From: a virus
IMG/VR virus record: IMGVR_UViG_3300010354_014451
Coordinates: 1 to 34,074 of that record
DNA: 34,074 nucleotides
Direction: 5' to 3' (one strand)
Each line of letters starts with the position of its first letter. Positions within the stretch are counted from its first letter, which is position 1. Below, piece after piece: positions 1 through 34,074 of this stretch. A program made the position numbers and the translations under genes. Below the pieces are notes generated by a model that was not told where the DNA came from, did not search any database, and saw nothing but the letters and a program-made list of their open reading frames with translations.

Positions 1-2
1 AT

Positions 3-515
3 GCTTCACATACGTATTACTTTAACAGCGGCGGACAATCTGGCGGTTGGGCACTTATAGAAGAAGTAGAGCGAGTATTAACCGTAACAAATACTATGTT
101 TGAAGGTAATACAAACACTCCTGTAAACAACGTTTATTTAAGCGTTGTAATTGTCTGCGAAGATGGTCGTGCCTGGGCTCAGGGACGTAACACGTATGGA
201 GCGAACGGACTTGGTTGGACTGGACTCAGTTTTGATCCTATTGAACAAAACCCTGAAACAGGTGGTCGCGAACTTTATCAGCCAGTTAAATTACCTCCAG
301 GAGCTAAAGTTTTAAGTGCTCATGGTATGGGCAATGGTGCTCCTAACGACATCTGTCTATGGTGGCTGAATTCTGGACAATTTATGCTTACTGGCAGTGA
401 CAGCGAAGATAGATCTGCTAGTTATCCAACAAGAGGAGTTCAAGGTAGTCCATGGGGAAGAGCTGTAGGTATAGGGCATGATAGGTTGACACTACATTCA
501 ATTGCTGCTGACTAA
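3..515 (+). CDS. Tail-fibre/virion protein with RCC1-like repeat, 5' end outside window
   Basis: The reading frame is open from base 3 with no stop, so this is the C-terminal part of a longer protein; the first internal ATG is at 96. The segment VVIVCEDGRAWAQGRNTYG followed by NGLGWTG looks like one blade of an RCC1/BNR-type propeller (pattern DGxxWxxGxNxxGxLG), and a second weaker copy (CLWWLNSGQFMLTGSDSED) lies about 70 residues later. Repeated propeller blades are known in some phage fibre and receptor-binding proteins. The next gene, a fibre protein, starts 9 bases downstream behind an AAGGAAA ribosome site, which fits a distal tail cluster. The family assignment rests on motif reading only. 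Confidence 0.6.
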   Translation, partial: ASHTYYFNSGGQSGGWALIEEVERVLTVTNTMFEGNTNTPVNNVYLSVVIVCEDGRAWAQGRNTYGANGLGWTGLSFDPIEQNPETGGRELYQPVKLPPGAKVLSAHGMGNGAPNDICLWWLNSGQFMLTGSDSEDRSASYPTRGVQGSPWGRAVGIGHDRLTLHSIAAD

Positions 516-524
516 GGAAATTAA

Positions 525-2081
525 ATGACTAGATCTGTATTACAATTAAGAAAAGGCACCACAGTCCAACATTCTTCATTTATTGGTCAGCTAGCTGAAG
601 TAACTGTTGATACTACAAAAAAGACAGTAGTTGTTCATGATGGGGTGACTGCAGGAGGTAATGCTCTTGCTCCCTTGCATAGTCCTGCATTTTCAGGAAC
701 ACCTACAATTGGGACTTCACCTACAGTAGGTGATAGCAGCGGCAAAATTGCAACTACTCAGTTTGTAGCTCAGACAGTGGCAGCTCTTGGCAGCGGACCT
801 GCTAATACAGATTTCTTGCCAGAAGGTAGCACAAATAGATACTTTCAAAATTCTAGAGCACGCCTTGCTGTAAGTGCAGCCGGAAATTTATCGTATGATG
901 TAAACACTGGTATATTTTCATATACACAGCCAACAAATGTCAGCACTTTTGCTAATGATGTAGGATATCTTACAAGCAGTAATGTTAGAGATTTAATTAG
1001 TGTTACTGGATCATTAGTTTATAATACCGCAACTGGTGTAATAAGCTATACACAGGCCGTTGATAGTGTAAACGGTCAGGTAGGAGTAGTTGTATTAACT
1101 ACAAACAACGTTGCTGAAAGCGGCGGTATTCTATATTTTACCAATGCCAGAGCTAGGAATGCCATTAGCGTTACCGGACCAAATGTAACCTACAGCACAT
1201 CAACAGGTGTTTTAACATTTACAACAGCTACCAATCTAATCAACGGCACCAATGACAGTGTAGCGTTAGGTTCTAACGTTATTAATTTTACAATTAATAA
1301 TGTTCTTAAGGCAAGAATGGACTCTACTAAGTTTGCGGTTGACCTTTTACAAGGTAGAGATGTTAATTCTGGGGCTGACGGTGAAGATATTATTATACGA
1401 GGTGGAACTGGTGGTAGTTCTTCAGGAGCAGGCGGTGATGTAACTGTAGCTGGTGGTCTGCTTACAGATGGAAATGGTGGAAACGTTATTTTAGCTGCAA
1501 GCAATGGTGCTGGATCTCTACGTGACGGCGGTAGTATTACAATTACATCAGGTGATTCTGGAACAGGTGGACTCAAGGGCAACATAACACTAAGTTCGTT
1601 CGCTAAGACCAGCATTTTCCATAGAAATGTATCAACCGGAACAGCCTACGGATCTGTTGTAATTGGTAGTCAAGTAGATCTACCTGCCAGTCCGGCAGGC
1701 GGCGCTATCCATATCTACAGCAGTAAGGTATCAAACACTAGTTCTGCTAACGGCTCATTAATTGAACTAAAGGCCAGTGCAGGTGTTGTAGGTGGAGGAG
1801 TCATTGTTACAGCAGGTGCAGGCACCGCAGGCATAGGTGGTAGTGTTCAAATTACTGGTGGAGTAGCCAATGGATCTAGCTTCGTAGGTGGTGACATTGT
1901 TTTAACTCCTGGTTCCGGAGTAGGTGGGGCAACAACCGGCACTGTTATCTTAGCAGGCGATATTACTGTATCGGCTAATAAGATAATTACTCAATCTACA
2001 GCACCGACTACTGATTTTCACGTTACCAACAGAAGATATGTAAATAAACAAGCCCTAGCATTTTCAATTGCATTAGGATAA
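525..2081 (+). CDS. Phage tail-fibre protein, Gly-rich shaft
   Basis: 518 residues. The N-terminus (RSVLQLRKGTT, then GQLAEVTVDTTKKTVVVHDG) is the attachment domain seen at the start of many marine phage fibres (pattern LRRGT..GEvtvDT...vvvHDG). Residues about 280-480 form a Gly/Ser/Thr-rich region built of short GG-x-I/V-x-I/L steps, as expected for a beta-helical or fibrous shaft. The last 25 residues end VTNRRYVNKQALAFSIALG and resemble the end of the 6180-6794 product. SD AAGGAAA precedes the ATG. Its place between other tail genes supports a role in host recognition. The receptor cannot be deduced. Confidence 0.75.
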   Translation: MTRSVLQLRKGTTVQHSSFIGQLAEVTVDTTKKTVVVHDGVTAGGNALAPLHSPAFSGTPTIGTSPTVGDSSGKIATTQFVAQTVAALGSGPANTDFLPEGSTNRYFQNSRARLAVSAAGNLSYDVNTGIFSYTQPTNVSTFANDVGYLTSSNVRDLISVTGSLVYNTATGVISYTQAVDSVNGQVGVVVLTTNNVAESGGILYFTNARARNAISVTGPNVTYSTSTGVLTFTTATNLINGTNDSVALGSNVINFTINNVLKARMDSTKFAVDLLQGRDVNSGADGEDIIIRGGTGGSSSGAGGDVTVAGGLLTDGNGGNVILAASNGAGSLRDGGSITITSGDSGTGGLKGNITLSSFAKTSIFHRNVSTGTAYGSVVIGSQVDLPASPAGGAIHIYSSKVSNTSSANGSLIELKASAGVVGGGVIVTAGAGTAGIGGSVQITGGVANGSSFVGGDIVLTPGSGVGGATTGTVILAGDITVSANKIITQSTAPTTDFHVTNRRYVNKQALAFSIALG

Positions 2082-2094
2082 AGGATAATTAGAG

Positions 2095-5000
2095 ATGGCA
2101 AAAATTTTATTACCGGAATATACTTTCAACGCAGCAACTAAGACAGTAACAGTTCCAAAAGACGTAGATCTTACACAATTCTTGTTAATAACTAACGTGA
2201 CAAGAAATGAAATTATCTATAGTTTCGCTGATCCAACATTAGGAGGGACTGCATCACAGGCAGCAGTTTCTTATTCAGGTATCTCAATTACCTTAACAAA
2301 TGCTAGTAACGTAGTAGTTGTTAATACTCCTAATACTGTTATTAAAGTAAGTTCAGGATGGGTTCTTACTTCAGCAGCTCTTCCAGGTGGAAGCGCTACA
2401 GTTCAAACTATAGACGTAGCTAGCAATAAAGTTTATATTGATAAATTGGCCAGTTCTGGAACAACTACAACTGGAACTTTTACTAGCACAGAACCTAATA
2501 GAGCGCACACAGAACTAGTATTAGATTTTGACACTCAAGCAGCCGGTCACAATAATGCAGATAAGCTACAGATTTTTATTGATTCTGGCGAAACTGAAGA
2601 AGAACAAATTAGTTTTGAAGATAGATTTATTGATCCTGTGGATAAAATACGTGTTAGCACGCCTCAGTCAATGATTGACACTGACTTTGAATATGGGACA
2701 CAGCCAAGTCGTTGGGAAACTCTAGCTAGAGTTTGTAATTATCCTAGTGTATTTCCAAAAGGTGTCGGCGCTAAAACAAACACTATCGAATGGCAGTCTT
2801 TCGCTCCTAGAGATGAAAGAGGATTTAACGTTCTTGACATTTATAGTATTCAGTGTGGTGCAAGTTCTAAAGTTGCAACTGTGCATTGTCGTTCAGGACA
2901 CGGTTTAAACATTGGTGACATAGTTTTTATTCAAGGAGCACCTGAGCCAAATACATTGTTAAACGGGCACTTCTTCGTTCAAAGTATTACAAACGTTAGC
3001 TTTACGATTACAACCTATGCTGCGGCTAACTTTAATAACGGTTCGGCTACTACTGCGCTACCAAACCCAGGTATTGGTGGGGCATCAAACTCCTACGGTT
3101 CGGGTCAAACATTTAGCTTTGCGGCCGTAGATAATAGTGCGAACAGAGTAGGTGGTAGCTTTATTACAGATGGTTACAGAGTTGGACAGATTGTTACAGT
3201 TTCTGGAAGCCGTTCTGGAAATAACGCTAGATACCTAATTACAAGCATTACAGCTACAAAGATTACTTTTGACAACAGAAACGTAGTGGCCAATGAAACA
3301 CCAAGTGGTTACACTCCTACGTTGTCGGCAGTAGCACAAGTTCAAAGTTTTGGATGCTACAATTCTACAGAACTACCTGGCGTCAGCTCAGTTATTGGTA
3401 ACGGTGCTAACCAAGTAACAGTTACAACAAATGTTCCACACGGCCTTTTAACTGGTCAGGTTATTGTGGTGCAGAATAGTAACAATGCACCTGCTAACGG
3501 CACGTTCTTTATTACTAGCACCCCTACTGTTGATAGTTTTACTTATAACACTATCACTACTACAGTAAACGGTAATATTTTCCAATATCAGATCTATGTT
3601 CCAATTGTAGTTCCTGCAACAGTTTCAGGAAATGGAACAAATTCTACTGTGACTATAACTACTCCTGCTCCAGCATGGCATGGTTTTAGCAGCGGTCAAA
3701 ACGTAGATGTTAGAATTATAAATGCTCCAAACTTCCTAGCAAGCGGGCTCTATACTGCTACAGCAACAGGGAATGATACATTAACCTATACAGCATCAGG
3801 AACAATTGGTGCAGGTCAATTCAATTGTGCTGTGTTCATTCAGGCTAGAGGCTACGTAATTCATAGACCTTTTGACGGCGGCTGCGAAATGGGGCCAAAT
3901 ACCACTAATGCGCATGAAGAAGTCATTAGACAGACTCGTAGATATTTCCGTTATCAATCTGGTAAAGGTTTTCAAACTAGCTTTGGATTAAGACTTAATA
4001 CTCCAAGCGGCGCGACAAGTGGACATAGACTTCGTGCAGGGCACTTTGACAGTCAAAACGGCGTCTTTATTGAATATGACGGTCAAGTGACATATTTTGT
4101 TAGAAGAAATTCTACAAAACAACTAGCTGGAACTGTAGCTGTAACGTTAGGCAGTCAAGTTGTTAATGGCACAGGCACTAGTTTTACAGATCCAAACTCT
4201 GGTGTTGGCACCATTGATGCTAATGATCCAAAGTATATTGTGATTAGAGGTAAGAGCTACCAGGTAGTTAGAGTTGTAAGCGATAGTCAATGTGTTATAA
4301 CACCTGCTTATAGAGGTAGCACGGAATTAGGAAACGTTGTAGTTAGTAGAACAATTGACTACAAGATTCCTCAACAGGCTTGGAACTTAGATAAATGTGA
4401 CGGAACTGGTCCTAGCGGGTTTAACTACCAAGCTAACAAAATGAACATGATCTATATGGATTGGCACTGGTATGGTGCTGGTAATGTCCGTTACGGTTTT
4501 AAGAACAAGAAAGGTGAAATTTTCTACGCTCACAAGATTGTTCATAGTAACGTTATAGACGAAGCCTATTTCCGTTCTGGTAACTTACCATTGCGCTATC
4601 AAGTTACAAACGGAACACAGGGTGCAACAGGAGGCGCAGCACCAATATTAGCTCATTGGGGAACTTCGGCAATTATGGACGGACGTTTTGACGAAGACCG
4701 TGGTTATACATTTGCCTTTAATAACGTTCAGAAGACTATTGGTCAAATTGTTATATCTGGCGGTGCTTCGGGTAGCACAGTATTTGATCCAATTGATAAC
4801 AGCTTGACTATCTCGGGCACTGCTGATTTTACTGCTGTAGGTTATGGTGCAGCTGAAAACAACAGAATTGGACCTGTCCAGATTGGTGCTGTTCTTGTTA
4901 TTTCCGGTGTCGGCGGCTCTGGAAACAACAACGGCCTATATCAGATTATTGGTGTTCAAAATAAGAAATTATTCTTAGCAGGTAAACAGGTTGAAAGTCA

Positions 5001-5508
5001 AACCTCTACAAACCCAGCACTTAACATTGGGCGTCTTGTTGCTCTTGCAAATATACGACTTGCACCAGGTGTTGAAAACTCACAAGCTGGTCCGTTTGGA
5101 GGACGCGATCTACAAAATCGTATGCAATTATTACCGATCGCAGTGGATATTATTAATAACGCTGCAACTACTGTTGAAATTCGAAGCAATTGCACACTAG
5201 TTGGACAACGTTGGCAACCTGCTGGTAGTGGTAGTCTTGCACAATATGACGCTTCTGCAACTGACCTAGTTGGTGGTGATGTTGTGTTTGCAAGTTCTAC
5301 ACCTACACCTTCTAATGCTACAGCAGGTTCTTTACAGGTTACAACATTTGACCTTAAAACTCTAAGAGAACTTAACAACAGCGTTCTAGGAGGAGATAGA
5401 ACTTTCCCTGACGGTCCAGACGTTTACACATTTGTAATTAAATCTAATCCTAATATTGCAAGCACGAGCTGCGATATTACATTTAGATGGGCTGAGCAGC
5501 AGTCATAA
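2095..5508 (+). CDS. Large virion structural protein with beta-sandwich repeats
   Basis: 1137 residues, the longest gene here. No enzyme motif was recognised. At least three internal units share a pattern: hydrophobic start, HGL.xGq.V.v..., a short insertion, NGxFxx.....sFTy (around residues 265-310, 450-485 and 525-560). These units resemble the HGLxxGDxVxI repeats found in many phage tail and structural proteins. The C-terminal part is rich in Gly, Asn and aromatic residues. It lies 13 bases after the fibre gene and is closed by a strong hairpin terminator directly at its stop codon, so it ends the tail transcript. Likely a long tail-fibre, whisker or baseplate-associated component. The exact role is inferred. 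Confidence 0.6.
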   Translation: MAKILLPEYTFNAATKTVTVPKDVDLTQFLLITNVTRNEIIYSFADPTLGGTASQAAVSYSGISITLTNASNVVVVNTPNTVIKVSSGWVLTSAALPGGSATVQTIDVASNKVYIDKLASSGTTTTGTFTSTEPNRAHTELVLDFDTQAAGHNNADKLQIFIDSGETEEEQISFEDRFIDPVDKIRVSTPQSMIDTDFEYGTQPSRWETLARVCNYPSVFPKGVGAKTNTIEWQSFAPRDERGFNVLDIYSIQCGASSKVATVHCRSGHGLNIGDIVFIQGAPEPNTLLNGHFFVQSITNVSFTITTYAAANFNNGSATTALPNPGIGGASNSYGSGQTFSFAAVDNSANRVGGSFITDGYRVGQIVTVSGSRSGNNARYLITSITATKITFDNRNVVANETPSGYTPTLSAVAQVQSFGCYNSTELPGVSSVIGNGANQVTVTTNVPHGLLTGQVIVVQNSNNAPANGTFFITSTPTVDSFTYNTITTTVNGNIFQYQIYVPIVVPATVSGNGTNSTVTITTPAPAWHGFSSGQNVDVRIINAPNFLASGLYTATATGNDTLTYTASGTIGAGQFNCAVFIQARGYVIHRPFDGGCEMGPNTTNAHEEVIRQTRRYFRYQSGKGFQTSFGLRLNTPSGATSGHRLRAGHFDSQNGVFIEYDGQVTYFVRRNSTKQLAGTVAVTLGSQVVNGTGTSFTDPNSGVGTIDANDPKYIVIRGKSYQVVRVVSDSQCVITPAYRGSTELGNVVVSRTIDYKIPQQAWNLDKCDGTGPSGFNYQANKMNMIYMDWHWYGAGNVRYGFKNKKGEIFYAHKIVHSNVIDEAYFRSGNLPLRYQVTNGTQGATGGAAPILAHWGTSAIMDGRFDEDRGYTFAFNNVQKTIGQIVISGGASGSTVFDPIDNSLTISGTADFTAVGYGAAENNRIGPVQIGAVLVISGVGGSGNNNGLYQIIGVQNKKLFLAGKQVESQTSTNPALNIGRLVALANIRLAPGVENSQAGPFGGRDLQNRMQLLPIAVDIINNAATTVEIRSNCTLVGQRWQPAGSGSLAQYDASATDLVGGDVVFASSTPTPSNATAGSLQVTTFDLKTLRELNNSVLGGDRTFPDGPDVYTFVIKSNPNIASTSCDITFRWAEQQS

Positions 5509-5533
5509 AAAAAGCCCCATATGGGGCTTTTTT
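5508..5533. terminator. Bidirectional rho-independent terminator
   Basis: A perfect 26-base palindrome, six A, GCCCCAT, then ATGGGGC, six T. It begins at the stop codon of the 1137-residue protein and reaches the stop codon of the convergent gene 5532-5834. The A-tract on one side and T-tract on the other let it terminate transcription from both directions. Confidence 0.92.
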
Positions 5534-5834
5534 ATTTGTAGTATTTGCTTTCATCTATATGAACATTTGGTGCATTGAGCAACATCCATTGTTCCATAAC
5601 TTCTTTACATTTTGCTAAATGTTCTTGAGCTCTAACATGGTCCATATGCCCAACTTTAGCAGGTCCTCTAAAACCCATTGCTACACATTCATCAAAGTTA
5701 TGGACAGCCTCTTTGAGATTTTCAAAAAGACGCTCTCCTTCTTCTCTGAGTTCACCGCTAACGCAGCAAACACCAAGATAGAATCTTTCACAATCGGCCT
5801 TAAATCTGGGTAAATCTTGAACTCTGCTTAACAT
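5532..5834 (-). CDS. Hypothetical protein, 100 residues
   Basis: Not recognised. A soluble, mostly helical-looking protein with several Cys and His (FYLGVCCVSGEL near residue 20, HMDHVRAQEHLAKC near 65-75). It is the only minus-strand gene in the first 10 kb, converges on the virion protein gene, and shares the palindromic terminator with it. Its ATG is preceded by GAGGAAA. The divergent gene at 5857 starts only 22 bases away, so the two starts share one tiny intergenic region. Minus-strand orientation suggests different timing from the late tail genes. No function is proposed. Confidence 0.7.
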   Translation of the reverse strand: MLSRVQDLPRFKADCERFYLGVCCVSGELREEGERLFENLKEAVHNFDECVAMGFRGPAKVGHMDHVRAQEHLAKCKEVMEQWMLLNAPNVHIDESKYYK

Positions 5835-5843
5835 ATTTTCCTC

Positions 5844-5851
5844 GATAAATA
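5844..5851 (+). promoter_or_regulatory. T4-type late promoter (GATAAATA), leaderless
   Basis: GATAAATA followed by TTCTT and the ATG of 5857. In T4 late promoters the octamer ends about six bases before +1, which puts the predicted start exactly at the ATG. No Shine-Dalgarno sequence is present. It is embedded in the 22-base divergent spacer. Confidence 0.6.
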
Positions 5852-5856
5852 TTCTT

Positions 5857-6183
5857 ATGACTCCCTTATTTAATTATGAATCCGACCTAAGGCTATTAAC
5901 TCCTGGGCAGTATGTTTTGGACGAATTTGACGCAGCTGAATTTCCAGGAGGGACTTACCTTGTTGTTGCAAAAAATAGAGACGGTAAAACGGAGTTCACT
6001 GAATTTTTTCTAACACACAATTCTGTTACCGGATTTATCACCAATGTGCGCTGCACAAGTGATGCAGCCAATTTTTTAACTAATTATTCTTCAACTATAA
6101 TTAGGCATAATCTACGATTAACCGTTACAGTAACCGAAGATGTAAGAATAAAATTTTATAGATTTTTAGTGAGCATAGAATGA
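5857..6183 (+). CDS. Hypothetical tail-cluster protein, 108 residues
   Basis: Not recognised. The composition (alternating hydrophobic strands, FPGGTYLVVAKNRDGKTEF near residues 29-47) suggests a small beta-rich domain; no Cys-rich or membrane segment except one Cys. Start chosen at 5857 because the late-promoter octamer GATAAATA lies five bases upstream, which predicts a leaderless message. The gene overlaps the next fibre gene by four bases (ATGA), so the two are probably translated together. Context suggests a fibre-associated or assembly protein. Confidence 0.65.
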   Translation: MTPLFNYESDLRLLTPGQYVLDEFDAAEFPGGTYLVVAKNRDGKTEFTEFFLTHNSVTGFITNVRCTSDAANFLTNYSSTIIRHNLRLTVTVTEDVRIKFYRFLVSIE

Positions 6184-6794
6184 CTTTTACGACAAAACTA
6201 AGAACTGGGTTTGAGATTGGGAACTTTATCGTTTCAAACACAGGCACGGTTTTTGTAGGCACCCCTACAGTAAACTCTAGTGCTGCTAATAAATCTTATA
6301 CTGACATTAAAGTAAATGATGCTGTTACATTTTTGAATACACAGACAACAACATTAACTGGTGATGTAACAGGGGCAGGAATTTATTCTATAGCTACTAC
6401 ATTAACTGCTACAGGAGTTGCAGCCGGTTCTTATACTTTGGTAACAGTAGACAGTAAAGGTAGAGTAACAGCTGGAAACAATTTACAATTTGGTCAAGGA
6501 CAGGTTCAAGGCACAGTTTCTGGCACCCAAGTCACTTTGAATTTGCAACCAACTGGGGTGACTCCAGGTTCTTATAATATAGTAACCGTAGACGCACAAG
6601 GAAGGATTACATTTGGAGCAATACTTTCGTCTACAAACATTACGTCTGCATTAGGTTATACTCCTGTAAATAAAGCAGGAGATACTTTAACAGGAAGATT
6701 GAGTTTAAATCTAAGTCCGGTAAACTCAACGCACCTTGTAAACAAACAATACTCTGACAAACAATTTTATATGTCAATAGCATTAGGGGGTTAA
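6180..6794 (+). CDS. Short tail-fibre protein
   Basis: 204 residues. It contains fibre repeats: LTGDVTGAG, two GSYxxVTVDxxGRxT units (about residues 82-95 and 131-145) and the classic fibre segment LGYTPVNKAGDTLTGRLSL (about 160-178). The end, VNKQYSDKQFYMSIALGG, parallels the end of the long fibre at 525-2081. Such repeats form trimeric beta-structured fibres in many tailed phages. The start overlaps the upstream stop by four bases. Probably a second fibre or a partner of the larger one. Confidence 0.78.
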   Translation: MTFTTKLRTGFEIGNFIVSNTGTVFVGTPTVNSSAANKSYTDIKVNDAVTFLNTQTTTLTGDVTGAGIYSIATTLTATGVAAGSYTLVTVDSKGRVTAGNNLQFGQGQVQGTVSGTQVTLNLQPTGVTPGSYNIVTVDAQGRITFGAILSSTNITSALGYTPVNKAGDTLTGRLSLNLSPVNSTHLVNKQYSDKQFYMSIALGG

Positions 6795-6795
6795 G

Positions 6796-7353
6796 ATGTT
6801 AGGTATTGAAATGATTGGTGTTCTACCAATCGGAATGGACACAGGGGTTCCTAACTTATATGAAGAAGCAAGGATAGTAGAAACTGAAATTGCTGCTGTT
6901 GATATCAAACAGGTAATTCTAAACAGCATAGAATCACCAATCCTTTTATTAGATGATAGTGCTACACATAACACAGTAAAAACAAATGTTGCAACTCTGT
7001 CTAGTGAGATTGCAGCATTAGATGTATACTATAGAGTATTTGGTTACACTAATGAGGATGTAAGTCTTGAAGTAGCTGCTACTGACTTTCATAATTTACT
7101 GTTATATGTTTTAGATCCTGCCCAATTAGCAATTTTTAGCGATGTTAGCGGTGGCGCCAGCCAGAGTCTTCAACAGTTTAGCTCTCTTGAATTAGAATTA
7201 AACACAACAAACTTTGAAAGTTTTTATACGCTTAATCTACAGGAATTTGACAATAATCCTATTCGATTAGAAATTGGCGGAACCAGTGGAGAATTATTAG
7301 TAATAGCCGGCGGCGGAGCTCCAGCAGAAAAACCACAGATATGGATAGGCTAA
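6796..7353 (+). CDS. Hypothetical tail-associated protein, 185 residues
   Basis: Not recognised. Acidic; the first 30 residues carry IGVLPIGMDTGVPNLYEEA, the middle has Thr/Asn-rich and helical stretches, and the end has a glycine cluster (LLVIAGGGAPAEKP). It begins one base after the short fibre gene behind GGGGG, and its stop codon overlaps the start of the bilin reductase gene (TAATG). Co-transcription with the tail genes is clear. Whether it is a virion protein or a fibre chaperone cannot be read from the sequence. Confidence 0.65.
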   Translation: MLGIEMIGVLPIGMDTGVPNLYEEARIVETEIAAVDIKQVILNSIESPILLLDDSATHNTVKTNVATLSSEIAALDVYYRVFGYTNEDVSLEVAATDFHNLLLYVLDPAQLAIFSDVSGGASQSLQQFSSLELELNTTNFESFYTLNLQEFDNNPIRLEIGGTSGELLVIAGGGAPAEKPQIWIG

Positions 7354-8036
7354 TGGAATCACGCATCTGGGAAACACTGATAGATATTCAAAATCTTTTA
7401 ATAGATAGTTTCAACCATACAGGAATTGAAATTGAAGAACCAGGTATGGAAAGATTTAATCAGCCAGGATGGGTAAATCGTGTATGGACTAGCGAAATAT
7501 ACAGACGAGCACATATCGATGTAGTTGACGCTAGACAAAACAAAGGTCTATGGATGATGCATTGTTGTATCTTCCCTCATCTACATAATCCAGGTCCTAT
7601 CTATGGATTTGATGTTATAGCAGGAAAAAATAAAATTACAGGCTGTTTTCATGACTTTAGTTCTGCTGGCGACTTTAATCATCCTATGATACAGTGGTTT
7701 GGTAATCATGTTAGAGGTTACGAATGGTCTAAGGAGAGAACATTGCCTGAATGGGCTAGGAACATTTTCAGTCCTTATATGATTGCAGCAGGCAATGTGC
7801 ATAATGATATAGAACTCGAAACCATATTAGAAATCAGTAAAAAAACTACAAAATATTACCTAGAACACATCGGAAATTACAATAATCACCATGAAAATAC
7901 TATAGAATTCCAAAATTTTTATTGTATAAATCAAAAAAAGAATCCTCATACCCCTAGGGTAATGTCTAGCCTAGGACTTAATCAAGAAGATGTCACAGTT
8001 TTCATACAGGATTGTTTGTTTCCAGAGGCAAAATAA
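7353..8036 (+). CDS. Ferredoxin-dependent bilin reductase, copy 1 (PcyX/PebS/PcyA superfamily)
   Basis: 227 residues from the ATG in TAATG. An upstream in-frame ATG at 7341 is possible, but 7353 aligns better with the second copy at 33384. FDBRs reduce biliverdin or its products with electrons from ferredoxin. The signature MHCCIFPHLHNPGPIYGFD carries His70 and Asp87, 17 residues apart, the same spacing as the catalytic His88 and Asp105 of PcyA. Other family traits are RRAHID at 51-56, LPEWARNIFSPYMIAAGN in the second half, and a YCINQKKNP segment near the C-terminus. It is coupled to a tail gene, not to a heme oxygenase. About two in five residues match copy 2 by eye. Substrate and product cannot be assigned from sequence alone. 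Confidence 0.88.
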   Translation: MESRIWETLIDIQNLLIDSFNHTGIEIEEPGMERFNQPGWVNRVWTSEIYRRAHIDVVDARQNKGLWMMHCCIFPHLHNPGPIYGFDVIAGKNKITGCFHDFSSAGDFNHPMIQWFGNHVRGYEWSKERTLPEWARNIFSPYMIAAGNVHNDIELETILEISKKTTKYYLEHIGNYNNHHENTIEFQNFYCINQKKNPHTPRVMSSLGLNQEDVTVFIQDCLFPEAK

Positions 8037-8039
8037 ATA
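8032..8039 (+). promoter_or_regulatory. T4-type late promoter (AATAAATA) overlapping FDBR stop codon
   Basis: AATAAATA contains the TAA stop of the bilin reductase gene. The predicted +1 is two bases before the ATG at 8047, and no ribosome site lies between. The sequence ATAAATATTAGATTATG is nearly the same as that after the second FDBR gene. Confidence 0.58.
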
Positions 8040-8046
8040 TTAGATT

Positions 8047-10218
8047 ATGACAGAAAATGAAATAAAAGGAGCTCCAATAATCTATCTTGATATGGATGGC
8101 GTTCTAGCAGATTTTGACGAAGCATATCATAGAAAATTTGGTCAGGCACCTGCACCTACTGCCAAAGAGGATCCCTATATTCAGCAATTAAGGGGTTCGG
8201 ATTTTTTTGCTACTCTCAATAAATTACCAGATGCTGATAAAGTTGTCTCTCTTGCTAAGAAATTTGGTAATGGAAAATACAGTATTTGCTCAAGTCCATT
8301 GAGAGACGATATTAAAAATACGTCACATTGGAAGGCTGTTTGGTTAAAGAAACACTACGGCAGTTCACCCCCTGAGCATATGGTGTTTACAGGTAAAAAA
8401 GACAGCTATGCAGTTAGGGGAGATCAGTGGAATGTGCTCATAGATGATAAACCTAGAAATATTGATGCATGGAACACTCGTGGCGGTAAAGGAATATTAT
8501 ATAATGGCTATACAGATAGCATCGAATACCTTGAAAGCGAATTAAAAAAAATTTTTACCAACGATAATGCAGAAGTAAATGAAGATTCCGATGATTCAAA
8601 AAAAAATGAATTCAAGGAAATGTTTGGTAATTTCTTACCAATAGCCATTGAAGTTCTTCATTTAAAGTCACTTCCAGAATTTCATTTTGAAGCATTTTTA
8701 GATCATCCTCATCAACCAACTTTTGGCATGTATGTTAACGGCGAGAATAAACTTTATGTAGGATTAAGTGGTCGACATCCTAATGATATTCTTAGAACTA
8801 TTGCACATGAGTTAACTCATTATAAACAAGATACCGAACATAAACTTGACGATAATAGCGGAAGAACTGGTAGTCCTGAAGAAAATGAAGCTAATTCTGT
8901 AGCAGGAGTGATAATGAGGATTTTTAACAAAAAATATCCTCATTATCTAAAAAGTAAACCTGTTATGGAATCTGAAACAGATGAAAGTCTTAAGGGAATT
9001 GCCGCAGCAGGATTATTAGGATTAGGAATGTTAGGTGGTCCAAAAGATGTAGCCAGTGGTAACCTACCACAAGATCTACAAAAGGCACAGCAGCAACATC
9101 GTGTTCAAATGGCCAAGAAACCTATGGCCAAAACCGCAGTGGCAAAACCAGCGGCAGCAAAACCTTTGCCTGCCAAAGCAACACCTTTATTAAAAGTAGC
9201 TAAGGCTAATGGTATTACAGGTGTAGAACTGGCACAATTTTTAGCACAAATGGAACATGAAAGTCTTGATTTTAAGAAGATGAAGGAAATAGGTAAATCT
9301 ACCTACTTCAACAAATATGATAATAAACTTGGTAACAAGTTCAAGGGTGATGGGGCACAATTTAGAGGTCGTGGTTTTATACAACTAACAGGCAGAGGAA
9401 ACTACACACAGGCCAGCCGTGATATATTTGGAGATGATCGTCTAGTGAAGAAACCAGACCTAGCAGCACAACCAGATATAGCCGCACGTATAGCAGTTTG
9501 GTATTGGACTGATCGTGTGAAACCTTTGGTCAAAGACTTTTCAGATACTACTCGTGTTACAAAGATTATCAATGGTGGTCTAAATGGCCTGCAAGATAGA
9601 GAAAATAATTTTAGAGATTATATGGCTAGCCTTGGCCTAATGGAAAAATGGTCAATGAAGTATAAAAAGAGCATCAACTGTGCCAATCCTAAAGGCTTTA
9701 GTCAACGTGCTCATTGTCAAGGTCGTAAGAAAACAGAAGATGTAGAACAAGATCCTGGACAACCAATACCATTTCCTGCAGGAACAACTTCTATAGACGT
9801 CAGTGATCCATACGATTGGTATAAATTAGGTATGGTTATTAGCGACTTAGATGATGCTAATCCTAAGGCATTTGGTAAAGGAGGGCCTAGCACCGTTATT
9901 GCGTTTGGTAGTGAAGATGAGGAGCATAGATTATTACCCCATCTTAAACGATTAGGACTTAAATTACAAGATATAGATAAGCCATCAGATACTGAAAAAA
10001 TTGTTCCTGCAAAAGCAGTATTAGACAAGTTTGAAGAAAATTTTGCTGATGGTCGTAACCCACAGGACAAGGGCGACAGCGGTAGACATGGCATTAAAAA
10101 AGGTATTTCAATAGCACAACTAAAAAAGATTAGATCCAGTGACTCAGCTAGCCCAAGAAAAAAGCAGTTGGCACACTGGCAGATCAATATGAGACAGGGG
10201 CGTAGTAAAAAAGGATAA
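8047..10218 (+). CDS. Multidomain fusion: HAD nucleotidase, zinc peptidase, GH19 lysozyme-like
   Basis: 723 residues. Residues about 10-165: HAD-type 5'(3')-deoxyribonucleotidase-like domain (IIYLDMDGVLADFDEAY, CSSPLRD, VLIDDKPRNIDAW). Residues about 190-300: gluzincin-like domain with His254-Glu-Leu-Thr-His258 (IAHELTHYKQ) and a downstream SPEENEANS that could supply the third ligand. An Ala/Lys/Pro-rich linker at about 345-380 follows. Residues about 385-545: GH19 chitinase/lysozyme-like fold (AQMEHES with Glu403 and Glu405; RGRGFIQLTGRGNY). The C-terminus has INCANPKGFSQRAHCQGRKK and a basic DSGRHGIKKGISIAQLKK region seen on other marine phage proteins. Likely a virion-associated or lysis enzyme acting on peptidoglycan. 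The nucleotidase is unexpected in that setting. Expression is from a near-leaderless late promoter. Confidence 0.85.
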   Translation: MTENEIKGAPIIYLDMDGVLADFDEAYHRKFGQAPAPTAKEDPYIQQLRGSDFFATLNKLPDADKVVSLAKKFGNGKYSICSSPLRDDIKNTSHWKAVWLKKHYGSSPPEHMVFTGKKDSYAVRGDQWNVLIDDKPRNIDAWNTRGGKGILYNGYTDSIEYLESELKKIFTNDNAEVNEDSDDSKKNEFKEMFGNFLPIAIEVLHLKSLPEFHFEAFLDHPHQPTFGMYVNGENKLYVGLSGRHPNDILRTIAHELTHYKQDTEHKLDDNSGRTGSPEENEANSVAGVIMRIFNKKYPHYLKSKPVMESETDESLKGIAAAGLLGLGMLGGPKDVASGNLPQDLQKAQQQHRVQMAKKPMAKTAVAKPAAAKPLPAKATPLLKVAKANGITGVELAQFLAQMEHESLDFKKMKEIGKSTYFNKYDNKLGNKFKGDGAQFRGRGFIQLTGRGNYTQASRDIFGDDRLVKKPDLAAQPDIAARIAVWYWTDRVKPLVKDFSDTTRVTKIINGGLNGLQDRENNFRDYMASLGLMEKWSMKYKKSINCANPKGFSQRAHCQGRKKTEDVEQDPGQPIPFPAGTTSIDVSDPYDWYKLGMVISDLDDANPKAFGKGGPSTVIAFGSEDEEHRLLPHLKRLGLKLQDIDKPSDTEKIVPAKAVLDKFEENFADGRNPQDKGDSGRHGIKKGISIAQLKKIRSSDSASPRKKQLAHWQINMRQGRSKKG

Positions 10219-10220
10219 CG

Positions 10221-10433
10221 ATGTTTTTAAATACAATCGCAGCAATTTTTATTATATACGCAATTTTAATTTTATATTCAACTAAAGACGGAATTAGCAA
10301 GCAGGTAAGACAGGCCTTAGGTCCAGAAGATTTAGAAAGACTTCAAACTGAGCTCGACTATCGCGAATATTGGGCTGTTTTATTATTTCTATTTGGTTTA
10401 TTAATCTTACTACCTAAATTAATAATGTGGTAA
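10221..10433 (+). CDS. Small two-TM membrane protein (possible holin)
   Basis: 70 residues with a hydrophobic N-terminal segment (about 2-20, IAAIFIIYAILILY), a charged middle (KQVRQALGPEDLERLQTELD) and a second membrane segment near the C-terminus (VLLFLFGLLILLPKLIMW). It starts two bases after the GH19 fusion gene behind AAGGATA and is followed by a strong terminator. Size, two membrane spans and position next to a wall hydrolase make a holin or lysis-accessory role reasonable, but no family signature is visible. Confidence 0.65.
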   Translation: MFLNTIAAIFIIYAILILYSTKDGISKQVRQALGPEDLERLQTELDYREYWAVLLFLFGLLILLPKLIMW

Positions 10434-10457
10434 AAAAAGGGCTCAAAGAGCCCTTTT
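10434..10457. terminator. Bidirectional rho-independent terminator
   Basis: AAAAGGGCTC, loop AAA, GAGCCCTTTT with extra A and T tracts. It lies directly after the stop of 10221-10433 and before the stop of the convergent gene 10479-10754, so it can serve both. Confidence 0.9.
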
Positions 10458-10478
10458 TAGTATCCTCTATGAGGTAAA

Positions 10479-10754
10479 TTATTTCTTGTGATTTCCTGCT
10501 GCATTGACAAAGTCATACATCTTTTGTGCAGTTTCTAGAACTTTGTCAAGACCTGGAAATTCTGGCATACCGACTGTAGTCACAATTTGACCATTCTTGT
10601 CGTCACGCTTTGCACTCATTTCCCAACCTTGAAACTTGTAGGTGTATTCAGCTTGGACAAGATCTTTGGCCATGTGTAGAATATCTGTACGAATTTCGTA
10701 GCCATTCTTATTAAACTTAACTTCTGGTGCTTTAGGTAGATTAAAATCAGACAT
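10479..10754 (-). CDS. Hypothetical protein, 91 residues
   Basis: Not recognised. A soluble protein with one clear amphipathic stretch (TDILHMAKDLVQAEYTYKF) and a strand-like middle (GWEMSAKRDDKNGQIVTT). Its start is supported by AAAGGAG six bases upstream. It is the last gene of a minus-strand island of small genes, and its leader contains the ACACACATA motif shared with two other genes of the island. Minus-strand clusters in T4-like phages usually hold early genes, so an early role is possible. Confidence 0.7.
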   Translation of the reverse strand: MSDFNLPKAPEVKFNKNGYEIRTDILHMAKDLVQAEYTYKFQGWEMSAKRDDKNGQIVTTVGMPEFPGLDKVLETAQKMYDFVNAAGNHKK

Positions 10755-10760
10755 TTTTTA

Positions 10761-10780
10761 CTCCTTTATGTGTGTATGTC
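10761..10780 (-). promoter_or_regulatory. Shared leader motif ATACACACATA-AAGGAG
   Basis: On the minus strand GACATACACACATAAAGGAG lies directly before the 10754 start. The same ACACA(C/T)A(C)ATA element followed by a G-rich ribosome site precedes the genes starting at 11005 and 11447. It covers the SD and may be a 5'UTR or early-promoter element. Confidence 0.45.
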
Positions 10781-10786
10781 TATCTG

Positions 10787-11005
10787 CTAGATTTTATAAG
10801 GAGCAGCAGAAGGCTCCTGCTTTCTATAATTTACAAATGAAAACATTGTATTCATAGAATGCTTTGTTAATTTCTTAACAAATTCCGTTTGAGTATCAAT
10901 ATATGCATGGGCCGCAGTATTAAGATCGTTATCTTTTATAAGATGATTAACTGCTGCCTTTTTATAAGACTGAACCGAATCAATAATAACATCTGGATTA
11001 AACAT
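10787..11005 (-). CDS. Hypothetical small helical protein, 72 residues (phasin-like pattern)
   Basis: 72 residues, predicted almost wholly helical. The core, AAHAYIDTQTEFVKKLTKHS, has the aromatic/Gln/Thr pattern found in phasin-type helical proteins, but the match is short and may be coincidental. The start lies behind a G-run (TAGGGGGATAT). It belongs to the minus-strand island and shares the ACACACATA leader element. A phasin would bind polyhydroxyalkanoate granules or act as a chaperone-like coat; that function is not established here. Confidence 0.62.
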   Translation of the reverse strand: MFNPDVIIDSVQSYKKAAVNHLIKDNDLNTAAHAYIDTQTEFVKKLTKHSMNTMFSFVNYRKQEPSAAPYKI

Positions 11006-11010
11006 ATATC

Positions 11011-11026
11011 CCCCTATGTGTGTAGT
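11011..11026 (-). promoter_or_regulatory. Shared leader motif ACTACACACATAGGGG
   Basis: Second copy of the leader element, reading ACTACACACATAGGGG on the minus strand, directly before the start of the 72-residue gene. An inverted repeat (TAATCTA 11034-11040 with TAGATTA 11052-11058) lies just upstream and could end transcription of the mini-gene string. Confidence 0.42.
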
Positions 11027-11055
11027 ATATATTTAATCTAAGACAAAGATCTAGA

Positions 11056-11163
11056 TTATTTGAGCATTAATTTACGTGCAGACCTCCAACGACCTTGCCT
11101 TGTCAATTTGCTCGCTATCATCCCTTCATACCATGCAGAACATAATGTTTTAATTAGAGTCAT
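11056..11163 (-). CDS. Mini-gene, 35-residue basic protein
   Basis: A complete 35-codon frame starting MTLIKTLCSAWYEGM and ending GRWRSARKLMLK, too short for routine gene calling. It overlaps the stop of the preceding mini-gene by four bases (ATGA), which argues for real coupled translation. Strongly basic, with a hydrophobic N-terminal helix; the style recalls the small Arg-rich DUF1127-type proteins of proteobacteria. It is one of three consecutive mini-genes. Function unknown. Confidence 0.5.
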   Translation of the reverse strand: MTLIKTLCSAWYEGMIASKLTRQGRWRSARKLMLK

Positions 11164-11273
11164 TGCCATAGTCCTTTACCTTTATAGTAGTTCATATACA
11201 TTCTAGCACGTCGTTCTCCGCTGGCTTCAAGAGCTAAAAATATTCGTTGCATTATTGTTTTAAATTTGATCAT
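11160..11273 (-). CDS. Mini-gene, 37-residue basic protein
   Basis: A complete 37-codon frame, beginning MIKFKTIMQRIFLALEASGE and ending with RRARMYMNYYKGKGLWQ. The ATG abuts the stop codon of the upstream gene (TAAATG) and the stop overlaps the next start (ATGA), so spacing supports a three-gene coupled string. Basic, helical, no membrane segment. Similar in style to small Arg-rich regulators or host-takeover peptides, but no family is recognised. Confidence 0.52.
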   Translation of the reverse strand: MIKFKTIMQRIFLALEASGERRARMYMNYYKGKGLWQ

Positions 11274-11447
11274 TTACATTTCCTTATGGGATTTATATTC
11301 GAACTCTTTGATGTAGTTTTCAAGAGTTGCAGCATCGGTTATGCTTTTTCTGCTAAGGTATGATTCAAGACGAGTCTGATAAGACTCATTTGGGAACATC
11401 TCAGCTAGGCGCTCAAGGATATTGAGCATGAGAGTTGATATAGACAT
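11274..11447 (-). CDS. 57-residue small protein, DUF3563-like
   Basis: Start set at 11447 because AGGAGAAAA lies just upstream; the longer frame to 11609 would run through the divergent promoter region and has no ribosome site. The protein MSISTLMLNILERLAEMFPN, followed by YLSRKSITDAATLENYIKEF, has the pattern of DUF3563: a helix followed by a YL...(I/V)TD.A.LE motif. That family consists of short proteobacterial proteins of unknown role. First gene of the three-gene minus-strand string, with the shared ACACATACATA leader. Confidence 0.62.
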   Translation of the reverse strand: MSISTLMLNILERLAEMFPNESYQTRLESYLSRKSITDAATLENYIKEFEYKSHKEM

Positions 11448-11457
11448 TTTGTATTTT

Positions 11458-11474
11458 CTCCTATGTATGTGTAT
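11458..11474 (-). promoter_or_regulatory. Shared leader motif ATACACATACATAGGAG
   Basis: Third copy of the minus-strand leader element, with one base change from the other two, ending in the ribosome site of the DUF3563-like gene. The 117-base spacer to the divergent gene at 11566 holds this element and the late promoter of the + strand gene. Confidence 0.42.
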
Positions 11475-11540
11475 ATGCATATTTAGTTTAGATTTGTTGT
11501 GCAGTGCAGCAATATAGAATTTTTTATTCTTTTGCTGTAA

Positions 11541-11548
11541 AATAAATA
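11541..11548 (+). promoter_or_regulatory. T4-type late promoter (AATAAATA)
   Basis: AATAAATATTATT lies 17 bases before the ATG at 11566, with AAGGAA between. This copy yields a short leader that includes a ribosome site, unlike the leaderless copies. Confidence 0.5.
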
Positions 11549-11565
11549 TTATTAAGGAATTTGAA

Positions 11566-11826
11566 ATGAAAAAAACAACACGAAGCCTTATTGAAGAACT
11601 AAACAGCATAGCAGCAAAGCGTGATCAAGAAGCAGTTCTTGAAGCTAGAGCAACTCACATTATAAATGGTGCTATAAATTTGCTTCAATCTATTAGAGAA
11701 AACTTCAATGAAGAACAGGCTTCTGAGTTAGAAAGAAGGTTATTAAACAGCATTAAAGGATCTGATCCTAGTAAATTTACACGTGGAATTAGAAAAATTA
11801 GAGATTCTAAATTTGATAAAAAATAG
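11566..11826 (+). CDS. Hypothetical helical protein, 86 residues
   Basis: Predicted all-helical: TTRSLIEELNSIAAKRDQEA at the start, a middle hydrophobic helix (THIINGAINLLQSIRENF), and a basic C-terminus (FTRGIRKIRDSKFDKK). The N-terminus carries a LIEE motif that could be read as a prohead-protease type site, but it is also ordinary helix sequence. SD AAGGA precedes the ATG. Proteins of this style recur in T4-like marine phages without known role. Late expression is inferred from the upstream octamer. Confidence 0.68.
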   Translation: MKKTTRSLIEELNSIAAKRDQEAVLEARATHIINGAINLLQSIRENFNEEQASELERRLLNSIKGSDPSKFTRGIRKIRDSKFDKK

Positions 11827-11853
11827 CCATATCAACAAAATTTATTCGAACAG

Positions 11854-11861
11854 GATAAATA
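11854..11861 (+). promoter_or_regulatory. T4-type late promoter (GATAAATA)
   Basis: GATAAATAA, 50 bases before the ATG at 11912. It would start a leader holding the 11871-11888 hairpin and a good ribosome site. Confidence 0.5.
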
Positions 11862-11870
11862 AAAACATAC

Positions 11871-11888
11871 AGCACTTGTTTAAGTGCT
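11871..11888 (+). other. 5'UTR stem-loop
   Basis: AGCACTT, loop GTTT, AAGTGCT: a perfect 7-bp stem near the predicted 5' end of the 11912 message. Such hairpins often protect abundant phage late mRNAs from decay. There is no T-tract, so it is not a terminator. Confidence 0.6.
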
Positions 11889-11911
11889 TATAGATTTAGG
11901 AGAAAACTAAA

Positions 11912-12322
11912 ATGCCAAGTATTTTAAAGAAAAATGAATCAGTTCATGGCTTACCATTATTCAAGAACGGTGTAAGTCTACAACTATTCCAAATTACATT
12001 CCCACAAAGCGTTCACAATAAGACAAGTGCTACAACAGCAGGTGTAAAGAGCCCCGTAGTTCAGGCTCTAGAAGCCATTCAAGCTCGTGTTAGCGTAGAA
12101 ATGGTTATGCCTCCACAAACAGCAGGAACAGTGGTTCCTATCGCTGTAGCTGCTCTAGGCGGTGACTATCCAAGTGACAACTATGACGGAACAGCAGGTA
12201 ACGAAACAATGGCTTCTTACCTACAGGGTCTAGTTCAAGCTGCTGGAACATCTACCGGTGCCCTACAGAGCGTGAACGTATGGCAAGCTACTGTTACAAG
12301 TGGTTGGCCAGCAATTTCCTAA
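11912..12322 (+). CDS. Unknown protein, probably abundant virion component
   Basis: 136 residues, not recognised. After a basic start (MPSILKKNESVHGLPLF) it is rich in Ala, Thr, Val, Gly and Ser, with a helix at about 49-65 and strand-like Val/Pro/Thr stretches, as in small capsid or tube proteins. The gene stands alone: its own late octamer, a stem-loop at the mRNA 5' end, a strong AGGAG site and a hairpin terminator directly behind. This arrangement is typical of a highly expressed structural protein. A head-decoration or similar role is inferred and not shown. Confidence 0.72.
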   Translation: MPSILKKNESVHGLPLFKNGVSLQLFQITFPQSVHNKTSATTAGVKSPVVQALEAIQARVSVEMVMPPQTAGTVVPIAVAALGGDYPSDNYDGTAGNETMASYLQGLVQAAGTSTGALQSVNVWQATVTSGWPAIS

Positions 12323-12340
12323 TATTAAATTTAGGACACC

Positions 12341-12366
12341 AAAAAGCGGCTCCGGCCGCTTTTTTT
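12341..12366 (+). terminator. Rho-independent terminator
   Basis: AAAAAGCGGC, loop TCCG, GCCGCTTTTTT. It ends the single-gene 11912 unit and precedes the late promoter of 12401. Confidence 0.92.
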
Positions 12367-12369
12367 ATC

Positions 12370-12377
12370 TATAAATA
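12370..12377 (+). promoter_or_regulatory. T4-type late promoter (TATAAATA)
   Basis: A perfect TATAAATA 23 bases before the ATG at 12401 and immediately after the 12341 terminator. It restarts late transcription for the 12401-13965 gene run. Confidence 0.65.
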
Positions 12378-12400
12378 TCTATTATATAGGTATATAAAAT

Positions 12401-12826
12401 ATGATTATTATAGAAATTCAAACCTTAATCGATATTACAGATTCCAAGGTCAATAGACCTAACAGAAGTCAATTAAAAGAACATGACCAGTTTAGAAATT
12501 TTTCTACCCTAAAACAATGTGTGGAACTAAGGTCAAACATTACCTATGAAACTGCTCCTGTAGTAGATGTTAAAGATCTAAAAAATTTAGAGTTTGGTTC
12601 AGCTTTCAAAGGTAAACATAGTGTCTGGACATTTAAGTTTTCTCCTGATAGGGCAGGTGTATACAGTGATGGTCTTAGTGAAATAGGCTGCTTAATAGAA
12701 GATATTCACGGGGTTCCTATCATTCAAAATCTAACAGAAACGGTAAATATTGCTAAGGCAATCTTTGATTTAAAAGATCCCGCCAACAAAAATACAATCA
12801 TCAAGGCAATTCAAGGCACAATTTAG
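12401..12826 (+). CDS. Hypothetical phage protein, 141 residues
   Basis: Not recognised. A mixed alpha/beta protein with a strand-like core (HSVWTFKFSPDRAGVYSDG), a loop with one Cys, and a C-terminal amphipathic helix. It is the first gene after the 12341 terminator and its late promoter, so it heads a run of five short genes reaching the 13993 gene. Nothing indicates a membrane segment. Virion or assembly role possible from context only. Confidence 0.68.
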   Translation: MIIIEIQTLIDITDSKVNRPNRSQLKEHDQFRNFSTLKQCVELRSNITYETAPVVDVKDLKNLEFGSAFKGKHSVWTFKFSPDRAGVYSDGLSEIGCLIEDIHGVPIIQNLTETVNIAKAIFDLKDPANKNTIIKAIQGTI

Positions 12827-12858
12827 GCTCCGTATTTTTTAAAGAAAGGAACAGTATT

Positions 12859-13092
12859 GTGTCTGGACCCTCAGATATTGAAAAAGAAAATTTAGAAGCG
12901 CATGTTGAGTTATGCGCTATTAGATATAAAGAACTAGAAAGCCGTCTCGAAAATATCGAAAAAAAGGTCAGCAGTCTTGCCGATGCTATTAAGGACAGCC
13001 ATCTAAGCACAATTAAAGTTTTAATTGGCACAGCCGGAACTGTTGTTGCCAGCGTGTTAGGTCTAGTTATCGTAATGGTTCAAAAACTTTAA
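12859..13092 (+). CDS. XhlA-like coiled-coil membrane protein (possible holin accessory)
   Basis: 77 residues starting with GTG, chosen because AAAGGA lies eight bases upstream. Residues about 5-48 form a heptad-rich coiled coil (ELESRLENIEKKVSSLADAI), followed by one C-terminal membrane span (VLIGTAGTVVASVLGLVIVM). This architecture matches hemolysin XhlA-type phage proteins, which work with holins in lysis. In this window no partner lies directly beside it, but two wall hydrolases are encoded elsewhere. The function is a family-level inference. Confidence 0.66.
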   Translation: MSGPSDIEKENLEAHVELCAIRYKELESRLENIEKKVSSLADAIKDSHLSTIKVLIGTAGTVVASVLGLVIVMVQKL

Positions 13093-13093
13093 T

Positions 13094-13498
13094 ATGAAAA
13101 TATTTGAACTACTGGAACAGACAATTGGATCTACTGGGTCGTCTGCCGGCCAGGTAGGCACAGTTCAGCCTGTAAGTAACAAACCTAGCGATAGGCCAGC
13201 TGCTGCGACTAGTCAACAAACTACTCAGTCTACACCTAGTTCTAAATCTTTAGATAATTTATTGAAGCAGAATCAAATCAATGTTAAAAGCACAGACGAT
13301 TTTATTCGAGCATTTGATGCAGTTCAACAAAATCAATCTATTGATAAACTACCACCAGAACAACAAAAAGCCATTTCAGACTATACAAAAGCAACTATCA
13401 CTAAACCCGGATTACCTACACAAATGGCTACTTTGTTGAAAACTATTAAAACCAGCGCACCTCAAAGCTCTGCGAAGATACCCATTCAACAAAAATGA
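13094..13498 (+). CDS. Ser/Gln/Thr-rich protein with MKIFELLEQ N-terminus
   Basis: 134 residues. The N-terminus MKIFELLEQTIGS has the form MKxxExhxE, like the short capsid-targeting sequences of T4 internal head proteins that are cut by the prohead protease after hydrophobic-x-Glu. The next 50 residues are low complexity (Ser, Thr, Gln, Pro), followed by a helical part (NQINVKSTDDFIRAFDAVQQ). It starts one base after the previous gene and overlaps the next by four bases. Candidate internal or scaffold-associated protein. Not otherwise recognised. Confidence 0.66.
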   Translation: MKIFELLEQTIGSTGSSAGQVGTVQPVSNKPSDRPAAATSQQTTQSTPSSKSLDNLLKQNQINVKSTDDFIRAFDAVQQNQSIDKLPPEQQKAISDYTKATITKPGLPTQMATLLKTIKTSAPQSSAKIPIQQK

Positions 13499-13965
13499 AT
13501 CGAAGCCCTCAGGAAATTATCCTAGAAATTCAAAAAATTAATCAGCGTGTTACTACAGAACTACGCAAAAAAGGCTATGTTCCTGCTAGAAAGATTTCAG
13601 ACGGTTCTACAAAAATTGGTAACTTTATTATTAAAAAGCACGATAATGGAACCTACTTTATCATTGATATAACAGGTGAAATAATTGTAGAAAATATTAA
13701 TTTGCCTCATACCGCTGCTGTAGTTGCTAATAGATTAGCACTAGGATTTTATTCAGATAAGAGTATTTTAGATGTAGATCGCAGATATGGGCATTACAGC
13801 TTTGACGAACAGCTATATAGAGCTAATTTTAACAGAACTTTCAAAGACAAACAGTATGATAGGGCCGAAATTTTAATAGAAAAATTTAGAATAGCTAAAT
13901 TAAAGAAAGAATCTTGTCGTCAGAAGATAGTAGACGGGTTTAACAAACTTGTAAAAACGGCATAA
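13495..13965 (+). CDS. Hypothetical protein, 156 residues
   Basis: Not recognised. An N-terminal helix (SPQEIILEIQKINQRVTTEL) is followed by a strand-rich middle (GNFIIKKHDNGTYFIIDITG) and a basic helical C-terminus. It overlaps the preceding gene by four bases and lies just before the 499-residue protein at 13993. The stop codon sits inside a late-promoter octamer (CATAAATA). Proteins with the same plan are frequent in T4-like marine phages and lack assigned roles; that is recollection, not a search result. Confidence 0.65.
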   Translation: MNRSPQEIILEIQKINQRVTTELRKKGYVPARKISDGSTKIGNFIIKKHDNGTYFIIDITGEIIVENINLPHTAAVVANRLALGFYSDKSILDVDRRYGHYSFDEQLYRANFNRTFKDKQYDRAEILIEKFRIAKLKKESCRQKIVDGFNKLVKTA

Positions 13966-13968
13966 ATA
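13961..13968 (+). promoter_or_regulatory. T4-type late promoter-like octamer (CATAAATA)
   Basis: CATAAATA overlaps the stop codon of 13495-13965 and lies 24 bases before the ATG at 13993. C at the first position departs from the T/G/A seen elsewhere, so it is weaker. Confidence 0.4.
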
Positions 13969-13992
13969 AAAGATATATTTTTGGATCATACA

Positions 13993-15492
13993 ATGAAAAT
14001 TACTAATTTTAATCGCACTTTAACTAGTGATGCATTGAGAGAAAATATTTCCCGCCAGTTCAACGTTTCTGTTGATCTAGAAGGTTATAATAGAGAACAA
14101 CTTGAGGATTTTAGAAACAAATTAAGAACTAAAATTTTTCAAAAAGAAGGTGTTGCTGGTGTAAATGATCTTTTAACAGATGAGGCATATCAAAAAGACA
14201 AAGCAATGTTAGAATTGCTCAATACAAGGATTAAAGAAATGTTAGGTGAAGACATCAAAAAACTAAAAGATAAATTAGATGCCTTGGAAGAGGCTAAAAA
14301 AGGTGTCAAGGCACCTAAGTATGCTAAACATACCAAAGGATCCGTAGGCAGCGGTGATGATAAAACCGGCGACGGTAAAAAGAACTTTGACGATGTTCAA
14401 GTTGCTCGCATGGTAGCAGGCGGTGTTCCTAAGAAGCAGGCTATTGCTAAAGCTACCAGTGACAAGTTCAAAGAGGGCAGAGTGGTCAAAGGAAAAGGCT
14501 ATGACGATCCAGAACATGAGCGCAAACCGCCAGAAGGTAAAGTTCCCTTTACTAGTTTCCACCAAGGCAAACAAGGTGATCAAGCAGCAAGATTACATGC
14601 TACACAGGTAAAGGGTAAATTAGTAAAGGGCAAGGCACAGAGCGCCAAGCAAGACGAACCAGGTGTAAAAGAAGCTTCGGACAAGTGTAATCACACTCCT
14701 AAAGGTAAGAATTGTCCAGTGCATGGTCTAAAAGAATGTGGCACAATGGAAGCCAAAGAAAAGCCAAGTTCAGGTATGACAAAGAAAGAAAAGTCAGCCG
14801 TTGTCAAGAAAGCCAAAGCAGGTGGCGACATTGGTAAACCAGGTAAGGGATTTAAAGAAGTAGAGAAGGCTGCTAAGAAAGGTGGCGCTAAAGATCCTAA
14901 GGCAGTAGCAGCGGCAGCTATGTGGAAGCAACAGGCCAAGAAAGAAAGTCAAGAAATTTTCCGTCGTCACGTTAAAATTGTAAATGAGAGTATTGCTTAC
15001 TTGCTCCAAGAAGATGAAGAAGGCAAAGCCAAAGCCATTACGGCCGCAGGAGATATGGTAAACGATTACACAAGTTGGATGCAACGTGTTGGGCAATACC
15101 AAACTAAGAGTATGATTGAACTTGCTGATGCTATCCGTGCAGACTTTGGGCCTTCCGAAGCTGAAGCATTTAAACAGGCTGTAGGCCCCGCTTTGAGTGC
15201 TACATTAGAAGTTCTTACTCAACAACGTGAAGCTATCAGTAATGCGGTAGCTGCATTGGCAGGCGAACAAATGCCTACAGAGCCAATGGGAATGGAAACT
15301 CCACCTGAGCCAGGTATGGAGCCTTCAGAACCAGATTTAATGAACGAGCCAGCAAGTGATGAGTTTGGAGCAGCTGATGCAGCAGCAGGCGGCCCTGAGG
15401 CATCTGGTCGTGAGATGCGCGAAAGTGTTGAAACACGTAAAGCTCGTAAATTAGCAGAAGCTCATAGTATTATTGCTAGACTAGCAAAATGA
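13993..15492 (+). CDS. Large Lys/Ala-rich head- or core-type protein with Cys/His motif
   Basis: 499 residues from the ATG (MKITNFNRTLTS) with TTTTGGA upstream; a TTG four codons earlier is possible. Residues about 1-95 are helical, then a long Lys/Gly/Ala-rich region carries DKCNHTPKGKNCPVHGLKEC (CxH-C-H-C, possible metal site, around 230-250) and GMTKKEKSAVVKKAKAGGD. The last 150 residues are acidic and helical with Pro/Glu-rich segments. It overlaps the 15489 gene by four bases. Basic middle and acidic tail recall phage core or internal proteins. No enzyme motif. Function unknown. Confidence 0.68.
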   Translation: MKITNFNRTLTSDALRENISRQFNVSVDLEGYNREQLEDFRNKLRTKIFQKEGVAGVNDLLTDEAYQKDKAMLELLNTRIKEMLGEDIKKLKDKLDALEEAKKGVKAPKYAKHTKGSVGSGDDKTGDGKKNFDDVQVARMVAGGVPKKQAIAKATSDKFKEGRVVKGKGYDDPEHERKPPEGKVPFTSFHQGKQGDQAARLHATQVKGKLVKGKAQSAKQDEPGVKEASDKCNHTPKGKNCPVHGLKECGTMEAKEKPSSGMTKKEKSAVVKKAKAGGDIGKPGKGFKEVEKAAKKGGAKDPKAVAAAAMWKQQAKKESQEIFRRHVKIVNESIAYLLQEDEEGKAKAITAAGDMVNDYTSWMQRVGQYQTKSMIELADAIRADFGPSEAEAFKQAVGPALSATLEVLTQQREAISNAVAALAGEQMPTEPMGMETPPEPGMEPSEPDLMNEPASDEFGAADAAAGGPEASGREMRESVETRKARKLAEAHSIIARLAK

Positions 15493-15836
15493 AAATAAGA
15501 GAACTCTTCGAAGACCCTACATATGACATAGGGTCTCTTCGAAGTGCTTTGGCTGTTAGACAGGGCCAAGCTAAAAAATCTGGACAGTCTAAAGAATTAC
15601 CCCTAGCGGTTATAAAAGATATTGCTAGGGATTTAGGCTTCAGCATAACAGATTTAGATACACTTAAAGCATTTAAGGACAAGATAGATCCTACAGGTGA
15701 TGTTTTTGATATTACTGATCAAGGAACTATTATTCTTAATAAACCAGAGGCTGCTGTAGCTCCTGGTAAAGCTACGGGACCTAGCGTAGACGCTATGGCT
15801 TCTAGCAACGCGAAACAGCTTTCTCCAAAGATTTGA
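15489..15836 (+). CDS. Small protein with MKIRELFED N-terminus (internal-protein candidate)
   Basis: 115 residues. MKIRELFEDPTYD again fits MKxxExhxE, with a possible prohead-protease site after LFE. The middle has a helical segment with a LFSx-like pattern (VIKDIARDLGFSITDLDTLK), and the C-terminus is Ala/Pro/Gly-rich and probably disordered. The start overlaps the stop of the large 13993 gene, so the two are translationally linked. The nuclease promoter at 15833 begins at its stop codon. Packaged internal protein is a hypothesis. Confidence 0.65.
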   Translation: MKIRELFEDPTYDIGSLRSALAVRQGQAKKSGQSKELPLAVIKDIARDLGFSITDLDTLKAFKDKIDPTGDVFDITDQGTIILNKPEAAVAPGKATGPSVDAMASSNAKQLSPKI

Positions 15837-15860
15837 CAAATATAAGTAGTCAAGTATAAT
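15833..15860 (+). promoter_or_regulatory. Sigma70-type promoter, leaderless
   Basis: TTGACA (15833-15838), 16-base spacer, TATAAT (15855-15860): both hexamers are perfect. The ATG of the nuclease gene begins eight bases after the -10 box, which places +1 at or next to the A of the start codon. No ribosome site exists. Expression by unmodified host polymerase, hence early or middle, is inferred. Confidence 0.82.
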
Positions 15861-15867
15861 TACTTGC

Positions 15868-16563
15868 ATGAATAATTATACTCCTCCACCGTTTGTTGAG
15901 CGATTCCAATATAAAAACTGTAAACAGATAACTGATCCAATAACTAGAAAAAGAGTTTATCAAACTCCAGACGGTGAAAAATTACCCAGTGTCACAACAA
16001 TTCTAAGTGCTACAAAAGACATGACAGCACTAAATGAATGGCGAAATAGAATTGGACACGAAAAAGCGCAACAAATTACACAAGAAGCAGCAGGAATTGG
16101 AACTGCTATGCATGGTAATTTAGAAAGATTTATAGCAGGACTTCAACGCCAGCCTGGTAACAATCCAGTTCACGTTCAAGCTAATAAAATGGCGGACATT
16201 ATTATTGAAAACGGATTAAAGAATGTAAACGAAGTATGGGCTATGGAACAGAGTCTTTACTATCCTGGATTATACAGCGGAACTACAGATCTAGTAGGAG
16301 TGTATAAAGGTAGTCCTTCGGTTATGGATTATAAACAAACGAACAAGCCCAAAAAAGAAGAGTGGGTTGAAGATTATAAAATGCAGTTAATAGCCTATAT
16401 TATGGCGCATAATATAGTTTATGGCACTGATATAAAAGAAGGACATGTGTTTATGTGTTCGCGTGATCTTCAATATCAGCAGTTCGATCTGTGGCCGGAT
16501 GAGTTTGAAAAATATCAAAATTTGTGGTTAGATAAAGTAGAAGAATATTGGGCAGCTGGATAG
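15868..16563 (+). CDS. PD-(D/E)XK nuclease (RecB/Cas4/MGME1-like)
   Basis: 231 residues. Typical family features: LPSVTTILSATKD near 30-45, GIGTAMHGNLERFI (helical motif with His), then the core SGTTDLVGVYKGSPSVMDYK (Asp and the DYK form of the D/ExK pair), with KMQLIAYIMAH downstream carrying the conserved Gln. Such enzymes are Mg-dependent DNA exo- or endonucleases that trim ends during recombination or degrade host DNA. It has its own consensus sigma70 promoter and predicted leaderless mRNA, unlike the late genes around it, which suggests early synthesis. The substrate is not determined. Confidence 0.85.
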   Translation: MNNYTPPPFVERFQYKNCKQITDPITRKRVYQTPDGEKLPSVTTILSATKDMTALNEWRNRIGHEKAQQITQEAAGIGTAMHGNLERFIAGLQRQPGNNPVHVQANKMADIIIENGLKNVNEVWAMEQSLYYPGLYSGTTDLVGVYKGSPSVMDYKQTNKPKKEEWVEDYKMQLIAYIMAHNIVYGTDIKEGHVFMCSRDLQYQQFDLWPDEFEKYQNLWLDKVEEYWAAG

Positions 16564-16588
16564 CAAAGGCCTAAACACTATCTGACCT

Positions 16589-16596
16589 GATAAATA
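16589..16596 (+). promoter_or_regulatory. T4-type late promoter (GATAAATA)
   Basis: GATAAATATTCTATAAGGGG lies 21 bases before the tailspike ATG at 16618 and includes the AAGGGG ribosome site. The promoter core is the same as that of the leaderless sites, but here it has a leader. Confidence 0.6.
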
Positions 16597-16617
16597 TTCT
16601 ATAAGGGGATTGCTTTT

Positions 16618-18735
16618 ATGCCAATTGTAGAAATTAGTCGTATTCAGGTTCGTCGTGGATTAGAAAATCAAACAGGTGTTCCAGTTTTAGACAGCGGTGA
16701 ATTCGGCTGGGCTTCAGATACTGAAAACCTTTATATTGGTCTTAGACGGGTAGACGGGGGCAATAGAGATGCCAACGTACGAATACTAACAGAAAATGAT
16801 CTACCTAATTTCTTCGCAAACGATCCAGCGCCTGTATTAAACACCCTTTATACATTCAGAAAAGACAGTGATTTAACCAAATATCAATGGACAGGATCTC
16901 CACCTGATTCAGAAGTAGTTAGACTATTACAAGAAAAACTCGATGATTTTGTTAGCGTAAAAGACTTTGGCGCAGTAGGAGACGGGAGCGACTCTACGGC
17001 AGCTATCTTGCAGGCCATACAGAAATTAGCATCATCTACATCAACAGTTGCCGCTGCGGAATTTAGCACTTCTACTAGAAAAACAATTTATTTCCCTGCC
17101 GGTGAATATAGAATAACTGGTGCATTACCCCTTCCCTCTTATGCTAGAATCCTCGGTGAAGGTATGCAAAATACCATTATTTCTAGTTTTGATACTGGTT
17201 ATCATTTCTTTGAAACAAAGGACAACGCCAATCAAAGTTTTGACAACAATCCGGGAACAATGGACACTGTGCAATATGTTAGTGTGGAAAATTTATCTTT
17301 AATTAGAAAAAATACCAGCCTTGCAGGAAAAGCATTCATAAGTTTAGACAACGCTCGTCATGCATTAGTTAGCAATGTAAGATTTTATACAAGTGCAACT
17401 ACTTCAACACTTAATTTAACATCATCGAGCTATGTAGGCATTAACATTAGAAATACCGGCACAAATTATGATAGAGCACAGCGCATCAAAATTGAAAATT
17501 GTAGTTTTGAATTAATGAATGCAGGTGTGTCATCTGATCATGCTGTATCAGACATTGAAATAAACCAGTGTTCATTTGAATATCTATATCAAGGTGTAGC
17601 TTTTAATCGTAATAATACATCTACAAATTTAGGTCCTAGATCTGTAACTATTTCTAATAATGACTTTAATAGAATTTATGCTCACGGCATATTTGCTGAT
17701 AAGATTGTAGGCAATGATGATTTATACTATGGGCACATCATCAGTCAGAACAACAGATTTTATAATGTAGCAAATTTTTCTCAAGGGGATGATGATACTC
17801 CTTCATTAACAGGATTTCCACCTTTCACAATATCTAATTCTACAGGAACTTCTATTATATTCTTTGGAAGTAAAGGAAATTTGAGTCAGAATGATTTCTT
17901 TAATAGAGAAAGACAGAAAATCACTGATACAAATAATACCACTACTATGTATCCGTTAATTGACGGTCACGGAACATTAGAATATACTATTCCAATAGTT
18001 CAGTTATCACAGGCTGCAACTACTTCATCACTCCGCTCTAGTAATGCATTTTTTGTCCCATTTACAAACTCTGCACAAAAAGTATCTGTTGAGTATTTTA
18101 TCTGTGATCAAGCATCTCCTCCTGCAATTGATAGAAGAGGTGTTTTAGACATAAGTGTAGGTCCAGGTTACGATCCTGAAGTTTATCTAACTGACAATTA
18201 TGGCTACATCTACGATGGCGATTTTATTGGAAGTGCAGAGGAATGGAGATATGAAAAACGTGCATTAGAAAATTGTATAAAGTTCTATTTTTATAATCCA
18301 GAACTTGCAGGATCTGGTGCTCAATTTAACGTCACTAATAGTCCTTACCCTGCATTTACGGGACTAGAGACCACAGGAACTTATTCTAATATCGTTATTC
18401 CTCCAAGCAGTAGTAGTGGAACAAATTATCAAGTAAATGATTTAATTAGAATTTCAGCAGCCGATTACGATTCACCTCCTGGATCTCCTAGCTCGTTAAG
18501 TTCTACTGCTACAACAGCCACAAGCGCACAAGACATCTTTATTACTGTCACTGGCATTGGCCCTGGAGGTTCTGTAGCATCTTTTACTTGGACAGGAACA
18601 GGTGTTACTACAGTTACAACACAGACAGCTACAAATGTTGTCGGAACCGTAGTAGCAAGAGCAGGTGATCCAGGATTTGGAATAGCAAACGTATATCTAA
18701 GTATTAAACCAAAAGTTACATTAACTAAGTTTTAA
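16618..18735 (+). CDS. Tailspike/tail fibre with pectate-lyase-like beta-helix
   Basis: 705 residues. The N-terminus (ISRIQVRRGLENQTGVPVLD, then SGEFGWASDTENLYIGL) is a fibre attachment domain common in marine myophages. Residues about 115-190 match the start of a Pectate_lyase_3 right-handed beta-helix (VSVKDFGAVGDGSDSTAAIL, TIYFPAGEYRITG, ILGEGMQNTII), followed by helix coils with repeated Asn/Ile/Ser steps to about residue 420. Such spikes bind or cut surface polysaccharide. No catalytic residues can be identified by eye. Late promoter GATAAATA and AAGGGG lie upstream; the stop overlaps the next start (TAATG). Confidence 0.86.
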   Translation: MPIVEISRIQVRRGLENQTGVPVLDSGEFGWASDTENLYIGLRRVDGGNRDANVRILTENDLPNFFANDPAPVLNTLYTFRKDSDLTKYQWTGSPPDSEVVRLLQEKLDDFVSVKDFGAVGDGSDSTAAILQAIQKLASSTSTVAAAEFSTSTRKTIYFPAGEYRITGALPLPSYARILGEGMQNTIISSFDTGYHFFETKDNANQSFDNNPGTMDTVQYVSVENLSLIRKNTSLAGKAFISLDNARHALVSNVRFYTSATTSTLNLTSSSYVGINIRNTGTNYDRAQRIKIENCSFELMNAGVSSDHAVSDIEINQCSFEYLYQGVAFNRNNTSTNLGPRSVTISNNDFNRIYAHGIFADKIVGNDDLYYGHIISQNNRFYNVANFSQGDDDTPSLTGFPPFTISNSTGTSIIFFGSKGNLSQNDFFNRERQKITDTNNTTTMYPLIDGHGTLEYTIPIVQLSQAATTSSLRSSNAFFVPFTNSAQKVSVEYFICDQASPPAIDRRGVLDISVGPGYDPEVYLTDNYGYIYDGDFIGSAEEWRYEKRALENCIKFYFYNPELAGSGAQFNVTNSPYPAFTGLETTGTYSNIVIPPSSSSGTNYQVNDLIRISAADYDSPPGSPSSLSSTATTATSAQDIFITVTGIGPGGSVASFTWTGTGVTTVTTQTATNVVGTVVARAGDPGFGIANVYLSIKPKVTLTKF

Positions 18736-19169
18736 TGTTTGAGAAAAATATTGAACTAAGATTAGATTCTTGGAAAAATCTAAGAAGAAATCTCGAAGAT
18801 GCTAACGATCCATTACAGCAGGTATGGGACTTTTGGCATTCTGCTCCGTTTATTCCCTATAACACCAAAATAAATCCATATAATCCTAATGGTTGGCCAA
18901 CTCCCTGGGAAATAATAGCGGACAATCATTACGACGACTTTACTAGGGCACTGTTAATCGGTTGGACGCTAAAGCTGACATCTCGATATCAGGATTCGGC
19001 TATATTTCTCAAATTAATGATAGACACAGAGAAAAAAACAGAATATAATTTAGTCTACGTGGATGATACTTGGGTCATTAACTATAATGATAACGGGCCA
19101 ATTACTACAGAAAAAATTCCGGCCTCATTTAGATTAGAAAACATTATAGAACTAAAGCCTCCTAGGTAA
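18735..19169 (+). CDS. Hypothetical tailspike-linked protein, 144 residues
   Basis: Not recognised. Rich in Trp and Asn/Asp (PLQQVWDFWHSAPFIPYNTK, WPTPWEIIADNHYDDFTRA), predicted alpha/beta, soluble. The start overlaps the tailspike stop by one base (TAATG), so it should be made together with the spike. Similar small partners often act as spike chaperones or adaptors, but this is context-based inference. It is followed by a weak late-type octamer and nrdA. Confidence 0.66.
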   Translation: MFEKNIELRLDSWKNLRRNLEDANDPLQQVWDFWHSAPFIPYNTKINPYNPNGWPTPWEIIADNHYDDFTRALLIGWTLKLTSRYQDSAIFLKLMIDTEKKTEYNLVYVDDTWVINYNDNGPITTEKIPASFRLENIIELKPPR

Positions 19170-19202
19170 ATATCAAATCCAAAATAAAAGAGGTGAAATC
19201 CT

Positions 19203-21512
19203 ATGATCACAGTGGTCAAGAGGAATGGGGATCGTGTTCCCCTGGACATTAGTAAAATACAGAGACAAGTTGCGAACGCTTGCAAGGGCATAGATGGTGT
19301 AAGTCCAAGCATGATCGAAATCAAAGCTCAGATAGAACTTCATGACGGCATTACAACTCAGACTATAGACGAGCTACTGCTTAAAGCTATGGTTAATCTA
19401 ATTGACGAAACAGAAAACACTGAAATCAACAATGTCAATTATCAATATGTAGCAGGCCGACAAAAAAATTCAATGCTACGTAAAGAGGTTTATGGAGAAT
19501 ATGATCCGCCTAAACTCTATAGTATCATTAAGAAAAATGTAGAATTAGGCATGTATACCAAAGAACTTCTGGACTGGTATACAGAAGATGAATGGAACAT
19601 CATTGATCTGTTTATTGATCATAGCAAGGACGAAAATTATACCTATGCTGCTATCGCTCAACTGGCTGAAAAATATTTGGTTCAAAATCGTGCGTCGGGG
19701 AGGATCTATGAAACTCCACAGGTTCGGTATGCCGTCGCTGCGGCAACTGCATTTCACGCAGAATCAAAGGATAAAAGATTAAAGTATGTAAAGGACTATT
19801 ATGAGTGCGCGAGCGATGGCCATTTCACTCTTGCCACCCCTGTGCTTGCTGGGCTTGGCACTACTACTAAACAGTTCAGTTCTTGCGTCCTTATCAGTAG
19901 TGATGATACCCTTGATAGCATATTTGCTGCTGGCGAAATGATGGCCAAGTATGCCAGTAAACGTGCTGGCATTGGTTTAGAAATTGGACGCATTAGACCA
20001 CTCGGTGCCCCCATTCGTAATGGTGAAATCAAGCACACAGGCATGATACCATTTTTGAAAAAGTGGTATAGCGATCTTCGTAGTTGTTCGCAAGGTGGAA
20101 TTCGTAACGCATCATGCACAGTTACGTTTCCTGTTTGGCATTATCAATTTGAAGATTTGATTGTATTAAAAAATAATCAAGGGACAGAAGAAACTCGCGT
20201 AAGGCAGATGGACTATTCAGTGGTAGTTAATGCTCTATTCTGGAATAGGTTTAAAAACAAACAAGATATTACTCTTTTTGATCCTCACGAAGTGCCAGAC
20301 CTCTATGAAGCATACTATAGAGACTCTGCTGAATTTGAAAGACTCTATCTTAAGTATGAACAAGATAAGACAAAGAAAAAGAAAGTTATATCAGCGGATG
20401 AGATATTCAAAAACGGAATTCTTAAGGAGCGCACTGATACGGGTCGAATTTATCTTGTCTTCATCGACAACGTCATCAATCAAGGCCCGTTTGATACGAA
20501 AGTGGATCCCATATATCAATCAAACCTATGCCAGGAGATACTTCTACCCACCCGTCCTTTCCAAAGAATTGAAGACTCTGAGGGACGAATTGCTCTTTGC
20601 ACTCTTGGCAGTATAAATTGGGGAGCATTTAAGACACCACAGGAAATGCGCAAAGCCTGTAGAGTTCTTGTAAGAAGTCTTAGTAACTTATTAAATTATC
20701 AAGACTTTCTTAGTGTTCAAAGTCAACTTGCCAATCAAGATTTTGAACCTTTAGGTGTTGGTATTACAAACCTAGCCTATTGGCACGCTCGCAAAGGATT
20801 AAAATACGGAGACACAGAAAGCCTGAAGGAAGTTAAAAAATGGATGGAACATCAGGCGTTTTATCTTACTGAAGTTAGTGTTGAATTAGCAGAAGAAAGA
20901 GGCCCTTGCAAACGTAGTAGTTTTACACACTACGGTAAAGGAGTGTTTCCTTGGGAAAGACGCAATCCTGGTGTTAACGAACTTACTGATTTTACTCCTA
21001 GTCTTGACTGGGAACCATTGCGAGCCAGAATGAAAAAACATGGTATTCGTAATGGAACGCTGATGGCTGTAGCACCTGTTGAATCTAGTTCTGTTGTTCT
21101 TAATTCAACAAATGGCATCGAGATGCCAATGGAATTGATCAGCGTAAAAGAATCTAAGGCAGGTTCGTTTGTTCAAGTTGTTCCTGAATATAAGAGACTG
21201 AAAAATAGATACGAATTAATGTGGGAACAGAAAGATTGTGCAAACTATCTAAAAACTGCTGCCGTTCTTGCTGCCTATATTGATCAAAGTCTTAGCACTA
21301 ATACCTTTTACAATCCAGCAAATTTTGTAGGTGCAAAAGTTCCTGCTACTGTTATTGCAAAAAATCTTATGCTTGCTTACAAGTGGGGCATCAAGACGAT
21401 CTACTATAGTCTTATCAACAAGGTAGGAGCAAAAGCAGAAATAACTACCAGCACTGTCTTGCTTGAGGAAGTTTCGCAGAGTGAAGAAAACTGCGAGGCC
21501 TGTGTATTATGA
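19203..21512 (+). CDS. nrdA: Class I ribonucleotide reductase alpha subunit
   Basis: 769 residues, close to the 761 of E. coli NrdA. Reduces ribonucleoside diphosphates to deoxynucleotides for phage replication. An N-terminal ATP-cone (TVVKRNGDRVPLDISKIQRQ) is followed by the catalytic barrel: first redox Cys in FSSCVLISSD, the radical-site loop SNLCQEILLPT (Asn, Cys, Glu), the second redox Cys in EGRIALCTLGSINWG, and the C-terminal shuttle pair in CEACVL. All key residues are present, so the enzyme should be active. SD AGAGGTG. Followed by a four-base overlap with a small ORF, then nrdB. A weak late-type GGTAAATA lies at 19165. Confidence 0.97.
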   Translation: MITVVKRNGDRVPLDISKIQRQVANACKGIDGVSPSMIEIKAQIELHDGITTQTIDELLLKAMVNLIDETENTEINNVNYQYVAGRQKNSMLRKEVYGEYDPPKLYSIIKKNVELGMYTKELLDWYTEDEWNIIDLFIDHSKDENYTYAAIAQLAEKYLVQNRASGRIYETPQVRYAVAAATAFHAESKDKRLKYVKDYYECASDGHFTLATPVLAGLGTTTKQFSSCVLISSDDTLDSIFAAGEMMAKYASKRAGIGLEIGRIRPLGAPIRNGEIKHTGMIPFLKKWYSDLRSCSQGGIRNASCTVTFPVWHYQFEDLIVLKNNQGTEETRVRQMDYSVVVNALFWNRFKNKQDITLFDPHEVPDLYEAYYRDSAEFERLYLKYEQDKTKKKKVISADEIFKNGILKERTDTGRIYLVFIDNVINQGPFDTKVDPIYQSNLCQEILLPTRPFQRIEDSEGRIALCTLGSINWGAFKTPQEMRKACRVLVRSLSNLLNYQDFLSVQSQLANQDFEPLGVGITNLAYWHARKGLKYGDTESLKEVKKWMEHQAFYLTEVSVELAEERGPCKRSSFTHYGKGVFPWERRNPGVNELTDFTPSLDWEPLRARMKKHGIRNGTLMAVAPVESSSVVLNSTNGIEMPMELISVKESKAGSFVQVVPEYKRLKNRYELMWEQKDCANYLKTAAVLAAYIDQSLSTNTFYNPANFVGAKVPATVIAKNLMLAYKWGIKTIYYSLINKVGAKAEITTSTVLLEEVSQSEENCEACVL

Positions 21513-21718
21513 CAGGTTCAAGCAAACGTGAACAAATTAATAAATGGTTAGATTATTATGGTTGTAGCCGAGATGTTGAAATAGAACCAGAAGCAGAGGA
21601 TTTGCTTCTGGTAGTTTTAATGGACCCTGGTGTATCTAAGGTATATGTTGATGATGAGGGCGGATTAGTAATTGAATCAGACGGTTCAGATTTTCAAGGA
21701 ACAGACAATGAGTATTGA
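21509..21718 (+). CDS. Small acidic protein between nrdA and nrdB
   Basis: 69 residues, not recognised. Very acidic; N-terminal helix (REQINKWLDYYGCSRDVEIE) and a short beta segment (VSKVYVDDEGGLVIESDGSD). It overlaps nrdA by four bases (ATGA) and nrdB by 11 bases, so it is embedded in the reductase operon. A regulatory or accessory role in dNTP synthesis is possible, but nothing in the sequence shows it. Confidence 0.65.
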   Translation: MTGSSKREQINKWLDYYGCSRDVEIEPEAEDLLLVVLMDPGVSKVYVDDEGGLVIESDGSDFQGTDNEY

Positions 21719-22811
21719 ACAATATAACATAAAAAAACAGACCAACTACCTTAAAAGAAAAATGTTTTTGGATCCTGAAGGTCCAGTCACAGTGCAGAGA
21801 TTTGAAGAAGTTAAGTATCCTAAAATACAAAAGTTTGAGGAACTAGCAAGGGGTTTCTTCTGGGTGCCCGAAGAAATTAGTTTGACCAAAGATAAGATTG
21901 ATTTCAAGGAATCTAGCGATGCTGTCAAACATATTTTCACCAGTAACCTACTACGACAAACAGCATTAGACAGTATTCAAGGTCGTGCCCCATCACAGGT
22001 CTTTGGTCCAGTGATTTCTATTCCAGAAGTTGAGGCTTTAGTTAGCAATTGGAGCTTTTTCGAAACCAATATTCATAGCAAGAGCTACAGTCATATTATT
22101 AGAAATATTTACGGTGTTCCCAAAGAAGAATTTAACAAAATACACGACACAACAGAAATTGTGGAAATGGCTGCAAGTGTAGGTGAATATTACGACCGTT
22201 TACATAAACTCAATAGCTTGAAAGAAGTAAATCCAGAATTAGTCGATGAAAAGGAACACATTAAAGCAATCTGGTTAGCACTAAATGCCAGTTATGCTTT
22301 AGAAGCCCTAAGATTTATGGTAAGTTTTGCTACAAGTTTAGCCATGGTTGAAAATCGTATCTTTATTGGTAATGGTAATATTATTAGCCTTATCTTACAG
22401 GACGAATTACTGCACACAGAGTGGACAGCCTATTTGATCAATCAAGTAGTAAAAGATGATCAAAGATTTGCCGATATCGTTGACGAATGTCGTGCTGAAG
22501 TATATAACATGTATATGGAAGTAATTCAAGAGGAAAAATCTTGGGCTGATTATCTTTTCAGCAAAGGTGTTGTTATTGGACTGAATCCTCAAATTCTAAA
22601 AGACTTTGTTGACTACACGGCTTTTATTAAACTAAAAGAAATAGGAATTAAGTATATGGAAGAACATCCAAAAACTAGTCCCATTCCTTGGTTTAATAAG
22701 CATGTTAATATCAATAAAAAACAGACAGCACTTCAAGAAAACGAATCAACAAACTATGTCATTGGAGTTATGAGCGATGTCATAGAATATGATGATTTGC
22801 CCACACTATAA
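21708..22811 (+). CDS. nrdB: Class I ribonucleotide reductase beta subunit
   Basis: 367 residues from the ATG at 21708 behind AAGGAACAG; the TTG at 21672 is unlikely. The protein houses the di-metal centre and radical Tyr that activates NrdA. Ligand motifs are LDSIQGR (Asp), FFETNIHSKSYSHIIRN (Glu, His and radical-site Tyr), EALRFMVSFA (Glu) and LQDELLHTEW (Glu, His). In E. coli the first pair reads ETIHSRSY; here ETNIHSKSY has one extra residue between Glu and His. Operon order nrdA - ORF - nrdB - glutaredoxin gives a complete dNTP module. Confidence 0.96.
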   Translation: MSIEQYNIKKQTNYLKRKMFLDPEGPVTVQRFEEVKYPKIQKFEELARGFFWVPEEISLTKDKIDFKESSDAVKHIFTSNLLRQTALDSIQGRAPSQVFGPVISIPEVEALVSNWSFFETNIHSKSYSHIIRNIYGVPKEEFNKIHDTTEIVEMAASVGEYYDRLHKLNSLKEVNPELVDEKEHIKAIWLALNASYALEALRFMVSFATSLAMVENRIFIGNGNIISLILQDELLHTEWTAYLINQVVKDDQRFADIVDECRAEVYNMYMEVIQEEKSWADYLFSKGVVIGLNPQILKDFVDYTAFIKLKEIGIKYMEEHPKTSPIPWFNKHVNINKKQTALQENESTNYVIGVMSDVIEYDDLPTL

Positions 22812-22822
22812 GGAGAATAATC

Positions 22823-23059
22823 ATGCAGGCAATTATCTGGTCAAAATATCACTGCCCCTTTTGCGATCAAGCCAAAATGTTGTTAAAACAAAAAGGTATT
22901 ACATTTGAAGAAAGAAAAATTGGTGATGGTTGGACCAAAGAAGAACTATTAGATGAAATTCCTACAGCTAGAACAGTTCCTCAAATTATTTTGGATGGTA
23001 AACTAATTGGTGGATTTACTGAACTAAAAAGTTATCTAGCAGAGGCTGTAAATGGATAA
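22823..23059 (+). CDS. grx: Glutaredoxin
   Basis: 78 residues, a full glutaredoxin fold. Active-site CPFC at about residues 12-15 (SKYHCPFCDQAKMLL), the cis-Pro loop TVPQIILDGKLIGGFTEL with the GG-F-T/D glutathione-binding turn. It would reduce the NrdA C-terminal cysteines using glutathione, which matches its position 11 bases behind nrdB. SD AAGGAG. Overlaps the next gene by eight bases. Confidence 0.95.
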   Translation: MQAIIWSKYHCPFCDQAKMLLKQKGITFEERKIGDGWTKEELLDEIPTARTVPQIILDGKLIGGFTELKSYLAEAVNG

Positions 23060-23477
23060 AGAACTAACAATCACAGCCAGTGACGATCATATGGCATCAC
23101 AGATTTCGTCGCTAGAAACTACCGACATTTCTACCATAGATCTAAATAACTTAGATACTATTACTATAGACACGTCTAGCCTAACAGGCAACCACAGCAA
23201 TACCTTTTACTCTTATCAGTATAATAGCGGTAATTTTTCGTTCCCTCAGATAACAACAACTGGTCAAAGCTCTGGACTAAGTGTAAAAGGTGATGCAGAA
23301 TTTGACGGCGATGTTAAAATTCAAGGTCATTCAATACTTCATTTAATGAAAAAGATAGAAGATAGATTAGCAATTTTACAGGAACCTACTCCTGAAAAAC
23401 TAGAAAAATATGCAGCATTGAAAAAGGCATACGAACACTATAAAACTCTAGAAAGACTAATTGGTAATGACGACTAA
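23052..23477 (+). CDS. Hypothetical protein with beta N-terminus and coiled-coil C-terminus
   Basis: 141 residues. The first half is Ser/Thr/Asp-rich (ISTIDLNNLDTITIDTSSLT); then GLSVKGDAEFDGDVKIQGHS looks like a small beta-helix step as in phage tail or baseplate tips. The last 50 residues are helical and probably coiled coil (ILHLMKKIEDRLAILQEPTP, then EKYAALKKAYEHYKTLERL). It overlaps grx by eight bases. Likely virion-associated; family not recognised. Confidence 0.66.
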   Translation: MDKELTITASDDHMASQISSLETTDISTIDLNNLDTITIDTSSLTGNHSNTFYSYQYNSGNFSFPQITTTGQSSGLSVKGDAEFDGDVKIQGHSILHLMKKIEDRLAILQEPTPEKLEKYAALKKAYEHYKTLERLIGNDD

Positions 23478-23949
23478 TTCTGCTAAGGGAAGAACAAGTT
23501 TTGACGCTAATATTGGCGGTGATCTTATTTCTTTCTTTAACAAAAATGTCAGCCCTTATCCTACAGAAGTTGGAGCACCTGCTTTTGATCTAGTGCCAGT
23601 TACTAAACAAAAGGATATCATGATTAATGTTGCTCGTCTACATGCGCAACAAGAATATGATAGAATAATGGAAATGGTAAAAGTTTTGCAAAAGCAGGCA
23701 GCTAGCATTAAGAGAAGGTTAGAAATAACTGACGCTGTTCATGCTGCTAAATATCAGTTCCAAATATTCCATGGCAAAACATACTGGTTAGTTTTCGACT
23801 CTAAAGATAATTGCACACGTCTTTGTATGTTAGGGCCAGAGGATTGGTGCACCGGTCCTCCCTCTAATTATGAATATATTACAAGAGTAAAATGGTTAGG
23901 TGACTATAGTTGGATAGAAATAGACCAAGAAGGAAATTATGTTAATTAA
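23467..23949 (+). CDS. DUF2452-family protein
   Basis: 160 residues from the ATG at 23467; a TTG two codons earlier is less likely. The central helix (LHAQQEYDRIMEMVKVLQKQ, then AASIKRRLEITDAVHAAKYQF) followed by HGKTYWLVFDSKDNCTRLCM and GPEDWC matches the layout of DUF2452, a family of unknown function found in bacteria, some eukaryotes and phages. It overlaps its upstream neighbour by 11 bases and the next gene by 11. No catalytic residues known for the family. Confidence 0.7.
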   Translation: MTTNSAKGRTSFDANIGGDLISFFNKNVSPYPTEVGAPAFDLVPVTKQKDIMINVARLHAQQEYDRIMEMVKVLQKQAASIKRRLEITDAVHAAKYQFQIFHGKTYWLVFDSKDNCTRLCMLGPEDWCTGPPSNYEYITRVKWLGDYSWIEIDQEGNYVN

Positions 23950-24226
23950 TAAAGGTTTTAGTGCAGGTGACATCGTTAACTTAAAGTTAATCAATGGTGA
24001 TGAAATCATTGCACGATTTGAAAACGAAAATAGTGATGAGGTTACTGTAAGTAAACCTCTTGCAATCACGCTAGGAGGCGGAGGCGGGTTGGGAATGATT
24101 CCATGGATTTTTTTAAGTGAAAAAGAAGAATTTACTATCAAGAAAAATCATATTTTCGTAATATCACCTTGTAAAAAGGCAGCTGCTAAACAGTATTTAG
24201 AAGGAACAACAGGTATTGTTCTATAG
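23939..24226 (+). CDS. Small beta-barrel protein, Sm/Lsm-like pattern
   Basis: 95 residues. GDIVNLKLINGDEIIARFEN, then NSDEVTVSKPLAI and a Gly-rich turn, and a C-terminal strand and helix. The run V-x-L-x-L-x-x-G-D-E-I-x-A/G-x-F is like the first strands of Sm/Lsm-fold RNA-binding proteins, and similar small proteins recur in T4-like phages. The match is to one motif only, and the fold is a guess. It overlaps the DUF2452 gene by 11 bases and is followed by an AGGAGAT site for the peptidase gene. Confidence 0.6.
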   Translation: MLINKGFSAGDIVNLKLINGDEIIARFENENSDEVTVSKPLAITLGGGGGLGMIPWIFLSEKEEFTIKKNHIFVISPCKKAAAKQYLEGTTGIVL

Positions 24227-24234
24227 GAGATGAT

Positions 24235-25131
24235 ATGCCTTACATAAAAAGTGGGACTCCACAAAAGGATTTTAACTGGCCGGGTGTTATAGATGTTTAT
24301 AACAGCGGTAATGTTTTTATAAACGGAACACAAGTTGCATTGTATAATGCACCAAATAATGCTGAATCATTTGTTTTAGCATTAATAGCCAGTCCTACTT
24401 TCGCTAGAGAACAATCTGTATTTGAAATTGACGGTGAAGAAGATGAGGCCATTGTTGAAGCTAAACAAAGAGAACTTGTTAAGGCAGGAGTAATTACTCA
24501 ATACGAACTAGATAAAGGTAAACAAGCAGGAGCAAATGCCCTTAGCAGTTTTGCCGGAGCATCTACTTCAACTGCTGTAGGTCTAGCTACAACTACTACC
24601 GTTGCTGCCTCTGTTGTAGACGACACTCTTTTATATGATAGTCCAAACACCAAAATTAAATGGTATGTTAAGACTGTAACAAAGCAACCTGGAGTTATTT
24701 TTCCATATGATGTGGCAACATTGGCAGAACCAAATGGAACTACTGTAGATGCAGTTGTAAAAAATTTGAGCCTATTAGTTACAAACTGTTTAGATCCCAT
24801 TAAGAATAAATTTCCCGATGCATTTATTACCTGCTCTTTCCGTAAAAAAGGAGTAGGGGCTACTACTAGCCAACATCCGTTTGGGCTAGCTGCTGATATT
24901 CAATATAGTTCAGCATCTAAAGCTGACTATTTTACTCGGGCAAAATGGATAGCAGATAATTTGGATTATGATCAGTTCATTTTGGAATACAAAACTACGG
25001 GAACCGGTAAACCATGGCATCATATTAGTTTTGCAGGCGCCAGCAACCGAAAACTAGTATATACGTTTATGAATGATAAAAACTGCAAAGGGCCCGGAGT
25101 CCAAGGACTGTTTGATTTAAGCAACACATAA
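24235..25131 (+). CDS. M15 peptidase with baseplate-type N-terminus
   Basis: 298 residues. Residues about 1-60 have VIDVYNSGNVFINGTQVALY, which resembles PAAR-type or baseplate-tip sequences (VxxNGxxxA). A linker rich in Ala/Thr follows. The C-terminal part is a zinc M15 (D-Ala-D-Ala carboxypeptidase/endolysin) domain: TSQHPFGLAADIQ with His214 and Asp221 seven apart, and PWHHISF with His262-His263. It should cut peptide bonds in peptidoglycan. Because of the N-terminal part it is more likely a tail-tip enzyme for entry than a free endolysin, but either is possible. SD AGGAGAT. Confidence 0.82.
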   Translation: MPYIKSGTPQKDFNWPGVIDVYNSGNVFINGTQVALYNAPNNAESFVLALIASPTFAREQSVFEIDGEEDEAIVEAKQRELVKAGVITQYELDKGKQAGANALSSFAGASTSTAVGLATTTTVAASVVDDTLLYDSPNTKIKWYVKTVTKQPGVIFPYDVATLAEPNGTTVDAVVKNLSLLVTNCLDPIKNKFPDAFITCSFRKKGVGATTSQHPFGLAADIQYSSASKADYFTRAKWIADNLDYDQFILEYKTTGTGKPWHHISFAGASNRKLVYTFMNDKNCKGPGVQGLFDLSNT

Positions 25132-25139
25132 AATCCTGA

Positions 25140-25168
25140 TTGACAATAGGGTTATTTTATCATATAAT
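25140..25168 (+). promoter_or_regulatory. Consensus sigma70 promoter
   Basis: TTGACA (25140-25145), exactly 17 bases, TATAAT (25163-25168). It is a perfect consensus with ideal spacing in the only non-coding gap of this part, just after the M15 gene. It drives the 49-residue gene at 25201 with a leader of about 25 bases and a GGAG site. Confidence 0.92.
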
Positions 25169-25200
25169 AATGATACTAAGAAACTTTTTTGGAGATCAAA

Positions 25201-25350
25201 ATGTATAAGTATGCAATTTGGATTAGGATTAATGCTCTGCAGACTGCCAATACTTTTGTTTATGCCAATAATGACTACGAAGCTAAAATGCTTGCTGAAG
25301 CTCAATATGGTGTAGGTAATGTTCTTAACTATACTAGGGTTTCCGAATAA
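25201..25350 (+). CDS. Small conserved-type protein, 49 residues
   Basis: A complete frame beginning MYKYAIWIRINALQTANTFV and ending QYGVGNVLNYTRVSE. It has GGAG seven bases upstream and a perfect sigma70 promoter before it, which strongly supports it. The sequence YANNDYEAKMLAEAQYG fits a beta-alpha-beta mini-fold frequent in marine phage genomes; the function is unknown. The next gene begins one base after its stop. Early expression by host polymerase is likely. Confidence 0.75.
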   Translation: MYKYAIWIRINALQTANTFVYANNDYEAKMLAEAQYGVGNVLNYTRVSE

Positions 25351-25351
25351 C

Positions 25352-25744
25352 ATGACTATGCATCTAGAAGGCCCTTGGCTTACTACCACAGGTAAACGCA
25401 AGGGCAAGCAGAAATGGCGTTCTGCTGAACACAAACGTCAAGCCGAACAACTTGATCAAGAGTGGAAGGCTATTTTGAAAAAGCACGAACTTGAGAAAGA
25501 AGAGCGTAAACGTAGACGTGCTCTTACGGCAGAAGTTTTTAAGCCTATTAATAGACCCTTTGTTCGAGACACGCCAAAAATTCCTAGTCTAAACGGCGGT
25601 GTGGATTCTGCCCCTGCACTTAAAAATCCACAGAAAGTCTATACCGGTGACAAAATTATTGGTATTGGAACCATGCATAAGAGTAATGCTGTTCCAATTT
25701 TTTCAGATACTCAGGCCAAAGAAATTAGCAGTATGCGTAGATAA
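25352..25744 (+). CDS. Basic helical protein, 130 residues
   Basis: Start set at the ATG at 25352, one base after the stop of the 49-residue gene; an upstream frame extension to 25319 would overlap that gene. The protein begins MTMHLEGPWLTTTGKRKGKQ, then a long charged helix (EWKAILKKHELEKEERKRRR), then a Pro/Asn-rich tail (TPKIPSLNGGVDSAPALKNP). It probably binds nucleic acid or a host factor through its Lys/Arg helix, but no family is recognised. Shares the sigma70 promoter at 25140. Confidence 0.7.
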   Translation: MTMHLEGPWLTTTGKRKGKQKWRSAEHKRQAEQLDQEWKAILKKHELEKEERKRRRALTAEVFKPINRPFVRDTPKIPSLNGGVDSAPALKNPQKVYTGDKIIGIGTMHKSNAVPIFSDTQAKEISSMRR

Positions 25745-25761
25745 TTTGGCCAAAATAGGCT

Positions 25762-25769
25762 AATAAATA
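25762..25769 (+). promoter_or_regulatory. T4-type late promoter (AATAAATA), leaderless
   Basis: TAATAAATATCTC then ATG at 25774. The predicted +1 falls on the start codon. No SD. Confidence 0.58.
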
Positions 25770-25773
25770 TCTC

Positions 25774-26841
25774 ATGACCAAAAATTCTGAGGTATTGCTA
25801 GCCTATTTGGCTTTAATTACTGGCCTTGCTATTTCAGGCGTGGCTGTCTACTATAGTGTTGTTGGATTAACAGCGATTTTTGCTGCCGCGGCTATACCCA
25901 TTATAATTATGGGTGTTACGTTAGAACTAGGCAAATTAGTTGCCACTGTTTGGCTCAAACAGAATTGGCACATAGCACCTAATACAATAAGAATTTATCT
26001 TATTTGTGCTATCGTGCTTTTGATGGCAATAACTAGCATGGGCATTTTTGGATTCCTCAGTAAAGCCCATAGCGATCAAAGTTTAGTCAGTGGAGATGTA
26101 TTATCTAAGTTAGCAATTTATGAAGAACAAATTAAAACTGCCAAGGAAAATATTCAAGAGAAACGCAAAGAACTTAAACAAATGGACGAGGCAGTGGACC
26201 AAGTTATGGCACGATCGCAGGACGAAAAAGGTGCTGATAAATCCATTGCTCTACGTAAGAGTCAGCAAAGGGATCGCGCTCGTATTTCCAAGGAAATTGA
26301 AGCCGAACAGGCACGACTTAGTGAACTTAGTAACCAAGCCTTACCTTTACGAGAAAAAGTTAAAGAGGTTGAGGCAGAAGTAGGGCCATTAAAATATATT
26401 GCGGCCTTTGTCTATGGTGAAACTGATCAAACAGTTTTAGAAAAATCTGTTACATGGGTTATAATTTTATTGATAATAGTGTTTGACCCTCTTGCTATTA
26501 TTTTATTGTTAGCAAGTCAAATAAGTTTTCAAAATTTAAGAAAACAATCACCACTGTATAGTGAACTACAACCTATTATTGAAGAACCTAAAAAAACAGA
26601 AGAACATGTAGTTGAAACCAAAATTCAGGAGCAACCTGAAGAACCTGTGGTAAGTAATGCTGAGGCTGTTGACCCTTGGTCAAACAATGATCCTCACATA
26701 AAAATAAGTCCAAAAGAACATAAAGGGGGAAGTGTGTTGATTGACTACTATGCTAAGATGATTAAAAGTAATCAATTGACTATCAATCAAATTCCTACCG
26801 CATTGTATACGCAGGTTAAAAACAAACTACATGAAAAATAA
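25774..26841 (+). CDS. Membrane protein with long periplasmic or cytoplasmic coiled coil
   Basis: 355 residues. Hydrophobic spans at about 8-28 (LAYLALITGLAISGVAVYYS), 32-50, 72-92 (YLICAIVLLMAITSMGIFGF) and 225-248 (WVIILLIIVFDPLAIILLLA). Between them, residues about 108-195 form a charged coiled coil (KENIQEKRKELKQMDEAVDQ, ARISKEIEAEQARLSELSNQ). The C-terminal 100 residues are acidic and then end in a helical DYYAKMIKSNQLTINQIPTA module. The topology, four spans flanking a coiled-coil loop, suggests an envelope sensor or a lysis-control or superinfection-exclusion factor. No family is recognised. Leaderless late promoter. Confidence 0.75.
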   Translation: MTKNSEVLLAYLALITGLAISGVAVYYSVVGLTAIFAAAAIPIIIMGVTLELGKLVATVWLKQNWHIAPNTIRIYLICAIVLLMAITSMGIFGFLSKAHSDQSLVSGDVLSKLAIYEEQIKTAKENIQEKRKELKQMDEAVDQVMARSQDEKGADKSIALRKSQQRDRARISKEIEAEQARLSELSNQALPLREKVKEVEAEVGPLKYIAAFVYGETDQTVLEKSVTWVIILLIIVFDPLAIILLLASQISFQNLRKQSPLYSELQPIIEEPKKTEEHVVETKIQEQPEEPVVSNAEAVDPWSNNDPHIKISPKEHKGGSVLIDYYAKMIKSNQLTINQIPTALYTQVKNKLHEK

Positions 26842-27235
26842 AATAACTCTAATAACGCCTCCTGACTTCTTTGAAAATTCTTCATTTAGCCTTTTACTAC
26901 TAGATATTACAGATGCCGATCAAATAACTGTAACAAATTGGTTAAGTAAAAGCGATCAAGAAAAAGATCTTAATCTTTACTTCTATAGTCAAAACAAAGA
27001 TGCTAAATGGATGTTGTCTGCATTTAATAAAGCAGATTTAGTGTTTGTTGATTTAGATAATCTTTCACCTGATATTGTTTTATTAGCAGGTTATCTATTG
27101 TCTAATCCAAAAGTTTTCTTTCAAAGTCGTAAAGAAGAAAATGTTGAAGCAGTAAAGTTTATTAATACTAATCAAGTTCCTGATGTAAGATATTTTTTGG
27201 ACGAAGTTCTATTAGCAAAATTTCTTGATAAATAA
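26831..27235 (+). CDS. Hypothetical alpha/beta protein, 134 residues
   Basis: Not recognised. Rossmann-like alternation of strands and helices (NKITLITPPDF, FSLLLLDITDADQIT, KADLVFVDLDNLSPDIVLLA) with no catalytic motif seen. It overlaps the membrane protein gene by 11 bases and lies before rpsU. The strand-loop pattern may suggest nucleotide or sugar binding, but this is open. Confidence 0.68.
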   Translation: MKNKITLITPPDFFENSSFSLLLLDITDADQITVTNWLSKSDQEKDLNLYFYSQNKDAKWMLSAFNKADLVFVDLDNLSPDIVLLAGYLLSNPKVFFQSRKEENVEAVKFINTNQVPDVRYFLDEVLLAKFLDK

Positions 27236-27246
27236 TTTTTTTGGTT

Positions 27247-27480
27247 ATGAGTAAAACAAAAATTCTAAACGGTAACAAAGTGATATGCGGTGAAATGCCA
27301 ATTAATACCGCTTTGAAAAAATTCAAACAAAAGGTCGACGACTCTGGTATTTTGGAAGATCTAAGAAATCGAATGTTCTTTGAAAAACCAACGACGGAAA
27401 GAAAACGCAAAAAAGGTGCTGCTAGAGCACGATGGCTTAAAAAACTAAAAAGCCAAGAGCTGCCTAAGAAAATGTATTGA
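27247..27480 (+). CDS. rpsU: Ribosomal protein bS21
   Basis: 77 residues from the ATG at 27247. The core (PINTALKKFKQKVDDSGILE, DLRNRMFFEKPTTERKRKKG, then AARARWLKKLK) matches bacterial bS21, including the EKPTTERKRKK motif. In bacteria bS21 sits on the 30S platform near the 16S 3' end and helps mRNA initiation. Phage copies are known in pelagiphage-type and other environmental phages and may replace host S21. It is complete and basic, so probably functional. No clear ribosome site; AT-rich upstream. Its stop overlaps the -35 box of the next promoter. Confidence 0.93.
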   Translation: MSKTKILNGNKVICGEMPINTALKKFKQKVDDSGILEDLRNRMFFEKPTTERKRKKGAARARWLKKLKSQELPKKMY

Positions 27481-27505
27481 CAGCAGCCTATTTTCATGCT
27501 ATTAT
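27477..27505 (+). promoter_or_regulatory. Sigma70-type promoter, leaderless
   Basis: TTGACA (27477-27482) overlaps the rpsU stop codon; 17 bases on is TATTAT (27500-27505). The ATG at 27512 is seven bases after the -10 box, so +1 is at the start codon. There is no ribosome site. Confidence 0.78.
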
Positions 27506-27511
27506 ACTAGC

Positions 27512-27763
27512 ATGAAAAAGAAACTTAAAATTACCTATATGCCAGGTGCCTTTGATAATTTTGAAGGCACACAAGAAGAACTGGATGCGCTCATTAAAGA
27601 ATTTGAGCGTAGTGTTGAATCTGGTGATCTTGAAAAAATTAGTGAACCTGTTGATCTGGACAAAATGAAACAAGAAGATCCAGAACTGGCTAACATGCTA
27701 CAAGAAATGTTTGAAAAGCTAGAACAAGGCAATAACGAAGATCGTAATCGAAAATTAAACTAA
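27512..27763 (+). CDS. Small acidic protein, 83 residues
   Basis: Not recognised. A basic start (MKKKLKITYMPGAFDNFEGT) followed by an acidic, helical remainder (QEELDALIKEFERSVESGDL). It is expressed from a leaderless sigma70 promoter directly behind rpsU and overlaps the exonuclease gene by one base. Possibly an early host-modifying protein; no evidence beyond context. Confidence 0.72.
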   Translation: MKKKLKITYMPGAFDNFEGTQEELDALIKEFERSVESGDLEKISEPVDLDKMKQEDPELANMLQEMFEKLEQGNNEDRNRKLN

Positions 27764-28290
27764 TGGCTAAACATCTAATGGTTGATATGGAAACAATGGC
27801 AGTTTCTCCAAAGGCCGTTGTTTTAAGTCTAGGTGCTGTGCATTTTGATCCAATGGGATCTGGCTATAGCGATTCAATCTACTTTAAAATTAATCTAGAT
27901 GATCAAGATGCGCTAGGAAGAGAAATTGATCCTAACACCTTAGATTGGTGGAGTAAACAAGATCCAAAAGTTATGGAAGAGGCTTTCAGTGAATTGGATA
28001 GAATTCCTCTTGCTGAAGCTATTGATCGCTTTCATAAGTTTGCTTGGGGTTGTGATGCATTTTGGAGCCATGGTGCTACTTTTGATCTTGTAATAATTGA
28101 AGATATATATCGACAATTAAATAAGGCATTGCCCTGGAATTATTGGCAACTTAGGGACACTAGGACTCTATTTGATCTTGGTTATGATCCTAAAATGCCT
28201 ACAGGCAACAAGCACGATGCTCTACAAGATGCAATTAGACAATCTGTAGGAGTGCAAAATATCTTTAGGCTTTTAGATGAAAACAGGTAA
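27763..28290 (+). CDS. dexA: DEDD-type 3'-5' exonuclease, DexA-like
   Basis: 175 residues. The first motif MVDMETMAV (Asp-x-Glu), a central Asp in SHGATFDLVIIEDIY, and HDALQDAIRQ (His and Asp of the DEDDh motif) define an RNase H-fold exonuclease of the phage DexA / Rv2179c-like group. The segment NTLDWWSKQDPKVMEEAF is typical of that group. T4 DexA is a 3'-5' DNA exonuclease. The start overlaps the preceding stop (TAATG) and the end overlaps the next gene by 14 bases. RNA or DNA preference is not decided here. Confidence 0.85.
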   Translation: MAKHLMVDMETMAVSPKAVVLSLGAVHFDPMGSGYSDSIYFKINLDDQDALGREIDPNTLDWWSKQDPKVMEEAFSELDRIPLAEAIDRFHKFAWGCDAFWSHGATFDLVIIEDIYRQLNKALPWNYWQLRDTRTLFDLGYDPKMPTGNKHDALQDAIRQSVGVQNIFRLLDENR

Positions 28291-28543
28291 ATTAGACAGA
28301 CGGCATAATGGCTATGGTGATTTTAAATATTATGTGAGATTTTTTGCAACTAAGGAAACTCAAAAATTCTGTGATGTAAGAAATTGGTGCTGGGAACAAT
28401 GGGGACCCAGTTCAGAATTGGATAGCCGTTGTTCTTTGGAAACGCCAAATCCTGCATGGGCATGGGTAAAAGACAATTATAATACAAAAATATATCTAGC
28501 TTCAGATAAAGAATTTCAATGGTTTATTTTGAAATGGAAATGA
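28277..28543 (+). CDS. Hypothetical aromatic-rich protein, 88 residues
   Basis: Not recognised. Contains many Trp and Tyr (CDVRNWCWEQWGPSSELD, NPAWAWVKDNYNTKIYLAS, EFQWFILKWK), predicted as a small mixed beta fold. It overlaps the exonuclease gene by 14 bases and ends one base before the metallophosphoesterase start. Likely co-translated with nucleic-acid enzymes, but no role can be named. Confidence 0.66.
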   Translation: MKTGKLDRRHNGYGDFKYYVRFFATKETQKFCDVRNWCWEQWGPSSELDSRCSLETPNPAWAWVKDNYNTKIYLASDKEFQWFILKWK

Positions 28544-28544
28544 A

Positions 28545-29399
28545 ATGAGAATACAGTTAGTCAGCGATCTACATTTAGAATTTTCAGATGTTAATATTCA
28601 AAATCAAAATTCAGCTGATGTTCTAATTCTAGGTGGCGACATTATGGTGGCGCAAGATATGCACGACCATCCAGAACCTGCTAATGCCATAGAACGATCA
28701 ATGATTGCTCATAGTCAAGGTCTGGGACGTAGGCAAGAAAGTGCTCAGCGGTTTCGTGACTTCTTGAAGCGTTGCAGTTTCCAGTTTCCCCATGTAATCT
28801 ATATCGCTGGCAACCATGAGTTCTATCATGGAAAGTATCCTGACGCTATAGATTATCTCAAAGAAGAATGCAATAAATTTCCTAATGTCTATTTCTTAGA
28901 AATGGAAACTAAAACCATCAACGACGTTACGTTTATTGGTTCTACCCTTTGGACAGATATGAACAAAGGTAATCCTCTTACGCTTCATACTGCTGGAGAG
29001 GTTATGAATGACTATAAAGTTGTTAGAAACAGTCAAAAAGGTTATACTAAACTACGTCCTGCGCATACAATGGAAAGGCACAGGAAAAGTCTTAACTATA
29101 TTAGATCAGTTGTAGAATCAGATACGACCAAGAAGTATGTAGTAGTAGGACATCATGCACCTAGCACATTAAGTGTAAAGCCAAAATATAAAAGCGACAC
29201 TACTTTGAATGGCGCCTACACTAGTGATCTTTCAGAATTTATTCTAGATCACCCGTCGATCAAACTTTGGACACACGGGCATACTCATGATTGTTTTGAT
29301 TACAGGATAGGTTCTACTAGAATAGTATGTAATCCTAGAGGTTACGAAGGATATGAGCCTGACAGTGGATGGGATCCTAATCTAATTTTAGAAGTATGA
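28545..29399 (+). CDS. Calcineurin-like metallophosphoesterase
   Basis: 284 residues with all five metallophosphoesterase blocks in order: LVSDLHLEF (D-x-H), ILGGDIM (GD), YIAGNHEFYHG (GNHE), VVVGHHAPS (GH), and WTHGHTHDCFDY (GHxH). The metal-binding residues are complete, so it is likely active as a phosphodiesterase or phosphatase on nucleotides, RNA ends or DNA. Substrate not deducible. It overlaps the next gene by four bases (ATGA). Confidence 0.93.
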   Translation: MRIQLVSDLHLEFSDVNIQNQNSADVLILGGDIMVAQDMHDHPEPANAIERSMIAHSQGLGRRQESAQRFRDFLKRCSFQFPHVIYIAGNHEFYHGKYPDAIDYLKEECNKFPNVYFLEMETKTINDVTFIGSTLWTDMNKGNPLTLHTAGEVMNDYKVVRNSQKGYTKLRPAHTMERHRKSLNYIRSVVESDTTKKYVVVGHHAPSTLSVKPKYKSDTTLNGAYTSDLSEFILDHPSIKLWTHGHTHDCFDYRIGSTRIVCNPRGYEGYEPDSGWDPNLILEV

Positions 29400-29605
29400 T
29401 TGCAATACGCCTATTTGATATAAAACCAGATGAAGCTTTAGAAATCGTTAGAGAATTACGATCTAAAGGTTATAAGCAGGCTGTTGACTTTGATTTTGCC
29501 CACTTTCAAGGTAAAATATCATTAGAAGGGCAAGAACGTAGATACACTAACTTTATGTTCTACAATGAAAAACTGGCAACTTATTTTGCATTGAGATACA
29601 AATGA
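29396..29605 (+). CDS. Hypothetical protein, 69 residues
   Basis: Not recognised. Beta-alpha-beta pattern (IAIRLFDIKPDEALEIVREL, then KQAVDFDFAHFQGKISLEG), basic C-terminus. Overlaps both neighbours by four bases, a typical translationally coupled cluster member. Role unknown. Confidence 0.65.
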   Translation: MIAIRLFDIKPDEALEIVRELRSKGYKQAVDFDFAHFQGKISLEGQERRYTNFMFYNEKLATYFALRYK

Positions 29606-29877
29606 GACCTAGAAATGAAGAAACATATGAAGATTGGTGCGAACGAGCTAGAAAGCATGAACTTGCTGTAGCTCATAAAAAAATCGCACAAGGGCAAGAT
29701 ATCAATGGGGTCATGGAAGAAATGACCAGACGTTTATTATCAAAAATATCACATCCAGTATACGAAGTTATTAGAGAATCATTTACTAATGAATATGATA
29801 ATGAAAAATCAAAGGCTGAATACAATAGTCACTACCGTGATAAAAGAGGCCCAGTAGCAGATCATATCGTAGAATAA
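29602..29877 (+). CDS. Hypothetical helical protein, 91 residues
   Basis: Helical, charged N-terminal part (ETYEDWCERARKHELAVAHK) and a C-terminal segment with SKISHPVYEVIRESFTNEY and GPVADHIVE, a pattern seen on marine phage hypothetical proteins. The MTRRLLSKISHP stretch faintly recalls the helical end of glutamyl-tRNA reductase, but the protein lacks its catalytic part. It is the last gene before the dnaK late promoter. Function unknown. Confidence 0.65.
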   Translation: MRPRNEETYEDWCERARKHELAVAHKKIAQGQDINGVMEEMTRRLLSKISHPVYEVIRESFTNEYDNEKSKAEYNSHYRDKRGPVADHIVE

Positions 29878-29897
29878 TTAAAGCTCAATAGAATTTG

Positions 29898-29905
29898 TAT
29901 AAATA
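29898..29905 (+). promoter_or_regulatory. T4-type late promoter (TATAAATA) for dnaK
   Basis: A perfect TATAAATA 78 bases before the dnaK ATG, in a 106-base non-coding gap. It implies a leader of about 70 bases, longer than others in this window. Confidence 0.65.
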
Positions 29906-29972
29906 AGTTTGTGATATACCTTATTGGATATCATAAAAGAGCAAAAGCTCAAAAATACTCACTTAATAAAGG
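29902..29972 (+). promoter_or_regulatory. Possible alternative RNA structure in dnaK leader
   Basis: CCTTATT at 29919-29925 can pair with AATAAAGG at 29965-29972 (one bulged A), which would cover the start of the dnaK ribosome site. Its CTTATT part can instead pair with AATAAG at 29902-29907. The two pairings exclude each other. Pairs are short and AU-rich, so this is only a candidate switch or thermometer. Confidence 0.3.
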
Positions 29973-29983
29973 AGAAAAAGATT

Positions 29984-31873
29984 ATGAGTAAAGTCATCGG
30001 TATCGACCTCGGCACCACCAATAGCTGTGTTGCAGTAGTTGAAAATGGAACCCCAAAAGTAATTGAAAACTCAGAGGGTGCAAGAACAACACCCAGTATT
30101 ATTGCATACGGTGAGGAAATCCTTGTAGGAGCTCCTGCAAAACGCCAAGCAGTTACAAATCCCAAAAACACTATCTACGCTGCTAAACGTCTAATTGGAC
30201 GTAAATTTAAAGAAGACGCAGTTCAAAAAGATATTAACCTAATGCCCTATTCAATCGTTGAAGCATCTAATGGAGATGCTTGGATTGAAGCTAACGGACA
30301 AAAATTAGCCCCTCCCCAGATTTCTGCAGAAGTCCTTCGTAAGATGAAGAAGACTGCAGAAGATTATCTAGGGTCAGAGGTTACCAAGGCGGTAATTACT
30401 GTTCCTGCTTACTTTAATGATAGTCAGCGACAGGCAACTAAGGACGCTGGTCGCATTGCCGGTCTTGAAGTGCTACGTATTATTAATGAACCTACAGCAG
30501 CCGCTCTTGCCTATGGTGTTGACAAGCAAGACAAGAAAGATAGAAAAGTTGCAGTCTATGATCTAGGTGGCGGAACATTTGATATTTCAATTATTGAAAT
30601 CGCTAATGTAGACGGCGATAAACAAATTGAAGTTCTGAGCACTAACGGTGATACTTTCTTAGGCGGTGAAGACTTTGACCAAAGAATCATGGATCATTTG
30701 GTCAACGAATTCAAAAAGGAGCAAGGAGTTGACCTAACTAAGGATGTTTTGGCACTCCAACGTTTGAAGGAAGCAGCTGAAAAGGCTAAGATTGAATTGT
30801 CTAGTAGTCAACAGACCGCAGTGAACTTGCCATATATTACAGCAGACTCCAGCGGACCTAAACACATGAATATCAGTATTTCAAGATCAAAACTTGAATC
30901 TCTAGTTGATGATCTTATTCAACGCAGTATAGAGCCTTGCAAGACCGCAATGAAAGATGCTGGTGTAACTGCTGCTGATATCGATGAGGTTATTCTTGTT
31001 GGCGGCATGACTCGCATGCCTAAGGTGCAGTCAGCAGTTGAACAATTATTTGGTAAAGCACCTCGTAAAGATGTAAATCCAGACGAAGCAGTTGCAGCTG
31101 GTGCTGCTATTCAAGGAAGTGTTTTAGCAGGCGAACGTAAGGATGTTCTTCTTTTAGATGTTACTCCTTTGAGTTTAGGTATTGAAACTCAAGGCGGAGT
31201 AATGGCAAAGTTAATTAAAAAGAATACTACAATCCCTACTAAGACCAGTGAAACGTTTAGCACCGCCCAAGATAATCAACCAGCCGTAACTATCAAGGTA
31301 TTTCAAGGAGAGCGAGAACTTGTGGTATATAACAAAATGTTAGGAGAATTTAATTTAACTGATATTGAACCTGCGCCGAGGGGTATGCCGCAAATTGAAG
31401 TTACTTTTGACGTAGATGCTAACGGTATCCTTAATGTAACGGCAAAAGACAAGAAGACAGGTAAGCAGAATAATATTACAATTAAGAGCAGTAGCGGTCT
31501 ATCTGAAGCTGAAATTGAGCGTATGGTCAAAGAAGCAGAAGACAATGCCGAATCCGATAAAAAGCAACGTGATCTAATCATGGCAAGGAATCAAGCAGAA
31601 AGTCAAGTTCATGCTGTAAGAAAGGATTTGAAAGATTTTGAATCTAAAATTAAGGATGAAGAAAAGTCAAAAATTGAAGAGGCAATCAAAGAACTTGAAA
31701 CAGCTATGAGTGGCGATGATGTTGAAAAAATTAATAAACTCGCAGGAGAATTGTTTACAGCATCTATGCCTTTGATTACTGTTAAACAAGAAAAAGATAA
31801 AGAAGCTCAAACTACACAATCAACTAAGGATGATAATGTAGTAGATGCGGAATTTACTGAAAAGAAAGACTGA
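29984..31873 (+). CDS. dnaK: Hsp70 chaperone DnaK
   Basis: 629 residues from the ATG with GGAGAAAAAG upstream; a TTG 60 bases earlier is unlikely. Complete bacterial DnaK: phosphate-1 [41 protein letters not shown], phosphate-2 [28 protein letters not shown], interdomain [13 protein letters not shown], substrate-binding domain to about 500 and a helical lid. The end [11 protein letters not shown] keeps the VDAEF tail of proteobacterial DnaK. It folds nascent or stressed proteins with DnaJ and GrpE, which are not encoded here and would come from the host. Full-length DnaK is unusual in phages. Followed one base later by a 52-residue gene. Confidence 0.97.
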
Positions 31874-31874
31874 T

Positions 31875-32033
31875 ATGGCTGAAGCTGGAAAAGGTTCAAG
31901 ACCGCGCCCTTATAGTGTCGATCAAAAAACCTTCGACACTAACTGGGAAGCTGTATTTGGTAAAAAGGATCAATCGGCAGAAGAAAATTCTGCCGATGAT
32001 GAAATTATTGATCACTCAGGTGAGGATCAATAA
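31875..32033 (+). CDS. Small protein (52 residues) between dnaK and hsp20
   Basis: Start at the ATG one base after the dnaK stop. N-terminus MAEAGKGSRPRPYSVDQKTF, then NWEAVFGKKDQ and an acidic tail (SADDEIIDHSGEDQ). The GKGSxxRPxxxxxxFxxNWxxIFGKK pattern is found in many small phage proteins of unknown role. It carries two strong hairpins in its coding sequence. Position between chaperone genes suggests co-expression with DnaK; no evidence of a direct link. Confidence 0.75.
   Translation: MAEAGKGSRPRPYSVDQKTFDTNWEAVFGKKDQSAEENSADDEIIDHSGEDQ
31913..31997 (+). other. Two hairpins inside the 52-residue gene
   Basis: TAGTGTCGA / TCGACACTA (31913-31921 with 31933-31941, 11-base loop) and ATCGGCAGAA / TTCTGCCGAT (31973-31982 with 31988-31997, 5-base loop), both perfect. 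They could slow ribosomes, or act as mRNA processing or decay barriers between dnaK and hsp20. Neither has a T-tract. Confidence 0.55.
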
Positions 32034-32035
32034 TA

Positions 32036-32048
32036 GGGCATAGTGCCC
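32036..32048 (+). other. Small hairpin in hsp20 leader
   Basis: GGGCA-TAG-TGCCC, 5-bp stem and 3-base loop, between the 52-residue gene and hsp20. Too short and without T-tract for a terminator. The ribosome site AAGGAGAT follows 18 bases later. Confidence 0.35.
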
Positions 32049-32079
32049 ATGTATCTTACTTTATAAGGAGATTTAAAAA

Positions 32080-32514
32080 ATGACACAATTAGTTAGATTT
32101 GATACAAATGCTCTTAATAGAGCTCTTTTAGGTTTTGATCATTTGTTCACTGATTTTGAGCGTAGATTCTCTAATCAAATTAATAATAATTATCCTCCGT
32201 ATAATATTATTAAAACTGGTGAGAACCATTACGATCTTGAAGTGGCTGTAACTGGCTTTGAAAAGTCAGATATTACAGTCGAAGTTAATCAAGACATGCT
32301 CATTGTAAAAGGAGAACGCAGCAAGAACAATCCTGATGAAAGAACATACCTTCATCATGGTTTAGCTTCTCGAGACTTTACAAGAACTTGGCCTCTTGCT
32401 GAATTTATTGAAGTAGGTGAAGCTAAGATTAAAAATGGTGTGTTAACCATTAAGCTGGAGAGAGTGGTTCCAGAATCACTTAAACCGCGAGTGCTTCAAA
32501 TTAAAGAAGACTAA
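32080..32514 (+). CDS. hsp20: Small heat shock protein Hsp20 (IbpA-like)
   Basis: 144 residues. N-terminus (LNRALLGFDHLFTDFERRFS) of the IbpA type, then an alpha-crystallin domain at about 38-130 (NHYDLEVAVTGFEKSDITVE, MLIVKGER, SRDFTRTWPLAEFIEV, IKNGVLTIKLERVVPE with the GVLTI motif) and a short tail with LQI like the I-x-I anchor. It holds unfolding proteins for refolding by DnaK, which is encoded just upstream. Hsp20 is known from T4-like cyanophages. SD AAGGAGAT; a terminator lies directly behind. Confidence 0.93.
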   Translation: MTQLVRFDTNALNRALLGFDHLFTDFERRFSNQINNNYPPYNIIKTGENHYDLEVAVTGFEKSDITVEVNQDMLIVKGERSKNNPDERTYLHHGLASRDFTRTWPLAEFIEVGEAKIKNGVLTIKLERVVPESLKPRVLQIKED

Positions 32515-32518
32515 TATC

Positions 32519-32539
32519 AAGGGGCCCAAGGGCCCCTTT
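32519..32539 (+). terminator. Rho-independent terminator
   Basis: AAGGGGCCC, AA, GGGCCCCTTT, directly after hsp20. The stem is strong; the T-tract is only three bases. It ends the dnaK-hsp20 transcript and precedes the clpS promoter. Confidence 0.8.
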
Positions 32540-32546
32540 CATTAAC

Positions 32547-32554
32547 ACTAAATA
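32547..32554 (+). promoter_or_regulatory. T4-type late promoter-like octamer (ACTAAATA), leaderless
   Basis: ACTAAATATAATT then ATG at 32560. The predicted +1 coincides with the ATG, and no SD is present. The octamer departs by two bases from TATAAATA. An alternative reading, TATAAT at 32553-32558, is too close to the ATG to be its -10. Confidence 0.45.
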
Positions 32555-32559
32555 TAATT

Positions 32560-32865
32560 ATGAGCACAGAACACGTTTTAGAAAAAACGCCTAAAGTTTT
32601 TGAAAGAAATAAATCTCCAAAAAAATACAAGGTCATTTTTCTAAATGACGACTTCACTCCAGTTGAATTTGTAATAGTGCTGCTTATGAAGATCTATAAA
32701 CACCCTGAAAGTGTTGCTAGAGAAATCACTATGAAAATCCACAACGAAGGTAGCGGTGTTGCTGGTATATATTATTTTGAAATAGCTGAACAAAAAATGG
32801 CCGAGTCTATTGGATTGGCTCGAACAAATAATTTTCCATTAGATATTAAATTAGAACCGGAGTAA
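32560..32865 (+). CDS. clpS: ClpS N-degron adaptor
   Basis: 101 residues. The ClpS core is complete: KVIFLNDDFTPVEFVIVLL (Asn and Asp that hold the N-degron amino group), KIHNEGSGVAG with the conserved His, YYFEIAEQKM and a C-terminal LDIKLE. ClpS hands proteins with destabilising N-terminal residues to ClpAP and blocks other substrates. Where E. coli has the gating Met40, this protein has Val. No clpA or clpP is in the window, so it would act on the host protease. Starts from a leaderless late promoter after the hsp20 terminator; heme oxygenase follows after one base. Confidence 0.92.
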   Translation: MSTEHVLEKTPKVFERNKSPKKYKVIFLNDDFTPVEFVIVLLMKIYKHPESVAREITMKIHNEGSGVAGIYYFEIAEQKMAESIGLARTNNFPLDIKLEPE

Positions 32866-32866
32866 C

Positions 32867-33409
32867 ATGAGTCTTAAAGAAATTACTAAAGAAAAGCATG
32901 CCGAAGCTGAATCAACACCGTTTATGAAGGCAGTATTTGCTAGAAATTTACCACACGACCTTTGGATTGATTGGACTAAACAAAAGTCGCTTTTCTATAA
33001 TGTTATAGAATATCATGCTGAAAAATTAGGTTTGTTAGATAATTTAAACAGCATCAAGCGAAGTTATTTCCTTAGTCAAGATTATGCGCTGATGAATAAG
33101 AGTAGATTGATACACTCCTATCGTAAACCTGTTATTGCCTATGTGGACTATCTAAACAGCATAGCAGAAGATCCTAAAAAAATTCTAGCGCATCTTTACA
33201 CATGGCATATGGGAGATATGTTTGGCGGTCAAATGATTAAGAAGATTGTTCCTGGTAGTCATTTAAATCTTGAATTTGAGAATTTGCCTCAACTAATGCA
33301 GACTCTTAGACAAAGGTTAACTGATGATATAGGAGATGAAGCGATTAAGGCTTTCGAATGGGCTATTATAATGATGAGGGATTATGACACACATTTGGAA
33401 CAAAATTGA
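32867..33409 (+). CDS. ho1: Heme oxygenase (biliverdin-producing), compact form
   Basis: 180 residues, shorter than cyanobacterial HO1 of about 240. The proximal heme ligand lies in KEKHAEAESTPFMKAV (His11; H-xxx-E-xxxx-M spacing as in HO1), and the distal helix is LAHLYTWHMGDMFGGQMIKK (Gly-Asp-x-x-Gly-Gly, where HO1 has GDLSGG). The reaction opens heme to biliverdin, CO and iron with reducing power from ferredoxin. SD CCGGAG. Overlap of 26 bases with the FDBR gene shows a two-gene bilin operon. Heme must be supplied by the host. Confidence 0.93.
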   Translation: MSLKEITKEKHAEAESTPFMKAVFARNLPHDLWIDWTKQKSLFYNVIEYHAEKLGLLDNLNSIKRSYFLSQDYALMNKSRLIHSYRKPVIAYVDYLNSIAEDPKKILAHLYTWHMGDMFGGQMIKKIVPGSHLNLEFENLPQLMQTLRQRLTDDIGDEAIKAFEWAIIMMRDYDTHLEQN

Positions 33410-34055
33410 AGAACTAGCACGATATTTAGAACAACGTTTTAACGCCACAGGAGAACCTATAGAGGGTAAACTCAATGAAAAATATGACTGGGAAAATACT
33501 CTTTGGTCTAGTATTAGATATCGTAGGGCACATATAGAAATTGTAGATAAGAGAGACACAAAAGGGATTTATATTTTACATTCTACTGTGTTCCCTCATT
33601 TTAATGATCCTAGTCCAATATGGGGTTTTGATGCTATATGCGGAAAAAATAAGATAACTGGCGCATTTCACGATTTCAGTGCAGCAGGAGACAGCAATCA
33701 TTTCATGATGCAATGGTTCGCTGATAATACTAAACATTTACTGTGGAGCAAACCTAGAGAACTTCCTGTTTGGGCTAAACAAATTTTTAGCCCTAGTATG
33801 ATAGCAGCAGGTAATTTACAGGAAGAAAATGAGATTGATCTTTTATGTAGCACAGCTCTAACTTCCTTAGATTATTATCTAGAGAATGTAGGACTAACGC
33901 AGATTAGCGGAGGTGACTACCATATGGCGCAAAATCGATACTGCTATTATCAAAAACAAAACCCACAGGTAGTTAAAAGTATGGTTGCTTTAGGTGTTCC
34001 GGAAATCACTATCAATAAATTTGTTGAAGAAATTTTGTTTCCAGAAACTGTATAA
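33384..34055 (+). CDS. pcyX: Ferredoxin-dependent bilin reductase, copy 2 (PcyX-like)
   Basis: 223 residues. Signature LHSTVFPHFNDPSPIWGFD carries His66 and Asp83, 17 apart as in PcyA His88/Asp105. Other shared family segments: RRAHIEIVDKR, GKNKITGAFHDFSAAGD, LPVWAKQIFSPSMIAAGN, and RYCYYQKQNP with a C-terminal EEILFPE. The pairing with a heme oxygenase matches published marine phage ho1-pcyX pairs; PcyX makes phycoerythrobilin from biliverdin in published work. Product here is inferred. It overlaps heme oxygenase by 26 bases, and its stop lies within the next late promoter. Copy 1 lies 25 kb upstream. Confidence 0.9.
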   Translation: MTHIWNKIEELARYLEQRFNATGEPIEGKLNEKYDWENTLWSSIRYRRAHIEIVDKRDTKGIYILHSTVFPHFNDPSPIWGFDAICGKNKITGAFHDFSAAGDSNHFMMQWFADNTKHLLWSKPRELPVWAKQIFSPSMIAAGNLQEENEIDLLCSTALTSLDYYLENVGLTQISGGDYHMAQNRYCYYQKQNPQVVKSMVALGVPEITINKFVEEILFPETV

Positions 34056-34058
34056 ATA
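34051..34058 (+). promoter_or_regulatory. T4-type late promoter (TATAAATA)
   Basis: A perfect TATAAATA containing the stop codon of the second bilin reductase. Predicted +1 is two bases before the ATG at 34066. The sequence ATAAATATTCTATTATG matches the site at 8033 at all but two positions. Confidence 0.65.
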
Positions 34059-34065
34059 TTCTATT

Positions 34066-34074
34066 ATGCGAGCC
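34066..34074 (+). CDS. Start of a gene running off the window
   Basis: Only three codons (M-R-A) are visible. It is called because its ATG sits at the same place, two bases after the predicted +1, as the gene behind the other bilin reductase. Nothing can be said about the product. Confidence 0.35.

Follow-up and report, generated by a model that had tools for sequence, protein, structure and literature searches.

The window, by which we mean the whole 34,074-nucleotide stretch analysed (IMG/VR virus record IMGVR_UViG_3300010354_014451, from an aquatic T4-like phage), carries nearly all of its genes on the + strand. They encode, among others, an Mtd_N-type tail protein, a virion structural protein, ribonucleotide reductase, DnaK, ClpS and bS21, together with a heme oxygenase (32867–33409) and two bilin reductases (7341–8036 and 33384–34055). 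Octamers of the T4 late-promoter kind stand in sense orientation upstream of late genes, both here and in related phages. The features that concern us are listed below, with the gap being the number of bases between an octamer and the start codon that follows it and SD denoting a Shine-Dalgarno site.

5508–5533, + strand: intrinsic-terminator-like hairpin at the end of the upstream operon
5532–5834, − strand: divergent 100-aa ORF with its own AGGA-type SD
5844–5851, + strand: late-promoter octamer GATAAATA, gap 5 to ATG 5857
5857–6183, + strand: predicted leaderless late gene, 108 aa
8032–8039, + strand: octamer AATAAATA, overlapping the end of a bilin-reductase gene, gap 7 to ATG 8047
8047–10218, + strand: late gene with a predicted leader of 0–3 bases, 723 aa, NT5C-type nucleotidase and GH19/endolysin domains
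11541–11548, + strand: octamer with leader and SD, gap 17 to ATG 11566
11854–11861, + strand: octamer with SD, gap 50 to ATG 11912
12370–12377, + strand: octamer preceded by a terminator (12341–12364), gap 23 to ATG 12401
13961–13968, + strand: octamer CATAAATA, gap 24 to ATG 13993
16589–16596, + strand: octamer with SD, gap 21 to ATG 16618
25762–25769, + strand: octamer AATAAATA, gap 4 to ATG 25774
25774–26841, + strand: predicted leaderless late gene, 355 aa
27227–27234, + strand: octamer GATAAATA of the bS21 gene, gap 6 to a TTG and 12 to an ATG
27241–27480, + strand: phage ribosomal protein bS21 (PF01165, E=1.4e-14), likely start ATG 27247
29898–29905, + strand: octamer, gap 78 to the DnaK ATG 29984, AAGGAG present
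32547–32554, + strand: variant octamer ACTAAATA preceded by a G+C-rich hairpin, gap 5 to ATG 32560
32560–32865, + strand: predicted leaderless gene for a ClpS adaptor (PF02617, E=1.5e-24)
34051–34058, + strand: octamer TATAAATA, overlapping the end of the second bilin-reductase gene, gap 7 to ATG 34066
34066–34074, + strand: start of a late gene truncated by the window end; the context matches that in relatives G001 and G002 (gap 7, 373 aa)

The 108-aa gene at 5857–6183 lies downstream of the terminator at 5508–5533, 22 bases from the ATG of the divergent ORF, and has no PHROG or Pfam match. No relative of the gene at 25774 was found in a scan of viral contigs. The product of 8047–10218 fuses a 5′-deoxynucleotidase domain with a GH19/endolysin domain in a single 723-aa protein. 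Both bilin-reductase genes terminate within the late promoter of a close-spaced gene, in the manner of a duplicated cassette.

A previous sequence-only reading of this DNA had picked out octamers close to the start codons at 5857, 8047, 25774 and 34066, and a weaker one at 32560. All five are confirmed at gaps of 4–7, with NATAAATA 4–7 bases 5′ of the first four ATGs and the C-variant ACTAAATA 5 bases 5′ of ATG 32560, and none of these five starts has an SD site, as that reading had also claimed. The copies it placed farther upstream, at 11541, 11854, 12370, 16589 and 29898, do lie at gaps of 17, 50, 23, 21 and 78, and most have the ribosome site it ascribed to them (an SD for 11541, 11854 and 16589, and AAGGAG for 29898). 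To these we add the octamers at 27227 (bS21 gene) and 13961 (CATAAATA). In total NATAAATA occurs 11 times in the window, on the + strand in all 11 cases and never on the − strand. The number of octamers is not above chance (10 copies of DATAAATA on both strands, against a shuffle mean of 12.4); it is their placement relative to ATG that exceeds chance, with three complete close NATAAATA starts in the window where permuted heptamers give an expectation of 0.32 (Poisson p = 0.004). From the window alone this excess is suggestive, and it is the relatives that decide.

We examined octamer spacing in related phages, of which G001 and G002 are the closest found, by scoring ATGs that open at least 40 codons at gap d and comparing the counts with those for the other 20 permutations of the heptamer, a control that is conservative because some permutations overlap the true motif. 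Pooling the window with five relatives and 159 loci gave 757 distinct octamers. The first ATG lies at a gap of 3–8 in 202 of these, at 9–16 in 25 and at 17–30 in 237, so that the two peaks predicted for a distance scan are clear in the relatives. The close starts obey a sharp spacing rule and the permuted heptamers have no such rule. Octamers at gap 3–8 number 13 of 29 in G001 (0.72 expected), 9 of 31 in G002 (0.86), 17 of 72 in G003 (1.95), 6 of 35 in G006 (0.90), 17 of 58 in G014 (1.78), 12 of 45 in the pelagimyophage HTVC008M (1.28) and 8 of 56 in Mosig (2.04), also a pelagimyophage. The methylophage Melnitz has three close starts for 42 octamers, all at gap 5 (p = 0.001), and PA5oct has five for 145, again all at gap 5, of which just two have ORFs of at least 60 codons.

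The close class is at background in several other phages. None of the 65 T4 octamers lies at gap 3–8 to an ATG ORF; 24 of the 65 lie at 17–30, and 22 of these have an SD. Background levels were also found in the cyanophages Syn9 (0/38), S-CRM01 (1/41) and B23 (3/85), for which 1.0–2.1 are expected, in 121Q (2/55) and in Atu_ph07 (3/125, 3.1 expected). A noisier raw pattern count over 32 records, made with no ORF test and with the reversed motif as control, agrees in the main: G004 has 28 matches versus 4 in the reversed control, and there is no excess in P-SSM2 (6 versus 9) or S-PM2 (4 versus 6). Its noise is apparent in Atu_ph07 (24 versus 14) and CM1 (12 versus 6). We therefore reject the idea that a leaderless class is general to T4-like phages, since T4, Syn9, S-CRM01, B23 and 121Q lack it. 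The close class is lineage-specific, belonging to the freshwater jumbo group of the window and the pelagimyophages, and so marks certain lineages only.

The position of the octamer relative to the close ATG is precise to the base. In T4 the octamer spans −13 to −6 (PMC1524935), which places +1 six bases past its last base. Applying T4's own +1 to these phages, whose gp55 proteins have diverged, puts the predicted transcription start exactly on the A of the ATG at 5857 and 32560, at 8045 and 34064 for the ATGs at 8047 and 34066, and at 25775, one base inside the ATG at 25774, where transcription probably begins one base before that. The earlier placement of the T4-type +1, at or within two bases of the start codon, stands. 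At 80 loci with a pelagiphage-type gp55, 44 of 204 octamers are at exactly gap 5 (0.5 expected), with only 0–2 octamers at each of the gaps 3, 4, 6, 7 and 8; at this gap the T4 +1 would coincide with the first base of the start codon. The same gap is found in 19 of the 23 close starts of HTVC008M, Mosig and Melnitz pooled. Among the 193 octamers of freshwater gp55 loci the close gaps are more varied, with 13 cases of gap 4, seven of gap 5 and five of gap 7. At gap-7 starts the three bases 5′ of the ATG are A-Y-Y in 25 of 41 cases, compared with 41 of 237 far-class starts. The base five past the octamer is usually A, a pattern that fits transcription beginning at this A, so that gap-7 mRNAs would probably not be strictly leaderless and would carry three bases ahead of the AUG.

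The heptamers CTAAATA and GTAAATA are also enriched in the relatives 4–7 bases 5′ of ATG (53/587 with 11.9 expected, and 42/398 with 8.0 expected, respectively), identifying the 32560 site as a legitimate variant. Close and far classes alike accept C or G in place of A at the second octamer position, and this equal tolerance of A, C and G argues for one promoter. An A/U-rich sequence adjoining the AUG could instead be a translation element, unstructured and S1-binding, and not a promoter at all. We consider this very improbable, because permuted heptamers made of the same letters give no peak, because the far class bears this motif too, with equal tolerance at its second base, and because an enhancer of translation would need no single exact gap.

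The two spacing classes differ in their translation signals. In the jumbo clade, SD sites precede 5 of 65 close starts versus 64 of 84 starts at gaps of 17–30 (Fisher p = 4e-18), and in HTVC008M they precede 2 of 12 close versus 5 of 5 far starts. The split is weaker in freshwater gp55 loci (6/26 close versus 40/73 far), and in marine gp55 loci the counts are 7/47 close and 5/20 far. With two peaks and SD sites nearly confined to the far one, the earlier suggestion of two translation modes served by one promoter type is supported.

The jumbo-clade close starts comprise 65 ATG, three TTG and no GTG codons; near-cognate AT-rich codons also occur in the close position, at chance level. That the close ATGs are true start codons is indicated by several lines of evidence. 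Between G001 and G002 the gap is identical in 8 of 8 aligned ortholog pairs, and substitutions in codons 2–30 of these pairs fall 17/9/89 at codon positions 1/2/3, so that there is codon-position bias from codon 2 onward. This count leaves out the pair G001 57158/G002 53729, which is not orthologous at the start, and a more distant G001/window pair (8/5/12). The close ATGs coincide with the depositors' annotated starts in 8 of 8 cases in Mosig and 3 of 3 in Melnitz. All start codons considered here are predicted ones, and it could be argued that the first ATG is unused and the true start lies farther downstream with an SD. The bias from codon 2 in the eight ortholog pairs and the independent annotation of all 11 Mosig and Melnitz cases make this a most unlikely explanation. 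HTVC008M, Mosig and Melnitz all have a gp2-like gene at gap 5, and the proteins it encodes are about 40% identical. Spacing can also switch, or the octamer be lost, since orthologs of gene 25774 have a gap of 4 in the window, 5 in G001 and G002 and 17 in G006, and lack the octamer in G003 and G014.

The surroundings of the close starts bear on whether translation is coupled to the preceding gene. In 28 of 65 jumbo-clade close starts a same-strand upstream stop is no more than 20 bases away, so that translational coupling could help there, and in the window the starts at 8047 and 34066 are about 10 bases past a stop. The close octamers might accordingly be promoters whose short transcripts are minor, with the proteins made mainly from read-through mRNAs coupled to the upstream gene. 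This is improbable, though the strongest of the competing accounts, given that another 28 of the 65 are free of any same-strand stop in the 50 bases before them, that gene 5857 is preceded by a terminator as well as a divergent gene, and that coupling leaves the base-exact gap of 5 unexplained.

We think it very likely that a single class of T4-type late promoter drives both leadered and leaderless late mRNAs in these phages. Both kinds of mRNA would share the promoter consensus N[A>C,G]TAAATA, at which host RNA polymerase carrying a phage gp55-like sigma would start RNA synthesis 5–6 bases past the octamer. Where the ATG is 17–30 bases or more away, the transcript would have a leader with an SD and be translated by the usual initiation route. 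Where it is 4–7 bases away, the mRNA is predicted to start at the AUG or at most three bases before it, with no SD, and the ribosome would recognise the 5′-terminal AUG directly.

A gp55-like late sigma is present as an open frame of 280–303 aa in the larger relatives (198–383 kb). All nine IMG/VR relatives that reach 198 kb or more have it, as do all five reference phages; the window is a fragment of 34 kb. Judged by the gp55 of G006, the closest phages in culture are jumbo phages, Pseudomonas PA5oct among them. Single models of the T4-type gp45 clamp and gp33 co-activator, one for each protein, match T4, Syn9, HTVC008M, Mosig and Melnitz, with no match among seven jumbo-clade records or in PA5oct. 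The products of the close class include late virion parts, namely gp25, tail tube, gp2, tape-measure-like and baseplate-wedge proteins. Five phages from two lineages (G001, G002, G003, G014 and Melnitz) encode a protein that combines CHASE2 with an adenylate/guanylate cyclase (L208:4109-6160 in G001), and its gene is close-spaced in all five. An N-terminus resembling MR(x)(x)E(F/L/I) is common to the close-spaced genes G001 19970, 31172, 57158 and 85683, G002 53729 and window 34066. We take these N-termini to be reminiscent of the capsid-targeting sequences of T4 internal head proteins.

The heme oxygenase and bilin reductases might suggest a cyanophage. We reject this assignment because the DnaK of the window (29984–31873) has its best cellular matches in Burkholderiales, at up to 75% identity, and because the SAR11 phage Mosig has both kinds of gene. 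The likeness of the phage and Burkholderiales DnaK proteins suggests a betaproteobacterial host, and our guess is a freshwater member of the Burkholderiales.

The distribution of bS21 is of interest in relation to the leaderless class. The protein is encoded in 16 of 38 records scanned (11 IMG/VR relatives, HTVC008M, Mosig, Melnitz, PA5oct and Atu_ph07) and was not found in T4, in the five cyanophages Syn9, S-CRM01, B23, P-SSM2 and S-PM2, or in KVP40, 121Q or CBB. Across the 16 ORF-tested genomes, which represent only two or three independent lineages, an excess at gap 5 or gap 3–8 is found in 10 of 11 carriers (weakly in PA5oct) and in none of five non-carriers. This co-occurrence suggests a link with altered translation initiation. 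We offer the link as a hypothesis in view of the few independent lineages and of Atu_ph07, which has bS21 and no leaderless class, so that bS21 as a strict correlate is rejected. Late control of bS21 everywhere is likewise rejected, as an octamer lies 5′ of the gene in few genomes: only the window, G001 and G002 in a scan of 11, and Atu_ph07, where one upstream octamer was seen by eye. The absence of bS21 from all 21 gp55-anchored fragments is uninformative because the two genes are far apart, and tblastn with the window bS21 was not sensitive enough to enumerate further carriers. A phage IF3 as helper can be dismissed: IF3-like genes occur only in the jumbo T4-like phages 121Q, CBB, XaC1 and Atu_ph07 (4 of 38 records), and the two ORF-tested carriers, 121Q and Atu_ph07, lack the leaderless class. 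According to a published comparison (PMC7029224), S21 belongs to the pelagimyophage core and is what chiefly sets these phages apart from cyanomyophages in respect of translation. Chen et al. 2022 (PMC9723584) propose that late in infection phage bS21 serves to select phage mRNA. We can imagine, as a rather long shot, that the phage bS21, which lies next to the anti-SD, takes the place of its host counterpart and biases initiation towards 5′-terminal AUGs, so that late virion genes with gap-5 promoters are selectively translated. If true, bS21 and the leaderless class would together make up a single switch in late translation, each supplying half of it.

Our search of the literature, which covered few subscription papers, turned up no description of T4-type late genes with leaderless mRNAs. 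Phage transcripts are described as 'often leaderless' in general in PMC5312081, and the available text of PMC9723584 has no mention of leaderless, promoter, gp55 or sigma factor. According to PMC7029224, pelagimyophage late promoters were not predictable by the methods used for cyanophages, a failure that a leaderless late class may help to explain. A promoter-wide leaderless class, if true, would have a single sigma factor supplying both routes of translation initiation, with spacing alone deciding between them. Such a class would concern some of the commonest aquatic phages, and it makes the reason why phages carry bS21 directly testable.

Late transcription in T4 is a textbook system, the mRNAs of which are taken to have leaders with SD sites. 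The phages described here resemble T4, with its TATAAATA promoters and gp55/gp33/gp45, in the octamer, its sense orientation, the late structural genes it serves and the gp55-like sigma of the window's relatives; they are unlike T4 in that T4 has no leaderless class. The window and its relatives share bS21 with the bS21-encoding phages of PMC9723584, but the hosts predicted there are Bacteroidetes. The NATAAATA late promoters of the cyanophages S-PM2 and Syn9 have the same degenerate first base (PMC2984593). Close spacing in Syn9, S-CRM01 and B23 is, in contrast, at background. Leaderless mRNAs occur in phages and bacteria, lambda cI being one example. The transcripts predicted here would share with them a 5′-terminal AUG, and they likewise have no SD. 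The known leaderless phage cases are, to our knowledge, single genes, whereas here leaderless mRNAs would form a promoter-wide late class.

Follow-up and report, generated by a model that had tools for sequence, protein, structure and literature searches.

The window, by which we mean the whole 34,074-base IMG/VR virus record IMGVR_UViG_3300010354_014451, contains two intact open reading frames (ORFs) for ferredoxin-dependent bilin reductases (FDBRs), at 7353–8036 and 33384–34055. Both proteins score above the cut-off of the Pfam Fe_bilin_red profile (PF05996; 52.5 and 49.8 bits against 31) and have a predicted FDBR fold, placing both in the family. They are the only two FDBRs in the record and are 43% identical over 224 columns, in agreement with the first-pass annotation of this DNA, which described two complete but divergent FDBRs in one phage that agree at about two in five residues. 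The features of the two loci are as follows.

6796–7353, plus strand: tail-region ORF with no assigned function; its stop overlaps the start of the next gene (TAATG)
7353–8036, plus strand: FDBR of the PcyX type (D-type), with Asp76 (equivalent to PcyX Asp55) and Met86 in PcyA numbering; predicted to convert biliverdin to phycoerythrobilin
8047–10218, plus strand: conserved gene 3′ of the D-type FDBR, with NT5C-like and chitinase-like domains; 88% identical in contigs G005 and G003
29984–31873, plus strand: full-length DnaK/Hsp70, conserved neighbour; the ORF opens at 29924 and the protein start was placed at 29984
32080–32514, plus strand: Hsp20 small heat-shock protein, conserved neighbour in the heme oxygenase cassette
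32560–32865, plus strand: ClpS (PF02617), conserved neighbour in the heme oxygenase cassette
32867–33409, plus strand: heme oxygenase (PF01126), the sole one in the record
33384–34055, plus strand: PcyA-like FDBR (E-type), with Glu76 and Ile86 in PcyA numbering; predicted to convert biliverdin to phycocyanobilin

About 25 kb separates the two FDBR genes, and their gene neighbourhoods differ. As had been proposed, one of them accompanies heme oxygenase: the start of the 33384 copy is overlapped by the heme oxygenase end by 26 nt. The DnaK-Hsp20-ClpS-heme oxygenase cassette (window 29984–33409) thus lies immediately 5′ of this FDBR; ClpS, a protease adaptor, is constantly linked with heme breakdown. 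The 7353 copy had been described as joined by translation to a tail operon. Its start does share a TAATG with the stop of the tail-region ORF before it, which makes translational coupling plausible; a further in-frame ATG lies upstream, at 7341. The window also encodes the large and small subunits of ribonucleotide reductase, followed by glutaredoxin (19203–23059). The T4-type late promoter motif TATAAATA occurs three times in the window against 4.06 expected by chance, and this near-chance count permits no inference on expression timing.

The arrangement of the window is reproduced in an independent 118 kb contig, IMGVR_UViG_3300021963_007890 (G005), which has a D-type FDBR at 53.0 kb and an E-type FDBR beside heme oxygenase at 79.6 kb. 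The two loci are 26.6 kb apart, and nearly all window genes from 7.3 to 34 kb are collinear between the two records. A second contig, G003 (109 kb), is also collinear with the window but has a single FDBR and an empty tail site. The homologue of the 8047–10218 gene marks this site as occupied or empty: in G005 it follows a homologous tail-fibre gene and the D-type FDBR, while in G003 the tail-fibre gene is followed by 62 bases and then by this homologue. The N-terminal and inserted segments of this gene vary among G003, G005 and the window, around the 88% identical core. Thus, although the upstream tail-fibre region is divergent and is a usual place for recombination, the presence of both FDBRs at matching loci in G005 with collinear genes between them, together with the empty site in G003, leaves virtually no probability that the window is an assembly chimera of two phages, as the first-pass annotation had allowed.

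Residues His74, His88 and Asp105 of PcyA are conserved in both window FDBRs, as expected from the PcyA-type catalytic His and Asp reported initially. The copies differ at the position that corresponds to Glu76 of PcyA and Asp55 of PcyX, which is Asp in the 7353 copy and Glu in the 33384 copy; here we take PcyX Asp55 to be Asp63 of the 5OWG chain less eight apparent tag residues. A second difference is at position 86, which published work reports to be highly conserved in PcyA (PMC9800206): the 7353 copy shares Met with PcyX, and the 33384 copy shares Ile with Synechocystis PcyA. We surveyed both positions in 195 distinct related sequences. Every Asp76 type has Met86 (120/120), as in PcyX, and every Glu76 type has Ile or Val86 (65/65), as in PcyA; the other 10 of the 195 carry Ser, Gln, Asn or His at position 76. 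A few of the latter (L020, L021, L022, L014 and L249) are E-type relatives, which suggests that function may drift in this part of the family; judging from this residue, further bilin products are possible among them.

The tree and the structures agree with this division. D-type sequences group in a single clade that includes PcyX (5OWG) and Pelagibacter phage Mosig (support 99/99), and the E-type sequences around the 33384 copy form a separate phage clade beside PcyX (98/96). The D/E label switches once on the tree. The deeper branching order is weakly supported, and a larger tree left it open. Both proteins lie within the PcyA/PcyX lineage, so the tree placement initially suggested as a check does not refute the two-enzyme idea. 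AlphaFold models of the two copies (pLDDT 92.7 and 93.0) both have 5OWG as best fold match, followed by PcyA. By sequence, the 7353 protein matches solved PcyX with 245.8 bits and the 33384 protein with 171.2 bits. Among solved FDBRs only PcyX and PcyA match both copies by sequence, PebA and PebB being only weaker fold matches, so that neither copy groups with the PebA/PebB lineages. The 7353 copy combines the PcyX clade, the Asp55 equivalent and the catalytic His and Asp. The 33384 copy falls outside the PcyX clade, has Glu in place of PcyX Asp55, and shows the PcyA set Glu76, His88 and Asp105 plus His74 and Ile86. Recent duplication within the phage was rejected on the 43% identity, the separate clades and the lack of repeats, in keeping with the original exclusion of a near-identical duplication.

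We searched, over their whole length, 167 related virus records that had been found through these FDBR proteins. Two FDBRs are present in eight of them and hence, with the window, in 9 of 168; this is not a population frequency, because of how the records were found, and it may undercount pairing, since many records are fragments. Pairing is therefore uncommon among related records, as was supposed when a single FDBR was taken as the usual phage complement. All nine pairs consist of one Asp type and one Glu type, never of two of the same type, so the search of viral contigs recommended in the first-pass annotation yielded the same pair in eight further contigs. Besides G005, these are seven contigs with a tandem D-E pair in the order heme oxygenase-PcyX-PcyA (IMG/VR 3300047554_000527, 3300032240_000688, 3300027710_001079, 3300044675_001892, 3300043438_000976, 3300034117_001294 and 3300009159_004776). 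In each, heme oxygenase is directly 5′ of the pair and ClpS is near. Some of these contigs are near-identical, so the independent tandem lineages number fewer than seven, roughly three to five. Mapped onto the tree, pairing among the E-types requires four state changes, which indicates repeated gain or loss. On sequence criteria, then, the 7353 copy is of the PcyX type, the 33384 copy is PcyA-like and the pair recurs as a tandem operon, all of which goes beyond the initial description.

D-type loci generally have DnaK, Hsp20, ClpS and heme oxygenase nearby (75–79 of 80). In the window and G005, the E-type gene takes the cassette place that is usual for the D-type, which is located elsewhere. 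In one of the tandem contigs, G017, ClpS and heme oxygenase are separated by a beta-ketoacyl-synthase-like gene (L155:11059–12273), and four other tandem contigs have a similar 1.2-kb gap. AlaS is present in G017 and five other records and absent from the window. D-type FDBRs were also seen in genome bins from unrelated bacterial phyla, assigned to Neomarinimicrobiota, Rickettsiales, Halobacteroidaceae and Arcticimaribacter (L162, L163, L164 and L165); these may be phage contigs that were binned along.

Reduction of the 18-vinyl group depends on Glu76, a residue specific to PcyA and not present in PcyX (PMC10151467), and a freshwater phage FDBR from CB_2, which lacks PcyX Asp55, makes phycocyanobilin (PMC11480375). 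Characterised PcyX and PcyA each carry out the full four-electron reduction (PMC11480375, PMC6755814). On these grounds the 7353 copy is likely a phycoerythrobilin synthase and the 33384 copy is probably a phycocyanobilin synthase. We favour, with modest confidence, a pathway in which one heme oxygenase supplies two parallel four-electron FDBRs that make these two pigments from the same biliverdin. The phage heme oxygenase would open host heme to biliverdin IXalpha, and both FDBRs, each a single protein, would draw on this common pool. In the 33384 enzyme, Glu76 with His88 and Asp105 would allow 18-vinyl and then A-ring reduction to phycocyanobilin, a blue pigment. In the 7353 enzyme, with Asp replacing Glu, C15=C16 and then the A ring would be reduced, giving the pink phycoerythrobilin. 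Heme oxygenase occurs once per record in 19 of the 19 records tested, so if the two enzymes are expressed simultaneously they presumably compete for biliverdin.

Electrons would have to come from host ferredoxin, as no gene for Fer2 (plant-type ferredoxin) was found. Indeed, neither Fer2 nor photosystem reaction-centre nor CpeT lyase genes were detected in 26 records, many of them fragmentary, with positive controls in known genomes. Cyanophage light harvesting is therefore unlikely. The hosts are apparently non-cyanobacterial; host assignment from phage DnaK matches proved unusable, as several matches resemble cellular DNA in phage records. More tentatively, and at somewhat less than even probability, we suggest that phages of non-cyanobacterial hosts have repeatedly built a two-pigment pathway, at tandem or split loci, in which one heme-derived biliverdin pool gives both phycocyanobilin and phycoerythrobilin, and that this pathway serves some end other than light harvesting.

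The pair may also have a different purpose: its main use could be to clear heme, free iron or take up electrons, with pigment identity incidental. The lack of photosystem reaction-centre, CpeT and Fer2 genes in the 26 records speaks for this reading. Iron supply has been discussed for such phages (PMC11480375), and this role could coexist with the predicted products. It leaves unaccounted for, however, why the reductases kept are of two distinct types and why every pair combines both, and we regard it as unlikely, though it is the strongest of the alternatives. Somewhat less probable still is that both FDBRs yield the same product, or that the E-type is retained for reasons of dosage or timing as a copy whose product has changed. 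The near-E-type relatives with Ser, Asn, Gln or His at position 76 would fit such a history, and the relation of structure to function in FDBRs is reported to resist reliable prediction (PMC13193486), which makes product prediction from sequence uncertain. Yet the residue split is clean in 185 sequences, pairs are never of the same type, and the changes are mostly synonymous. Between the window and its relatives, the E-type shows dN/dS of about 0.05–0.14 (dS 1.4–3 or saturated) and the D-type, for which dS is saturated, pN of 0.18–0.23 against pS of 0.75–0.83. This is consistent with both copies being kept functional.

Sequential action, in which a two-electron intermediate of one enzyme is finished by the other as in PebA/PebB, was among three roles first proposed for the pair. 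A channelled pathway could look like the seven contigs in which adjacent genes, D then E, directly follow heme oxygenase. In the window, however, ~25 kb separates the copies and each has its own gene neighbourhood. Most E-type and D-type genes are found singly with heme oxygenase, and the characterised PcyX and PcyA (PMC6755814, PMC11480375) each complete the four-electron reduction. We consider a serial pathway improbable, and two parallel enzymes likelier. Of the three roles, the best supported is that each enzyme makes its own bilin from shared biliverdin, since the very residues that separate characterised PcyX from PcyA are those at which the copies differ.

If two parallel products are made, the recurrence of one PcyX with one PcyA-like enzyme implies that two bilins, beyond the possession of any reductase, may be useful to these phages. 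This bears on why phages carry bilin reductases at all, above all in non-cyanobacterial hosts. The pair is also a natural matched set for asking whether the product is determined at position 76 (together with 86), and G003 and G005 offer a comparison without and with the tail-site gene.

Of the known systems, cyanobacterial PebA/PebB likewise places two FDBRs on one biliverdin source, but these enzymes transfer two electrons each, in series, and belong to lineages that contain neither window copy. Alphaproteobacterial PcyA (AX clade) has the Glu76, His88, Asp105 and Ile or Val86 of the 33384 copy; these are cellular genes, only about 28–29% identical to it. PcyX, the oceanic phage phycoerythrobilin synthase (PDB 5OWG), found also in Pelagibacter phage Mosig, shares clade, Asp55, Met86 and fold with the 7353 copy. 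D-type genes elsewhere likewise adjoin heme oxygenase, whereas the window gene lies away from it, in the tail region of a record with a second FDBR. The vPcyA of CB_2 (Crystal_bog_pmoC-phage_2), shown to make phycocyanobilin, resembles the 33384 copy by description in lacking PcyX Asp55 and in having a phage heme oxygenase, but that phage has AlaS, which the window lacks, and is described with one FDBR. A search for CB_2-like phages through AmoC/pmoC gave no match, and the controls gave none either. In annotated phage genomes, 31 records match PebS and 27 match cyanophage PcyA; the genome in both lists is P-RSM6. A literature search, with subscription papers mostly outside its scope, found no discussion of the P-RSM6 two-FDBR case or of a PcyX and PcyA pair. 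In this isolate Prochlorococcus phage, pebS and pcyA are adjacent and overlapping, with no heme oxygenase annotated within the 6.6 kb viewed; one enzyme is predicted to make phycoerythrobilin and the other phycocyanobilin, analogous to the window pair although PebS is from another FDBR lineage. The P-RSM6 tandem thus provides a precedent for two FDBRs in one phage.
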